This document shows positions 1 through 56,198 of a DNA stretch of 56,198 nt, piece by piece (position 1 is the first letter of the stretch; the number at the start of each line of letters is the position of its first letter). The notes beneath the pieces are model-generated. The model was not told the origin of the DNA and did no database searches. It was given only the letters and a program-made list of their open reading frames with translations. The stretch is taken from NCBI GenBank assembly GCA_029945665.1, contig JAQSCZ010000009.1:1-56198 (forward strand), read 5' to 3'. The translations under genes and the position numbers were made by a program. The DNA comes from a bacterium (GTDB lineage Bacteria; Bacteroidota; Bacteroidia; NS11-12g; UBA955).

Positions 1-976
1 TAGAATGTCCACTGCGTTGAACATCAAGAAAAACTGTTGGTATTTCAGCAAAATAAGCCAAGCCTAAAAACTCATTCATTAATGACAGGCCGGGTCCGCT
101 GGTAGCAGTAAATGAACGCGCACCATTCCAATTGGCACCTATCACCATACCGATTGCGGAAAGCTCATCCTCGGCTTGAATAATGGCTACATTTCGTTTA
201 CCAGTAATAGGGTCAATTCTGTAAGCATCTGCATAATCCATGAAGGCCTCCACGACCGAAGTTGAAGGCGTGATAGGATACCATGCGGCAACTGTAGCAC
301 CTGCATAGATGGCACCTAAGCCACAGGCCGAGTTACCATCAATCATAATTTTATCTCCAATCAAATCGCGTCTTTCAACATAAAAATTCAAAGGATAGTT
401 AAAATTTTGATGCACATAGTCAACACCCATTTGTAAGGCTTTAATATTAGGCGCAATGAGTTTCTCTTTGCCCTTAAATTGTTCACCCAAGAGGCTTTCA
501 AAAACAGTAAAATCAATATTCAAAAGTGCTGATAATGCACCAACATAAATAATATTTTTAAACAGCTGTCTTTGACGGGCATCTGTGAATGCATTATTAC
601 ACATTTCCATTAATGGAATAGCAAGATAATTGATATCCTCGCGAATATATTCTGCATTTAATTTTTTAGAACTATCGTATAAAAAATAACCACCAGATTT
701 TACATTCGCCACGTCAGCCATCATGCTTTGTGGATTAACTGCTACCATAAGATCAACACCTTCGCGTCGACCGAGATATCCTTTTTCACTTACCCTTACT
801 TCATACCAAGTTGGCAATCCTTGAATATTTGAAGGAAATATATTTTTGGGTGTCACAGGAATACCCATCCTGAAAATCGACTTGCAAAATAAATAATTAG
901 CACTGGCCGAACCTGTGCCATTTACATTAGCAAATCTTACCACAAAATCGTTAATTTTAGTTTCTGTTAAAGACAT
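1..976 (-). CDS. 2-oxoacid:ferredoxin oxidoreductase, subunit alpha (partial, C-terminus beyond the window)
   Basis: The reading frame is open from ATG at 976 to the left edge, giving 325 residues of a larger protein. The N-terminal part has the layout of the gamma domain (2-oxoacid oxidoreductase family, as in KorA gamma-alpha fusions), including the GTGSASAN and GRREGVDLMVA segments. It is followed by the pyrimidine-binding alpha domain, with GNSACGLGAIYAG, AWYPITPSTSVVEAF and, just before the edge, EIPTVFLDVQRSG. The family oxidatively decarboxylates 2-oxoacids such as 2-oxoglutarate to acyl-CoA and passes the electrons to ferredoxin; the thiamine-binding beta subunit should follow outside the window. 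The start codon overlaps the end of the GltD-like gene by 10 bp, so the two are almost certainly co-transcribed and translationally coupled. The exact substrate cannot be read from this fragment. Confidence 0.88.
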   Translation of the reverse strand, partial: MSLTETKINDFVVRFANVNGTGSASANYLFCKSIFRMGIPVTPKNIFPSNIQGLPTWYEVRVSEKGYLGRREGVDLMVAVNPQSMMADVANVKSGGYFLYDSSKKLNAEYIREDINYLAIPLMEMCNNAFTDARQRQLFKNIIYVGALSALLNIDFTVFESLLGEQFKGKEKLIAPNIKALQMGVDYVHQNFNYPLNFYVERRDLIGDKIMIDGNSACGLGAIYAGATVAAWYPITPSTSVVEAFMDYADAYRIDPITGKRNVAIIQAEDELSAIGMVIGANWNGARSFTATSGPGLSLMNEFLGLAYFAEIPTVFLDVQRSGHS

Positions 977-2745
977 CCTGTATGGGCTTTTGTTATGTTA
1001 TAAAAAAATTTCTGCATATCCCAAGCTGAGGTTGGGCAGCGCTCGGCACATAAACCGCAATGCAAACAGACATCCTCATCTTTCACCATTACGCGGTTGG
1101 TTTTTAAGGGTCCAGAGACGTATAAATCCTGACTCAAATTCAATGCTGGTACTTTCAAATTATTTCGCAAATCTGTTTCATCCGCATTGTTTGTAAAAGT
1201 AATGCAAGCGGTTGGGCAAATATCAACACAGGCATCACACTCAATGCATTTATCATCTGTAAAAACGGTTTGTGCATCGCAGTTCAAACAGCGTTGTGCC
1301 TCTTTAAAGCCTTCGCTCAAACTGTAACCAAGTTCTACTTCTTTTTTGCGGTTTGTTAAAGTCACTTTTTTATCTGCTTGTGCGACAATATATCGGTTAT
1401 CAGTAACCACTTCGCTTTCGTAAGCCCATTCGTGTAAGCCCATTTTTTGACTTACCAAATTCACATAAGGAGAAGGGCGATTGGTCAGGGGTTCGTTACG
1501 ACACATTAAATCTATTGAAATTGCAGCTTGGTGACCATGAGCAACAGCTGTAATCACGTTTTTAGGACCCCATGCCGAATCCCCTCCAAAGAATACTTTA
1601 GGATTGCTAGAAACAAAAGTTTTTTCATCAACAATAGGCATATTCCATTGGTCAAATTCAACACCTGCGTCGCGCTCAATCCATGGAAAACTATTCTCTT
1701 GTCCGATAGCTACTAATACATCATCTGCCTCAATAAAAACATCAGGTTCGCCTGTTGGCATTAATTTTCTTTTACCATTCTCAATTACGGCTTTTACCTT
1801 TTCGAATGTCATGCCGGACAGCACCCCATCAGTCACAACAAATGATTTAGGGACATGGTTATCAATGATAGGAATATCTTCGTGTTGGGCATCCTCTTTT
1901 TCCCAAGGCGAGGCTTTCATATCGGCAAAAGGACTTCGCACCACGACTTTTACAGCTTCGCCACCTAATCTGCGAGCCGTTCTGCAACAGTCCATAGCCG
2001 TATTTCCACCACCTAATACAATTACTTTTTTTCCAATTTTATTAGTATGTTCGAAAGCCACAGAAGCCAGCCAATTAATACCAATGTGAATATTTTTTGA
2101 GGCTTCTTGTCTACCTGGTATTTCCAAATCGCGACCTTTGGGTGCACCTGTACCAACAAAAACAGCATCGTATCCCTTTGCCAAAGTATTTTTCAAACTG
2201 TCTACATAATGATTGAAATGACTGTGTATACCTAAATCTAAAATAAAATTGACTTCTTCGTTTAATACCGTTTCGGGCAATCGAAAAGAGGGAATTTGAC
2301 TGCGCATAAAACCGCCGCCTAATTTTTGTTCATCATAAACATGTATCTCATATCCTAGTGGAGCTAAATCGCGAGCCACTGTGAGTGCCGCAGGACCGGC
2401 TCCTATTAAGGCTATTTTTTTACCATTGGGCTTAAATGGACCTTGAGGCATCAGGTGCTTGACATCGCCTTTATTATCGGCTGCCACGCGTTTTAAACGA
2501 CAAATAGCTACTGGCTCTTCCTCCACCCTGCCCCGGCGACAAGCAGGCTCACATGGCCTATCGCATGTTCTTCCTAGTACACCAGGGAAAACATTTGAAT
2601 CCCAATTAACCATATAGGCTTCGGTGTATTTTTCTTGGGCAATAAGGCGTATGTATTCTGGCACAGGGGTGTGTGCAGGACAAGCATACTGACAATCCAC
2701 TACTTTATGAAAGTATTCAGGATCTTTTATATTGGTTGGCTCCAT
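967..2745 (-). CDS. GltD-like NAD(P)H:ferredoxin-type flavoprotein with two 4Fe-4S clusters
   Basis: 592 residues. The N-terminus has the cluster motif of the glutamate synthase small subunit family (CQYACPAHTPVPEYI and CDRPCEPACRRG). Next come a FAD-binding Rossmann motif (GAGPAALTVARDL, near residue 117), an NAD(P)-binding motif (GGGNTAMDCCRTARRLG, near residue 246) and the FAD-closing GGDSAWGPKNVITAVAHG. A C-terminal extension carries two 4Fe-4S ferredoxin motifs, CIECDACVDICP and CLHCGLCAERCP. This makes it longer than GltD and like the electron-bifurcating or ferredoxin-linked relatives. It directly precedes and overlaps the 2-oxoacid:ferredoxin oxidoreductase alpha gene, so I infer that it moves electrons between reduced ferredoxin and NAD(P)H for that enzyme rather than making glutamate. 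No glutamate synthase large subunit is in view. Confidence 0.85.
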   Translation of the reverse strand: MEPTNIKDPEYFHKVVDCQYACPAHTPVPEYIRLIAQEKYTEAYMVNWDSNVFPGVLGRTCDRPCEPACRRGRVEEEPVAICRLKRVAADNKGDVKHLMPQGPFKPNGKKIALIGAGPAALTVARDLAPLGYEIHVYDEQKLGGGFMRSQIPSFRLPETVLNEEVNFILDLGIHSHFNHYVDSLKNTLAKGYDAVFVGTGAPKGRDLEIPGRQEASKNIHIGINWLASVAFEHTNKIGKKVIVLGGGNTAMDCCRTARRLGGEAVKVVVRSPFADMKASPWEKEDAQHEDIPIIDNHVPKSFVVTDGVLSGMTFEKVKAVIENGKRKLMPTGEPDVFIEADDVLVAIGQENSFPWIERDAGVEFDQWNMPIVDEKTFVSSNPKVFFGGDSAWGPKNVITAVAHGHQAAISIDLMCRNEPLTNRPSPYVNLVSQKMGLHEWAYESEVVTDNRYIVAQADKKVTLTNRKKEVELGYSLSEGFKEAQRCLNCDAQTVFTDDKCIECDACVDICPTACITFTNNADETDLRNNLKVPALNLSQDLYVSGPLKTNRVMVKDEDVCLHCGLCAERCPTSAWDMQKFFYNITKAHTGCL

Positions 2746-3004
2746 GATTTAAGTATATTATTAGGACTATAATAAATCATTAAAAAAAATCTCCCCCCTT
2801 TCTGCACGTTTACTCTTTACCACAGGTGAAAGAAAATCGTTAACAATTTTGTAAAAATAGGATATTTCAATATACAAAAATCAGAATGGTAAAAATTATT
2901 TGTTTTTTTTGTTAATAATATTGAGATTTTGTAATTTTTTATAAAAACCATTTTTGGCTATTGTTTTACAATGTGATTCAAATAATCATACTGAGCTTAA
3001 ATAC
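2746..3004. other. AT-rich intergenic stretch without a recognisable gene
   Basis: Between the start of the GltD-like gene and the first long repeat I see no open reading frame of note, no tRNA-like fold and no clear TAnnTTTG box facing the GltD-like gene. A poly-C run near 2793-2799 and several T-runs occur. The only structured piece is a truncated repeat motif at 2987-2999. Confidence 0.5.
2987..2999 (+). repeat. Truncated copy of the repeat core motif
   Basis: TCATACTGAGCTT is identical to the first 13 bases of the 19-bp core motif found at 3034-3052 and 3301-3319, then diverges. It lies 18 bp before the first full repeat and looks like a decayed extra unit. Confidence 0.55.
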
Positions 3005-3217
3005 ACAAATCTTATCGCGAGCCACGCACTTCGTCATACTGAGCTTGTCGAATGTATAGACGAAGTGAACGACAATTATTAGCTTTAGTCAACACTTTTG
3101 AGTGCGCTAAGGTCAGGCATAGTCGCGCTTCGACAGGCTCAGCATGACCGACATTGGGGTTAGCTCTATTGGTGCGTAAGTTTTAGCATGGTTGCGCTTC
3201 GACAGGCTCAGCATGAC
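3005..3217. repeat. 213-bp direct repeat, copy 1, with inverted palindromic units
   Basis: This block is identical, as read by eye, to 3272-3484, with a constant offset of 267 bp. Inside, TCATACTGAGCTTGTCGAA (3034-3052) faces two inverted relatives, TTCGACAGGCTCAGCATGA at 3129-3147 and 3198-3216; the forward motif matches the reverse complement of the others at 17 of 19 positions. A 9-bp perfect stem, CACTTCGTC (3027-3035) with GACGAAGTG (3059-3067), places the forward motif in a hairpin. The two inverted units also share flanks (GCAT before, ATTGGGGTTA or ATTGGGTTA after), so the block itself seems to have grown by smaller duplications. The pattern is like REP/BIME elements. Confidence 0.9.
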
Positions 3218-3271
3218 AGCGATTGGGTTACTTTAAATTTGTGTTTGTTTTGAAAACTTGAGGTTGTCTAT

Positions 3272-3484
3272 ACAAATCTTATCGCGAGCCACGCACTTCG
3301 TCATACTGAGCTTGTCGAATGTATAGACGAAGTGAACGACAATTATTAGCTTTAGTCAACACTTTTGAGTGCGCTAAGGTCAGGCATAGTCGCGCTTCGA
3401 CAGGCTCAGCATGACCGACATTGGGGTTAGCTCTATTGGTGCGTAAGTTTTAGCATGGTTGCGCTTCGACAGGCTCAGCATGAC
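3272..3484. repeat. 213-bp direct repeat, copy 2
   Basis: Identical by eye to 3005-3217; the core motifs fall at 3301-3319 (forward) and 3396-3414 and 3465-3483 (inverted). A 54-bp spacer (3218-3271) separates the copies. The right end lies 98 bp before the start of the GIY-YIG nuclease gene. The lack of any mismatch implies a recent duplication or gene conversion. Confidence 0.9.
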
Positions 3485-3582
3485 TGAAAGTTGTTTGAAA
3501 TACTTTTGATTTTAGCATGCTAATTTTTCTTTAACATCATAAAAAAATTTTTAAAGATCAAAATAAAGATCAATTTCGAAAA

Positions 3583-3852
3583 ATGAAAATGATGTATGTA
3601 TATATTTTAGAATGTTCTGATAATTCGCTCTACACAGGTGTAACCAATGATATTGACAGACGCGTTGAGGAACACCAGAATGGAAGCAATAAGGAGGCCT
3701 ATACATATTCCAGAAGACCAGTAAAACCGGTTTATTCAGAATTTTTCACTAACCCAACAGATGCTATTAATTTTGAAAAACAAATAAAAGGATGGAATAG
3801 AAAAAAGAAAATTGCTATTATTAAAGGCGACTTTAAGGAACTAGTTAAATAA
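3583..3852 (+). CDS. Solo GIY-YIG domain endonuclease-like protein
   Basis: 89 residues that form just one GIY-YIG domain of the small UvrC/URI-type group. VYI at residues 6-8 and YTG at 17-19 stand for the two halves of the name motif. An RR pair at 26-27 supplies the usual catalytic arginine, a helix with FEKQIKGWNRKKK (about 63-75) carries the metal-binding glutamate, and the C-terminus is basic. There is no partner domain for DNA recognition and no neighbour in its operon; the GT32 gene downstream is convergent. The gene directly follows the two 213-bp palindromic repeats, which suggests that the nuclease acts on or mobilises them, as RAYT proteins do for REP elements; that is inference. 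Two other ATG codons at residues 3 and 4 are possible starts. Biological function unknown. Confidence 0.85.
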   Translation: MKMMYVYILECSDNSLYTGVTNDIDRRVEEHQNGSNKEAYTYSRRPVKPVYSEFFTNPTDAINFEKQIKGWNRKKKIAIIKGDFKELVK

Positions 3853-3882
3853 TCCAATCGCAATAAAACGGCGAAATAACTG

Positions 3883-4614
3883 CTATTCGATTTCCACTAA
3901 CACCGGCTGCAATCGCTGCAGTTCTTCCAATACTGGACGGACCAAAGTATGCACCTCGGCACCTTGTCTTAAAACGGTACGACTTAATTGCGCTTTTTTC
4001 CAATGCTGCAGGCCTCGGTATAAGAAAAATTTACTCATGTGATAATGGAATTTAAAACAACCTTGATAGTCGACGCCCATTAAACCATAAGGAATGGTAT
4101 GATCTGATTTCAAACAGGCTGTAATAGCGGCAGTATAAACAGTTGGACCGGTCATGCTGTGCACATCATTTGGAAAAGCATCATGTTTTAGATTATCTAT
4201 CATTAAGTCCATTGCTTTCTTTAAAAACGGATGGCCAGAAGCAAATATCAACGCCCATTGAACACATACACCAGGATGTGTTTCCATTGCAATTAAGGCT
4301 TCGTCATTTTCCTTAATAAAAGTATGAAATGGGGCTATGGCTAAACTATCTATATCTAAATAAATACCACCTCTTTTATACAAAATGGCATACCTAAAAA
4401 AATCAGCTTTAGCCGCTCCTATATCAATTTTTTGATAAAGGCTAAGCACTTCATCACTATACTCAGCAGCAATAAAATCTTCAATGCGTTGATCATCATA
4501 AAATTCATATTTATAATCGGGATTTTTCTTTTTTAAACGTGCAATGTGCCATTGTGTGATAAAAGGTAAATCAGCAGTTTTGAAGGTTTGGTAAATAACT
4601 TTTGGAATAGACAT
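3883..4614 (-). CDS. Glycosyltransferase of the GT32 type (OCH1-like, DXD motif)
   Basis: 243 residues, no signal peptide. It begins with IPKVIYQTFKT, the usual GT32 start, and contains KADFFRYAILYKRGGIYLDI, in which D87 and D89 form the nucleotide-sugar and metal-binding DXD motif. Members of this family move hexoses from nucleotide sugars onto surface glycans or glycolipids in the cytoplasm. The gene stands alone with its own promoter candidate about 150 bp upstream (4770-4802), leaving a long leader. The acceptor and the sugar cannot be inferred; no other polysaccharide genes adjoin. Confidence 0.82.
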   Translation of the reverse strand: MSIPKVIYQTFKTADLPFITQWHIARLKKKNPDYKYEFYDDQRIEDFIAAEYSDEVLSLYQKIDIGAAKADFFRYAILYKRGGIYLDIDSLAIAPFHTFIKENDEALIAMETHPGVCVQWALIFASGHPFLKKAMDLMIDNLKHDAFPNDVHSMTGPTVYTAAITACLKSDHTIPYGLMGVDYQGCFKFHYHMSKFFLYRGLQHWKKAQLSRTVLRQGAEVHTLVRPVLEELQRLQPVLVEIE

Positions 4615-4769
4615 AAGGTATAAAGATTAAACAATTGGATGGATTCAGTAATTTAGAAAACAGCAACCTACCTGTCTTCCAATGAACCATTAAAGAAACG
4701 CGGTAAATGACTTTCATATCAGGCTAACGAAGCCTTATTGCTCAATATTGTAACACCGATTTTCTATGA

Positions 4770-4802
4770 CAAAAATATGACGAAGTATTCAACTAAATCA
4801 AA
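4770..4802 (-). promoter_or_regulatory. Bacteroidota-type promoter for the GT32 gene
   Basis: On the minus strand TTTG (4802-4799) is followed after 21 nt by TATTTTTG (4777-4770), which fits the -33/-7 consensus TTTG-N19-21-TAnnTTTG. Transcription would start near 4765, leaving a leader of about 150 nt before the ATG at 4614. Confidence 0.55.
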
Positions 4803-4860
4803 GGTTTTTATCTTCTTTTTACATCAGAAGTATTTCATAATTAATGCTTACTAAAATAAA

Positions 4861-4888
4861 AAATCCCCTGCAAAATTGCAGGGGATTT
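4861..4888 (-). terminator. Intrinsic terminator of the surface protein gene
   Basis: A 13-bp perfect stem, AAATCCCCTGCAA (4861-4873) with TTGCAGGGGATTT (4876-4888), with a T-rich tail on the minus strand (4860 downwards). It lies 18 nt after the stop codon of the large surface protein gene. Confidence 0.85.
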
Positions 4889-4906
4889 AATAAAATATTT
4901 TATCAA

Positions 4907-7900
4907 TTATCCTTTCACCAGCTTAATCACTTGGCTTTGATTGCCTATTGTAATTTTTACAAAATAAATACCTGGTAGTTGCGGGGTCAAATCAATTTCT
5001 AATTCATTCCCTGGCAAAGTATAAAACTCAACTATCTGACCTATTGCATTGGTAATTTCTATTGATTCAAAATTTTCAATTCCTGCAATTACAAAAACAC
5101 CCGAGCTTGGATTTGGAATGGCATATATAGCTTTTGTATAACTAGCATTTTGCAATCCAAGTACGTTTAAATTCCGATCTATGCAAGTTTTGCAGCCCGC
5201 AATAGAAGTAGCACATAACCGAACAATATAGTTACCATCGGTTGAATATTGATGCGAAGGATTCTGTTCAGTTGTTGTATCGCCATCTCCAAATTCCCAA
5301 TGCAATTGATTAATACTGCCCGACCCAATATTTGAAGAATCTGTAAATTCAACAGTTCTGCTACCCTTTTTAATAAATGTAAACCAAGTAACAGGTAAAG
5401 GCTGAATTTGCAGTGGTTGCCATACAGTATCTTTGCAACCACCACCATTTGAAACTGCCAAACGAACAGTGTAATTTGTGGCTGCTGCATAAATATGGGT
5501 AGGATTTTGTATGGTAGAGGTTCCTGCATCTCCAAATGACCATGCAAACGTTGTAGCACTTGTACTATTATCTTTAAAACTGGTTGCATCTCCCTTACAC
5601 AAGCCACTTAGAACACTAAATGCAGCTTTTGGTTTATCGTTAACAGCTACATTGTAGGTAGTTGTATCCTTACATCCAAATGCATTACCTTCTATAACTT
5701 GCAAAACCCCTGTTCCGATTGTATCCCATAATAAAAGCACTGAATTGGTATTTTTACCACTTATTATATTGCCCCCAATAGCGCTCCATGCATAAATATT
5801 GCCTGTATTTAATTTAGCATTATAAGTCACATTATCGCCGTTGCAAACAGAATTAGAACCAGTAACAATGGAAATAGGCACAGGATTAACAGTCACCTTA
5901 ACAGTATCATTCGCACTGCAACCTGTAGATACAATTGTTTTCTTGAGCAAGTATGTTGTTGTAATTTTAGGGCTCACTATTGGATTTGCACTTGAGGAGG
6001 CATAACCACTAGGAATGCTGGTCCAACTGTATGTAAATCCAGTTTGCGCCGCTTTTCCGATGGTCGCTTTTCCGCCTGGGCAAAAGGCTACATCTGAGCC
6101 AGCATCCGCAATTGGTTTTGAATTGATAGTAACATCGACACTATCCATTTTAGTGCATCCCGTTGCGCTGTTTGTTACCTCCAGAATATAGGTGCTATTC
6201 ACTTTCGGTTTCGCATAAATCTGTGCAGAAGTTCCAATAACACTATTTGCCAAATTCGTCCATTGATAGGTTAATCCGGTGACGAATGTAGTACCAATTA
6301 AAATTGAATCACCCAAACAAACACTTTGATTTGCCCCAGCATTTGCTATTGGCAATGCCCTAATTGTCCGATTTAAAATAATTGAATCATTGAAGGCAAT
6401 TGCATCTGATTGTCCATTAGGCAATATTGCTTTTACAATAAATTTAGGATTAGTAATTCCAATAAAATTAAAATCCCCAATGACAACAGTATCTCTTTTA
6501 TTCGTTGCTAATTGACCCTTCCAACTGAATGAATTCTGTGCAACACCATTTACCCACCATTGAATGATTGCCGTTTTAAGTGTATCATTTCCGGAATTTT
6601 TTATAACAGCTTCTACATCTAATCTACCCGCACAAGTGCCATTTAACGGCTTAGTGATTGCCACTATTCCAGCATCATTATTCGAGAGTTTAAACTCATC
6701 TGCACCTATGTCTGGCGCAATGCTATTCCTAATTTCTCCATCAAAATCTACAGTAACCCCTGTTATTGGCGAGCCTACACTTTTGAGGTTAGGATTAATG
6801 ATGTGCAAGTCTGTTCCGGACTTAAACATAGGATCTATAGAGAATGAATTACCGTCCTTACTTGTTGCTGCAGTAAGCGATGACAAATCGCTATAACTAA
6901 CTCCCCAATAGGCAAACTGCGTTCCTTTAGCATAGAAATTATTATTGTTACTAACGCTTATGTGATTGGCCGCAAATAGATGAACCACCTCGCCACCTTC
7001 CATCACAATATTATTATTTCTCAAAACAATATTACTCGCCGAGCTCTTATTAGAATTAATACCTGCATTGGTGGCAAGGTTTGAATTAAAATAAATGCTA
7101 TTGAATACAATGTTTTGATACTCTATAGCGTCAAAAGAAATACCGCGTCCAGATGGTTTTATAATCATATTATTGGCAATTACACCGGGCATAGTAGAGG
7201 TGGCATTGCAACCATTCAAATAAATTGCATTTTGGGTATTGTTATCCTTGAATAAATTTCCATTAATTTCTATGGCCATGTCACAGTCTTGCATATAAAT
7301 ATCATTCGTGCCGGTATCTGCAACATTCACATTTTGAAATATATTGTTCCTAATTATTGCGCTGTCATTGTAACTCAGTTGCAAGGCATTTTTATACGCT
7401 CCAGAAAATACATTTCCAACGATGGTGGTTGCTTTTTCATGTGAAGCAAGAGTCCCTTGGTAATTCATGCTTTGATGGCCATATAAAATCGCATTATTTC
7501 TAAAAACATTATAGTTATCAATCCCTTGATCGGACCAAATGTTGATTGCGCTTGCATTGGCGGTAGTTAAACTAAGGCCTATCATCCTGCAATTCGCAAA
7601 TGTATTGTGATTAGAACCATTCAGGATATGAATCACTTGGGCATAAATATTGGTTCCTGTTCTTTCAAATGTAATGCCTTTGAATGTTACATAATCCGCA
7701 CCTCTCAATTGCAAAGCAGCATTGTTAGAGCCATTGGCTATGGTTGAAGCAAGTGATATTTTTACTTTAGAACTATCTTTGTTAACACTTTGAAAAACCA
7801 CTGGACTATTCACTCCCATGCCAGCTAGCTGAGCAATGCCCAACTGTTCATTGTAAGTACCATTAAATACATTGAAGGTTACAGCTCCACAAATTCCCCT

Positions 7901-9784
7901 TTCAGTCATTGCCGTTACAGCTTGACTGAAGGATTTATAATTAGAAATATTTGTATCACCAATTGTATAGGCGCCAGACATGGCAGCGTATTTCGTTACT
8001 TTTAATGTATCGTTATTATTTTTACCATCATTTGAACCATTGGGTTTAGTTGACCAAACCTTAAAGGCATAAGCAGTATTGCCCGCAAATGTAAATGCAC
8101 CTAAAACAACTGCAGGAGAGGAGGCACCAGGGGCCACTTTACCAGTCCATGCTGTATTACTTTGTGCACTGCCATTTAACGTCCAAGCGATTGTCAAATT
8201 TTTAATAGTGTCAATTCCATAATTTTGAAATCTTATTTTCACATTTTGTTTACCAGCGCAAAATAAGCTAGGACTATCGACAGCCGAAATACCTGCGTCA
8301 AGCGTAATTGGAAAGAATTCATCTGAGCCAATATCTGGCGTAGATGAATTTCTTGACTCATTGTCTATATCGAATAATATTTTAGGATACGGCATCGCCT
8401 TGCCATTGACAGCAATATTCGAGACATGTAAATCACTATTGCTAACAAACCCAGGATCAAGACTTAAGCAATTGGCAACCTTACCTGAGGCAGATTGGAA
8501 GCTTGAAAGCGATGAATACTTTACCGTATTCCAATAAGAGGAATAGGTTCCAGCGCTATAAATATTGTTATAGTCTAAACTATCAATATTCGCATAATTT
8601 ACGGCATCCCTCACATCTACAGCATAACCAGCACCCTTGTTAATTAAATTATTATTTACTATGTTTAGATTTGAGTTGGTGTAGGTTCCAGAATATTGAA
8701 AATAGGCCGCTCCTTCTGCAAGTGAATTATTAATCAAAACATTGTTATAGAAAAAATTCATATAATAACAATTATACACGGCCAAACCGGTGCAACTGCC
8801 AGTGCCTCCAGAATTATAAATTGAATTGTTATAAATCATTGCTGGAGCTGCCGCGGAGCTGGTATTACTGGCAATTACCAAGGCACGACAAACTTGTGCA
8901 TTAACCGCAGTCATTGAAATTTTATTGTTATTTATGACCAAACCTGGCGATGTTTCAACCCTTAAAGCATACGATGTATAATGACCGCTTCCTGCGCCAA
9001 AATCGCCCAGATTTAATATATTCCCAGATATGCGCAAGGCGGTTTGACCAGTGGTATAAATGCCTGCCGAACCACTGGTATCAATTACATTTTTGCTATA
9101 ATAAACACCTGTACAACTGTTTGCATTGTATACCCCATTATATCCATATAACATTCGATTTTGATTAAACTCAGCACTGTCGCCATTGCCTGTAAAATAA
9201 ACACAAGATCCTATTCCATAATTGAATCCGAGTGATGAACTACTTGGCATTTTTCTCGCTTTCATTAAGCAACGAATGAACTTATTATTATCTGCATCAT
9301 TCCCAATTTGAACGACCGTAGAATAGGTATTGGTTCCAGTGCGCTCCATACCAATCTGTCTAAAACTAATATAATCTGCTCCATTCAAAAAGACCACGTA
9401 ATCATCTGTAGCAGAGGTGCCAGAGGCATAACGCAACAGGCACTTGGAACTATCGCCTTTTAATGATTTAAAAACAATGGTATTTGAATATGAAGTCCCA
9501 GAAATACTTGTAATATTTAAACTGGTATTATCATACAAAGTATCATAAACGGAAATAATCACTGGACCACTCACCCCCGAACCTTGGGCTGTTCCACCAT
9601 CCGTTCGCGAACCGCTGATAAGATCACCAATTGCTGAAGTCCAGTCCTTGTAATTTGTATTACTAGCAGCCTTGGTTGGATTAATAGTGTAATTGCCACT
9701 TAACTGGCCATAACTTCCAATGGGAAGCAAAATTCCTAAAATGCACACGAATAGTATGCAAATAGCAGATTGATACCGTTCCAT
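4907..9784 (-). CDS. Large T9SS-secreted surface protein with duplicated beta-helix modules and PKD domains
   Basis: 1625 residues with a signal peptide (about 1-26, ending SYGQ). Two homologous modules follow: about 27-600 and about 601-1140. Each starts with a GxYTI segment and contains a right-handed beta-helix-like region rich in Asn (the repeated GADYxxF and ERTGTN motifs), a closing GSDEF or GADEF and a CARDB-like domain (DAGI...VNG). Then come two Ig-like stretches starting near 1145 (IANAG and IADAG), a third after them, two PKD domains at about 1382-1545 (FGDAGTSTIQNPTHIY and FGDGDTTTEQNPSHQY), and a C-terminal T9SS type A sorting domain of about 75 residues (NPSSGVF through VIKLVKG). 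It should cross the outer membrane by T9SS and stay at the surface or be released. The role may be adhesion or glycan binding; no catalytic residues are evident. It is a single-gene unit with its own terminator. Confidence 0.85.
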   Translation of the reverse strand: MERYQSAICILFVCILGILLPIGSYGQLSGNYTINPTKAASNTNYKDWTSAIGDLISGSRTDGGTAQGSGVSGPVIISVYDTLYDNTSLNITSISGTSYSNTIVFKSLKGDSSKCLLRYASGTSATDDYVVFLNGADYISFRQIGMERTGTNTYSTVVQIGNDADNNKFIRCLMKARKMPSSSSLGFNYGIGSCVYFTGNGDSAEFNQNRMLYGYNGVYNANSCTGVYYSKNVIDTSGSAGIYTTGQTALRISGNILNLGDFGAGSGHYTSYALRVETSPGLVINNNKISMTAVNAQVCRALVIASNTSSAAAPAMIYNNSIYNSGGTGSCTGLAVYNCYYMNFFYNNVLINNSLAEGAAYFQYSGTYTNSNLNIVNNNLINKGAGYAVDVRDAVNYANIDSLDYNNIYSAGTYSSYWNTVKYSSLSSFQSASGKVANCLSLDPGFVSNSDLHVSNIAVNGKAMPYPKILFDIDNESRNSSTPDIGSDEFFPITLDAGISAVDSPSLFCAGKQNVKIRFQNYGIDTIKNLTIAWTLNGSAQSNTAWTGKVAPGASSPAVVLGAFTFAGNTAYAFKVWSTKPNGSNDGKNNNDTLKVTKYAAMSGAYTIGDTNISNYKSFSQAVTAMTERGICGAVTFNVFNGTYNEQLGIAQLAGMGVNSPVVFQSVNKDSSKVKISLASTIANGSNNAALQLRGADYVTFKGITFERTGTNIYAQVIHILNGSNHNTFANCRMIGLSLTTANASAINIWSDQGIDNYNVFRNNAILYGHQSMNYQGTLASHEKATTIVGNVFSGAYKNALQLSYNDSAIIRNNIFQNVNVADTGTNDIYMQDCDMAIEINGNLFKDNNTQNAIYLNGCNATSTMPGVIANNMIIKPSGRGISFDAIEYQNIVFNSIYFNSNLATNAGINSNKSSASNIVLRNNNIVMEGGEVVHLFAANHISVSNNNNFYAKGTQFAYWGVSYSDLSSLTAATSKDGNSFSIDPMFKSGTDLHIINPNLKSVGSPITGVTVDFDGEIRNSIAPDIGADEFKLSNNDAGIVAITKPLNGTCAGRLDVEAVIKNSGNDTLKTAIIQWWVNGVAQNSFSWKGQLATNKRDTVVIGDFNFIGITNPKFIVKAILPNGQSDAIAFNDSIILNRTIRALPIANAGANQSVCLGDSILIGTTFVTGLTYQWTNLANSVIGTSAQIYAKPKVNSTYILEVTNSATGCTKMDSVDVTINSKPIADAGSDVAFCPGGKATIGKAAQTGFTYSWTSIPSGYASSSANPIVSPKITTTYLLKKTIVSTGCSANDTVKVTVNPVPISIVTGSNSVCNGDNVTYNAKLNTGNIYAWSAIGGNIISGKNTNSVLLLWDTIGTGVLQVIEGNAFGCKDTTTYNVAVNDKPKAAFSVLSGLCKGDATSFKDNSTSATTFAWSFGDAGTSTIQNPTHIYAAATNYTVRLAVSNGGGCKDTVWQPLQIQPLPVTWFTFIKKGSRTVEFTDSSNIGSGSINQLHWEFGDGDTTTEQNPSHQYSTDGNYIVRLCATSIAGCKTCIDRNLNVLGLQNASYTKAIYAIPNPSSGVFVIAGIENFESIEITNAIGQIVEFYTLPGNELEIDLTPQLPGIYFVKITIGNQSQVIKLVKG

Positions 9785-9969
9785 GATAATTAATATTTAA
9801 TTGGTTAAAATTTATTCGATATACAATTTTAGGAATAAATAAAGCTTTTGATACCGCTTTCCTTAAATAATTAATTTAATTTGACACAAAACAAGCGATC
9901 TGTTATGATTAAATATCAACAAAATAGAAGGCTAACTTCTACAAATATTTAATTAAATAAGAATAATTT

Positions 9970-10395
9970 TTAGATAGAATAAAGAACTGCTTTGTCTATA
10001 TCCTTAATGGCTTCTACAATTTGATTAACCTGCCACTTGACAATTCTGTTGGCATTTTTTTTAACCAATTCAGAGGTTTTATCATTCGACCAAGGTTGAA
10101 TTGCTATAATTGGCTTTCCTAATTGTTTAGCTACTTCAATTTCCTTTTCAATCCAACGGTCGTAATATGGGAACACCCCTGCCAATATAATCAGACAAGT
10201 AGAACGTTTCAAATTTTCAGTAATTGCTAACAACAATTTTTGATCATTGCCGGTATCATTCACAGGATCTTTTTTTGGTATATATAAACTTTGATAATCC
10301 AACCCTACCTTGTCTAAAAATCTTATGATGGTATCTTTTGCATTATTGTAAGTCCAAGAATGACTAATGAATAATTTGTGTGGTTTCTGTATCAT
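9970..10395 (-). CDS. Stand-alone TIR-like domain protein (DUF1863/ThsB-type)
   Basis: 141 residues that consist of one TIR-like fold and nothing else. The first strand gives KLFISHSW (residues 7-14) and a middle strand CLIILAG (67-73). The helix after it has YYDRWIEKEIEVA, where W81 and E85 take the places of the Trp and catalytic Glu in the WCxxEL motif of TIR NADases. A further strand is KPIIAIQPW. The family includes ThsB of Thoeris anti-phage systems and many orphan TIR proteins that cleave NAD+ or make cyclic ADP-ribose-like signals. No ThsA-like, SIR2, STALD or nuclease partner is present here; the flanking genes are the surface protein and, divergently, a DUF4139 protein. A defence role is therefore only a possibility. 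ATG at 10395 is the only sensible start. Confidence 0.75.
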   Translation of the reverse strand: MIQKPHKLFISHSWTYNNAKDTIIRFLDKVGLDYQSLYIPKKDPVNDTGNDQKLLLAITENLKRSTCLIILAGVFPYYDRWIEKEIEVAKQLGKPIIAIQPWSNDKTSELVKKNANRIVKWQVNQIVEAIKDIDKAVLYSI

Positions 10396-10502
10396 AATAT
10401 TAGAAAATTTTTATTAAGGCTTCAATTAATAAAAGTAAATTAGTTTTGGACAAACTTATAGAAAAAACAAACCGGTAAAAAGCAATCGTCAGAAAAATCA
10501 AA

Positions 10503-10515
10503 AGTATTTAATACT
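10503..10515. repeat. Palindrome AGTATTTAATACT, site 1
   Basis: A 13-bp perfect dyad around a central T. The same dyad occurs in inverted form at 10580-10592, 77 bp away centre to centre, so the two could be paired operator sites or could pair with each other in RNA. Confidence 0.5.
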
Positions 10516-10579
10516 TATACTATAAACAATTGTATTGTTGATATTTACATTAATTTTAAAAGTACTATTTACTCATAAG

Positions 10580-10592
10580 AGTATTAAATACT
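10580..10592. repeat. Palindrome AGTATTAAATACT, site 2
   Basis: The exact reverse complement of site 1 at 10503-10515. It lies 190 bp upstream of the DUF4139 gene and 185 bp upstream of the TIR-like gene. Confidence 0.5.
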
Positions 10593-10781
10593 AAAAAAAG
10601 CTGACAAAAATTTGACAATACTTCCAGTTAAAACGACCATCTAATTGATTAACCTCTTAAAAACTAAGTTATTCTATTATTTTCATACTACTATTAAAAA
10701 AATCTAAAAAAAATATTTATCTAATATTCATTTCCATTTATCCATTTCATGGTATACATCACCTAATAAAGTCAAAATATT

Positions 10782-12473
10782 ATGAAAATCATTCCATTCA
10801 TGGTGCTATTTAATCTATCGTTTGTAATAAATGCTCAGACAACGAAAACAATCAAACCCCGACCAGTAAAAGCCACTGTTTATTTAAGTGGTGCCGAAAT
10901 CAGTTATTTAGAAACGCTCAATTTACCCATAGGAAACCATGAAATTACCATTGAAGGGGTTTCACCTTATGTCGATGAGAACACGATATCAGCGTATTTT
11001 AAAGGAGGCATTGTAATTGACACAAAAAAAAGTTTAAGATATCCTGAACCTCCAAAGAATCCAACACTCGAAGACAAATACTCTAAATACATCAATCGCA
11101 TTTCAGACTCACTAGAAGAACTGGCTTACCTAATTAAAGATTGCACGAACAAACAAAGTGGTTTTCAAAGGGAGCGAACTCTTTTGTTAAACAATCGACT
11201 TATTAAAGGTGAATTTAACCGCGACTCATTGGCGCTATTAAAGTCGACGCTCGATTTATTGCGCACAAGACTTACCAATATTGATGAGGAAGAACTTTTA
11301 ATTGAGCGAAAGGTTAGCCGATTTTATAAAACACAAAAGAATTTGAATCATCGAAAAACATATTATCAATTGCTGCAAAGTGAGGGCAGTCCAATGATTA
11401 ATCCAGACATGTACAACCCGATTTACCAAATTATTGTAACCATTGAAACTGAACAAGCAGTTGTAGGCACGCTCAATTTGAAATACTATGTTGCCCAAGC
11501 AGGATGGATGCCTACTTACGACATTCAAGCATTGTCTGGAAAAGATAAAATACAATTGATATACAGGGCAAAAGTAACTCAGAATACTGGCCTCGATTGG
11601 AAGGATATCAATCTAACACTCTCAACGAGTAATCCGGCCATTGGCAATACAAAACCAATTTTATCAGAATGGAACCTGTATTTTGGCTATCCAAATAGTT
11701 ATATCGATCAACTGAATAGTGGCAAACCAAAAGCGGCCATGAATTACAACAATAACATGAATTATAAATCGCTTGAGAAAAAATCTATACACTTAGATTC
11801 TATTGAAGTATCAACTGATGATGAAGGCACTCCCGCAATCCCTGTATTCACGGTTAACGACAATTTTCTGAGAACAGAATACGAAATCAAAACAAGGTAC
11901 ACGATTTTGAGTGACAACAAAGCCCACAATGTAATCATTAACAACGCTGAAATACCAGTTGCATTAGCCTATATGGCGGCACCCAAACTTGACAAAGATG
12001 CATTTCTAATGGGCAAAGTTGTGAATTGGGAAGATCTAAACTTAATACCTGGAGCGGCTAAAATATATTTTGACGAATCATACATAGGAACTACAAGTAT
12101 TGACCCAGTAAGCACCAAAGATACTTTATACATCAATTTAGGAAGAGATAAATCCATCATTGTAAAACGCCAAAATATCAAAGAAAAATGCAAAGAACAA
12201 TTGGTTGGAGACTATAAAGTAGTTTCTAAAACCATAGAAATTACAGTGCGAAATACAAAAGCTATAAGCCTAAATTTTGAAATTGAAGATCAAATTCCAA
12301 TTACAACCGATCCGAATATCAAAATAAGTATGGGCGAAAATGACGAAGCTGCATACAATGCCATAACAGGCAAGCTAACATGGAAGATTAACATTAAACC
12401 TAAGGATACAAAAAAGGTGCGATTTACTTACGAAGTAAAATATCCAAAAGATAAATTTATTCCGAGTTTATAA
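10782..12473 (+). CDS. Secreted DUF4139/MuiA-family protein
   Basis: 563 residues with a signal peptide (1-18, ending INAQ). The N-terminal DUF4140 region starts with KATVYLSGAEI (about 29-39). A helical, charged middle part follows (about 90-190). The DUF4139 region has the hallmark YYVAQAGWMPTYDI (about 226-239) and YRAKVTQNTGLDWKDI, and the C-terminus ends with a beta-sandwich-like FTYEVKYPKDK. The family is common in Bacteroidota and includes proteins called mucoidy inhibitor A, but a biochemical role is not established. The gene is monocistronic, divergent from the TIR-like gene, and ends in a terminator shared with the convergent LRR gene. Confidence 0.8.
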   Translation: MKIIPFMVLFNLSFVINAQTTKTIKPRPVKATVYLSGAEISYLETLNLPIGNHEITIEGVSPYVDENTISAYFKGGIVIDTKKSLRYPEPPKNPTLEDKYSKYINRISDSLEELAYLIKDCTNKQSGFQRERTLLLNNRLIKGEFNRDSLALLKSTLDLLRTRLTNIDEEELLIERKVSRFYKTQKNLNHRKTYYQLLQSEGSPMINPDMYNPIYQIIVTIETEQAVVGTLNLKYYVAQAGWMPTYDIQALSGKDKIQLIYRAKVTQNTGLDWKDINLTLSTSNPAIGNTKPILSEWNLYFGYPNSYIDQLNSGKPKAAMNYNNNMNYKSLEKKSIHLDSIEVSTDDEGTPAIPVFTVNDNFLRTEYEIKTRYTILSDNKAHNVIINNAEIPVALAYMAAPKLDKDAFLMGKVVNWEDLNLIPGAAKIYFDESYIGTTSIDPVSTKDTLYINLGRDKSIIVKRQNIKEKCKEQLVGDYKVVSKTIEITVRNTKAISLNFEIEDQIPITTDPNIKISMGENDEAAYNAITGKLTWKINIKPKDTKKVRFTYEVKYPKDKFIPSL

Positions 12474-12480
12474 ATGTTAT

Positions 12481-12508
12481 AAAAAAAGCAGACCATTGTC
12501 TGTTTTTT
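12481..12508. terminator. Bidirectional intrinsic terminator
   Basis: A-run plus GCAGAC (12481-12493), loop CATT, then GTCTG plus a T-run (12498-12510). The stem of about 12 pairs includes one G-U pair and has A/T-runs on both sides, so it works in both directions. It sits between the stop of the DUF4139 gene (7 nt) and the stop of the convergent LRR gene. Confidence 0.85.
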
Positions 12509-12528
12509 TTATTTCTTACAATATAAAT

Positions 12529-14943
12529 TTATCTCACATAAAAATTAAATCCTTCAATAGAGTTCAACTTCACCTTGATCCTATTCAATTTGATATAGGT
12601 TAACGAATTGTTTACCAAATTAGCGGCCATGATATCACTTTTGTTAGCAAAATAAATATCTCCAGTATAATCTGTTGCAAAAATTAATTGACAAGTATTA
12701 GGTGTTATTGCTAAATTTTTTAAATCGAGCGGAATAATGGTCTGATAACGACTATCGAACATAAATATCTCTTTTATATCAATTGGAATTCCAGTTTCGT
12801 CGGTATACTGTGCAATTATATTGGTATTAAAATCCACGGGTTTTAATACAAATAAACTGAATGTCCCCAATTGATTCATCCGAATTTCGGCAGACATATT
12901 ATTGCGTTGATTGGCTTTCACTTTTTCTCCAACAAAAGACAAGTATTCATCATAACGTGTTTTGTTATTTTGATCAAAGCTTTCATAACGCTGTTGCAAG
13001 GCATGTTGATATTTTTTATAAACATTATAGAATTTCTTGATATCCTTTTTAAGCGTTTTGTCATCTTGCGCATCGCTTATATAAGCTGTGAGCTTTTTAT
13101 AACCATCAATATATTTTAAAAGTATAGTTACACTATTTTGACCCATTTTATAATCGACGCGAACATCTTGGTATTTATAATTTTTAATAAAATTATCAGT
13201 TAACTCTCTTTTATCTTCAATGTTAGTTTTAACGTTAAAATTAACATTCTTCAAACACTTCAATTCAGTAAATATTTGTTGCTCCGTTCTATCAATTAAT
13301 TTAAAATATTGACGTTCTTTAATTCGCTTTTTAGGTGTTACTTTTTGTAACTTAACCAATGCCTTCCCATTCTTAACCCGAATCCCCACTAGCTTACCTG
13401 ATTTGTTATAATCCTTAGTCCATGTGCGGTCTAAATTGGTGTACATACCCTTGTCATTAAACAACAATTGCTGATCGTACAAACGGTCGTTCAAAAAGTA
13501 ATTTGCCTGCATTTGAAAACGCGTTTGGAATGACGCTGTATCAAACAACACATAATTAATCGCACTGTTTTGATTTTCAATTTTATAAAAATCAATGGGC
13601 TCAAGTGTACTATTAAAAATTGAATTATACAGTTCTAAATCTTGCCAAGAATAACTTTCATAATCATAAAAATAGGCCAAACTACTATCTTTAGTTACTG
13701 GCAAAATGGCCTTTATCTGATAATTAGGTTTCAAGCTAACTTCGCTTGTGGCAGTGGTAGCCTGAACATTAAGAATGAATTTATTATTATAAAATTGTTG
13801 CCCAACCTTTAAATTCACACCGCTGAATAACACATCAGAAGTGGTCATCAATTCGCACAACTTAATATATACTGGCTCTGTTACAGATTCGCTATTCAAC
13901 GCTAAAAAGCTATGCTGTGCAATGATTAAACGCAAACCCGATTTGGTTGTAATTATAGCATTCTTAGTAGGATCAATTTTAAAGATTTCTTCCTTTGGTC
14001 TAATTTCGGTAACAGGGTATTTAAATTCAACTGGTGATGCAAAGCTAGGTTTGAACTCTTTGCGAAATGGCACAAAAAATTTCTCTTCTCCTTCAACCTC
14101 TTCTAACATATCAAGCTCCTTTTTTTCTACATATACTTGACCCTTATATAATTTTTCTAAATAAGCTGTTTCGAAGGCTGCAAGTTCACTCCCAGAAGAC
14201 AAGTAGTGAACCAAAATACCAGACATTAAATCAAAATCTAAGGCAAAGGTTAATGTTACCTTTTCATCACTCAAATCATCTATTCCACCGTTTGAAAAAA
14301 CAGATAAATTATCATAGACCATAAGATCACTCAAAAATCTTAAATTATTTATATTTTTAGGCAGGTCTGTTATTCTATCAACACTCAGGCCCAAGGTTCT
14401 TAAAACAACACTATACTTTAATTGGGCTGCAATTTCAAATAAAGTATTCGGTAAAAAATCTCCAATAAGATGTAGTTCCCTAATTCCGTTTAGATATTTT
14501 AATTCTTCAACTGATTCGGGCTTTCCATGAATGTACAAATAAAGTGTTTTCAAACTTTTTAAAGATTTCAAACTTTCCAGTTGTCCCAATTTACTTTCAT
14601 CAATACTAAGATGCAGTATTTCAACATCCTGACATGAATCGAACACATGCAAGGAAAAGTCACCAACATAATTTTTAAGATTCAACTCTGTTAAATCATA
14701 AAAATTCTTTGTTTTATTAAGAATGGCTATTAAATCAACTGCAGACTCGATTTTAAGTCCATTTACAAAATTAAACTCATTGGATTGATGAAGAAAAGCA
14801 GTTGCTTCTTTTTCATTGGCAATATTAAGTTTATCGAATCTATATCGCTTTACATCCTTCAGGCTGTAATAATCACTCAATTGAGCCTGAGCTGAGAATG
14901 CAAAGAGACTATAGAAAATAAATGAAATGTATTTTTTGATCAT
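12529..14943 (-). CDS. Secreted leucine-rich-repeat protein of unknown function
   Basis: 804 residues with a signal peptide (1-20, ending SAQA). Residues about 80-220 hold irregular leucine-rich repeats (LTELNLKNY, VEILHLSID, LKTLYLYI, IRELHLIGD and similar). A second domain at about 325-440 (TKSGLRLIIAQHSFLALN...) resembles a domain in the anti-sigma factor at 28657-30438. The remainder (about 500-804) is Lys/Tyr-rich with helical stretches and not recognisable. It is the last gene of a ribD-yigZ-LRR unit; its ATG overlaps the TGA of yigZ by 4 nt, so it is translationally coupled. The domain pairing hints at a cell-surface sensing or binding protein, but the function is unknown. Confidence 0.7.
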   Translation of the reverse strand: MIKKYISFIFYSLFAFSAQAQLSDYYSLKDVKRYRFDKLNIANEKEATAFLHQSNEFNFVNGLKIESAVDLIAILNKTKNFYDLTELNLKNYVGDFSLHVFDSCQDVEILHLSIDESKLGQLESLKSLKSLKTLYLYIHGKPESVEELKYLNGIRELHLIGDFLPNTLFEIAAQLKYSVVLRTLGLSVDRITDLPKNINNLRFLSDLMVYDNLSVFSNGGIDDLSDEKVTLTFALDFDLMSGILVHYLSSGSELAAFETAYLEKLYKGQVYVEKKELDMLEEVEGEEKFFVPFRKEFKPSFASPVEFKYPVTEIRPKEEIFKIDPTKNAIITTKSGLRLIIAQHSFLALNSESVTEPVYIKLCELMTTSDVLFSGVNLKVGQQFYNNKFILNVQATTATSEVSLKPNYQIKAILPVTKDSSLAYFYDYESYSWQDLELYNSIFNSTLEPIDFYKIENQNSAINYVLFDTASFQTRFQMQANYFLNDRLYDQQLLFNDKGMYTNLDRTWTKDYNKSGKLVGIRVKNGKALVKLQKVTPKKRIKERQYFKLIDRTEQQIFTELKCLKNVNFNVKTNIEDKRELTDNFIKNYKYQDVRVDYKMGQNSVTILLKYIDGYKKLTAYISDAQDDKTLKKDIKKFYNVYKKYQHALQQRYESFDQNNKTRYDEYLSFVGEKVKANQRNNMSAEIRMNQLGTFSLFVLKPVDFNTNIIAQYTDETGIPIDIKEIFMFDSRYQTIIPLDLKNLAITPNTCQLIFATDYTGDIYFANKSDIMAANLVNNSLTYIKLNRIKVKLNSIEGFNFYVR

Positions 14944-15554
14944 GCTATGCCTAAATATTTAAGATATATTTTATAGTTTAATTTTATCTGCGCTTTAAAG
15001 GCAGTGCTTTGTTGCAAAGGTATTTTAATTTCAGCAGAAAAAGCCTGCTCTGAGCTATTAACGACAATCACTGTACTATATTGTTTACACAATTTATAAA
15101 TCTCGTTCTCTAATCCAAATTCACAACTCAATTGATACACTTCCATAATTTTTTTTTCAATGATTTTACATTGGGCTAAACACCCTGCAGTTGCCGAGCC
15201 ATAAGCCTCTATCAATCCTGGAACTCCAAGCAATGTACCTCCAAAATAACGCACAACCACAACTAAAATATTACTAATTTGCAAGCGTTGAATTTGACGG
15301 TAAATTGGTTTACCTGCTGTATTAGAAGGTTCGCCATCATCATTGGTGCGAAAATTTTGCTGATCATAACCCAATACCCATGCAAAGCAATGGTGTGATG
15401 CATCTGGATAAGTCTTTCTTAATTCGCTTAAGCAATTCTTAATATCAGCTTCGGTCTCTACAGGATAAGCATAAGCCAGGAACTTACTGCCTTTGCTTTT
15501 TAATACATAAGCGTTGGCAGCCTCTATTACAAAATAACTATCAGAAAACAGCAT
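14940..15554 (-). CDS. yigZ: YigZ/IMPACT family protein
   Basis: 204 residues, the usual family length. The N-terminal UPF0029/IMPACT domain shows SKFLAYAYPV, HHCFAWVLG, DDGEPSNTAGKPI and VVVRYFGGTLLGVPGLIEAYG, which are diagnostic. The C-terminal part has the ferredoxin-like DUF1949 layout. The family is linked to translation under stress in eukaryotes (IMPACT, a GCN2 regulator); the bacterial role is unclear. It starts 1 nt after the ribD stop codon and overlaps the LRR gene by 4 nt, so the three genes form one transcript. Confidence 0.9.
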   Translation of the reverse strand: MLFSDSYFVIEAANAYVLKSKGSKFLAYAYPVETEADIKNCLSELRKTYPDASHHCFAWVLGYDQQNFRTNDDGEPSNTAGKPIYRQIQRLQISNILVVVVRYFGGTLLGVPGLIEAYGSATAGCLAQCKIIEKKIMEVYQLSCEFGLENEIYKLCKQYSTVIVVNSSEQAFSAEIKIPLQQSTAFKAQIKLNYKIYLKYLGIA

Positions 15555-15555
15555 C

Positions 15556-16578
15556 TTATGAAGGGTAATAATTTATCAATATATCATCCCCTAAATCCTC
15601 CGAACTATGAACATTTGCATTAATTACAGGTGCTTTTAATCCCGAATCAAAGTAGAGAGATTTCGATTTAAATACCTTTATTTCATCATATAAGTTTTCA
15701 TTGAGAAAAGCATTGAGAAAAGCGGCACCACCTTCTATTACAACACTCAGGATTTGCCTTTCATATAAAACATTTAAAACAGACTGGGGCGCTGTGTCTA
15801 CCACTTTTACAAATTCAATTTTCCCTACAATCTCATTCTTAACTGTATTGATAATAATTGTGGTTTGTGTCTGATCATAAAATTTTAAGTCTTTTCCCAC
15901 GGACTTTAAATGGGCATCCACTGCTATGCGAATAGGATTAGCGCCATTTACTAATCGCACATTCAATTGGGGATTATCCTCTAACAAGGTATTCGTACCA
16001 ATTATAAAAGACATTTCTTGGCTTCGCAAAATATGCAAGCGTTGCTGAGCCAAAGGTCCACTAATTTTTTTAGTATCACCAGCCATTAGACCATTAGTTG
16101 TTTCGGCCCATTTTAAAATAATATAAGGGCGCTTTTTTTGATGGTAGGTTATAAAACGCTTATTCAAATGTATTGATTCTTGTTCCAAAATACCCACTAT
16201 TACATTAATTCCTGCTGCTTTCAGTTTGACAACTCCAGCACCTGCTACCTTATCATGGGGATCTAAACAACCAATAACCACCTGCTTAACCTGATGTTTT
16301 ATTAATAAATCGGCACATGGTGGCGTTTTGCCAAAATGAGCACATGGCTCGAGCGAAACATAAACAGTCGCTTCATTTAACAAATGTAAATTTTCTTTTA
16401 ATATAGAATTAATAGCATTCACTTCGGCATGAGGACCGCCATATTGTTGATGATACCCTTCTCCAATAATCTGACCATTGGCGACTATTACACATCCAAC
16501 CATTGGATTAGCCAACACCTTGCCTACTCCAATTGCAGCCAATTGCAGACATCTTTGCATAAAAAATTCGTGAGGCAT
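15556..16578 (-). CDS. ribD: Riboflavin biosynthesis bifunctional deaminase/reductase RibD
   Basis: 340 residues with both RibD halves. The N-terminal cytidine-deaminase fold has the zinc site H50-A-E52 and the PCAHFGKTPPC motif (C79 and C88). The C-terminal reductase half starts near residue 150 (RPYIILKWAETTNGLMAG) and includes VVIEGGAAFLNAFL. It deaminates the pyrimidine product of GTP cyclohydrolase II and then reduces the ribosyl side chain, two steps of FMN/FAD precursor synthesis in the cytoplasm. It is the first gene of ribD-yigZ-LRR; a TATTTTTG box lies 10 nt before the ATG. Other rib genes are not in the window. Confidence 0.95.
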   Translation of the reverse strand: MPHEFFMQRCLQLAAIGVGKVLANPMVGCVIVANGQIIGEGYHQQYGGPHAEVNAINSILKENLHLLNEATVYVSLEPCAHFGKTPPCADLLIKHQVKQVVIGCLDPHDKVAGAGVVKLKAAGINVIVGILEQESIHLNKRFITYHQKKRPYIILKWAETTNGLMAGDTKKISGPLAQQRLHILRSQEMSFIIGTNTLLEDNPQLNVRLVNGANPIRIAVDAHLKSVGKDLKFYDQTQTTIIINTVKNEIVGKIEFVKVVDTAPQSVLNVLYERQILSVVIEGGAAFLNAFLNENLYDEIKVFKSKSLYFDSGLKAPVINANVHSSEDLGDDILINYYPS

Positions 16579-16588
16579 TGTAATGTTG

Positions 16589-16596
16589 CAAAAATA
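16589..16596 (-). promoter_or_regulatory. -7 box of the ribD promoter
   Basis: TATTTTTG on the minus strand matches TAnnTTTG. A TTG at 16622-16620 is 23 nt further upstream, slightly long for a -33 element. The box is 10 nt from the start codon, so the leader would be very short. Confidence 0.4.
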
Positions 16597-16631
16597 CTTA
16601 ATTTTTGCATGCCCTTATTCAAGTAATTATT

Positions 16632-17465
16632 TTGACTAACAAAGAAGCCTACCGATTTGCCATAGAGACCTTAAAACCAATGATGGGCGAGGAAGAAGCA
16701 ATTGCCAATATAAAATTCCTATTCATTGAAAAATACGCATTAAGCAACTTGCTACTCCTTACCCATGCATCCAATACATTTGCTTACTTATCCGATTTAA
16801 TTGAAATACTCGAACGCTTAAAAAATCATGAACCTTTGCAATACATAATTGGCTATAATTATTTCGGTAACTTAAAAATATTGGTCAATTCTTCTGTTCT
16901 TATTCCAAGGCCAGAAACAGAAGAGCTAATTAACATAGCCAAAAAGAGTATTACAGAGAACACCAAAATAATCGCTGATATTTGCACAGGGAGTGGTTGT
17001 ATTGCTTTGTCTATGAGACAATGGTTTCCCGATAAAAAAATAATTGCCACTGATATTTCGGCTGAAGCAATAGCAACTGCTCAAAAAAGCGAATTGGAAA
17101 ATTTCAGCTCACCCACTATTCAATTCAAACTACAAGATATACGCTCACAAGAATGGCCTTTTGAAATGCCTGATCTTGTAATTTGCAATCCGCCCTATAT
17201 TGCTCTTACTGAGCGCGTGGAAATGGAAGCCCATGTTTTGCAGTATGAACCTCATTTAGCATTATTTGTTGACCATGCGGACCCATTATTATTTTACAAA
17301 TCAGTGATACAAACTTTCCTAGCGCATCGTTTCCCAATCATTTGTTTTGAAATGAATCCACATTATGTAGAAGCTTTCAAGCACTATTGTACATTACACA
17401 ATCTAACCTGCAAAATCGAACAAGACATGCAAGCAAAGGAAAGATTTGCGATAATTTCTAAATGA
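16632..17465 (+). CDS. prmC: Peptide chain release factor N5-glutamine methyltransferase PrmC
   Basis: About 277 residues. The SAM-binding motif DICTGSGCIALS and the catalytic NPPY (in VICNPPYIAL) identify the HemK/PrmC family, which methylates the Gln of the GGQ motif in release factors RF1/RF2 and so aids translation termination. The N-terminal helical domain starts at about TNKEAYRFAIETL. No ATG fits: the first in-frame ATG (16680) would cut into that domain. I chose TTG at 16632, which yields the typical start; TTG at 16605 would add 9 residues. The gene is divergent from ribD, and the two promoters must overlap. Confidence 0.9.
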   Translation: MTNKEAYRFAIETLKPMMGEEEAIANIKFLFIEKYALSNLLLLTHASNTFAYLSDLIEILERLKNHEPLQYIIGYNYFGNLKILVNSSVLIPRPETEELINIAKKSITENTKIIADICTGSGCIALSMRQWFPDKKIIATDISAEAIATAQKSELENFSSPTIQFKLQDIRSQEWPFEMPDLVICNPPYIALTERVEMEAHVLQYEPHLALFVDHADPLLFYKSVIQTFLAHRFPIICFEMNPHYVEAFKHYCTLHNLTCKIEQDMQAKERFAIISK

Positions 17466-17479
17466 TGCAATTAAAGTCA

Positions 17480-17487
17480 TAAATTTG
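17480..17487 (+). promoter_or_regulatory. -7 box before the small membrane protein gene
   Basis: TAAATTTG matches TAnnTTTG and lies 11 nt before the ATG at 17499. No -33 TTG at the right distance is visible, so confidence is modest. Confidence 0.4.
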
Positions 17488-17498
17488 CATTCCTTTTT

Positions 17499-17921
17499 AT
17501 GCAGCAAATATTTGCCATTAACAGAAACAAAGCAGAAGCGCCTGTAACGGCCACATTTTTCGTTGCTGCCATGTTTTCTTCCATAGCCTTTTATCCTACT
17601 TTTTTATGGGGCGCATTTCTGCTTTTCCCCATGTTAGCAATCATCTATCTTATTTTAAGAAAATTTAAAGTAAGTTACTTTAAACGTCAGTGTTTTATTT
17701 ATGTTGATGATACCGGCATTAAGTATTGTTTACATATCTATCAACGCCCGGTTTTTATTGCATGGGAGCAAATAGATAAAATCAATTATCAAATTTATGA
17801 AATCAATATTAAAATTGTTTCAACTGGCGAGGTTATCAGCATACAAATAGGCTATTTAAAAAATCCTGAAGAATTCGAGGAATTAAAGGGGATTTTAGAT
17901 GCTAAAATGCTAACTAAATAG
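17499..17921 (+). CDS. Small membrane protein, unknown function
   Basis: 140 residues. Two hydrophobic segments at about 16-34 and 36-53 form a membrane hairpin. They are followed by about 85 residues of beta-rich sequence ending in a helix (NPEEFEELKGIL), a layout similar to bacterial PH-like domain proteins. No conserved catalytic residue is visible. It lies between prmC (same strand, 33 bp upstream) and the convergent rlmD, and has its own -7 box. I do not recognise the family. Confidence 0.65.
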   Translation: MQQIFAINRNKAEAPVTATFFVAAMFSSIAFYPTFLWGAFLLFPMLAIIYLILRKFKVSYFKRQCFIYVDDTGIKYCLHIYQRPVFIAWEQIDKINYQIYEINIKIVSTGEVISIQIGYLKNPEEFEELKGILDAKMLTK

Positions 17922-17924
17922 GCC

Positions 17925-19325
17925 TTATTTCAAAATTAAGAGTGCCACATTTTCTACATGGTGTGTATGGGGAAACATATCTACAGACTGAACCTTTGCA
18001 ACCGAATACAATTCAGACAACAAGGCAATATCACGTGCCTGAGTTGCAGTATTACAGCTAACATAAACAATGCGTTGAGGTTTTAATTCAATGATTTTAT
18101 TTACCACATCAGGATGCATACCATCGCGAGGAGGGTCAGTAATAATTACATCTGGTGCGCCATGTTTTGCAATTAACGCATCATTTAAAACCAATTTCAT
18201 ATCACCTGCATAAAAATGCGCATTGTCCACTTGATTGACTATGGCATTCTCCTTGGCATCTAAAATTGCAGCATCTACATATTCTATCCCTACAACCTGC
18301 TTGCACATGCTTGCAACAAACAAGGCAATAGTACCTGTGCCAGTATATAAATCATACACATTTTCGTGGGCTTTTAAATCCGCAAATTCTCTTGTAATTT
18401 GATAGAGACGCAACGCTTGATTGGTATTCGTTTGAAAAAAAGATTGAGGGCGAATTTTAAACTTTAAATTTTCAAATTGCTCAGTTAAATATGCTTGCCC
18501 AATGGCATTGTGCACACTCAAATCTGTCCAAGTGTCATTTTGTTTTGCATTCACCACATAATTCCAAGATACCACTTCTGGAAACAACTCGGAAAGATAA
18601 CTAAATATCCCATTTATATCATCCAGTCGTTCCTCTGTTACAATTAGTACCACTAACCATTCATTGTTGCTATTATTTCTAATAACCACATTTCTCAACC
18701 ATCCACTTTGCTGTCTAATATCGAAAAAATCGAAACCCTTTTTAACAGCATAATCTTTCAGTTCTGTTCTTATTTTATTAGCCGTCTCAGGAATTAAATA
18801 ACAATGGTTTATGTCCAATACTTTATCGAACATACCGGGAATGTGAAAACCAAGTGCGGGCAATCCCTTCGGATTTTCCTTGTCGAAAAATTCTTCCCAA
18901 GCCTTGTTGCTAAAAGTAAATTCTACTTTGTTTCTATAATTAAAGTTTTGCTTACAACCTTCGATGGGCAAAAATTCACCAACTTCTACTTTAGCAATTC
19001 TTTGTAAGTCATTTTGCACCTGTGCAGCTTTAAATTCAAGCTGAGTTTCGTATCCCACATGTTGCCATTTACATCCTCCACATTTCGTAAAATGACTGCA
19101 ACGCGGCTCTATTCTTAAATTAGAAGGTTTAACCAATTCGGTCATTCGCGCTTCCGAAAAAGATGTTTTTTGCTTGGTAATTTGTACATTGACAATATCA
19201 CCAGGTGCAGCATACGGAATAAATATTACTTTTCCATCGTATTTGGCTATGGCCTTACCTTCTGAAGCAATTCCAGTCACTTCTAATTGCTCAATAGCAG
19301 GATACTTTTTTTTCTTAAAACGCAT
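17925..19325 (-). CDS. rlmD: 23S rRNA (uracil-C5)-methyltransferase, RlmD/RumA type
   Basis: 466 residues. An N-terminal TRAM domain (about 10-65) is followed by the Fe-S cluster motif CSHFTKCGGCKWQH, then the SAM-binding region YDLYTGTGTIALFVA, the NPPY-like DPPRDGMHPDVV and the catalytic cysteine in VYVSCNTATQARD. The family methylates C5 of a uridine in 23S rRNA; which position (1939 or another) cannot be fixed here. I use ATG at 19325. A frame from TTG at 19340 would add five residues, but the transcription terminator of the upstream gene ends right at that point. The end is 3 nt from the convergent membrane protein gene. Confidence 0.88.
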   Translation of the reverse strand: MRFKKKKYPAIEQLEVTGIASEGKAIAKYDGKVIFIPYAAPGDIVNVQITKQKTSFSEARMTELVKPSNLRIEPRCSHFTKCGGCKWQHVGYETQLEFKAAQVQNDLQRIAKVEVGEFLPIEGCKQNFNYRNKVEFTFSNKAWEEFFDKENPKGLPALGFHIPGMFDKVLDINHCYLIPETANKIRTELKDYAVKKGFDFFDIRQQSGWLRNVVIRNNSNNEWLVVLIVTEERLDDINGIFSYLSELFPEVVSWNYVVNAKQNDTWTDLSVHNAIGQAYLTEQFENLKFKIRPQSFFQTNTNQALRLYQITREFADLKAHENVYDLYTGTGTIALFVASMCKQVVGIEYVDAAILDAKENAIVNQVDNAHFYAGDMKLVLNDALIAKHGAPDVIITDPPRDGMHPDVVNKIIELKPQRIVYVSCNTATQARDIALLSELYSVAKVQSVDMFPHTHHVENVALLILK

Positions 19326-19341
19326 TGTATGTTTGGGCAAT

Positions 19342-19373
19342 AAAAAACCCTTTTATAACAACATATAAAAGGG
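19342..19373 (-). terminator. Intrinsic terminator of the thioredoxin-like gene
   Basis: CCCTTTTATA (19348-19357) pairs perfectly with TATAAAAGGG (19364-19373). On the minus strand the stem is followed by six T (19347-19342). It sits 17 nt after the thioredoxin-like stop and just before the rlmD start. Confidence 0.85.
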
Positions 19374-19389
19374 CTAATATTGGGTTGAA

Positions 19390-19962
19390 TTATTTATTTA
19401 TCCAGCTATTTAAAATATCGTTAAACCCAGTTGGCTCTCTATAACCCGGATAAGAAGATGCTTTGCTATTATCGGTTAATTCTTTCCAGAAAAAAGTGGT
19501 CGGATAACCCGAGTTTCTACCGCCATTGTTTAACAATGAAAGCAAGGCATCCGAGCTTAATTGCTGTCCATTAATAGTATGGGTAGCGGCGATTTCAGGG
19601 TTGAATTTTACAGCCACAAAATACTGATTCATTTTAAGAATAATATCCATTTTAGTGTAAGTTTCTTTGTCCATCACTTTGCACCAATAACACCAGTCGG
19701 TATAAACATCGACAACTAGAATTTTATTTTCTTTTTTTGCTTTAGCATATCCCTCTGTTGGGCTATACCATCTGAGTGTAGAATCATTGTTTACTTCTGC
19801 TGTTTTTTTGGCAGTTGTTTTAGATTTTGCTTTTCCCTTAGTACTTGTTTTTTGAGTCTTAGGCTTGGGTTGATTCTCTGTTGTTTGAAATGCCATCATA
19901 ATTCCTGCAAGAGAAACAGCAGCAAAAAGCACAAACAAAGAGGTTGAAAAAGATTTAGTCAT
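19390..19962 (-). CDS. Exported thioredoxin-fold protein
   Basis: 190 residues. An N-terminal hydrophobic segment (about 7-24) acts as signal or anchor. A Lys/Thr-rich linker (about 31-56) leads to a thioredoxin-like domain of the DUF255/thioredoxin_7 type with the CYWC redox motif (C91, C94) in VDVYTDWCYWCK, and a cis-Pro region at GYPTTFFW. It probably reduces or oxidises disulfides in the periplasm; no DsbD-like electron donor is adjacent. Single-gene unit with its own terminator; a TATATTTG box (minus strand, 19994-19987) precedes the ATG by 24 nt. Confidence 0.8.
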   Translation of the reverse strand: MTKSFSTSLFVLFAAVSLAGIMMAFQTTENQPKPKTQKTSTKGKAKSKTTAKKTAEVNNDSTLRWYSPTEGYAKAKKENKILVVDVYTDWCYWCKVMDKETYTKMDIILKMNQYFVAVKFNPEIAATHTINGQQLSSDALLSLLNNGGRNSGYPTTFFWKELTDNSKASSYPGYREPTGFNDILNSWINK

Positions 19963-20024
19963 AATTAGGCACTTTTATATTTCATACAAATATAATCAAA
20001 AAACGAACCAAAATTCTGCCGTTT

Positions 20025-20582
20025 GTGGAATTCATCGAATATTCCCTAATTTTGGTGGGTATGATTTTAATGAATTTTCCTACTGATATAGTAATTAGAA
20101 CCACAGCGGTTTATTTATTCCTAATTTTGGGATTGTTATTATTTGGGAAAAAAGAACTTTCTCAACTTAGCATTACAGATCTGGTTTTTATTTTACTGAT
20201 TAGCAATTCTGTTCAAAATGCAATGGTCGGCAGCGACTCAAGTCTAGAGGGGGGATTAATTGCAGCTAGCTTCCTTTTTGTTCTCAATTTAATTTTTAGA
20301 AAACTGAATTTTAAATTCAAATTTTTTAGGAAAATTTTGGAAGGTGAGCCCATTGTTTTGATCTATGAAGGGCTGTTAATTGAAAAAAATATTAACAAAC
20401 AACAAATCACCCACGAAGAAATTATGGCAGCCATTCGCGAGCATGGCTTGAAAACACCTGCAGATGTGAATTTAGGGATGTTAGAAATCGATGGCAGTAT
20501 TAGTATAATTTCCTATTACGACGAAAAGAAAACCCAATTCCTGAGAAAGCGCAAACAACAATTTTCGAAAAAAATTCAGTAA
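20025..20582 (+). CDS. YetF-like DUF421 membrane protein
   Basis: 185 residues. Three hydrophobic segments in the first 85 residues are followed by a cytoplasmic domain with the family pattern EGEPIVLIYEGLLIEKN and a segment LKTPADVNLGMLEIDGSISI (about 143-162). This matches DUF421/YetF proteins, including the usual topology, but the length is short because the C-terminal subdomain is small. The role is not established. The start is GTG at 20025; the first in-frame ATG (about residue 13) would break the first membrane helix. Convergent with the IcmF-like gene. Confidence 0.75.
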   Translation: MEFIEYSLILVGMILMNFPTDIVIRTTAVYLFLILGLLLFGKKELSQLSITDLVFILLISNSVQNAMVGSDSSLEGGLIAASFLFVLNLIFRKLNFKFKFFRKILEGEPIVLIYEGLLIEKNINKQQITHEEIMAAIREHGLKTPADVNLGMLEIDGSISIISYYDEKKTQFLRKRKQQFSKKIQ

Positions 20583-20667
20583 AAGATGGTCATTGAATCT
20601 GATGTTTCAAGCCACATTTAATAGCTGAATACACACTTTTAATCTCTATAAAATTGAGTTGTAAAAA

Positions 20668-22083
20668 TCAGGAATGTCCTTCCATGATGTTTTTAGCTCC
20701 GTCTAATTGATACATTTTTTGAGCGATATCGGCTTGTTCATCGGCCCACTTATTATACTTTCTAATGGTATCGCTAATTTCGCTTAAATATCGATTGCGA
20801 GAAGGTGGAATGATAAATATTTTTTCACTCATCTCATCACTTGCTATAAAGTGCGACTTAAACGAAGACCCAGTTTTTGTATCTAAAGTATCTATCATGG
20901 TCCTATAAAGGGTATTCATTCCTGGATCGTTGAACTGACTTGCAATTGTGCCGAATACAGGCATGGTTTCTGGATCTGCATCAAATAACTTATGATTGCG
21001 TTGATATTGCTTTTTAACATCTCTCACTGCATCAACAGCCCCTTTTTTATCGAATTTATTAACAGCTATTATGTCTGCAAAATCCAACATGTCAATCTTT
21101 TCTAACTGTGTTGCAGCGCCATACTCTGGTGTCATTACATATAAGGTCGCATCGCTGTGATCGGTTATTTCAGTATCGCTCTGACCAATACCACTGGTTT
21201 CTAATAAAATTAAATCGTATTGCGCGGCTTTCAAAATCAAAAGTGCATCATCTACATGTTTGCTTAATGCTAAATTACTTTGACGGGTAGCCAATGATCG
21301 CATATAAACTCTTGCATTTTTTATACTATTCATTCTGATTCTATCTCCCAACAATGCGCCACCTGTTTTGCGCTTGCTTGGATCAACAGATATAATTCCA
21401 ATGGTTTTATCTTTAAAATCGAATAAAAATCGGCGAACAAATTCATCTACTAAACTGCTTTTTCCAGCTCCACCAGTTCCTGTAATTCCTAAAACGGGCA
21501 CTTTCTTACCATTGGCTAATTGGCTTAATTCAGCACGGTGTTTTACAAATTCCTCAGGATAATTTTCTGCACATGATATTAATTCTGCAATTGCTTTAGG
21601 ATTTCTTTCGGCAATATGTTTTAAATCCGGCTTAACATCTTTACCAGTTGGAAAATCAGATTGTCTAACTAAATCATTGATCATTCCTTGCAAACCCATT
21701 GCTCTTCCATCATCAGGATGATAAATTCTTGCAATACCATACGCCTGCAAATCAGCAATTTCTTCGGGCAATATCGTACCACCTCCACCTGCAAATATTT
21801 TGATATGGCCTGCCCCTTTTTGTTGAAGCAAATCATACATGTATTTAAAATATTCATTGTGTCCGCCTTGATAACTTGTCATGGCAATGGAATTAGCATC
21901 TTCTTGTATGGCAGTATCTACAACCTCTTCGGCGGTGCGATCGTGTCCTAAATGAATCACTTCGCAACCAGTTGCCTGTATTATTCTGCGCATTACATTA
22001 ATAGCAGCATCGTGCCCATCGAAAAGCGATGCAGCAGTTACAATTCTTACTTTATTTTTAGGTTGATAGATACTTTGGTCCAT
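20668..22083 (-). CDS. IcmF-type acyl-CoA mutase fragment: B12-binding plus MeaB-like GTPase domains, no mutase domain
   Basis: 471 residues. The cobalamin-binding domain (about 12-140) carries the DGHDAA motif with the B12-ligand His24. The G3E-type GTPase chaperone domain follows, with P-loop GTGGAGKSS (about 202-210), [29 protein letters not shown] and NKFD. This order, B12 domain then GTPase, is that of IcmF (isobutyryl-CoA mutase fused), in which a linker and the substrate-binding mutase barrel normally follow to give about 1100 residues. Here the frame ends in TGA after [12 protein letters not shown] and a helix, and nothing mutase-like follows in the 85 bp before the convergent YetF gene. 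The catalytic half must be encoded elsewhere, or the gene is a remnant; the open, well-kept frame favours a split system. Confidence 0.8.
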
Positions 22084-22150
22084 GCGTTAAGTTGTCAAAT
22101 TTTAAGACAACAAAACTACAAAAAAAAATTAACTTGTTACCCTACTCTAC

Positions 22151-22735
22151 TTAGGACTCAAAAGCACCGAGTTCTTGCACAAATTTAGAGACCGGAAATC
22201 CCATGACATTGTAGTAACAACCTTCGATTTTTTTGATCCCAACATATCCAATAAACTCTTGTATACCATAGGCCCCTGCCTTATCTAAGGGCTTAAAATT
22301 TTCGAGATAATAAGCAATCATCTCATCCGAGAGTGTATTGAAATAAACCTCACTCTCATCATAAAAAGTCTTTGTAAATACATTACTTCGCATACAAACG
22401 GCCGTGTAAACCGTATGCATTTGACCTGATATCCGTTTTAACATTGCCGCAGCTTCATCCATATTTAATGGCTTATTTAGCACCTCGTCACCTAGCCAAA
22501 CAATGGTATCAGCAGTAACCAATATTTCATTTTCATTTAATGCTTCACTGTAAGCGACATTTTTTTTCTGGGCCAAATAAACTGGAATTTCATGCGCTTT
22601 TAATGCAGCATCAAAATCTTCTTCTACATCAATTTTTATAATTTTGGTTTCAAAACCGCTATGACTCAAAAGCATTTGCCTGCGGGGACTTTGAGATGCT
22701 AGTAAAATTTTATATTTAAAAAAAGGAGTCAACAT
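22151..22735 (-). CDS. maf: Maf-like nucleoside triphosphate pyrophosphatase
   Basis: 194 residues, the usual Maf length. It has the signature ILLASQSPRRQMLL (about 9-22), the ADTIVWLGDEVLNKP segment with the catalytic Asp, and DKAGAYGIQEF near the C-terminus. Maf proteins hydrolyse dTTP/UTP or modified nucleotides to monophosphates and help exclude non-canonical nucleotides. It lies 3 nt downstream of the UbiA gene and is probably co-transcribed with it. Confidence 0.93.
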   Translation of the reverse strand: MLTPFFKYKILLASQSPRRQMLLSHSGFETKIIKIDVEEDFDAALKAHEIPVYLAQKKNVAYSEALNENEILVTADTIVWLGDEVLNKPLNMDEAAAMLKRISGQMHTVYTAVCMRSNVFTKTFYDESEVYFNTLSDEMIAYYLENFKPLDKAGAYGIQEFIGYVGIKKIEGCYYNVMGFPVSKFVQELGAFES

Positions 22736-22738
22736 TGC

Positions 22739-23590
22739 TTAGCTAAAAATTAAATTTATGACTCCTACTACCATGATATATTTCATTAATGTACTTGATT
22801 CTAAATAAGCTTCTTTGTGCTTTGCATTGGCCACATGGTTGATAAAATAAAACAATGATAGTGTTATTACTCCCATAATTAGAGCGCTTGTTCTCATACC
22901 AATACCCCATGCCAAAACCGAATACAAACCAGACAACAAAATTTGCATCCCCAATAAAACATATAAAAAAACCTTTGCTCCGCGTTCACCCATAATAATT
23001 GGATAGGTATGATAACCAGCGGCCTTGTCGCCCTCAATATCTTGTAAATCTTTAACTATTTCGCGTATTAAACTTGTAAAAAAAGCAAAAAGAATATACC
23101 CAGTAAAATTCAACATCCCAGATCTGGTTTCGAATGAGGCAATTAACAAACACGAGCCTACCACTGCGGCGCTGCAAAGGGCAACAAAAAGATTGCCAAT
23201 GAGTGGCATCGCTTTAAATTTAAGCGCATACAAAGCCAACAAGAGACTAATACTCAAATCAATATTGAAATATGTAAAACTAAAACGCCATGCAATCAAC
23301 AATGAAATTATGGTAAGGACACTATATAACAACCATGCTTGTTGCTTACTAATTATTTTACCTACAGTTACACGCTCTGGCTTGTTGATACTATCAGTTA
23401 GTGTGTCAAAAATATCATTAATTACATAACCGGCAGCGGCTGTTAATACAGCGGGTAATATTAAAAGTAAGGCGTTGAACCAATAATCCACTGCATGCTC
23501 ATCTTTAAATTTATAAAGCACAATGAACATTGTTAATGCAACGATTAAAAGATTCACTGGTCGAACAATCTTAATTTTCTTTATCACCAT
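22739..23590 (-). CDS. UbiA-family prenyltransferase (geranylgeranylglycerol-phosphate type)
   Basis: 283 residues from ATG at 23590 with eight or so hydrophobic segments. The first Asp-rich motif is in VINDIFDTLTDSINKPERV and the second in KDLQDIEGDKAAGYHTYP, both typical of UbiA enzymes that transfer prenyl groups to aromatic or glycerol-phosphate acceptors at the inner membrane. In Bacteroidota such genes are usually annotated as geranylgeranylglycerol-phosphate geranylgeranyltransferase; I cannot prove the acceptor. A TTG start at 23620 would add ten residues with no match to the family. It forms an operon with maf and is divergent from the rhomboid gene. Confidence 0.85.
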   Translation of the reverse strand: MVIKKIKIVRPVNLLIVALTMFIVLYKFKDEHAVDYWFNALLLILPAVLTAAAGYVINDIFDTLTDSINKPERVTVGKIISKQQAWLLYSVLTIISLLIAWRFSFTYFNIDLSISLLLALYALKFKAMPLIGNLFVALCSAAVVGSCLLIASFETRSGMLNFTGYILFAFFTSLIREIVKDLQDIEGDKAAGYHTYPIIMGERGAKVFLYVLLGMQILLSGLYSVLAWGIGMRTSALIMGVITLSLFYFINHVANAKHKEAYLESSTLMKYIMVVGVINLIFS

Positions 23591-23638
23591 ACAAAAGTGC
23601 AGATAAATTTCATTTTGCAATCATTTATCTTCGCACAT

Positions 23639-24274
23639 ATGTTAAAAACCAATTGGTGGTTCATTCCATTCTTATATCTTATTTCCATTTGGTTAGTTTT
23701 TATTCTGCAACAGCAGTATGACTTTACAGACACATTGGCACTGTATCCGCGAGACAGAGGCCATTTGATTGGCATCATTACAACGGTATTTCTTCACAAC
23801 AATTTAGTGCACATTGCTTCAAATTCACTACCGCTAATAATTAGTTTACTCGGCCTTTTTTATTTCTATCGCGAAATCTCGATTAGAGTAACTTTAATAT
23901 GTCATTTATTAACTGGTATACTCATTTGGATTTTCGCACGACCTGCTTACCATATTGGGGCTAGTGGTTTGGTATATGCATTGGTTGTATTTTTATTAAC
24001 GAGCGGATTTATTAGAAAAAACAGACAATTGAAATTTCTGGCCTTAGCTGTTTTAAGTATTCAAAGTGGATTGCTTTGGGGTGTTATTCCTCAGGGCAAT
24101 AATATAAGTTGGGAAAGCCATTTAATGGGTGCAATTGTTGGCATAGCAACTGCTTTTATTTACAAAAACCAAGGACCGCCAGCTGATAAAAAATTTCAAT
24201 GGAATGAAGATCCACATCCGCATGAGCAACATGATGAATACGAGAAATTCGGGCATCACCACAAACCGCATTAA
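23639..24274 (+). CDS. Rhomboid family intramembrane serine protease with His-rich tail
   Basis: 211 residues with six hydrophobic segments. The catalytic dyad is visible as S109 in HIGASGLVY and H161 in WESHLMGA; H53 and N54 lie in the segment after the second helix. Rhomboids cleave transmembrane helices within the membrane. The last 25 residues are soluble and unusually rich in His and acidic residues (PHPHEQHDEYEKFGHHH), which could bind a metal. I chose ATG at 23639 rather than GTG at 23597, because the -7-like box TATCTTCG (23626-23633) lies between them. The 3' end overlaps the convergent DUF1573 gene by 4 nt. Confidence 0.88.
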   Translation: MLKTNWWFIPFLYLISIWLVFILQQQYDFTDTLALYPRDRGHLIGIITTVFLHNNLVHIASNSLPLIISLLGLFYFYREISIRVTLICHLLTGILIWIFARPAYHIGASGLVYALVVFLLTSGFIRKNRQLKFLALAVLSIQSGLLWGVIPQGNNISWESHLMGAIVGIATAFIYKNQGPPADKKFQWNEDPHPHEQHDEYEKFGHHHKPH

Positions 24275-24732
24275 GGACTTTTCTTCTTCGCCTTTTTCTT
24301 TTTCACAGATTTATGCTTTTCTGATCCATCGCCACGTTTAACTGTCGATTTTTTAATAATCCGAGCTTTAAATCGGGCGTAATTTTCGGGCGCATTTGAA
24401 ATAATAATAACTTCCTTTACAACTTCATGTCCACCCCAGCCAACACTCAAAAATTCAACGTGAATAACCCCTCTTTGACCTGGCTTAATTGTTCCCTGAG
24501 TGAATGAAGGATGTGTGCAACCACAGGCAGGCCAGGCTTGTTTAATAATCAAATCGGCCGTTCCAATGTTTGTGAAATTAAAATCATAGCGCACAGTATC
24601 CCCTTCCTGAACAATTCCAAAATCGGCAGTATCCAAGTCAAACTTTATAACAGGAAAACCCTCCGTTTGAGCATTCAAAGTGGCAAACAAACAAAAAATA
24701 AAGTATAATAAAAGCGGTCTTTTGTCGAACAT
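24271..24732 (-). CDS. Secreted DUF1573 protein
   Basis: 153 residues with a signal peptide (about 1-22, ending LNAQ). The DUF1573 (ASH-like) beta-sandwich contains FDLDTADFGIVQEGDTVRYD, FTNIGTADLIIKQ and the conserved ACGCTHPSF motif with two Cys. The last 25 residues are very Lys-rich. DUF1573 proteins are abundant in Bacteroidota periplasm and surface; no activity is known. The start is ATG at 24732; a TTG nine nucleotides earlier is less likely. A TAAATTTG box (minus strand, 24746-24739) ends 6 nt before this ATG. Divergent from the M13 peptidase gene. Confidence 0.82.
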   Translation of the reverse strand: MFDKRPLLLYFIFCLFATLNAQTEGFPVIKFDLDTADFGIVQEGDTVRYDFNFTNIGTADLIIKQAWPACGCTHPSFTQGTIKPGQRGVIHVEFLSVGWGGHEVVKEVIIISNAPENYARFKARIIKKSTVKRGDGSEKHKSVKKKKAKKKSP

Positions 24733-24770
24733 CTTATTCAAATTTAATAAAAAAAACTTATTCTTGCTTC

Positions 24771-26828
24771 ATGATTTTAAATTACACCAAAATTTTAGTG
24801 ACCGCCACATTGGCAACTACTATCATTAGCTGCAATAACGCTTCAAATAAAATGCCAGAATCAAATGTAGTAGTAATTCCAGCCTTCGATACTTCGTCGC
24901 TGGACAAATCCATTCGCCCACAAGATGACTTTGATGGCTATGCGAATGGCAATTGGAAAAAACTTAACCCTATTCCCGCAACCGATGGAACCTGGGGCGC
25001 TTTCCACATTATTAACAAAGAAAATAGTGAAGTAAAACTCCGAGGAATAATAGATGAAGTTTTAAAATTAAAAGAAACCAAAGCTGGAAGCGATGAACAA
25101 AAAATTGGCGACATGTACCGTTCATACATGGACACTGTTCAAATTGAAAAATTAGGGTTATCTCCACTTCAAGTCTACGTTGACAAAATTGATAAAATAA
25201 CCAATCTTACTGAATGGATGTCTGTTAATGGTGAATTACAAATGATAGGCGTAAGTTCTGTAATGGGAATTTATGTTGATGCCGACGACAGAAACAGTAA
25301 AATGAATGCTGTAAAATGGGTTCAAAATGGATTGAGTCTTGGCGAAAAAAGTTACTATAGCGGCGCCGATGAACGGATGAAAATGATTCGTTCAGAATTC
25401 GTAAAACACGTTGACAACATGATGGCTTTAAGTGGCAAAAGTGCGCCCAATGCGGGCAATTCTATCTTAACATTCGAAACATCACTGGCAAATATCCAGT
25501 TAAGTAATGTTGAGCTGCGCGACCCAATTAAAACTTATAACAAAATTAGCCTAGCTGATTTGAAAAAACTTTCTAAAAATGTAGATTGGGAATTGTTCTC
25601 ACGTCAACAAAAAGTAATAAGTGATACCATTATTGTTCAAAATAAAAAATATTTTGGCGACCTTAATACTCTCTTAACTCGCACTGATATTAACACCTTA
25701 AAACTTTACACCTATTATAAATTAATCAACGAATTCGGTTATTACCTGCCAAAAAATCTTAAAGTCGAACGTTTCAATTTTTATGGTGCAACAATGGCTG
25801 GCATAAAAGAGCAAAAGAAGAGAGAAATACAAGCTATTGATGTAACGGAGGGTGTTGGAAATGGCAATATCATTGGCCGATTATACGTTAAACAATTTTT
25901 TCCTGAGTCTTCTAAAAAGAAAATGGTGGAAATGATTGAAAATGTTAGAACAGTATATGGCGAAAGAATCGATAAACTTACTTGGATGGGCGATAGCACC
26001 AAATTAATGGCTAAAAAGAAATTGTCAACTTTCACTTATAAAATTGGCTATCCAGACAAGTGGGAAGACTATTCTTCAATTCAAATTAAACCGAATGCAC
26101 TAATTGAAAACATTATTGCCAATACCCTTTGGAACCACAATAAAATGTTGGAAGATATAGGCAAACCTGTCGACAAGGAACGTTGGGGTTTTTCTCCTCA
26201 AACTGTAAATGCCTATTACAATCCATTGAACAACGAAGTTGTATTTCCAGCAGGTATTTTACAAGCCCCATTCTTCAATCCAAATGCCGACGACGCTATC
26301 AATTATGGCGGCATCATTGCAGTTATTGGACATGAATTTACCCATGGTTTTGATGACCAAGGCGCGCAATATGACGAGGTAGGTAATTTGCGCAATTGGT
26401 GGACCGAACAAGACTTAAGTAATTTCCAAAATCTAAGTAAAAGTTACATCAATTATTTTAGTGCATTCGAGCCTATCAAAGGAATCAACATAAATGGCGA
26501 ATTAACCATTGGCGAAAACATTGCCGACCTTGGTGGATTAACCCTTGCATACAATGCTTTATTGCGTTCATTAAAGGGCAAACCTGAACCTGCTAAAATT
26601 GATGGATTTACTTGGCAACAGCGCTTCTTCTTAAGTTGGGCACAAGTATGGCACAACAATATAAAAGATGAAGAATTGAGAAACAGATTGCAAACTGATC
26701 CCCACTCTCCTGCTAGATACAGAATTAATGGACCATTGAAACACTTACAAGAATTCTACGACGCCTTTGGTGTTAAAGAAGGTGATGCCATGTGGATTCC
26801 AGTAAATGAAAGAGTACTTATTTGGTAA
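24771..26828 (+). CDS. M13 family zinc metallopeptidase (neprilysin/PepO-like lipoprotein)
   Basis: 685 residues, the normal M13 length. The N-terminal segment ends in ISC, a lipobox, so the protein should be lipid-anchored. The N-terminal M13 domain begins DDFDGYANGNWKK. The catalytic site is H521-E522-F-T-H525 with the third ligand E582 and D586 in GENIADLGG, and NAYYNP precedes it as in the family. It degrades peptides in the periplasm or at the surface. Single-gene unit; a TATTCTTG box (24759-24766) lies 4 nt before the ATG. Confidence 0.95.
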   Translation: MILNYTKILVTATLATTIISCNNASNKMPESNVVVIPAFDTSSLDKSIRPQDDFDGYANGNWKKLNPIPATDGTWGAFHIINKENSEVKLRGIIDEVLKLKETKAGSDEQKIGDMYRSYMDTVQIEKLGLSPLQVYVDKIDKITNLTEWMSVNGELQMIGVSSVMGIYVDADDRNSKMNAVKWVQNGLSLGEKSYYSGADERMKMIRSEFVKHVDNMMALSGKSAPNAGNSILTFETSLANIQLSNVELRDPIKTYNKISLADLKKLSKNVDWELFSRQQKVISDTIIVQNKKYFGDLNTLLTRTDINTLKLYTYYKLINEFGYYLPKNLKVERFNFYGATMAGIKEQKKREIQAIDVTEGVGNGNIIGRLYVKQFFPESSKKKMVEMIENVRTVYGERIDKLTWMGDSTKLMAKKKLSTFTYKIGYPDKWEDYSSIQIKPNALIENIIANTLWNHNKMLEDIGKPVDKERWGFSPQTVNAYYNPLNNEVVFPAGILQAPFFNPNADDAINYGGIIAVIGHEFTHGFDDQGAQYDEVGNLRNWWTEQDLSNFQNLSKSYINYFSAFEPIKGININGELTIGENIADLGGLTLAYNALLRSLKGKPEPAKIDGFTWQQRFFLSWAQVWHNNIKDEELRNRLQTDPHSPARYRINGPLKHLQEFYDAFGVKEGDAMWIPVNERVLIW

Positions 26829-26844
26829 TTTTTATAGACCCAAT

Positions 26845-26866
26845 ACTCCGGTCGCAAGGCCGGAGT
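26845..26866 (+). terminator. Hairpin after the M13 peptidase gene, possible terminator
   Basis: ACTCCGG (26845-26851) pairs with CCGGAGT (26860-26866) around an 8-nt loop, 17 nt after the stop. No T-run follows, so an intrinsic terminator is uncertain; it may only protect the mRNA end. Confidence 0.4.
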
Positions 26867-26939
26867 TATCAAGTCATTTGCTGCCATAAAAAAATGTGGA
26901 ATAATACCTAAAATCTAACAACAAAAAATTAATCTAACC

Positions 26940-27551
26940 ATGCTCTGGTACCAATCTATACCGATATGGTTTCAAAAAATATTCGGTCGATATACTTGGC
27001 GTATTCCAAATCAAGATAAGACAGTGTATCTGACCTTTGATGATGGTCCGCACCCTGAAATTACACCATGGGTGCTGCAACAATTGGCGAACTATAATTA
27101 CAAGGCTACATTTTTTTGCGTTGGAGACAATGTGAGAAAATTCCCTGAAACCTATCAGTCAATTTTATCTTCACAGCACAAAACGGGCAACCATACAATG
27201 CACCATATCAAGGGATGGAAGTCGACCCTCGACCATTATACTGATAATGTTGCTGATTGCGCAAAATTAGTTGACAGCAATCTATTCCGTCCGCCTTATG
27301 GAAGGATAACAAGACCACAAACAAGTATTCTTAGAAAAAAATATAAAATCATTATGTGGAGTTTACTAGCACTCGATTTTGAAAAAAAACTGAATACAAC
27401 CAAGGCATTGGAAGGATTGAAGAAAAAGACAAAACCGGGCAGCATCATTGTTTTTCATGATTCGGTGAAAGCCGAAAAAAACCTTAAGACAATGTTACCA
27501 TTGTATTTACAATTTCTTAATCAAAATGGCTTTAATTGCAAAGTTATATGA
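26940..27551 (+). CDS. Polysaccharide deacetylase (NodB-type carbohydrate esterase 4)
   Basis: 203 residues with no signal peptide. The three catalytic motifs of the NodB fold are present: TFDDGP (metal-binding Asp pair), GNHTMHH (the two metal-binding His) and FRPPYGR. FHDSV near the end supplies the final His. The family removes N-acetyl groups from GlcNAc polymers or related lipids. The gene overlaps the following GT2 gene by 4 nt (ATGA), so the two products probably act on the same glycan, one polymerising or transferring and one deacetylating. Confidence 0.9.
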   Translation: MLWYQSIPIWFQKIFGRYTWRIPNQDKTVYLTFDDGPHPEITPWVLQQLANYNYKATFFCVGDNVRKFPETYQSILSSQHKTGNHTMHHIKGWKSTLDHYTDNVADCAKLVDSNLFRPPYGRITRPQTSILRKKYKIIMWSLLALDFEKKLNTTKALEGLKKKTKPGSIIVFHDSVKAEKNLKTMLPLYLQFLNQNGFNCKVI

Positions 27552-28660
27552 GTTACTTGTGGGGACTGCTGATATTGGTTTGTTTGGTATATATTCTTAT
27601 TCAAATCTTTTATCTTTTTTTACTTTTAAAAACGCGTTCTAAATCGCATGCTTCACTAATTGACTATCCTCAAATAAGCATACTAGTAGCTGCGCGAAAT
27701 GAGGAGAACAATATCTTGCATTGCCTCGAAAGTATAGAGCAACTTGATTATCCTAAAGATAAAATTGAAATATTGATAGGGAATGATTCGAGCACAGATT
27801 CAACAGCCAATATTATTGAAGCGTTTATTGCCCATCATCCACAATTCAAATGCATTCACTTAACAGGCGATGAATTTCCACAAACCAAAGGCAAAGCAAG
27901 GGTGCTAGCTGTATTAGCCCAAGCTGCCAAAGGTGAAATCTTAATGATAACGGATGCCGATATTATAGTCAATCCGCAATGGGCCAAAGGCATGACCCAT
28001 GCCTTAATGGAATCGAAAAGTGGTTTGGTTGCAGGTGTTACCAATATTAAAGCAAATAATTTATTTACTAGTTTTCAGCAAGTCGATTGGTTGTATTTCA
28101 TGGGTATATTTTATGCCTTTTCATCCATCAAAAAACCTATTTCTGCAGTAGGCAACAACATGGCTTTTTTGAAAAAAGCATATTTAGAAACAGGTGGCTA
28201 CGAAAACATACCATTTAGTATCACCGAAGACTATGCCTTATTCAAAGCCATACGCAGAAAAGGTTACAGCACTATGCAACTAATGGATAAGGACACTTTA
28301 TTGTATTCAAAACCCATTGATACTTTTAGTGGTCTAATGCGTCAAAGAAAACGTTGGTTGGTGGGAGGCTATGATTTACCCGCTTATTATCGCTTAATGA
28401 TTTTTATTTTTGGCGCTTGGTACATTGCTTTGCCTGTATTACTGTTTACACATTTTTGGCTATTGGCCATTGGCATGTTGGTATCCAAAGAATTTATTCA
28501 ATTGTTTCAAATCTTAAACATTAATAAAAAATTGAATTTAAAAACAGAACATCCAATTGCTGTTTTATTTTACGACATTTATCTTTTTCTAATAATTCCT
28601 GCAACATTGGCCTTCTTTTTATTGCCTGGAAAAACGGTTTGGAAAGGTCGAAAATATTAA
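27548..28660 (+). CDS. Membrane glycosyltransferase family 2 (processive-type, QxxRW)
   Basis: 370 residues from ATG at 27548. One N-terminal membrane helix (about 4-26) is followed by a GT-A domain (ISILVAARNEENN, then DSST, the DXD-like TDADI and ITEDY) and the QRKRW motif of cellulose- and hyaluronan-synthase-like enzymes. Three more membrane helices come at the C-terminus. It likely adds sugars from nucleotide donors at the inner membrane to a lipid or growing polymer. Coupled by ATGA to the deacetylase gene. The TTG 12 nt upstream is a weaker start. The end overlaps the convergent anti-sigma gene by 4 nt. Confidence 0.9.
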   Translation: MSYLWGLLILVCLVYILIQIFYLFLLLKTRSKSHASLIDYPQISILVAARNEENNILHCLESIEQLDYPKDKIEILIGNDSSTDSTANIIEAFIAHHPQFKCIHLTGDEFPQTKGKARVLAVLAQAAKGEILMITDADIIVNPQWAKGMTHALMESKSGLVAGVTNIKANNLFTSFQQVDWLYFMGIFYAFSSIKKPISAVGNNMAFLKKAYLETGGYENIPFSITEDYALFKAIRRKGYSTMQLMDKDTLLYSKPIDTFSGLMRQRKRWLVGGYDLPAYYRLMIFIFGAWYIALPVLLFTHFWLLAIGMLVSKEFIQLFQILNINKKLNLKTEHPIAVLFYDIYLFLIIPATLAFFLLPGKTVWKGRKY

Positions 28661-30438
28661 GGTGCTAGCTGTAAAAAAGCTGAAATTTTATTTAAATCAA
28701 AGGGTTTAAAATCAGTCAGGGAAATAACCTCCCCAACCTTTGCCTCTTGCAACGCCATGGTCCACTTATTATTTTTCATTACCGTGCCCACAATTAATAT
28801 TGTTTCATTCTCTGGTGCATTCGTAAACACAGCCAAATTACCATTTACAGTGCAACGTGCAACAACTTTATTCGACTTAAAAAACACTTTAACATCTGTT
28901 TGATCAGATGGAACTTTAATCACAAGTTTCGTTAATAAATTAGCCTTATTCAGAAAGTAATCACAATTGATATAACCAAACGATCGTGCCACAAGAATAT
29001 TCATATTACTTTGTTTGGCCTTGTTTTGAACCGCAATAGGAGCAGTTGTATCAATAACTGCCAATTCTTTTGATTGTATCGTCATTGTTGGCATTAAATC
29101 CACGTTAATAATTACATGCTTTGCGCCTTTATCTATTAATTCAATATGTGCCTTAGCTACCACATAGTTGGCGGCCTCCCTAAGTGCCTTTTCAGTTTTC
29201 CTATTAACTCTAAAATTATAATCAAACCGCACTAAATTCCCTAAACTATCAACACCAAAACGCAATCGCAATTTTGATTTTATTTCATAGAGTGTTTTTA
29301 TTTCTGGGGTAACAATTGATTTAAAGGTATCAAATAATTCAACCACTTTATTCGATTTTGACAAGACATTGCGGGTATATTCATCCGTTTTTGAATTATA
29401 AAATCCTTCATCAGAAACAAGGGTTTGAAAAAGGTAATTTTTCTTATTGCAGTCGCAATCTTTTATTTGTGCAGACTGCTCACTAAGGGTATTAATAGTC
29501 GCAACGTCAAGAAGGCTAGTCTGTTTTTCTTCAATCCAGTTTACATCACCAATTGAATCTTTTTCACCAACAAATGTTTTCATGCGAACATCCTTTTTAC
29601 TTGCAAATGCAATGGTGTAAGTTTGGTTTTTCTTAAGCATAACAGAATCTCCATTTGATTCTGCTTTTATAAAACATGAGCCACCTGTTTCTAATAATTG
29701 ACCGTTAGAAACTGTTACAATATTGTGTTTATACATTTCCAAATAATTAGAAAACTCTTGCACAGAAATATTCACATTGCCCTGTGGTTCCTTACCATTG
29801 CTCATTACCAAGGCATGAGCGGGCAAATTTATAATCGTGCCATTTTTGCACTTAATTTCATTAGAAACCATAGGATTAATATTAAAAACCTGATACGCCG
29901 CACCGAATACATTTTCAATAGGAACTGCCGAAAAACTATCCTGGGCAGTTAAAGATAAAGGGAACGAAATAGTTAAAGGCTTTATATCTGAAGGCTTAAA
30001 ATTTAGAATAAAAGCTTGCACCTTTTGAGGTGTTATTATCGGCAAATCAACACCACCAATGAGGGAATCGTTTTTCGAAATGGTATCTAATAATACCTTC
30101 ATTTCAACGGTCGCCTTTGTTGATGATAGAAGTTCTGTTTGTTTCGTTTTATTTTTATGTGACTTTAAATACTGATAGCCTGCAATAAATAGTAAAGAAC
30201 TAATTGCTAAAGTTATAATTCCAATTTTTATCAATTGGCGTAACCACAATTCCTTTTTCGCAACTTGTATATTGCTGCGCAACCATTTTCTTTTAAGCAC
30301 CTCTAATGTATTTTCATACTCATTTACCAATTTGGCAAAGGGTGGATCTTTCTGCATTCTGTTTTCAACACCCTGCTTTTCTTCTGCACCAAGGGTTTTA
30401 GAAGCATACGCTTCGGCTAATTCATTATCGGTCATCAT
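28657..30438 (-). CDS. Membrane-spanning anti-sigma factor-like protein
   Basis: 593 residues. The N-terminus (about 1-68) is cytoplasmic and helical, of the anti-sigma N-terminal kind (DNELAEAYASKTLGAEEKQG). A single membrane helix follows (about 70-90), and about 500 residues lie in the periplasm. Residues about 178-290 form a beta-rich domain (KNGTIINLPAHALVM, then GNVNISVQEF and SNGQLLETGG) that also occurs in the LRR protein at 12529-14943. The ATG overlaps the TGA of the ECF sigma gene, the standard sigma/anti-sigma arrangement. The periplasmic part should sense a signal and release the sigma factor. No TonB receptor or FecR-type domain adjoins, so the signal is unknown. Confidence 0.72.
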   Translation of the reverse strand: MMTDNELAEAYASKTLGAEEKQGVENRMQKDPPFAKLVNEYENTLEVLKRKWLRSNIQVAKKELWLRQLIKIGIITLAISSLLFIAGYQYLKSHKNKTKQTELLSSTKATVEMKVLLDTISKNDSLIGGVDLPIITPQKVQAFILNFKPSDIKPLTISFPLSLTAQDSFSAVPIENVFGAAYQVFNINPMVSNEIKCKNGTIINLPAHALVMSNGKEPQGNVNISVQEFSNYLEMYKHNIVTVSNGQLLETGGSCFIKAESNGDSVMLKKNQTYTIAFASKKDVRMKTFVGEKDSIGDVNWIEEKQTSLLDVATINTLSEQSAQIKDCDCNKKNYLFQTLVSDEGFYNSKTDEYTRNVLSKSNKVVELFDTFKSIVTPEIKTLYEIKSKLRLRFGVDSLGNLVRFDYNFRVNRKTEKALREAANYVVAKAHIELIDKGAKHVIINVDLMPTMTIQSKELAVIDTTAPIAVQNKAKQSNMNILVARSFGYINCDYFLNKANLLTKLVIKVPSDQTDVKVFFKSNKVVARCTVNGNLAVFTNAPENETILIVGTVMKNNKWTMALQEAKVGEVISLTDFKPFDLNKISAFLQLAP

Positions 30439-30977
30439 AAGTCTTGGGTTTTAGTGTGAATGATTATTCTGGCTTTTTCCAGACATTTATATTTCATGGC
30501 CTTGGCCACTTTTTCGTTTCTAAAATCTAACTTATTGGCTATTTCAAGCATGCTGAATTTTTTGAAATAAAACATTTCTAGTAAATCAGCACATTTTTTA
30601 CCAAGCAAAACCAATGATTTTTCCATTAATTGAAACTGACTTTCGCGCTCAAACTGTTCACTTTCTTCTTCTGTTATTATCCAATCCTCATGCAAGGTAT
30701 CAAAAGGAATCTGTTTATTTTTGCGCAATTGGTTATACCATATTTTTTTACCAATAGAAAACAACAAGGTTTCAGGTTTTGCAGATAATTCAAATGCAGG
30801 TCGATTAATAAGTTGATAAAAAACAATCATGGCATCTTGTAAAACATCTTCGGCATCGGCATCACTGCCACTGTTGCTTTTTACCCATTTTTTGAGTGGT
30901 TTAGCAAACTTATAAAGCAGCTTAAACAAGTCGACTGGGGCGATATTTTTGAAATCAATAACTTTCACTTCAAACAT
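30435..30977 (-). CDS. ECF-type RNA polymerase sigma factor
   Basis: 180 residues. Sigma region 2 contains DAEDVLQDAMIVFY (the core-binding helix), and region 4 ends with a helix-turn-helix, KKFSMLEIANKLDFRNEKV, followed by AMKYKCLEKAR. This fits sigma-70 family ECF factors. It is translationally coupled (ATGA) to the anti-sigma gene downstream. ATG at 30977 is chosen; TTG at 30986 is less likely. The 84 bp to the miaE stop hold no clear promoter. Confidence 0.9.
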   Translation of the reverse strand: MFEVKVIDFKNIAPVDLFKLLYKFAKPLKKWVKSNSGSDADAEDVLQDAMIVFYQLINRPAFELSAKPETLLFSIGKKIWYNQLRKNKQIPFDTLHEDWIITEEESEQFERESQFQLMEKSLVLLGKKCADLLEMFYFKKFSMLEIANKLDFRNEKVAKAMKYKCLEKARIIIHTKTQDL

Positions 30978-31061
30978 TAATATCAATTATATGAAAAGGT
31001 AAACTTTTATTTTGAAACTAAATAAATTAAGTCTCAAATTAACCATTGATTTGATTAAATC

Positions 31062-31664
31062 TCAATGTATCCTATCACCTCTCAATTCGAGGCTGCGCAT
31101 GATATCTGCTTCCATTAGCAGAAATTCTTCCCAACGTTTCATTACATAGTCGGCAGGCAATATCGTTTTGGCTAAATGTATAAAAATGTGATAATGCCCG
31201 GCTTCGCTCTCCATAAATTCTCTGTAAAAAGCTTTTAACCCTTCATCTTGAATATGAATACTTAATAGTCTAAATCGCTCGCAGCTTCTAGCCTCTATCA
31301 TTGCACTAATGAGCAACTTTTCAACCATTACCTCTTTGGGCTTTAAACCCATTTTTTCTAAAGCGAATAATTTCTTTACATATTCATCCTTGCGCGGTGA
31401 CAATAATTTTAGATTTCTTTTTTTGAGTTCTTCAATCACCATTCTAAAATGCGCCCATTCTTCCTCCACTATTGGGGTTACCTTATCGATAATACCATCA
31501 ACATAGGCGTATTTTACAATCAGCGAAATGCCAGTGGTAGCAGCCTTTTGTTCGCACCAAGCGTGATCACTTAATATTTCTTCAATATTCATTTCGGCAA
31601 TATTAACCCAACGCGGGTCGGTGGCCATTTGAAGTCCTAGTTTTGTTTTTTGATTCTCTTGCAT
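31062..31664 (-). CDS. miaE: tRNA-(ms2io6A)-hydroxylase MiaE
   Basis: 200 residues, a ferritin-like four-helix di-iron enzyme. The iron-binding helices are EEEWAHF, EARSCERF and ESEAGHYH, in the spacing known for MiaE. It hydroxylates the isopentenyl group of ms2i6A37 in tRNA using O2, so it suggests that the organism meets oxygen. The ATG overlaps the stop of the MFS gene by one base (TAATG), so the pair is translated together, although the functions look unrelated. Confidence 0.92.
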   Translation of the reverse strand: MQENQKTKLGLQMATDPRWVNIAEMNIEEILSDHAWCEQKAATTGISLIVKYAYVDGIIDKVTPIVEEEWAHFRMVIEELKKRNLKLLSPRKDEYVKKLFALEKMGLKPKEVMVEKLLISAMIEARSCERFRLLSIHIQDEGLKAFYREFMESEAGHYHIFIHLAKTILPADYVMKRWEEFLLMEADIMRSLELRGDRIH

Positions 31665-32896
31665 TAGTCGATTTCGTGATAATCCAAATCCTTGCTAAAG
31701 GTTTCCTTAGTAAAATAAACAGCCAATAATGATATGCTTAAACAAACACCTCCAACCACAAAAGCAGCCATTTGATGATTCATGCTATTGGCTAAATATT
31801 TATAACTAATTGTAATGGGAACAACTAAACCTCTAACAAAATTAGGCGCTGTATTTGTTACGGTGCTTCTTATATTGGTACCGAAACTCTCGGAAGCCAC
31901 CTGAACAAACAAGGCCCAGTAACCAGTTCCAAAACCCAACAAAAAGCAAACCCATCTAAAATGACTGATTTCCATTTCAGAGGTATTTAGGTAGTAAATT
32001 ATTACAACTGCTGAAATGCCTATGTAAATTAAAATAACCTTTCTTCTACTTTTAAGTACTTGACTTAGTACACCACTTAATAAATCTCCTGCCGAAAGAC
32101 CAATATAGGCATACATAACAGCCTGCCCTACCATTTTATCTTTTGGAAAACCATCTGTTAAAATAACAAAATCGGGCGATAAATTAATAAGTACGGCAAT
32201 CATAAACCAAATAGGCACGCCAATTAAAATACAATTAATATACTTGAATGTAGTTCCGCTCTTTTTAAAGAGCATGGAAATATTACCCCGTTTAATATTT
32301 GTAGAGGCTTTTACACTCTTATACATGCCTGATTCCAATGCGCCAGCTCGCAGGGCTAATAAGGCTAACCCCAGTCCGCCACCAATAAAGTAGGATGTTT
32401 GCCATTCAAACTGCCCACCGACTTTCGAAGCTACCACAGCGCCCAAAGCACCAAATGAGACAATTATCATGGTGCCAATTCCCCGCTTATCTTTATGCAG
32501 GGTTTCGCTAACCAAAGTTATACCAGCACCTAACTCTCCTGCCAACCCTATGCCGGCTATAAATCTACAAATAATATATTGAGGCATATTTTGAACCAAG
32601 CCATTGGCAATATTTGCTACAGAATACATTAAAATGGAACCGAACAAAACAGAAATTCTTCCCTTTTTATCGCCAAGAATCCCCCAAATAAGTCCACCTA
32701 ACATCATTCCGAACATTTGCCAATTAAAAAGAATATGTTCAGAATCTTTGAATGCTTGACCGGTTATACCGATACTTTCTAGACTTTTAGCCTTTACAAC
32801 ATTATAAAGTATTAAATCGTAAATATCTACAAAGTAACCCAAGGCAGCAATGATTACTATCCAATAAACATTTCTTGAATTTTCGGCTGTACCCAT
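31664..32896 (-). CDS. MFS transporter (metabolite:H+ symporter group)
   Basis: 410 residues with twelve predicted membrane helices. The loop between helices 2 and 3 has GDKKGRISVLFG, the MFS signature, and the fourth and fifth helices carry RFIAGIGLAGELGAG, typical of the sugar/organic-acid symporter group. It imports or exports a small solute across the inner membrane by proton symport; the substrate is unknown. First gene of the MFS-miaE pair. A -7 box TAGTTTTG lies only 4 nt before the ATG (see 32901-32929), so the mRNA may be leaderless. Confidence 0.85.
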   Translation of the reverse strand: MGTAENSRNVYWIVIIAALGYFVDIYDLILYNVVKAKSLESIGITGQAFKDSEHILFNWQMFGMMLGGLIWGILGDKKGRISVLFGSILMYSVANIANGLVQNMPQYIICRFIAGIGLAGELGAGITLVSETLHKDKRGIGTMIIVSFGALGAVVASKVGGQFEWQTSYFIGGGLGLALLALRAGALESGMYKSVKASTNIKRGNISMLFKKSGTTFKYINCILIGVPIWFMIAVLINLSPDFVILTDGFPKDKMVGQAVMYAYIGLSAGDLLSGVLSQVLKSRRKVILIYIGISAVVIIYYLNTSEMEISHFRWVCFLLGFGTGYWALFVQVASESFGTNIRSTVTNTAPNFVRGLVVPITISYKYLANSMNHQMAAFVVGGVCLSISLLAVYFTKETFSKDLDYHEID

Positions 32897-32900
32897 GACG

Positions 32901-32929
32901 CAAAACTATTGATTTTATTGAAAAAACAA
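32901..32929 (-). promoter_or_regulatory. Promoter of the MFS-miaE unit, leaderless candidate
   Basis: On the minus strand TTG (32929-32927), 18 nt, TAGTTTTG (32908-32901), then CGTC and the ATG at 32896. The spacing places the transcription start at or next to the start codon. Confidence 0.55.
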
Positions 32930-32956
32930 CAGATTGAAAAAATATTTTCAAAAGGA

Positions 32957-32989
32957 TTTGGAAAATTAATAAGATTTTCCCTACTTTTG
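32957..32989 (+). promoter_or_regulatory. Promoter of the rpmB-rpmG operon
   Basis: TTTG (32957-32960), 21 nt, TACTTTTG (32982-32989): a full match to TTTG-N19-21-TAnnTTTG. The leader before rpmB would be about 18 nt. Confidence 0.7.
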
Positions 32990-33011
32990 CAGTCCCAAAA
33001 AAATTTAAATC

Positions 33012-33245
33012 ATGTCACGTATTTGTGATCTAACAGGAAAAAAAGCATTATCGGGTAATAACGTATCGCATAGTAATCATAAAACTAAGCGTAGATTCCA
33101 TGTAAACTTACAGGAAAAACGTTTCTTTATCCCTGAAACAGGCGAGTGGATCAGATTAAAAGTATCTACTTCAGCCATCAGAACTATCAATAAAATTGGT
33201 ATTACAGAGGCCTTAAACAGAGTATTCAAGAAAGGAAGCATATAA
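33012..33245 (+). CDS. rpmB: 50S ribosomal protein L28
   Basis: 77 residues, the normal length of bL28. It starts [20 protein letters not shown] and contains [17 protein letters not shown], both family hallmarks. It is the first gene of the rpmB-rpmG-DUF4295 unit and is preceded by a strong promoter candidate. Confidence 0.97.
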
Positions 33246-33246
33246 T

Positions 33247-33429
33247 ATGGCAAAGAGAGGTAATCGCATACAAGTAATATTGGAGTGTACAGAACAAAAA
33301 AATTCTGACGTAGCTGGCATGAGCCGTTACATAACTACCAAAAACAAAAAAACAACGACTGAAAGAATTGAATTGAAAAAATACAATCCTTTCATGAAGA
33401 AAGTTACTTTACACAAAGAAATTAAATAA
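33247..33429 (+). CDS. rpmG: 50S ribosomal protein L33
   Basis: 60 residues. [20 protein letters not shown] is the bL33 core. Only one Cys (residue 14) is present, so this is the zinc-free form without the CxxC pairs. It starts 1 nt after the rpmB stop. Confidence 0.95.
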
Positions 33430-33438
33430 TAATTAACC

Positions 33439-33591
33439 ATGGCAAAGAAAGTTGTTGCAACATTAAAGACTGCGGGCGAAGGCAAAGATTTCGTAAAAGT
33501 ATTCAAAGCTGTAAAGTCTAAAAACGGAGCCTATTCATTTAAAGAAGAAATAGTATCTGGTGAAGATGCTAAAACCTACTTTAAAAAATAA
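33439..33591 (+). CDS. DUF4295 small basic protein, probable Bacteroidota-specific ribosomal protein
   Basis: 50 residues (MAKKVVATLKT to TYFKK). It is basic and begins like a ribosomal protein. Its position right after rpmG is conserved in the phylum, and the sequence matches the DUF4295 family. From memory, DUF4295 has been assigned to the extra large-subunit protein bL38 seen in a Flavobacterium ribosome structure; I am only fairly sure of that. A terminator follows. Confidence 0.85.
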   Translation: MAKKVVATLKTAGEGKDFVKVFKAVKSKNGAYSFKEEIVSGEDAKTYFKK

Positions 33592-33612
33592 TATAAAAAC
33601 ATTTATAAATTG

Positions 33613-33637
33613 AGCCTCCGGAAACGGGGGCTTTTTT
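33613..33637 (+). terminator. Intrinsic terminator after the ribosomal protein genes
   Basis: AGCCTCCG (33613-33620), tetraloop GAAA, CGGGGGCT (33625-33632), eight pairs with one G-U, followed by a T-run. It lies between the DUF4295 gene and ftsY and may be partial, so that ftsY is read through at a lower level. Confidence 0.85.
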
Positions 33638-33656
33638 ATTCCAAATACTATGAGAT

Positions 33657-34622
33657 ATGGCTATTTTTAACTTCTTTAAAAAAGACCAATCAAAACAGGA
33701 TTCAAATCCAAAAGAGGAAGCATTAGATAAAACTAAAGCCTCCTTTTTTAGTAAAATATCCAAAGCAATTGCCGGTAAAAACACTGTCGATGCTTCATTC
33801 CTCGATGAACTTGAAGAAATCCTAGTAAGTAGCGATGTTGGCATCGATACAACTGTCAAAATCATTGAGCGAATTGAAAAACGTGTAGCCCGCGATAAGT
33901 ACTTAAACACTTCGGAATTAAATACCATTCTCAGAGACGAGATTACCCAACTGCTTACCGAAAATAAGATTACAACAGATATTGATTTTAATCTTACTAA
34001 TGTACCTAAACCTTATGTATTAATGGTCGTAGGAGTTAACGGTGTTGGTAAAACAACAACTATTGGCAAATTGGCAAATGCCTTCACTCAAAACGGAAAG
34101 AAAGTATTATTAGCTGCCGGAGATACCTTCAGAGCAGGTGCCGTTGAGCAATTAGAAATTTGGAGTAAACGCGTGGGTTGCGACTTTTATTCAAACGGCA
34201 TGAACACCGATCCTTCTGCAGTTGCATTTGATGCTGTTAAAAAAGCCAAAGATGACAATTACGATATTGTGATACTTGATACCGCTGGTCGCTTGCACAA
34301 CAAAGTTAATCTAATGAACGAACTAAGTAAAATTAAACGTGTGATGGCTAAAGTGATAGACTACGCTCCCAATGATGTAATGCTGGTGCTCGATGCATCC
34401 ACTGGCCAGAATGCCTTTGAACAAGCCAAACATTTTACTGCAGCTACCGAAGTTACCTCCTTAGCCCTAACCAAACTTGATGGAACGGCCAAAGGTGGCG
34501 TAGTTTTGGGGGTTAGTCATCAATTCAAAATACCTGTTAGGTATATTGGAGTTGGTGAAGGTATTAATGATATAAAATTATTTGATGCCACCGATTTCGT
34601 CCATACCCTTTTTGATAATTAA
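33657..34622 (+). CDS. ftsY: Signal recognition particle receptor FtsY
   Basis: 321 residues, the NG core without a long acidic N-terminal A domain. The GTPase motifs are [10 protein letters not shown] (G1), [16 protein letters not shown] (G3) and [10 protein letters not shown] (G4). FtsY docks the SRP-ribosome complex to the Sec translocon at the inner membrane. It follows the ribosomal protein unit and is 3 nt before rimO, with which it must be co-transcribed. Confidence 0.96.
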
Positions 34623-34625
34623 AAC

Positions 34626-35936
34626 ATGCGCACTAAAACATTAAAGACCAATAAAATAAACATTATAACCTTAGGGTGTAGTAAAAACTTGGTGGACAGT
34701 GAAGTTTTATTAAGTCAGCTGAAAGGCAACGAGATTGATGCCACACACGAATCCGAAAAAAACGATGCGAATATAATTGTTGTAAACACCTGTGGTTTTA
34801 TAGACAATGCCAAACAGGAAAGCATTGACACCATTTTGCAATATGTTGATGAAAAAGAAGCTGGTCGGATTGATAAATTATATGTTACAGGTTGTCTTTC
34901 TCACCGTTATAAAGATGAGTTAGACAGTGAAATTCCCCAAGTAGATGCTTGGTTTGGAACCCTTGAACTGCCTAATTTATTAAGAACATTAGGAGCCGAT
35001 TACAAACATGAATTAATCGGAGAGCGTTTAATTACAACCCCTCAACATTATGCTTATTTAAAAATTAGCGAAGGCTGTAACCGTCCTTGTTCATTTTGCG
35101 CAATACCTTTAATGCGCGGAAAGCACGTTAGTAAAAGCATTGAACAAATTGTATTGGAGGCCGAAAACTTAGTAAAAAACGGCACCAAAGAAATTATGTT
35201 GATTGCCCAAGACAGCACTTACTATGGCATCGACCTATATGGCGAACGCAGATTGGCTGAACTGCTTGAAAACCTATCGGCAGTTAAGGGACTTGAGTGG
35301 ATTCGCCTCCACTATGCCTACCCTTCTCAATTTCCTGAAGAAATACTGCCAATCATGGCAGCCAAAGATAATATTTGTAAATACCTCGATATTCCAGTTC
35401 AACATATTTCAGACAATGTCTTGAAAATCATGAGAAGAGGGATTACCAAACGCAGAACTTACGAAGTACTCAATAAAATTAAAGAACAAGTGCCCGGCAT
35501 TACTTTGCGCACAACAATTCTTGTGGGCCATCCCGGTGAGACTGAAGCTGATTTTGAAGAATTAAAACAATTTGTAATTGATTTTCAATTCGACCGTTTG
35601 GGTGTATTTACATATTCGCATGAGGAAAATACCCATGCGCATTCATTGGCAGATGATATTCCCGCTGAAGTAAAACAAAAGCGCGCCGAAGAATTAATGG
35701 CTTTACAAGAAGACATTTCAATCAAAAAAAACCAAGCTAAAATTGGTAAAGTATTAAAAGTTATTTTTGATCGCAAAGAAGGCAATTACTTTATTGGTAG
35801 AACAGAAGCCGATTCTCCTGAGGTAGATAATGAAGTGTTAGTAGATGCCAGCACTAATTTTGCTCGTTTAGGCGACTTTGCCAATGTAAAAATAACCCAA
35901 GCAGAATCCTTTGATTTGATTGGTGAAATTATATAA
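34626..35936 (+). CDS. rimO: Ribosomal protein S12 methylthiotransferase RimO
   Basis: 436 residues. The N-terminal MTTase domain has cysteines in LGCSKNLVDSE, NTCGF and VTGCLSHRY for the auxiliary 4Fe-4S cluster. The radical SAM motif CNRPCSFC sits in SEGCNRPCSFCAIPLMRGKH, and a C-terminal TRAM domain starts near residue 370. The SEGC context and the sequence distinguish RimO (beta-methylthiolation of Asp in S12) from MiaB. In line with ftsY and 5 nt before bshC. Confidence 0.95.
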   Translation: MRTKTLKTNKINIITLGCSKNLVDSEVLLSQLKGNEIDATHESEKNDANIIVVNTCGFIDNAKQESIDTILQYVDEKEAGRIDKLYVTGCLSHRYKDELDSEIPQVDAWFGTLELPNLLRTLGADYKHELIGERLITTPQHYAYLKISEGCNRPCSFCAIPLMRGKHVSKSIEQIVLEAENLVKNGTKEIMLIAQDSTYYGIDLYGERRLAELLENLSAVKGLEWIRLHYAYPSQFPEEILPIMAAKDNICKYLDIPVQHISDNVLKIMRRGITKRRTYEVLNKIKEQVPGITLRTTILVGHPGETEADFEELKQFVIDFQFDRLGVFTYSHEENTHAHSLADDIPAEVKQKRAEELMALQEDISIKKNQAKIGKVLKVIFDRKEGNYFIGRTEADSPEVDNEVLVDASTNFARLGDFANVKITQAESFDLIGEII

Positions 35937-35941
35937 AAAGC

Positions 35942-37531
35942 ATGAAAGAAATTGATTTAGTTTCACTTGGAACTCTATCCCTTAGCACAATCGCCTTGTT
36001 AAGAAAGGATAAAAATCTAACTGATTTGATTGGCTCTTCTCATCCCTACCTTGACCTAGAAAAAGCAATTGCAGGAAAGACTGAATTTGCTGCTAATAAA
36101 AGGCGTGATTTGGTAAATGTTTTAGAGGAAAATTACAGTCGGTTAGGTTTAAACAAGCACCCACTCATTAATTCAAATATTACAGCCCTACTCGATCAGA
36201 ACACATATACAGTTACTACTGGCCAACAATTACATTTGTTTTTAGGGCCGGCATTCATGGTTTATAAATTGCTTTCTACTATCAAGGCAGCTGAATATTA
36301 TCAACACTTACATCCCGACAAAAAATTCATTCCCATTTTTTGGTTGGCTTCCGAAGATCATGATTTTGAAGAAATTAAAGACACCCCTTTATTTGGGCAA
36401 AATTACACATGGATAACTGAGCAAAAAGGCGCTTGTGGTCGCTACCATTTAAAGGATATCCAAACTGTTTTTGAACCCTTAAAAGCGAAGCTAAGCCACG
36501 ATGTAAAAGGTCTGGAATTATTGAATTCACTTGAGTTAATTTACACTACTTCTGAAACATTATCTGACGCGACCGTAAGGCTTACGCATCAACTCTTTGC
36601 TGATTATGGTTTGTTGTGTTTGGATGCTGACAACGCGCTTTTAAAGACACATTTCAAATCAATTGTCAAGGCCGAATTATTAGACCATAAAAGTGAAATA
36701 AGTTTCAATCACTTCAGCCAAAAGATGACTGACAGTAGCCTTAGCTTACAACTAAAGAGTAGGCCAATAAATTTATTTTATTTAAAAAATGGCTTGAGAG
36801 CGAGGATTGAGCAGAATGACGAAGATTATATAGTTGTAGATTCAAGTATTCAATTCACCAAAGAGGGAATCCTTGCCGAAATTGAATCGCATCCTGAAAA
36901 TTTTAGTCCCAATGCAGTATTAAGGCCAATTTACCAAGAATGCATATTGCCAAATATCGCTTATGTAGGGGGTAATGCAGAAATAAATTATTGGCTACAG
37001 TTAAAAGAGATATTTGAACTTTATCAAACCAATGCACCACTTTTGGTACTGCGACAAAGTGTTTGGATCATAAGAAATAAACAAGTAGAATGGCTTGAGG
37101 CCAATAAAATAAGCATTGAACAACTCTTTGCAATAAAAACAGAGAAGGATAAATTGGATGTTTTTAAAAGTGAAGATGAATCCGATGAACTTTCAATTTT
37201 GATGCAACATTTTATTGATTTAAAAAACAAAATACTGCAGTATGCCGATGGGGGAAAATTACCAAATATTAAGGGATTAATAGATAGTGGCAAGAATTAT
37301 GAAAAGAGTTTAAAGGAATTAACAAAGGCTGAATTATCACTGCGGATTGAAAAAAACGATAAAAAAATAAAAAAATTAGAACAAATTCAAAATGAAGGAT
37401 TTAGCGCCAACAATATTCAAGAAAGAACCAATTACGCCCTTTCTTTTTGGATAAAAGACTATAATTATCTGAATAATTGCTTTTCAAACATCCAATATAA
37501 GCCAGGATACGGATTTTTTTTAAATATATAA
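35942..37531 (+). CDS. bshC: Bacillithiol biosynthesis cysteine-adding enzyme BshC
   Basis: 529 residues. The family motifs YTVTTGQQLHLFLGPAFMVYK (near 90-110) and IFWLASEDHDFEEIK (near 138-152, with the HD pair) are present, and the C-terminal third is a long helical region (ELTKAELSLRIEKNDKKIKK), as in BshC structures. It adds Cys to glucosaminyl-malate, the last step of bacillithiol synthesis, so the organism likely uses bacillithiol as its low-molecular-weight thiol. bshA and bshB are not in the window. Last gene of the ftsY-rimO-bshC run. Confidence 0.95.
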   Translation: MKEIDLVSLGTLSLSTIALLRKDKNLTDLIGSSHPYLDLEKAIAGKTEFAANKRRDLVNVLEENYSRLGLNKHPLINSNITALLDQNTYTVTTGQQLHLFLGPAFMVYKLLSTIKAAEYYQHLHPDKKFIPIFWLASEDHDFEEIKDTPLFGQNYTWITEQKGACGRYHLKDIQTVFEPLKAKLSHDVKGLELLNSLELIYTTSETLSDATVRLTHQLFADYGLLCLDADNALLKTHFKSIVKAELLDHKSEISFNHFSQKMTDSSLSLQLKSRPINLFYLKNGLRARIEQNDEDYIVVDSSIQFTKEGILAEIESHPENFSPNAVLRPIYQECILPNIAYVGGNAEINYWLQLKEIFELYQTNAPLLVLRQSVWIIRNKQVEWLEANKISIEQLFAIKTEKDKLDVFKSEDESDELSILMQHFIDLKNKILQYADGGKLPNIKGLIDSGKNYEKSLKELTKAELSLRIEKNDKKIKKLEQIQNEGFSANNIQERTNYALSFWIKDYNYLNNCFSNIQYKPGYGFFLNI

Positions 37532-37597
37532 TTACCTGATATTTAAATCATTAACATAGGTTATCCACAGGTTTAGCATTATATTTATGTTAATTGT

Positions 37598-37629
37598 TTT
37601 GTTTATTGTCTATGGTAAGCCTATTTTTG
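37598..37629 (+). promoter_or_regulatory. Promoter of the OmpA-family gene
   Basis: TTTG (37598-37601), 20 nt, TATTTTTG (37622-37629), a full Bacteroidota consensus. The leader to the ATG at 37657 is about 20 nt. A strong promoter fits an abundant outer membrane protein. Confidence 0.7.
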
Positions 37630-37656
37630 CACAGTTTAAGTCAGTAAATTACAAGA

Positions 37657-39171
37657 ATGAAAACAATAAAATTAGCATTTTTAACCCTAAGTATTTTAGC
37701 TTCAGCGTTCACAATGAGTGCTCAAGATAACCCAAGACAAGATCCAAATAAAACTTGGAAAAGACATTCAAGCGCTACTAAAAAATGGACCGATGGTGCA
37801 TTAAATAAGAAATCTGATTCAGGTCAGTACTTGTCTTCTGCTTATTTCCAGGATAGAAGAGCAAAAAAATGGACTGTAGGACTTATGGCAGGTGCCTCTT
37901 TGTTTTATGGTGATGCAGACAAAAAGCAATTAGGTTATGATATTGCCCCTTTCATTAAATATTCTATCTCTCAAACATTAGCTTTAAGAGCAGAATACAA
38001 CTTTGCCACTTTAAGAGGTCAAAGAGATTATCAAAACCCAACTTTGTTTAAAGACAACTTTAAATTCAAAAGCAATGTACAAGATTGGAACGTACAATTG
38101 CATTTTACTTTAGGTAATATTTCATTCTTACGTCCTTTGCGCAAAACACAATTATATATGTTTGTAGGTGTTGGTCAAGGTAGCTTTAGATCAAAAGCTG
38201 ATTTCATTGATCAAAGATTGTTCCTAGGCGACTATTATTTAACTTCATACTTCGGTCAAGGTACACCAAACCCAAATTTGGGTAAAGCAGTTACCGAAAA
38301 ATATGAAGGACGTCATATGATCGTTCCAATTGGACTAGGTTTCAAACATTATTTAAGTAAAAAATTCGACTTAGGTGTTGAATATAGACACACTTGGTTG
38401 AGAAGCGATGATATTGATGTATATAATACTGCAATATGGCAAAACAGATGGTGGGATTCTTATGGTTTCCTTCGTGCAAGTTTAGGATTTAAATTTGGTT
38501 CTAAAAATCCTCAACATTACGATTGGTTAAGTCCAGTTGAATCTATCTACGACCAAATGGCCGATGTTAAAAAGAAAACTGATTGCTTAGGTAAAGATGA
38601 TGATAATGACCACGTTTCCAATTGCTTTGACCAAGAAAATGATACCCCAGATAGCTGTATGGTATATGGTAATGGTATGGCTGTAGATACAGATAGAGAT
38701 GGTATTCCAGATTGTAAAGACAAAGAAATTACTGAATATGGTGCTACTGTTGACGAAAATGGTGTAGCAGTAGATAGCGATGGTGATGGCGTATCTGACT
38801 TCAGAGATAGAGAGTTAAATTCTTCTCCAGGTGCTTTAGTTGATAGAAATGGTATAGAAATTAAATTATGTTGCAATTGTGACAATGTAATGTTCCCTGC
38901 TATTACTATCACTAAAAATTGTTTAACCAACGAAACTAAAATGATTCTTTATCAAGTTGCCGATAAAATGAAACAGTGCCCTGATAAGAAGATTGTTATT
39001 AATGGTCCAGCTGGTAAGAGCTCAAAATACAATGCAAGTGGAAACACTAAATGTATGGATGAGATCATTAAATTCTTAAATGAGAAATTTGGTATCTCTC
39101 GTGACAGAATCATTACAAACTACAGTGGTGGAACTGAACAAAAAAATACAATTGAAATTAAAATTCAATAA
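37657..39171 (+). CDS. OmpA-family outer membrane protein with TSP3 calcium-binding repeats
   Basis: 504 residues. A signal peptide (1-22) is followed by an eight-strand-like barrel (about 70-280, from WTVGLMAGASLFYGD to LGFKFGSK). A Cys- and Asp-rich linker with thrombospondin type 3 motifs (DDDNDHVSNC, DTDRDGIPDC and DSDGDGVSDF, about 315-385) follows, then a C-terminal OmpA-like domain (about 395-504). The last domain is divergent: the usual NxxLSxxRA helix is replaced by YNASGNTKCMDEI, so the conserved Arg that binds diaminopimelate is missing and peptidoglycan binding is doubtful. Own promoter and terminator; probably abundant. Confidence 0.85.
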   Translation: MKTIKLAFLTLSILASAFTMSAQDNPRQDPNKTWKRHSSATKKWTDGALNKKSDSGQYLSSAYFQDRRAKKWTVGLMAGASLFYGDADKKQLGYDIAPFIKYSISQTLALRAEYNFATLRGQRDYQNPTLFKDNFKFKSNVQDWNVQLHFTLGNISFLRPLRKTQLYMFVGVGQGSFRSKADFIDQRLFLGDYYLTSYFGQGTPNPNLGKAVTEKYEGRHMIVPIGLGFKHYLSKKFDLGVEYRHTWLRSDDIDVYNTAIWQNRWWDSYGFLRASLGFKFGSKNPQHYDWLSPVESIYDQMADVKKKTDCLGKDDDNDHVSNCFDQENDTPDSCMVYGNGMAVDTDRDGIPDCKDKEITEYGATVDENGVAVDSDGDGVSDFRDRELNSSPGALVDRNGIEIKLCCNCDNVMFPAITITKNCLTNETKMILYQVADKMKQCPDKKIVINGPAGKSSKYNASGNTKCMDEIIKFLNEKFGISRDRIITNYSGGTEQKNTIEIKIQ

Positions 39172-39185
39172 TTAAAAATATAGAT

Positions 39186-39214
39186 AAAAAAGCCCTGCTT
39201 GTCGGGGCTTTTTT
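39186..39214 (+). terminator. Intrinsic terminator of the OmpA-family gene
   Basis: A-run, AGCCCTG (39191-39197), loop CTTGT, CGGGGCT (39203-39209), T-run; one U-G pair in the stem. It lies 15 nt after the stop. Confidence 0.88.
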
Positions 39215-39273
39215 TATGCCTGTTATATTATAGATATATCATTAGATTTCTATTTTAATCAACGAATTGGCAT

Positions 39274-39281
39274 TATCTTTG
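39274..39281 (+). promoter_or_regulatory. -7 box before the MCE gene
   Basis: TATCTTTG matches TAnnTTTG and precedes the ATG at 39307 by 25 nt. A -33 TTG at the proper distance is not evident. Confidence 0.4.
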
Positions 39282-39306
39282 TAAAAAATATTCATTCAAT
39301 AATTGC

Positions 39307-40275
39307 ATGTCTTTTAAAGTATCAAATGAAACAAAAGTGGGGGCACTCACAACAGTTGCAATTACCTTTCTGGTATTAGGTTATAATTTCATGTCAGGTC
39401 GTGGTAGTTTATTTACAAAAAGCCACACCTTGAATGCTATCTTAACTGATGTCACTGAGATTAGTAATTCTACACCAGTATTATTTAATGGCTATAAGGT
39501 TGGCAATGTAACAGAAATTGAAATGAACCAAGTGGACGGTAATTTTAAAGTTTCTTTTGATATTTCAGAGGATATTGACATTCCTGCAAATTCCAGTGTT
39601 AAGGTTGTTGCAGGTTTATTAGGAGGAAAATCTATTCTATTAACAAAAGGGAGTGATAAAACGTTAGTTACTTATGGCTCAACACTCATTACTGTAAAAG
39701 ATACAGGATTAATGGAATCTGTTGGATTAGTGGTTAAACCTTTGGCTACCAAAATCAATAGCATCGTAAATTCATTGGATAGTCTCTTATCGAATGGCGA
39801 ATTAAACCATTCAATCACATCACTAAATACCTCGCTAAAATCGTTCACAAAAACGAGTGATAATGCCTCATTGATGATGGAGCAAAGTATGCCTAAACTT
39901 AATAACATACTCAGCAATGTTGAAAGCATTACACAAAATTTAAAAAATAACGATGAAAAAATAGGTCTAATAATAGCCAATTTGCAAACGACTACAGATA
40001 ATTTAGCAGCAGCAAAAATCAAAGAAACTGTTGAAAATGCCAACAATGTACTCGGACAAGTAAGTTTAGTAATGGATAAAATTAACAAGGGTGAAGGCAC
40101 TTTGGGAATGCTTGTAAACGATAAAGAGCTTTATTCCAATTTAAATAAGACAGCTTTAGACCTTGATATCATTTTAAAGGATTTAAATAAATTTCCAGCA
40201 AAGTATATCCCAATTCCATTTACAAAAAAACAACGAAAAAAAGCCATTGAGGCAAGCAATCAAGCTAAAAAATAA
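39307..40275 (+). CDS. MlaD/MCE family lipid transport protein
   Basis: 322 residues. One N-terminal membrane helix (about 13-29) anchors it in the inner membrane. The MCE domain (about 37-115, with LNAILTDVTEISNSTPVLF and GYKVGNVTEI) faces the periplasm. A helical Ser/Thr/Asn-rich region (about 140-270) follows, as in proteins that form hexameric tunnels. The family moves phospholipids between the membranes with an MlaE permease and MlaF ATPase, which are not next to it here. A basic tail (KKQRKKAIEA) closes the protein. Confidence 0.88.
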   Translation: MSFKVSNETKVGALTTVAITFLVLGYNFMSGRGSLFTKSHTLNAILTDVTEISNSTPVLFNGYKVGNVTEIEMNQVDGNFKVSFDISEDIDIPANSSVKVVAGLLGGKSILLTKGSDKTLVTYGSTLITVKDTGLMESVGLVVKPLATKINSIVNSLDSLLSNGELNHSITSLNTSLKSFTKTSDNASLMMEQSMPKLNNILSNVESITQNLKNNDEKIGLIIANLQTTTDNLAAAKIKETVENANNVLGQVSLVMDKINKGEGTLGMLVNDKELYSNLNKTALDLDIILKDLNKFPAKYIPIPFTKKQRKKAIEASNQAKK

Positions 40276-40452
40276 TCTTTGGAAACCCCAAATATTATTT
40301 GAAATACGCAAAATAAATACTATTATTGCAACACTTAAGTGGAGCATTGCAATTTGCAAATAATTTATTCTAGTTAAGTCCCCCCACAGTATTATTTTTT
40401 GATTACCAATTTTAAGAACCCATATTTATTTTTATTTAATCCACACACATAA

Positions 40453-42357
40453 ATGGAGCGCAACGAACTATTAGCCAAATCGGAAGAAGAATTGAAAGTG
40501 ATTGGCAATGCCATTGGGGTCGAAAAAACCCTTGAAATGAACAAAGAGCAATTGATTGAGGCCATTGTTTTACTAGAAAGTGGTATTAAAACCAACGAAA
40601 ATAAACCTAAAAAACCTAGAATTTCAAAGCCAAAAATACCAGTAGATAAGTTAAACAACAATCAGAATCAAAAATCTGATACTAAACAAGTGGTTATTCC
40701 TGTTCCTGCTGACTTAAATAGCACAATTAACGATGAAATTGCCCAGTTTGAACAACCAATTATTGAAATAAATGAACCTGAGGATAATAGTAATAATAAG
40801 ATCAATTCTGAAGAACCAATCGCCTTAGAAAATCCCCCAGTTGTTAGTGAAAATGTGTTACCCGAAAGTACTGATAAAGAGATTGTAGTAAATACCACTA
40901 AGCAACACCATCAGAACCCTAACAACAATCGTCACAATCATAATAAAGAGGGCAATAACCATCCTAATAATAATGAGCAAAATGTTCACAATAACAGGAT
41001 AAACAATAACCCCAATAGTAACAAAGAAATTAATACTATTAGCAATAATAAGGAACTTAGTAATGCTAATGGAAACAAGGAGCATAATCAAGTAAACAAC
41101 AATAAAGAGCACAATAACCCTAACAATAATCAAAACAATAGCGAGGAGCATAAACAAAGACAACTAGAGCGCGAAAAGCAAGAAAAGGAAAGACAAGAAA
41201 AGGAAGCTGCCAAAAGGGACAGATTGCAACAGTTACTTGATCTTGAAGGGGTTATTACAACCCAAGGTGTTTTAGAAATCGTTCCAGATGGCTTTGGATT
41301 TTTGCGTTCACCTGATTATAGTTACCAAGCTTCACCTGATGATGTTTATTTAGCACCTAATCAAATTCGCTCAAATGGTTTGAAAACAGGTGATACCATT
41401 TTATGTTCAATTCGACCACCAAAAGAAGGTGAAAAGTATTTCGCCATGGTAAAGGTAGAACGCATCAATGGCAAAACAATTGAAGAAATTAGAGACCGTG
41501 TAAGCTTTGAGCACCTGACACCCTTATTTCCTTCCGAAAAATTAAATCTTGTAGACAAAAGAGACAACTACAGTACCAGAATAATTGATATTGTCTCGCC
41601 AATTGGTAAAGGTCAAAGAGGGCTTATAGTTGCACAACCTAAAACTGGTAAAACACAGTTATTGAAAAGTTTGGCTAATGCAATTGCAACGAATCATCCA
41701 GAGGTATACATGATCATCCTTTTGATTGATGAAAGACCGGAAGAGGTAACAGACATGGCAAGAAGTGTTAAAGCCGAAGTGGTAGCAAGTACCTTCGATG
41801 AGCCAGCAGATAAGCATGTTAAACTGGCCAATATTGTATTAGAAAAGGCAAAAAGATTAACCGAAACTGGACACGATGTCGTTATATTATTAGATTCAAT
41901 TACCCGATTGGCAAGGGCCTACAACACCGTTCAACCAGCGTCAGGCAAAATCCTTTCAGGTGGTGTTGATGCCAATGCATTACAAAAACCTAAACGCTTT
42001 TTTGGAGCTGCCCGTAATATCGAAAACGGTGGATCTCTCACGATTATAGCAACTGCATTAACGGAAACAGGCAGTAAAATGGATGAAGTAATTTTCGAAG
42101 AATTTAAAGGCACAGGTAACATGGAATTACAATTAGATCGTAAGTTAAGCAATAAACGTATCTATCCGGCCATTGATATTGTGGCTTCGAGCACAAGGAG
42201 AGAAGATATGTTGCTTGACAAGAGTACACTTCAAAAGATGTGGGTACTGCGCAATCACTTGGCCGATATGAATAGCGAAGAGGCCATGAAGACCATGATG
42301 AAGTATATGGAAGGCACCAAAGACAACAATGAATTTTTAGTGAGTATGAATGGCTAA
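40453..42357 (+). CDS. rho: Transcription termination factor Rho with long Asn/His-rich insertion
   Basis: 634 residues against about 420 in E. coli. The N-terminal helix bundle is at 1-45. Residues about 50-262 are a disordered insertion, whose core (about 146-232) has 37 Asn in 87 residues by my count with many His, followed by a charged helix ([20 protein letters not shown]). The RNA-binding cold-shock-like domain starts near 265 ([22 protein letters not shown]). The ATPase has the P-loop PKTGKT (about 395-400) and the Q- and R-loop segments. Long insertions are typical of Rho in Bacteroidota. The start is ATG at 40453. Confidence 0.96.
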
Positions 42358-42434
42358 ATCTTATAAATTAATTATCTGATTATTACATAATTAACATTTG
42401 AATAAAATTTTATAAAATTATTCATTAAAAAACA

Positions 42435-42442
42435 TACTTTTG
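42435..42442 (+). promoter_or_regulatory. -7 box before the DUF2795 gene
   Basis: TACTTTTG matches TAnnTTTG, 20 nt before the ATG at 42463. No well-spaced -33 element is visible. Confidence 0.4.
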
Positions 42443-42462
42443 CAAAATAATAGAATTATAAA

Positions 42463-42684
42463 ATGTATTGGACATTAGAATTAGTATCATATTTAGATGA
42501 TGCACCGTGGCCAGCCACAAAAGACGAACTGATAGATTATGCAATACGTTCAGGCGCTCCTATGGAAGTCGTAGAAAATTTGCAAGAACTTGAAGATGAT
42601 GGCGAACCTTATGAGACCATCGAAGAAATTTGGGGTGATTATCCCATGGATGATGATTACTTCTTCCACGAAGACGAACATTAA
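42463..42684 (+). CDS. DUF2795 small acidic protein
   Basis: 73 residues. It begins MYWTLELVSYLDDAPWPATK and continues with DELIDYAIRSGAP and VVENLQELED, a pattern highly conserved in Bacteroidota DUF2795 proteins. The C-terminus is Asp/Glu-rich. The function is unknown; the fold is expected to be small and helical. It follows rho with a gap of 105 bp and has its own -7 box. Confidence 0.82.
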   Translation: MYWTLELVSYLDDAPWPATKDELIDYAIRSGAPMEVVENLQELEDDGEPYETIEEIWGDYPMDDDYFFHEDEH

Positions 42685-42693
42685 TTTGTTCTT

Positions 42694-43881
42694 CTATCCA
42701 AAAAATGCTTTTTGACGGGTTATAGCTGACTTTACTGTCGCTTCTACTTGTATTTCCGACGATTGAAGTTGAATAGTTGGCTTCATTAATAACTTGTTCC
42801 AATCTGGCTCGTGTGATTGATAATTTACATTGCTAAAGGATTGCAGTCTATTTGACTTCGTATTAGTAGACTTCATGTAAGCATACCAATTTCCGTCATT
42901 AATCACTACATCTACTAAACCAGCTTTATACCAATTCTGAACTGTAAGTTTTACCTTTTCCGCTACCAATTTGTAATTAATCTCTTCCGAGCAGATGAAA
43001 CCTTTTTTCAATAATAACTTGTTAAGCTGAATACTATAATCTTCAGTATTTACGGCTATATCTTCTATATTAAATCCTGTGTAATAAAGATAATTATTGG
43101 CAATTTTTTGCAAAGGCTCCAAAGAATCAAATTTTATTTCAGCTCTATAAAGTGCTTTAAGTTCCATTTCAAGAGCCGAACAAGCCTCTTGCATGAATTC
43201 CAACATAGATTTGATACTAGAATCTATCTGACGACTCTCTTGGTTCCACTGGTGATAGAAATAATGCTCAACATTAATTAATAATGAGGCATCGCCAAAC
43301 ATTTTCCACAACTGATAATTAAACCAAAGAATCAAACGGCGTTGACCGTTAAAACTGAAATTATTCAAGGTATGCCATTCACAAAACTGCGACAAGGTTT
43401 TTTCTAAATGATTACCATAGTCGACCTTCAATTCCCATTCGGCAAACATTTTGACTACATGCGCTGGGCAATTTTGTTTAACAACCGCAGGTGCCGAGAA
43501 CAAATCGAAACTATTTACCTCTTCTGTCTTCTCGGCAATTAAATTTTCATAAACAGAAACATTGGTTGTTAATGTTTTTAATTCCGATAAGTGATTCACT
43601 GTCCCTTGATATTGCTCGGTTTCCTTTTTTAATAAAATATTTCTGCTTTGCTTAGATTCAAAATATTCCTGCAACAGCAAAACATCAATGTTTGGATTCA
43701 CAATACATGCATACCAAGCGGCCTTTTCTTTAACTGCTTTTTGAAGGCGTTTATTCTTTATAAGTTCGCTTACTGGTAAATTTTTAAAAATATGCGATAA
43801 TGATAACAATGCGGCATTCAATTCCTGAATAGCGGCCGTACTATTTTTATTTAATTCAATATGAGAGATATCTTGAGACAT
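42694..43881 (-). CDS. Hypothetical helical cytoplasmic protein
   Basis: 395 residues from ATG at 43881 (a TTG start at 43905 would add eight). There is no signal peptide or membrane helix. The sequence is mostly helical, with many Trp and Tyr (WFNYQLWKMFG, HYFYHQWN), and ends with a segment rich in Gln/Ser (about 340-385). I do not recognise a family or catalytic motif. It is convergent with the DUF2795 gene and separated from hflX by 190 bp with nothing recognisable. Confidence 0.6.
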   Translation of the reverse strand: MSQDISHIELNKNSTAAIQELNAALLSLSHIFKNLPVSELIKNKRLQKAVKEKAAWYACIVNPNIDVLLLQEYFESKQSRNILLKKETEQYQGTVNHLSELKTLTTNVSVYENLIAEKTEEVNSFDLFSAPAVVKQNCPAHVVKMFAEWELKVDYGNHLEKTLSQFCEWHTLNNFSFNGQRRLILWFNYQLWKMFGDASLLINVEHYFYHQWNQESRQIDSSIKSMLEFMQEACSALEMELKALYRAEIKFDSLEPLQKIANNYLYYTGFNIEDIAVNTEDYSIQLNKLLLKKGFICSEEINYKLVAEKVKLTVQNWYKAGLVDVVINDGNWYAYMKSTNTKSNRLQSFSNVNYQSHEPDWNKLLMKPTIQLQSSEIQVEATVKSAITRQKAFFG

Positions 43882-44072
43882 TTTAACGAGTACAAAGTAA
43901 ATCAATGTTTAATTGAATAGATACTTTAAACCTTAGTCGTACCGCCTCTTTATACACACTTAACAATTTAATTAAAAATCAATAATAGAACAACCGTTGT
44001 CAGCACAAGGAATTCGCAGGTGTATAGTATTTTAATCACCCCAAAAAATCAGCGGAAAACCTCTTTTAAAAT

Positions 44073-45218
44073 TTATTGAATAAAGCGCAGTATTTCTCGC
44101 TTGAGGTGGTCGATATTAGTTTTTTCGGTTGCCGAAATAAATACAACGGGTGCATGTTCTTTGCTAATCCAACCATTTTCAAACTCTTTTAAATCAGCCT
44201 CTGGATTTGCCTTTAAATATTCATCCACTTTATTAAAAACTAATAAAACTGGTTTCTCTTTAATTCCTATTTCGAACAAGGTTTGCTTAACCAATTCTAA
44301 TTGACTCTCGAATTCGGGATGCGAAACATCTACAACATGCAATAATAAATCGGCTTCTGTTGCTTCGGCCAATGTGCTCTTAAAACTCTCAATTAAAAGT
44401 GTCGGTAATTTGCGTATAAATCCAACGGTATCGCTTAACAAAAAAGGTATAAATACACCTGGCTCATCTGGATCTTCAAACACTACTTTTCTGACTGTAG
44501 AGTCGAGGGTGGCAAACAATTTATTCTCTGCTAAAATACCAGCATTACTCAACAGATTCATGATCGTGCTTTTGCCAACATTGGTATAACCCACTAAGGC
44601 TACCCGTTTTTTATCGGAACGACTTTGGCGCTGAACCTTGTTTTGCTTTTCAATTAAAGCCAACCGCTCTTGCATCTTTGTAATATTCGATCGAATAACA
44701 CGTCTATCTGTTTCTATCTCTGTTTCTCCCGGTCCTTTCATACCAATACCTCCCTTTTGTTTCGATAAGTGGGTCCACATATTGGTAAGACGCGGTAATA
44801 AATATTGATTTTGAGCTAACTCAACTTGCGTTTTTGCTTGTGCTGTTTTTGCATTTTTTGAAAAAATATCGAGAATCAACATACTGCGATCAAGAATCTT
44901 TACTTCTTTAAAATGCTTTTCTAAGTTCCTAATTTGCGAAGGTGAGAGTTCATCATCAAAAACGACCATATCGGCCTCCTTGATATCGACCAAAGCCACT
45001 AACTCTTCTAATTTACCTTCTCCTAGGAAAGTTCTTGGATTTGGATATTCTAAGCTTTGGGTAATTCTACCATGGGTTGTGGCACCTGCGGTGTGAACCA
45101 GAGACTCCAATTCATCGAGGTATTCTTTTACTTTCTCTTTGCGTTCATGCTTATATTGTATCCCTACTAAAACTGCTTTTTCAGTTTTTAGTGCGTTGTA
45201 AAAATAGTCTGGTTTCAA
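44073..45218 (-). CDS. hflX: Ribosome-associated GTPase HflX
   Basis: 381 residues. The N-terminal HflX domain has ATTHGRITQSLEYPNPRTFLG and the GGIGMKGPGETEIETDRR region, and the GTPase has GYTNVGKST (G1), DTVGFIRKLP (G3) and NKVD (G4). HflX splits stalled 70S ribosomes under stress. The start must be TTG at 45218: an in-frame TAA lies a few codons upstream, and the first Met inside lies well within the conserved domain. A promoter at 45272-45301 fits this. Confidence 0.95.
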   Translation of the reverse strand: MKPDYFYNALKTEKAVLVGIQYKHERKEKVKEYLDELESLVHTAGATTHGRITQSLEYPNPRTFLGEGKLEELVALVDIKEADMVVFDDELSPSQIRNLEKHFKEVKILDRSMLILDIFSKNAKTAQAKTQVELAQNQYLLPRLTNMWTHLSKQKGGIGMKGPGETEIETDRRVIRSNITKMQERLALIEKQNKVQRQSRSDKKRVALVGYTNVGKSTIMNLLSNAGILAENKLFATLDSTVRKVVFEDPDEPGVFIPFLLSDTVGFIRKLPTLLIESFKSTLAEATEADLLLHVVDVSHPEFESQLELVKQTLFEIGIKEKPVLLVFNKVDEYLKANPEADLKEFENGWISKEHAPVVFISATEKTNIDHLKREILRFIQ

Positions 45219-45271
45219 TGCTTTAAATTATTTGGAGACTTGTTGAAAAATTTGTGTTTGTAAAACACTAG

Positions 45272-45301
45272 CAAACATACTAATTTAGCCATGTATTTCA
45301 A
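45272..45301 (-). promoter_or_regulatory. Promoter of hflX
   Basis: On the minus strand TTG (45301-45299), 19 nt, TATGTTTG (45279-45272). The leader to the TTG start would be about 48 nt. Confidence 0.6.
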
Positions 45302-45310
45302 CCATATTTC

Positions 45311-46783
45311 ATGTTTAAAAAAAACCTCCTAGTTTTTTCATTTTATACACCTCTGTTAGTATTGGTTTTATTGACTTGTAAGGATCTCAAGGCACAACAA
45401 GTTATATGGGCTCAGCTTAACAATATTGACAAAAAAACTGATTTCACAAAGGTTATTGGACAAAATAAAAATGGTGTTTATGTTTTAAAGCACAAAAACA
45501 ACACGTTCCAAAAGTATTTTATTATCGAACGATTCAATTCAAGAATGGGTCTTATTCGGAGTAAAATCATTAAAATACCGAATTCAGAACTTCAAAAGAT
45601 TGTTGTTTTAGAAAATGATATTGTCTTTTTCACCAAAGTTTTTGACAAGGGTTATTCCTATTCATTGGCCGTGCAACACTTGGATACCAACTTAAATGCC
45701 GACATTCCTTATGTGATTTCAAGTGGTTGCGATTTAGTAAATAGGTCTTCTGATTTTAAAATTGAATACAGTGAAAACAAAAAACAATTTTTAACTTGGT
45801 ACATCAGCGAAACCGGCAACAATACGTTTTTAAATATTCAAGCTTTAGATAATTTCAAAAAAGGACTATCTAAAAACATTGAAATCGCAGAAGGAAAGAC
45901 CGAAGTTGATATTCTAGATGCTAGCATTGATCAAAACGGCCAATTCTATTGTTTATATACACAAACAAATAATTCAAAAAGTAGCAAGGCCATAGATTAT
46001 AAAACCCATTTATTATGTGTCGATTTAAACACTGGACGAATCAAGAACGAGGCAATACATGATCCCGAATATTTTATTACCTATGCAAATTTATCCTATA
46101 ATTCGACAACCAATAGGATGACCGTTGCTGGTTTTTATGGCAAAAATGCAGATGACGAGATGCTTGGTTATTTTGCCATTCAGATTAGTCCCGATGAATT
46201 TGAATTTAAAAACAATGTTTTTCGTTCCATTAACCGCAAAACAGTTTCTGAATTGTTAGGCATTAAAGCGGAGCTAAGAGGAGATAATTTAAGTAAATAT
46301 AAAATTAGAAAAACCATTCCAAAAACAGATGGTGGCTTTCTTTTAATTGCTGAAAAAAGCTATGTGACCAATCAAAGTGACGTGTTTTATGTAAATGGCA
46401 TTGCACAAACTAGCTATTCCAAAATTTTCAATAACGATGAAGTGCTCATTCTTTCCATTGACAGTTTGGGTGAATTAGAATGGGATGAGATAATTTTCAA
46501 AAACCAATTGTCTACCAACGATGGTGGTTATAATAATGGAATTGTTGTGATGGTAAATGAGGATCTTATCAATATCATATACAACGACAAATTAAACGCC
46601 AACGCCGATATCATTCAAGTAACCTTTAATGAAAAAGGTGAAAGGATAAAAAAAATATTGATTAATAGCGACCAATATTACGCTTTAGTGATACCATCTG
46701 AATACAATCAAGTAACTACCAATAGTATTGTATTGCCAGTAAACCAAAACCGCGATTACACCTATATAAAACTACTCTATTGA
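45311..46783 (+). CDS. Secreted hypothetical protein
   Basis: 490 residues with a signal peptide (about 1-28, ending LKAQ). The body is beta-rich with repeated segments of the kind YFAIQISPDEF and LLCVDLNTGR that resemble blades of a propeller, but I find no regular repeat and no catalytic motif. The stop overlaps the TTG start of the membrane protein downstream, so the two genes are coupled. The function is unknown; it may act with that membrane protein at the cell envelope. Confidence 0.65.
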   Translation: MFKKNLLVFSFYTPLLVLVLLTCKDLKAQQVIWAQLNNIDKKTDFTKVIGQNKNGVYVLKHKNNTFQKYFIIERFNSRMGLIRSKIIKIPNSELQKIVVLENDIVFFTKVFDKGYSYSLAVQHLDTNLNADIPYVISSGCDLVNRSSDFKIEYSENKKQFLTWYISETGNNTFLNIQALDNFKKGLSKNIEIAEGKTEVDILDASIDQNGQFYCLYTQTNNSKSSKAIDYKTHLLCVDLNTGRIKNEAIHDPEYFITYANLSYNSTTNRMTVAGFYGKNADDEMLGYFAIQISPDEFEFKNNVFRSINRKTVSELLGIKAELRGDNLSKYKIRKTIPKTDGGFLLIAEKSYVTNQSDVFYVNGIAQTSYSKIFNNDEVLILSIDSLGELEWDEIIFKNQLSTNDGGYNNGIVVMVNEDLINIIYNDKLNANADIIQVTFNEKGERIKKILINSDQYYALVIPSEYNQVTTNSIVLPVNQNRDYTYIKLLY

Positions 46784-47757
46784 TCAGAATATTCACCAAT
46801 ACCCTTAATCAAACAATTTTTGTTCTCATTCTGTTTACAGTTTTGATTCGCTTTTTTGGTTACCAAGTTCCCTATGTAAATGCCTCTCAACCTGTTGACA
46901 TTAGCTATCTAGCAAATTTGTTTAATATTTTAAACAGTACGCCGCTGAAGAGTTTTATTCTTTCTTCTTTGATGGTCTTACTTTCGGCACTCGTTCTCAA
47001 TAATATTTGTATCAAACATGAGCTCATATTTATTCCTTCATTCTTGCCTGCCTATTTCTATGTGATGCTTAACAGTTTATTTCCTGATCAATTTTATGCA
47101 GGACCAACTGTTTTTGTTAACTTATTTATTATCCTTTCTATTGATGCCATATTGAATCTATACCGTTCCGATCGACCAACCAATGCTATCTTTTTGGCTT
47201 CGGTACTCGCAGGAATAAGTGCCTTGCTCAATATTTCATACTTCGCATTTTTCATTTTTGTAATCATTGGTTTGAATGTCTTTCGTCCGTTTAATTTCAG
47301 AGAAAATATTGCTGCACTTATTGGCTTTTTAATTCCTATCTATATGGGAACCGTTATTAATTATTTAATAAATAACACGTTCCTTCCACGGTATATTTTC
47401 TTTCCAGATTACGGCAATATAAAAACACAAGGCTGGGCGCTGCAGTCAGCTCTACCAGCTGTTTTACTTGTTGGCATTTTTGCAATATTGCGGATGTATA
47501 AGAATTATTTTAGGAATACCACCAAATCGAAAAGAGCCATTCAATTATTAATGATCTTAACTATTATATCATTGGTATTAATGGTAACAGGAAAGCAAAA
47601 TCCCAGACAAGAATTTACATTTTTAAGTGTCCCCTTAGCCATCTATTTTGCCTTTTATTTCAGCAATTATAGTTTTAATTGGTTGAAGGAGATTATTAAT
47701 TTAATCTTACTGTTGTCTGTTCTGTTTTTCCAATACAGACATGTGTTGGGATTATAA
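46780..47757 (+). CDS. Polytopic membrane protein, DUF6427-like
   Basis: 325 residues with about ten hydrophobic helices and short loops (for example LFRFFGY-like start, YVNASQPVDIS, then helices to the end). It resembles the DUF6427 family of Bacteroidota by general layout, but this is from memory. The start is TTG at 46780, whose TTGA overlap with the preceding TGA mirrors the ATGA couplings elsewhere in the window. Its role is unknown. The stop overlaps the stop of the convergent peroxidase gene by 6 nt. Confidence 0.6.
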   Translation: MIRIFTNTLNQTIFVLILFTVLIRFFGYQVPYVNASQPVDISYLANLFNILNSTPLKSFILSSLMVLLSALVLNNICIKHELIFIPSFLPAYFYVMLNSLFPDQFYAGPTVFVNLFIILSIDAILNLYRSDRPTNAIFLASVLAGISALLNISYFAFFIFVIIGLNVFRPFNFRENIAALIGFLIPIYMGTVINYLINNTFLPRYIFFPDYGNIKTQGWALQSALPAVLLVGIFAILRMYKNYFRNTTKSKRAIQLLMILTIISLVLMVTGKQNPRQEFTFLSVPLAIYFAFYFSNYSFNWLKEIINLILLLSVLFFQYRHVLGL

Positions 47758-48333
47758 ACCCATTGCTTTTAAAAACTCTGGATCTAATGGTTTTACACCC
47801 GATCCAAAATAATTTAGCAATTTGCCATCTGGACTTATTATAAATTTATTGAAGTTCCATTTAACTTCAAAGTCACCTGCACCATTTTTACTTTTTTGCG
47901 TTAGCCACTGGTATAGCGGATGTTGAGTGCTTCCTTTAACATCTATTTTTTCAGTTAACTGGAAAGTAACACCAAAGTTTTTTTGACAGAATGCACCAAT
48001 TTCAGCAGCAGTGCCAGGTTCTTGACCACCAAATTGATTGCATGGGCAACCCAATAGCACGATATTTTTATCTTTATACTTTTCGTTGAATGCTTGCAAA
48101 TCCTTATACTGTGGTGTATAACCGCACTCACTAGCGGTATTAACCACTACAATGTATTTGCCTTTGTAGTCAGACAATTTAAGTGGTGTTGCGCCATCCA
48201 GTGAATTGATACTAATATCGTAAACAGAGGTCGTTGGATTAACTTGTTCTGCGTTTTCAACCTTTTTTGATTTACCAACAAAACAAGAGGTAAGAAGTGT
48301 AATGATTCCCATAAATGTGAAAATGTATTTCAT
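47752..48333 (-). CDS. Glutathione peroxidase family lipoprotein (Cys type)
   Basis: 193 residues from ATG at 48333. A lipobox (LLTSC, Cys17) implies membrane anchoring after export. The GPx fold has the catalytic Cys70 in NTASECGYTPQY, then GCPCNQFGGQEPG (with the Gln of the active site) and KWNFNKFI (Trp and Asn). It uses Cys rather than selenocysteine, and such enzymes usually take electrons from thioredoxin. It reduces peroxides in the periplasm or at the outer membrane. An in-frame TTG at 48357 would add residues before the lipobox and is unlikely. Confidence 0.92.
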   Translation of the reverse strand: MKYIFTFMGIITLLTSCFVGKSKKVENAEQVNPTTSVYDISINSLDGATPLKLSDYKGKYIVVVNTASECGYTPQYKDLQAFNEKYKDKNIVLLGCPCNQFGGQEPGTAAEIGAFCQKNFGVTFQLTEKIDVKGSTQHPLYQWLTQKSKNGAGDFEVKWNFNKFIISPDGKLLNYFGSGVKPLDPEFLKAMGL

Positions 48334-48374
48334 AAATAAGAAACAAAAATAAATCAATTGTGTTTTATAATTTA

Positions 48375-48815
48375 ATGGAATATAACGAAATCATTAAAAC
48401 CGACCCACTTAAAAAAGATGCCATCTATCAAGGAGAGGATAAATTTTCGCCTATTCCTCTCACTGTCTCTTCGCCCAAAATCAATCCCATAGACAAGCGA
48501 TTAGTAAAAGCCACTGCCTTTGAAACCATGCAGTATCAGGCCAATCAGCAGATTAATATACTTAAAAAACAAGCTGACTTAATAATGGCTCAGGCTAAAG
48601 AAATTGAGGACCGATTAATTATTTCACAAAAAATATACGAGGCCGATTTAAACTTCGAACCAGTGATTGGCACCACTTACCATGTCTATGAAAAAAGGGG
48701 GAAAGCAGTTCTTTCTTTAATTGCACCTTATGAATGGGGTAAAAAAATGCCTTTTGATGCACACACTTGCTCAGCCACCTTACTAGCCGACAAGAGTTGG
48801 CAATTGGTAAAATAA
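48375..48815 (+). CDS. DUF2452 protein
   Basis: 146 residues from ATG at 48375; GTG at 48360 would add five. It shows the family sequence AFETMQYQANQQINILKKQAD, a helix of possible coiled coil, and FEPVIGTTYHVYEK, GKAVLSLIAPYEWG. The proteins are about this size in Bacteroidota and cytoplasmic; the role is unknown. Divergent from the peroxidase lipoprotein gene. Confidence 0.78.
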   Translation: MEYNEIIKTDPLKKDAIYQGEDKFSPIPLTVSSPKINPIDKRLVKATAFETMQYQANQQINILKKQADLIMAQAKEIEDRLIISQKIYEADLNFEPVIGTTYHVYEKRGKAVLSLIAPYEWGKKMPFDAHTCSATLLADKSWQLVK

Positions 48816-49088
48816 CCAAGGCAAAATTAAAAGTGGCCGTTTTATTTTCCCAACAAAAAAATGGTTTCAGTAAATTGGTAACCCTTCTCCATCATTTAAA
48901 AAAGCCATTGAAATACTATTACCTCTGAATAATGCTATCAACTAATTTAGGTTATAATGTATCTTTTGCAACTATCTATATACGCCAATTAGAACAATTC
49001 TAATGGTCATAAAACCAAGCCTAGCTGATTAATTCTATATTGCAGAGATGAAGATTATATTTTAACAAACATACCAATTCTGTAATTA

Positions 49089-50069
49089 ATGCCGTTATCT
49101 TTATTCTTAGAAATGAAAAATAAATTGATTACAAAGCATTGGTTTTTACTTTTACTACTGCCTCTCCTATTTATATCGGCTACAAAAAAGAAAAAATACA
49201 AATCGATGCCCCAGCCACAGGGATTTGTCTACATTCCTAGCGGTGCACTAAATGGCCATTCAGTTTCGGCCTTTTGGATGTCTGAAACAGAAATAACCAA
49301 TGCCCAATACCACCTATTTTTAAACGACTTAATCGATAGTGGCTATAAGGAACAATACCTATTGGCCTACCCAGACACCGCTGCACTAAAAATCAAACAG
49401 TGGATAGGCTGGTACAAAATTAATTATTTTACCCATCCGTATTTTAGCGAATGTCCTGTTGTGCACCTCACACCAAAACAAGCGGAGATCTATTGCAGTT
49501 GGCTAACACGCAAATACCGTCGCCAATATCCAACAATAGATTATCCTACTTTTAGAATTCCTTCCCTACAAGAATGGCAATATGCAGCAAGAGGTGGCAG
49601 GTGGAGTGGTTATTTTCCTTGGGATGGCGAATATATGAGAAACAGCAGAGGTTGCCTATTGGCAAATTTTTTTAATATTGATGATAAGTTCATTTACTTC
49701 GATTCTACTTTTGACAATCGCTACCAATCTGAAAGCTATAATAATTACTATTGTAATTGGAACAATGGCATTGAAGAGACCAATAATTTAAAAACCTTGC
49801 ATTTGTTAAAGAAAAAGAAATATGTATTTTATGGCTTACCATTATGGGCCGACGCTTATTTTCCGAATGATTTTGGTTTGTATAACATGAGTGGAAATGC
49901 TGCCGAAATGGTGCTTGTAAACGACACAGCAAGATGTGTTGGCGGCAGTTATAAAAAACCTGGTGCATACTTGCGCCTCGACCTGCTTTTAGACCACCAT
50001 AGCAAAGATAAATTCCCAATGGAGGATGTTGGTTTCAGGGTGGCGGTAAGTTATAAAAGAATAAATTAG
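49089..50069 (+). CDS. Secreted SUMF1/FGE-fold protein, probably non-catalytic
   Basis: 326 residues. A hydrophobic N-terminal segment (about 18-32) serves as signal peptide or anchor. The sulfatase-modifying-factor fold follows, with FVYIPSG, FWMSETEITNAQY, FRIPSLQEWQYAARGG, NDFGLYNMSGNAAEMV and CVGGSYKKPG to DVGFRVAV. The paired active-site cysteines of formylglycine-generating enzymes near the end of the fold are not visible. In Bacteroidota the T9SS lipoproteins GldJ and GldK have the same fold, but this protein is not next to gldL/M/N and has no lipobox, so I do not assign it to T9SS. Confidence 0.75.
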   Translation: MPLSLFLEMKNKLITKHWFLLLLLPLLFISATKKKKYKSMPQPQGFVYIPSGALNGHSVSAFWMSETEITNAQYHLFLNDLIDSGYKEQYLLAYPDTAALKIKQWIGWYKINYFTHPYFSECPVVHLTPKQAEIYCSWLTRKYRRQYPTIDYPTFRIPSLQEWQYAARGGRWSGYFPWDGEYMRNSRGCLLANFFNIDDKFIYFDSTFDNRYQSESYNNYYCNWNNGIEETNNLKTLHLLKKKKYVFYGLPLWADAYFPNDFGLYNMSGNAAEMVLVNDTARCVGGSYKKPGAYLRLDLLLDHHSKDKFPMEDVGFRVAVSYKRIN

Positions 50070-50080
50070 GTTGTAAAAGA

Positions 50081-50123
50081 CACTAGAATGATTTGAGTCT
50101 TATAATTGTCCATAATTCTAGTG
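50081..50123. repeat. 9-bp inverted repeat after the SUMF1-fold gene
   Basis: CACTAGAAT (50081-50089) and ATTCTAGTG (50115-50123) form a perfect stem with a 25-nt loop, 12 nt after the stop and 64 nt before the M1 peptidase. There is no T-run, so it is more a possible operator or mRNA-end structure than a terminator. Confidence 0.35.
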
Positions 50124-50160
50124 GCATCATTTCAAAGATGTAATTTATCCTCCAATCCCC

Positions 50161-50168
50161 TATTTTTG
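50161..50168 (+). promoter_or_regulatory. -7 box of the M1 aminopeptidase gene
   Basis: TATTTTTG matches TAnnTTTG, 19 nt before the ATG at 50188. No good -33 element at 19-21 nt. Confidence 0.4.
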
Positions 50169-50187
50169 CCAAAATAATTGTCAATCC

Positions 50188-52617
50188 ATGAAATCAATTT
50201 TTACTATTTTATTGTCCTTTTTCGCCGTCATTACTTATGCCCAAATAGATGGCACACACATTCACTATTTGGCTGATCCAGATGGCGCAGAACGCAATCA
50301 CCCCATCGATATTACCCACATGAAACTCGAAGTTTCCTTTATTCCTACGGAGGGTAAAGTAATTGGCAAGGTTACCCATGAATTTACAACGATTCAAAAA
50401 GGAATAGACACCTTGTTTTTTGATGGCCCTGGTATCAATATTTTAAGTGCACAATTGGATAACCAAGATCTTAATTTTTACACCAATGCCGAAGGTGTTG
50501 TAGTAAAGTTCAAAAAGAAAATGAATTGGGACGAGAAACACAGTATTACATTTAATTACAATGCAACGCCTAAAAGAGGCATTTATTTTATAGGATGGAA
50601 TGAGCCTGAAAATTACGGAACGCCTGATATTACCTATATACGCAAACAAATATGGACCCAAGGTCAAGGAACCGATAACCGCTACTGGATTCCAATGTAC
50701 GATTGTTTAAATGATAAATTTATCACCGAAACCATGGTTACCATCGACACCAAATACAAAGTATTATCGAACGGTAAGCGTTTGAATGTTGAGCAAAATA
50801 CGAATGGCACCACCACTTGGCATTATACCATGGAAAAACCACATGCTGGCTATTTGTTGATGCTTGGAATTGGCAATTATAGCATTAAAGAAAGTAGAAC
50901 CAAACGCGGCACCTTGGTGCAATTTTGGTACTATCCTGAGTTCAAAGACCGTGTAGAATTAACAAGTCTTCATACCGAGCGCATGATAGAAATTTTAGAA
51001 GAAACGACTGGCACACCCTATGCATGGGGTGGCACATACGCACAAATAATGGTTCAGAATTTCTTGTATGGTGCCATGGAAAACACTGGTGCTACTGTAT
51101 TTGGCGATTTCTTTACTGTGGATGCGAGAGCCTTTAAAGACAGAAATTATATGGGTGTGAATTGCCATGAACTGACCCATCAATGGTTTGGCGATTTAGT
51201 AACGGCTCGAGGGGGCTCTGACCATTGGTTGCAGGAGAGTTTTGCAACCTTTTTTCCGAAATTATTTTTCAAAGAATTAGACGGTTATGATGCTTACCAA
51301 TGGGCACTCAGAGGAGAATACAACGCAGCTCTGGCACAAGGCGAAATAGACAATTACCCTGTTAGGCATACCAAAGCAGGAAGCAGCCGCCACTATCCGA
51401 AAGGCAGCGCGGTACTAAGCATGTTGTATTATCAATTGGGCGAAGAAAATTTCACCCGCTTTATCCAACATTATTTAGCCGAAAACGGTTACAAAAATGT
51501 TGAGACTTGGGATTTCCAAAAAGCCTTAAAAGACAAATTGGGTATGAACTACGATTGGTTCTTCGATGAATGGATTTACCGAGGAGGCGAGCCTCATTAC
51601 AAAGTAAGCGTTCGTTCAGAAAAAAATGCAACTTATTTTAATGTACAACAAACCCAAAAAACAGATGGACATATTCGCTATTTCAAAATGCCAATGGTGT
51701 TTGCCCTGTATTTCAAAAACGGCAATGTTTTCAGAGACACAGTAATGGTTGAAGATTCCGCCTCACAAATTATTCGCATTCCAAATAAAAACAGTGAAGA
51801 CATAGCCTTTGCTTTATTTGATGAAGAAAGTAGAGTGATGAAAAAAATGGATTTCAAAAAAGGCAAAGATGAGCTAATGGCTCAAGCAGCCAATGCTAAA
51901 TATATGATCGATAGATATGACGCTGTTGTTGGATTAAGCACCACGCCATTTGCAGAAAAAGTAGAATTCCTAAAAGTGCGTTATGCAACTGAAAAGCATT
52001 TTGCAATTCGTGCTGAAATTGCCAAACAATTGGCCAATCAAAAAAGCCTAAACAAATGGTATAGCAACATCGTAAAAGACAGAGCGGAAGTAAAGAATGC
52101 ATTTATTTCGGCTGATACAACCATTAAAGACCAACAGGCAATATTTGCACTTCTACTGCAAGACAGCAGCTATACTGTTGTTGAAAACACACTGGATAAA
52201 CTGATGAAGAGTAAGGATATTGACAAAAAGGATAAACAAAAATATCTAGCATCAGTCAGCAATGTCTACGGCATTAGCAACATAGTTCGTATTAAATATT
52301 TAGAGTATGCCTATACCTACAATCCTGCGGTTGATTCCAAAAATGAGTTAACAAAACTTTGCAGTCCGAATTATGAATTCCGTAGCAGAGCCAATGCAGC
52401 CAATGCCTTAAATCGTCTACATGTTTGTGACGAAGCGATAGTTAAAAACTTAATTGGTGCGGCACTTACTTATAATGGCCGTTTAGCTGGGCCATGTGGC
52501 GATGTATTAAAAGATTTCAAGAAAGATGCTTCATTCAATGCCATCATTCAAAAATACATAGCGACACTGAATGCCGAAGAACAAGACCGTTTAAAGAAGG
52601 CTGGTATTAAAGATTAA
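50188..52617 (+). CDS. M1 family metallo-aminopeptidase
   Basis: 809 residues with a signal peptide (1-19, ending TYAQ). The exopeptidase motif GAMENTG and the zinc site H327-E-L-T-H331 with E350 are in the standard arrangement, followed by FDEWIYRGGEPHY and a long helical ARM-like C-terminal domain (about 560-809). Such secreted M1 enzymes digest peptides in the periplasm or outside. The gene is monocistronic, ending 119 bp before feoA. Confidence 0.95.
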   Translation: MKSIFTILLSFFAVITYAQIDGTHIHYLADPDGAERNHPIDITHMKLEVSFIPTEGKVIGKVTHEFTTIQKGIDTLFFDGPGINILSAQLDNQDLNFYTNAEGVVVKFKKKMNWDEKHSITFNYNATPKRGIYFIGWNEPENYGTPDITYIRKQIWTQGQGTDNRYWIPMYDCLNDKFITETMVTIDTKYKVLSNGKRLNVEQNTNGTTTWHYTMEKPHAGYLLMLGIGNYSIKESRTKRGTLVQFWYYPEFKDRVELTSLHTERMIEILEETTGTPYAWGGTYAQIMVQNFLYGAMENTGATVFGDFFTVDARAFKDRNYMGVNCHELTHQWFGDLVTARGGSDHWLQESFATFFPKLFFKELDGYDAYQWALRGEYNAALAQGEIDNYPVRHTKAGSSRHYPKGSAVLSMLYYQLGEENFTRFIQHYLAENGYKNVETWDFQKALKDKLGMNYDWFFDEWIYRGGEPHYKVSVRSEKNATYFNVQQTQKTDGHIRYFKMPMVFALYFKNGNVFRDTVMVEDSASQIIRIPNKNSEDIAFALFDEESRVMKKMDFKKGKDELMAQAANAKYMIDRYDAVVGLSTTPFAEKVEFLKVRYATEKHFAIRAEIAKQLANQKSLNKWYSNIVKDRAEVKNAFISADTTIKDQQAIFALLLQDSSYTVVENTLDKLMKSKDIDKKDKQKYLASVSNVYGISNIVRIKYLEYAYTYNPAVDSKNELTKLCSPNYEFRSRANAANALNRLHVCDEAIVKNLIGAALTYNGRLAGPCGDVLKDFKKDASFNAIIQKYIATLNAEEQDRLKKAGIKD

Positions 52618-52691
52618 TTTAAACGCATTATATTCAAATAGTGCAAGCTGCCTGCCCAATTATTAAAACATGACGGCTATCAATTAAATAA

Positions 52692-52721
52692 ATTTAGAAA
52701 TTATTTAGAAATATTCTAAAT
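52692..52721. promoter_or_regulatory. Candidate metal-responsive operator in front of feoAB
   Basis: Three 8-bp units, ATTTAGAA at 52692-52699 and 52703-52710 and its inverse TTCTAAAT at 52714-52721, repeat every 11 bp. The last two form the palindrome ATTTAGAAATATTCTAAAT. The TAAATTG within the last unit is close to a -7 box, so a protein bound here would block transcription. The TTTAG...CTAAA half-sites resemble DtxR/IdeR-type boxes more than Fur boxes; the regulator is inferred, not shown. Confidence 0.5.
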
Positions 52722-52736
52722 TGCGCCTCTATTTCA

Positions 52737-52958
52737 ATGACAGCAGCGGATTTAAAAAAAGGCGAGCGTGCAATAATTACAGAAGTAATATATTGTGACT
52801 TGCAGTGTAAGCTGCTTGAAATGGGTTGTTATTGTGGGAAAGACATTGAGATGCTTTTTAAAGCACCCTTTGGCGACCCGATTGCATTTGATATTGATGG
52901 CTATACATTGGGTTTGAGAAAAGAAGAGGCCCTTAAATTGATTGTTGAACTTAAATAA
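52737..52958 (+). CDS. feoA: FeoA ferrous iron transport accessory protein
   Basis: 73 residues with the SH3-like FeoA pattern (GERAIITEV, LLEMGCYCGKDIEML, DPIAFDIDGYTLGLRKEEA). FeoA works with FeoB in uptake of Fe2+ across the inner membrane. First gene of feoAB; the candidate operator and promoter lie within the 45 bp before it. Confidence 0.93.
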   Translation: MTAADLKKGERAIITEVIYCDLQCKLLEMGCYCGKDIEMLFKAPFGDPIAFDIDGYTLGLRKEEALKLIVELK

Positions 52959-55020
52959 TTTGGCCGAAATACCCATTCATATTGTATTAGTAGGGAATCC
53001 AAACACCGGCAAAACCACCTTATTTAATACACTTACTGGTCAGAACCAAAAGGTGAGTAACCTACCAGGAACAACCATTGAAGAGAAAAAGGGATTTTTT
53101 GATTATGATGACATTCGAATTAATGTCACTGATTTACCAGGCACATATAGTTTATACCCCAATGGAGAGGATGAACAAATTACCACACAGTTTTTATTAA
53201 ATCATAAAAATCATGCCATCGATGCCATTGTATTTGTTGCGGATGCTAGCAATTTAGAGCGAAATTTGTTGCTTTACACACAAATTGCCGACCTCGGTAT
53301 TCCAACACTCATTGCCTTAAATATGTTAGATGTTTTAGAACAAAAACACATTGACATTGATTTAGAAAAACTTTCTGTTGAATTACAGACCATAATTGCT
53401 CCGATTAATGCGAGGAACGGCACGGGGATAAAACAATTAAAAAATAAAATTTTAAAAACCAAAGTGGCTGTTCAACGCAATTTTTTTATGCCCACTGCCG
53501 AGCAAAATAATTTAATTAATTTGCAGCCCAACGTCGAGACAGCCTATACGCGATGGCAAATCGTATATAACAGTTACAAATTCGCTAAAATAAAAGATGA
53601 TATCAGACAACAATTTAACGAAATTCTGCCATTTAGTGATAAAATAATTGCAGAAGAAACGTCTAAACGCTTTGCCGTTATTCATCCCATTGTTGAGCAA
53701 ATTACTTTAAAGAAAACTGTTAAAGAAAAAACAATTACTCAAAAAATTGATGCTGTATTATTGCACCCTGTTTGGGGCTTTTTAATTTTCTTCACCACTC
53801 TTTTTATTATTTTCCAGTCTATATTTCGACTGGCTGAATTTCCAAAAAGTTGGATAGAAAATTCATTTGCGTGGGTCACCGTTTTATTTAAGTCTAACTT
53901 GCCCGATAATACCTTTAGTCAGTTGTTATGCGATGGCATATTACCAGGTCTAGCAGGGGTTATGGTCTTTCTGCCACAAATAATTATACTCTTTTTTATT
54001 CTTGCACTTTTAGAGGACAGTGGCTATATGACCCGTGTGAGTTTTATCACCGATCGGTTGATGCGCAAATTTGGATTAAATGGAAAATCTATCATACCAC
54101 TGATAGGTAGCATGGCCTGCGCTATTCCTTCGATAATGGCAACTAGAAATATCGAAAACAAGAAAGATCGTTTAATCACTATTTTAGTAACTCCTCTAAT
54201 GAGCTGTTCAGCCCGCTTGCCTGTTTATACGTTATTGGCTGGCCTACTATTTATTGAAAACACCCATGCCTTAATTGATTTAAGAGGCCTTTTAATTCTT
54301 GGCATGTATATCATTGGTTTTATTGTTGCGCTTTTGTTTGCCTTTATTTTTAAATTAATTTTAAAACAAAAACAAAGAAGTTTCTTCGTGCTAGAATTAC
54401 CTGATTATCGCCTTCCAAAATGGAAAAATATTTCGATTACTTTAAAATTAAAAACCAAAGATTTTGTTTTTAATGCGGGTAAAATTATTCTAATTGTAAG
54501 TGTTATTTTGTGGTTTTTGGCTAGCCATGGGCCTACCGAAAAGTTCGCTGCTATTAATCAAAAATATGCTTCTTATACGCAACCCGACCGCGAAGCAAAA
54601 ATACAATCTGAGCGCTTAGAGGCCAGTTATGCCGGCATTTTAGGCAAATCTATTGAACCTGCAATTGAACCCCTTGGATACGATTGGAAAATTGGCATTG
54701 CTTTGATAACAAGTTTTGCTGCGCGAGAGGTATTTGTCGGCACAGTTGCTACCATCTATTCTGTTGGCAATAGCGATGACGAATCTGCTATTACAAGTAC
54801 TTTGGCGAAGCAAACCAATGGCGAAACCGGTAAAAAAACATACACCATGGCCGTTGTATTATCCTTGCTCGTATTTTACGCTTTTGCCATGCAATGTATT
54901 AGCACCATGGCTGTAACTTATAGAGAAACCAAGTCCATTAAATGGCCCATCGTTCAATTCTTGTACATGAGTGGGTTTGCCTATCTTTTAAGTTTAATAG
55001 TATATCAAACTTTCAAATAA
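52942..55020 (+). CDS. feoB: Ferrous iron transport protein FeoB
   Basis: 692 residues. The cytosolic G domain has GNPNTGKTT (G1), a DLPG motif (G3, in TDLPGTYSLYP), NMLD (G4) and the helical NFeoB spacer; then come a first membrane block with LPQIIILFFILALLEDSGYM, the Gate motif near MSCSARLPVYTLLAG, and AAREVFVGTVATIYS. It is the Fe2+ channel driven by GTP. No ATG is available at the start: TTG at 52942 or 52945 overlaps feoA, while TTG at 52960 lies 1 nt after its stop and gives the shortest typical N-terminus. The end is next to the convergent glycosyltransferase. Confidence 0.95.
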   Translation: MLNLNNLAEIPIHIVLVGNPNTGKTTLFNTLTGQNQKVSNLPGTTIEEKKGFFDYDDIRINVTDLPGTYSLYPNGEDEQITTQFLLNHKNHAIDAIVFVADASNLERNLLLYTQIADLGIPTLIALNMLDVLEQKHIDIDLEKLSVELQTIIAPINARNGTGIKQLKNKILKTKVAVQRNFFMPTAEQNNLINLQPNVETAYTRWQIVYNSYKFAKIKDDIRQQFNEILPFSDKIIAEETSKRFAVIHPIVEQITLKKTVKEKTITQKIDAVLLHPVWGFLIFFTTLFIIFQSIFRLAEFPKSWIENSFAWVTVLFKSNLPDNTFSQLLCDGILPGLAGVMVFLPQIIILFFILALLEDSGYMTRVSFITDRLMRKFGLNGKSIIPLIGSMACAIPSIMATRNIENKKDRLITILVTPLMSCSARLPVYTLLAGLLFIENTHALIDLRGLLILGMYIIGFIVALLFAFIFKLILKQKQRSFFVLELPDYRLPKWKNISITLKLKTKDFVFNAGKIILIVSVILWFLASHGPTEKFAAINQKYASYTQPDREAKIQSERLEASYAGILGKSIEPAIEPLGYDWKIGIALITSFAAREVFVGTVATIYSVGNSDDESAITSTLAKQTNGETGKKTYTMAVVLSLLVFYAFAMQCISTMAVTYRETKSIKWPIVQFLYMSGFAYLLSLIVYQTFK

Positions 55021-55962
55021 TCAGACTAAATATTTCAGTTTCATTGTAGGATACCACAACACTGAAAACAACAAATCTAAGTTAATCAATTTTTCATAAA
55101 TCGATAACCTGGTAAAGAGCAATAATCGATAATAATGTATCATTAATTTATTTTCATCGTTTTTTAATACGCTCAACACATTTTTAACTGCCCTTGAATC
55201 TGCTGAATTCATAGAATTGAATTTATATAGAAATGTTTGAAATACCAGCTTTTGTTGATCATCAATTCTTGAATCTATATCACGCCATTTATTTTCCCAA
55301 AGTAAGTTCAATTTTTCTTCGAAATTATATTGCGTTAATTTTTGCTCAAGATTTTTTGAATGAGGCATGTGATATCTGTTTAGAAATGCCGGAACGTTTC
55401 CAAAATTCTTGATTGGAATTAAACGGTACCACATCTCATAATCTTCCATATAATCGTATGATGCATTATAAAATATAGACTCTGCTACGTAAAAATTTTT
55501 ACTTAAAATACTAGGTTGAATCATGCAATTTTTAAACCATAAATGCGCTTTTATTAAGGCGTCATCAATGGGTAATTTCTTAAAGGAAATCGATTTGCTA
55601 TCCGTTGTAATCCAAGAACCAACAATATCTATTGCAGGATGCTTTTGCATGTACAACACCTGCTGCTCAATTCTATCCTTGGTCATTGTATCATCGGCAT
55701 CTAACCAAGCAATATACACTCCTTTTGCTTCCTTTAGTAGTCTGTTGCGCGAATTGGCTATGCCTAGGTTTTGTTCATGTTGTATGATTCTAATTTTACC
55801 AAATTTTTTAATCTCATCTAATGTATAATCTATTGACCCATCATTGAGCACTAATATTTCGACATTTGTATAGGTCTGACCCATACAACTTTTGATAGCT
55901 GTAGCTACAGTACTGTCTGCATTAAATGCAGGAATTAGTATTGAAACTAATGGCTGTTGCAT
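55021..55962 (-). CDS. Glycosyltransferase family 2
   Basis: 313 residues. The GT-A fold begins PLVSILIPAFNADSTV, continues with LVLNDGSIDYT and NLGIANSRNRLLKEAKG, and has the DXD-type AWLDADD (near 93-97) and a later YEMWYRL. It transfers a sugar to a surface glycan; no membrane helix is evident. Its ATG overlaps the preceding partial glycosyltransferase gene by 16 bp, so it belongs to a glycan gene cluster that continues past the right edge. Confidence 0.9.
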   Translation of the reverse strand: MQQPLVSILIPAFNADSTVATAIKSCMGQTYTNVEILVLNDGSIDYTLDEIKKFGKIRIIQHEQNLGIANSRNRLLKEAKGVYIAWLDADDTMTKDRIEQQVLYMQKHPAIDIVGSWITTDSKSISFKKLPIDDALIKAHLWFKNCMIQPSILSKNFYVAESIFYNASYDYMEDYEMWYRLIPIKNFGNVPAFLNRYHMPHSKNLEQKLTQYNFEEKLNLLWENKWRDIDSRIDDQQKLVFQTFLYKFNSMNSADSRAVKNVLSVLKNDENKLMIHYYRLLLFTRLSIYEKLINLDLLFSVLWYPTMKLKYLV

Positions 55963-56198
55963 ATTACCTTGAGGTATTCTGTGGTGTTTTTTATACTGTA
56001 TTTTTCAAGAAACTTTTCATCTGGCAAAACCCATACATCGCCTTCTATGCAATTATAAGCCTCTTCAACAGAATTAACAATTACGCTGTTACTTTGTTTC
56101 AACAAATCGCCAAGTCCGCCTCGTTTAAAACCAATCACTGGCGTATTAACTAACAGACTTTCATGCGCAGTTCTGTTCCAACCTTCATTTACTTTTAT
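55947..56198 (-). CDS. Glycosyltransferase, GT4/GT1 type (partial, only the C-terminus is in the window)
   Basis: The frame is open from the right edge, giving 83 residues. NEGWNRTAHESLLVNTPVIG and the following KRGGLGDLL are the donor-binding EGW...E...P signature and Gly-rich loop of GT-B glycosyltransferases of family 4. Upstream parts lie outside the window. Overlaps the GT2 gene downstream. Confidence 0.8.
   Translation of the reverse strand: MKVNEGWNRTAHESLLVNTPVIGFKRGGLGDLLKQSNSVIVNSVEEAYNCIEGDVWVLPDEKFLEKYSIKNTTEYLKVICNSH

Follow-up and report, generated by a model that had tools for sequence, protein, structure and literature searches.

Two long repeats filled with inverted copies of a short motif lie just upstream of a gene for a small GIY-YIG nuclease in the window, the 56,198-nucleotide stretch of bacterial DNA analyzed here. 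The question this locus raises is whether the palindromes and the nuclease belong together or are neighbors by chance. We consider it likely that the window locus is an aging copy of a two-part unit, in which a gene for a solo GIY-YIG nuclease is paired with REP-type hairpins that its product would recognize.

The window locus and its dispersed motif copies

The initial annotation had described two perfect 213-bp repeats with inverted copies of a 19-bp motif, followed by a gene for a bare 89-residue GIY-YIG domain, and this description holds in full. The repeats occupy 3005-3217 and 3272-3484 at a spacing of 267, are the longest perfect direct repeat there, and stop 98 bp upstream of the ATG at 3583. 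With up to 3 mismatches allowed, the 19-mer has 6 copies in the window, all inside 3034-3483 with 2 forward and 4 reverse, versus 0.01 matches on average in 100 shuffles. The reading frame at 3583-3852 on the forward strand matches PF01541 (E 1.1e-19) over residues 3-76. With imperfect matching the repeat unit reaches 255 nt (93% identity). The features of the locus are as follows.

From 2987: partial motif copy at the start of repeat unit 1
2992-3246, no strand: repeat unit 1 (perfect core 3005-3217), with 1 forward and 2 reverse motif copies
3034-3052, + strand: motif copy, loop type A, with a CGTC tag just before (3032-3035)
3129-3147, - strand: motif copy, loop type A
3198-3216, - strand: motif copy, loop type A
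3259-3513, no strand: repeat unit 2 (perfect core 3272-3484), with 1 forward and 2 reverse motif copies
3301-3319, + strand: motif copy, loop type A, following CGTC
3396-3414, - strand: motif copy, loop type A
3465-3483, - strand: motif copy, loop type A
3583-3852, + strand: solo GIY-YIG nuclease gene, 89 aa (PF01541 match; alignment of relatives)

The nuclease gene sits in the spacer between an oxidoreductase gene, presumably GltD-like, and a glycosyltransferase gene, both on the opposite strand. The active-site residues Y17, G19, R27, and E65 are invariant across 13 aligned relatives of the protein. Among solved structures, the best matches and closest by sequence are the UPF0213 proteins 1zg2 (E 8.5e-19) and 1ywl (E 4e-14), which are listed as hypothetical proteins with no repeat link given there. 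Searching NCBIfam produced no matches, and the 5 Rfam matches at E up to 1 were none of them near the gathering score. Relatives of the nuclease occur in 23 phage records and 32 plasmid records, all at less than 60% identity.

The longer motif TCATRCTGAGCYTGTCGAA has 6 matches in this genome, only at the window locus. The core CTGAGCYTGTCGAA has 22 copies, 6 at the locus and 16 elsewhere, with 0 for the reversed control. On reading, the GTC tag precedes 15 of the 16 copies elsewhere, and the 5-bp stem is perfect in 10, with differences in stem sequence among them. They are better hairpins than the copies adjoining the window gene, whose outer stems are imperfect; because of this imperfection, the strict hairpin pattern described below scores none of the window copies (loci L007 and L130). 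Two window copies folded as DNA were no more stable than shuffles.

Tagged hairpins beside solo GIY-YIG genes

Relatives of the nuclease were gathered by protein similarity in one scan, and the best 80 of 145 were analyzed. The core with at most 1 mismatch was found within 500 bp at 13 of these best 80 loci, with no match for the reversed control, and on reading, the flanks of the relatives held further repeats of one shared architecture. We also counted repeated 13-mers in flanks of ±600 bp without reference to any motif, taking overlapping comparison windows from the same loci; owing to this overlap, a Fisher value for the comparison serves as an indication only. Clusters were present at 39 of the 80 loci versus 88 of 2966 overlapping windows at a threshold of 30, at 45 versus 169 at a threshold of 15, and at 57 versus 297 at a threshold of 8.

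A strict pattern (GTC, a 5-nt stem starting with A, GA, 4-24 nt, GA, and the reverse complement of the stem) gave 119 hairpins in the 94,018 bp lying no more than 600 bp from a gene versus 17 in the 1,172,931 bp farther away, an 85-fold enrichment per base. Such a hairpin stands beside the gene at 47 of these best 80 of 145 relatives, with 17 distinct stems among them, and the other 33 loci have no strict hairpin. When the tag, the first base, or the inner letters were altered in 13 control patterns, 9 gave 0 near the gene and the remaining four gave 1, 4, 5, and 5; the two controls with 5 near and none far may therefore catch kin of the same repeats. Among the records with strict-hairpin loci are ones named Bacteroidetes, Alphaproteobacteria, Nitrospirae, Nitrospinia, Chloroflexi, Clostridia, Bifidobacterium, Gottesmanbacteria, and Berkelbacteria.

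Since the strict pattern was derived from some of the 80 loci, further sets are the more independent checks. For alpha-proteobacteria we took 29 loci of the best PF01541 matches after searching 115 genomes. Strict GA/GA or perfect CGTC-type hairpins lie within 500 bp at 11 of the 29, amounting to 23 hairpins in 27,990 bp near the genes versus 5 in 52,728 bp far from them, and four permuted tags, applied to the CGTC-type pattern only, gave 0 near. Seven of these loci are bracketed, with "+" hairpins upstream and "-" hairpins downstream (L211, for example, at -42 and +67). Ten genomes reached via loci, with the 10 starting loci excluded, yielded hairpins at 3 of 15 short-frame loci and at 0 of 5 long-frame (UvrC-like) GIY-YIG loci; one of the 3, L179 of Parvibaculum, has textbook CGTC REPs on both sides. 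In the window's own order, the motif lies within 600 bp at 19 of 30 GIY-YIG loci, or 15 of 26 without the window's clade, these 30 having been found by a profile of motif-linked nucleases, a bias in their favor, and the nine weakest of them all lacking the motif. The co-location first seen in the window is real and extends beyond it.

As a separate observation, tandem half-motif arrays flank the GIY-YIG match at L092, where GTGAGCCTGTCATG-like units precede the match and AAGCTCAGGGTGACAG-like units follow it.

To examine covariation, cores were taken without demanding any stem, and shuffled arms served as background. Among 166 distinct type A copies, stem positions 3 and 4 are paired in 77% and 72%, versus 29% and 34% when shuffled; among 120 type B copies the values are 92% and 85% versus 36% and 35%. 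Type D, a looser class, pairs at these positions in 38% and 45% of 111 copies versus 25% and 30%. Pairing from position 6 onward is near background. These values show that the hairpin stem of 5 bp covaries. GTC stands directly before the stem in 117 of the 166 type A copies, and the GA facing GA inside it would permit sheared G-A pairs.

The hairpins are also oriented. Upstream of the genes the nearest hairpins are 29 "+" and 8 "-", and downstream 24 "-" and 12 "+"; counting all near hairpins gives 41 "+" and 17 "-" upstream and 34 "-" and 27 "+" downstream. Hairpins lie on either side of the gene at 26 loci, and at 15 of these the tags of the closest pair face outward (counted by reading). 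In four Chryseobacterium loci (L218, L220, L221, and L225), a longer inner-loop variant occurs in the left, the right, or both hairpins, a distribution that looks as if the variant had been swapped between the two.

Loop types, nuclease relatives, and the RAYT alternative

For comparison of loop type with nuclease sequence, 118 labelled loci were thinned to 81 at 85% identity. Loci with an ambiguous label or none, and domains shorter than 60 aa, were left out, and the loose loop class D was kept only with at least 3 matches and no other type. The nearest-neighbor nuclease has the same REP type for 60 of the 81, versus a mean of 20.2 and a maximum of 37 in 2000 shuffles. On the nuclease tree, built from an alignment of only 89 columns and with 36 of its 78 inner branches open, REP type changes 19 times versus 43.2 when shuffled, a number as low being reached in 0 of 200. 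Loop type follows the nuclease tree. Part of this agreement is plain common ancestry of the gene and its flanks, yet types change between near relatives: Chryseobacterium has three small groups in three places with three loop types, and the closest row to the window nuclease by path, L050, is type B while the window is type A. The loop types hint that the sequence of a nuclease could be mapped to its target. We consider it very probable that the enzyme acts on these repeats.

At the level of whole genomes the association is looser. Of the order's 108 genomes, 23 carry the core CTGAGCYTGTCGAA and none its reversed control. A match to the A1 profile at 1e-12 is present in 11 of the 23 motif genomes versus 18 of the 85 others (odds ratio 3.4, p 0.016), and the four best matches (E below 1e-45) are in genomes with 10 to 30 cores. 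The expectation that the motif would be absent where the gene is absent holds only partly, as 12 of the 23 motif genomes are without a strong cognate at 1e-12; six of the 12 are less than 90% complete. PF01541 searches of these 12 found matches in 11; the 29 loci fetched comprise 16 frames of at least 450 aa and shorter ones, some broken or at contig ends, and the motif is at 0 of the 29. Dispersed repeats therefore outlive the enzyme or arrive without it. The proposed tie between REP-like palindromes and solo GIY-YIG genes is thus partly supported, by the co-location and by loop type following nuclease clade.

Y1_Tnp genes are more strongly associated with the motif than the nuclease is, being present in 16 of the 23 motif genomes versus 22 of the 85 others (odds ratio 6.5, compared with 3.4). 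Such a correlation would be expected if the repeats were part of a RAYT (Y1/HuH) system and lay near GIY-YIG genes by chance or through shared niches. Location contradicts this link: the motif is within 600 bp at 0 of 30 Y1_Tnp loci of the order and in none of the whole fetched flanks, as against 19 of 30 GIY-YIG loci. We therefore read the genome-level correlation as a shared tolerance of repeats, reject RAYT as the driver of the GTC/GA repeats, and give this explanation almost no weight. Clusters of repeats of one sort or another are nevertheless present at 22 of the 30 Y1_Tnp loci (L343-L372), where they are unlike the GTC/GA type, as well as at 19 of the 30 GIY-YIG loci. In related genomes each of the two enzyme classes thus has repeats of its own.

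A further explanation is that long spacers in general accumulate such repeats, which would serve as terminators or mRNA-stabilizing hairpins, and that the small gene merely sits in such spacers. It agrees with the finding that 20 of the 27 dispersed copies fetched lie outside open frames of at least 100 aa, but it sits poorly with the 85-fold enrichment, the orientation bias, the loop types following the nuclease tree, and the absence of the motif near Y1_Tnp genes. We regard it as highly unlikely.

Known systems, movement, and inheritance

Solo proteins of the GIY-YIG superfamily that act as site-specific single-stranded nucleases, the Ssn family, were reportedly described in Nature Communications in 2025. 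They are said to cut single-stranded DNA at a Neisseria genomic repeat, with an effect on transformation; the target is reportedly repeated in many genomic copies, and thousands of homologs are said to have target sequences of their own. The window gene shares the solo domain of about 90 aa and the intact active site, and its cognate is repeated too, with 22 core copies in the genome and 6 adjoining the gene. The repeats here are GA/GA hairpins of Bacteroidota and other phyla that bracket the gene and have signs of movement, which may set them apart from Ssn. By analogy, the nuclease of the window probably belongs with Ssn and works in the same way, and action on single strands, likely in our judgment, leans on the reported Ssn work. 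Because of this family, the idea of a solo GIY-YIG gene paired with a repeat may be less new than the initial annotation implied. The present analysis adds the nature of the cognate repeats, which are CGTC or CGTC-like REPs and bracket the gene in several phyla.

CGTC REPs have a CGTC or TGTC tag, A(T) at the stem foot, and a short palindrome with an 8-9 bp stem and a 4-5 nt loop, and paired units have their tags outward; Bacteroidetes and alpha-proteobacteria are listed as carriers (Di Nocera et al. 2013, PMC3733652). According to that report they have no dedicated enzyme, and the enzyme serving them, if any, is left open (PMC3733652). The window type likewise has the CGTC/TGTC tag at its end and A(T) next to it, as the 3034 and 3301 copies show, but differs in its 5-bp outer stem and internal GA/GA. 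Because pairing covers 5 positions and then falls to near background, we call the window-type hairpins CGTC-like and not members of the CGTC class. Perfect 7-11 bp stems stand beside GIY-YIG genes of alpha-proteobacteria, L120 and L149, and solo GIY-YIG genes flanked by textbook CGTC REPs do exist. Taken together, the co-location, the bracketing, and the matched evolution single out the solo GIY-YIG nucleases as candidates for the enzyme of CGTC REPs.

The layout is also that of REP/RAYT systems (REPtrons), with one small enzyme gene beside or between tagged palindromes and dispersed copies elsewhere, except that the enzyme there is a Y1 HuH transposase and here an unrelated GIY-YIG protein, with separate repeats in the same genomes. 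GIY-YIG homing endonucleases have an extra DNA-binding domain and a gene within an intron or target gene, in contrast to the window protein of 89 aa, which is the domain only and is encoded in an intergenic spacer. A literature search covering titles and the starts of abstracts, in mostly non-subscription sources other than preprints, showed, among the papers listed, none linking GIY-YIG to REPs and none on these repeats.

Several comparisons bear on movement. A search of 78 Chryseobacterium genomes gave matches in all, and among the 30 loci fetched for one site the unit is full-length at 14, shortened at 2, and missing at 14. Seven genomes without the gene at this first site have a relative of it at another place, next to a gene that we take by eye to be murC. 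A palindrome with the same outer arms is still there at the gene-less sites, and loss is therefore as possible as gain. A single REP of about 29 bp is present in genome G056 and absent from G050, with alignable flanks, and the gene lies on opposite sides of the same neighbor in L089 and L094. Between L114 and L119, the alignment spans only the outer edge of one hairpin to the outer edge of the other, and the two loci have no common neighbors except one weak match (26% identity).

Other comparisons indicate stability. The window locus is common to four species of its genus and is vertically inherited there, and the main Chryseobacterium site is collinear among carriers. A second REP site sought in the genus (L265) gave no informative comparison. 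L048 and L049, where the DNA match to the window stops near the gene, were considered as moved copies and rejected when protein comparison placed them in the same locus context. The suggestion of a mobile system in the initial annotation is thus favored by presence and absence of the unit, by the single REP that differs between two genomes, and by the change of side relative to a neighbor, and opposed by vertical inheritance in the genus. Movement is a supported possibility: the nuclease may help the repeats spread, and together with the bracketing repeats it may form a moving REP element.

The main competing explanation involves no mobile unit: a host nuclease would limit or shape DNA exchange, for instance through cleavage of incoming single strands at the repeats, and the repeats would be kept as its targets. 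Vertical inheritance, both within the genus of the window and at fixed Chryseobacterium and Pedobacter sites, and the conserved active-site residues accord with a host gene, as would the Neisseria Ssn protein by analogy, which reportedly has a host-type role in limiting or shaping DNA exchange. However, a host gene would have no obvious need for the outward-tag bracketing of about 15 of 26 loci, and the comparisons that favor movement (presence and absence of the unit, a REP gained or lost singly, a gene found on either side of its neighbor) speak against it. We consider this explanation less probable than the two-part unit, while giving it appreciable weight.

If the locus is a copy of such a two-part unit, the nuclease would bind the hairpin in DNA made single-stranded by replication, transformation, or repair and would cut one strand at or near the tag. 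After such a cut, REP-flanked DNA could more readily be excised, inserted, or recombined in a biased way, and by this route single REPs, and rarely the whole REP-gene-REP unit too, would spread; the 16 core copies elsewhere in the genome would be non-autonomous descendants. That the enzyme moves the repeats is, in our estimate, a little short of evenly balanced. More tentatively still, CGTC and CGTC-like REPs with solo GIY-YIG genes could constitute a second, HuH-independent REP class, in which a hairpin-nuclease-hairpin unit of about 400 bp with tags outward would move itself and its hairpins by single-strand cleavage, its loop specificity shifting with the nuclease, which would be the missing CGTC enzyme. 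If movement is true, REPs would be spread by a nuclease fold distinct from HuH, and an explanation would be at hand for many of the anonymous palindromic repeats in genomes.

A different small gene, presumably for a protein like the four-helix-bundle (S23-type) proteins as judged by eye, was noted at L297 (G000 C42) and L298 (G044 C8), where it lies in opposite orientations in two species. The corresponding spacer of two other species is without it, and the site is orthologous to L269 (G056 C42).
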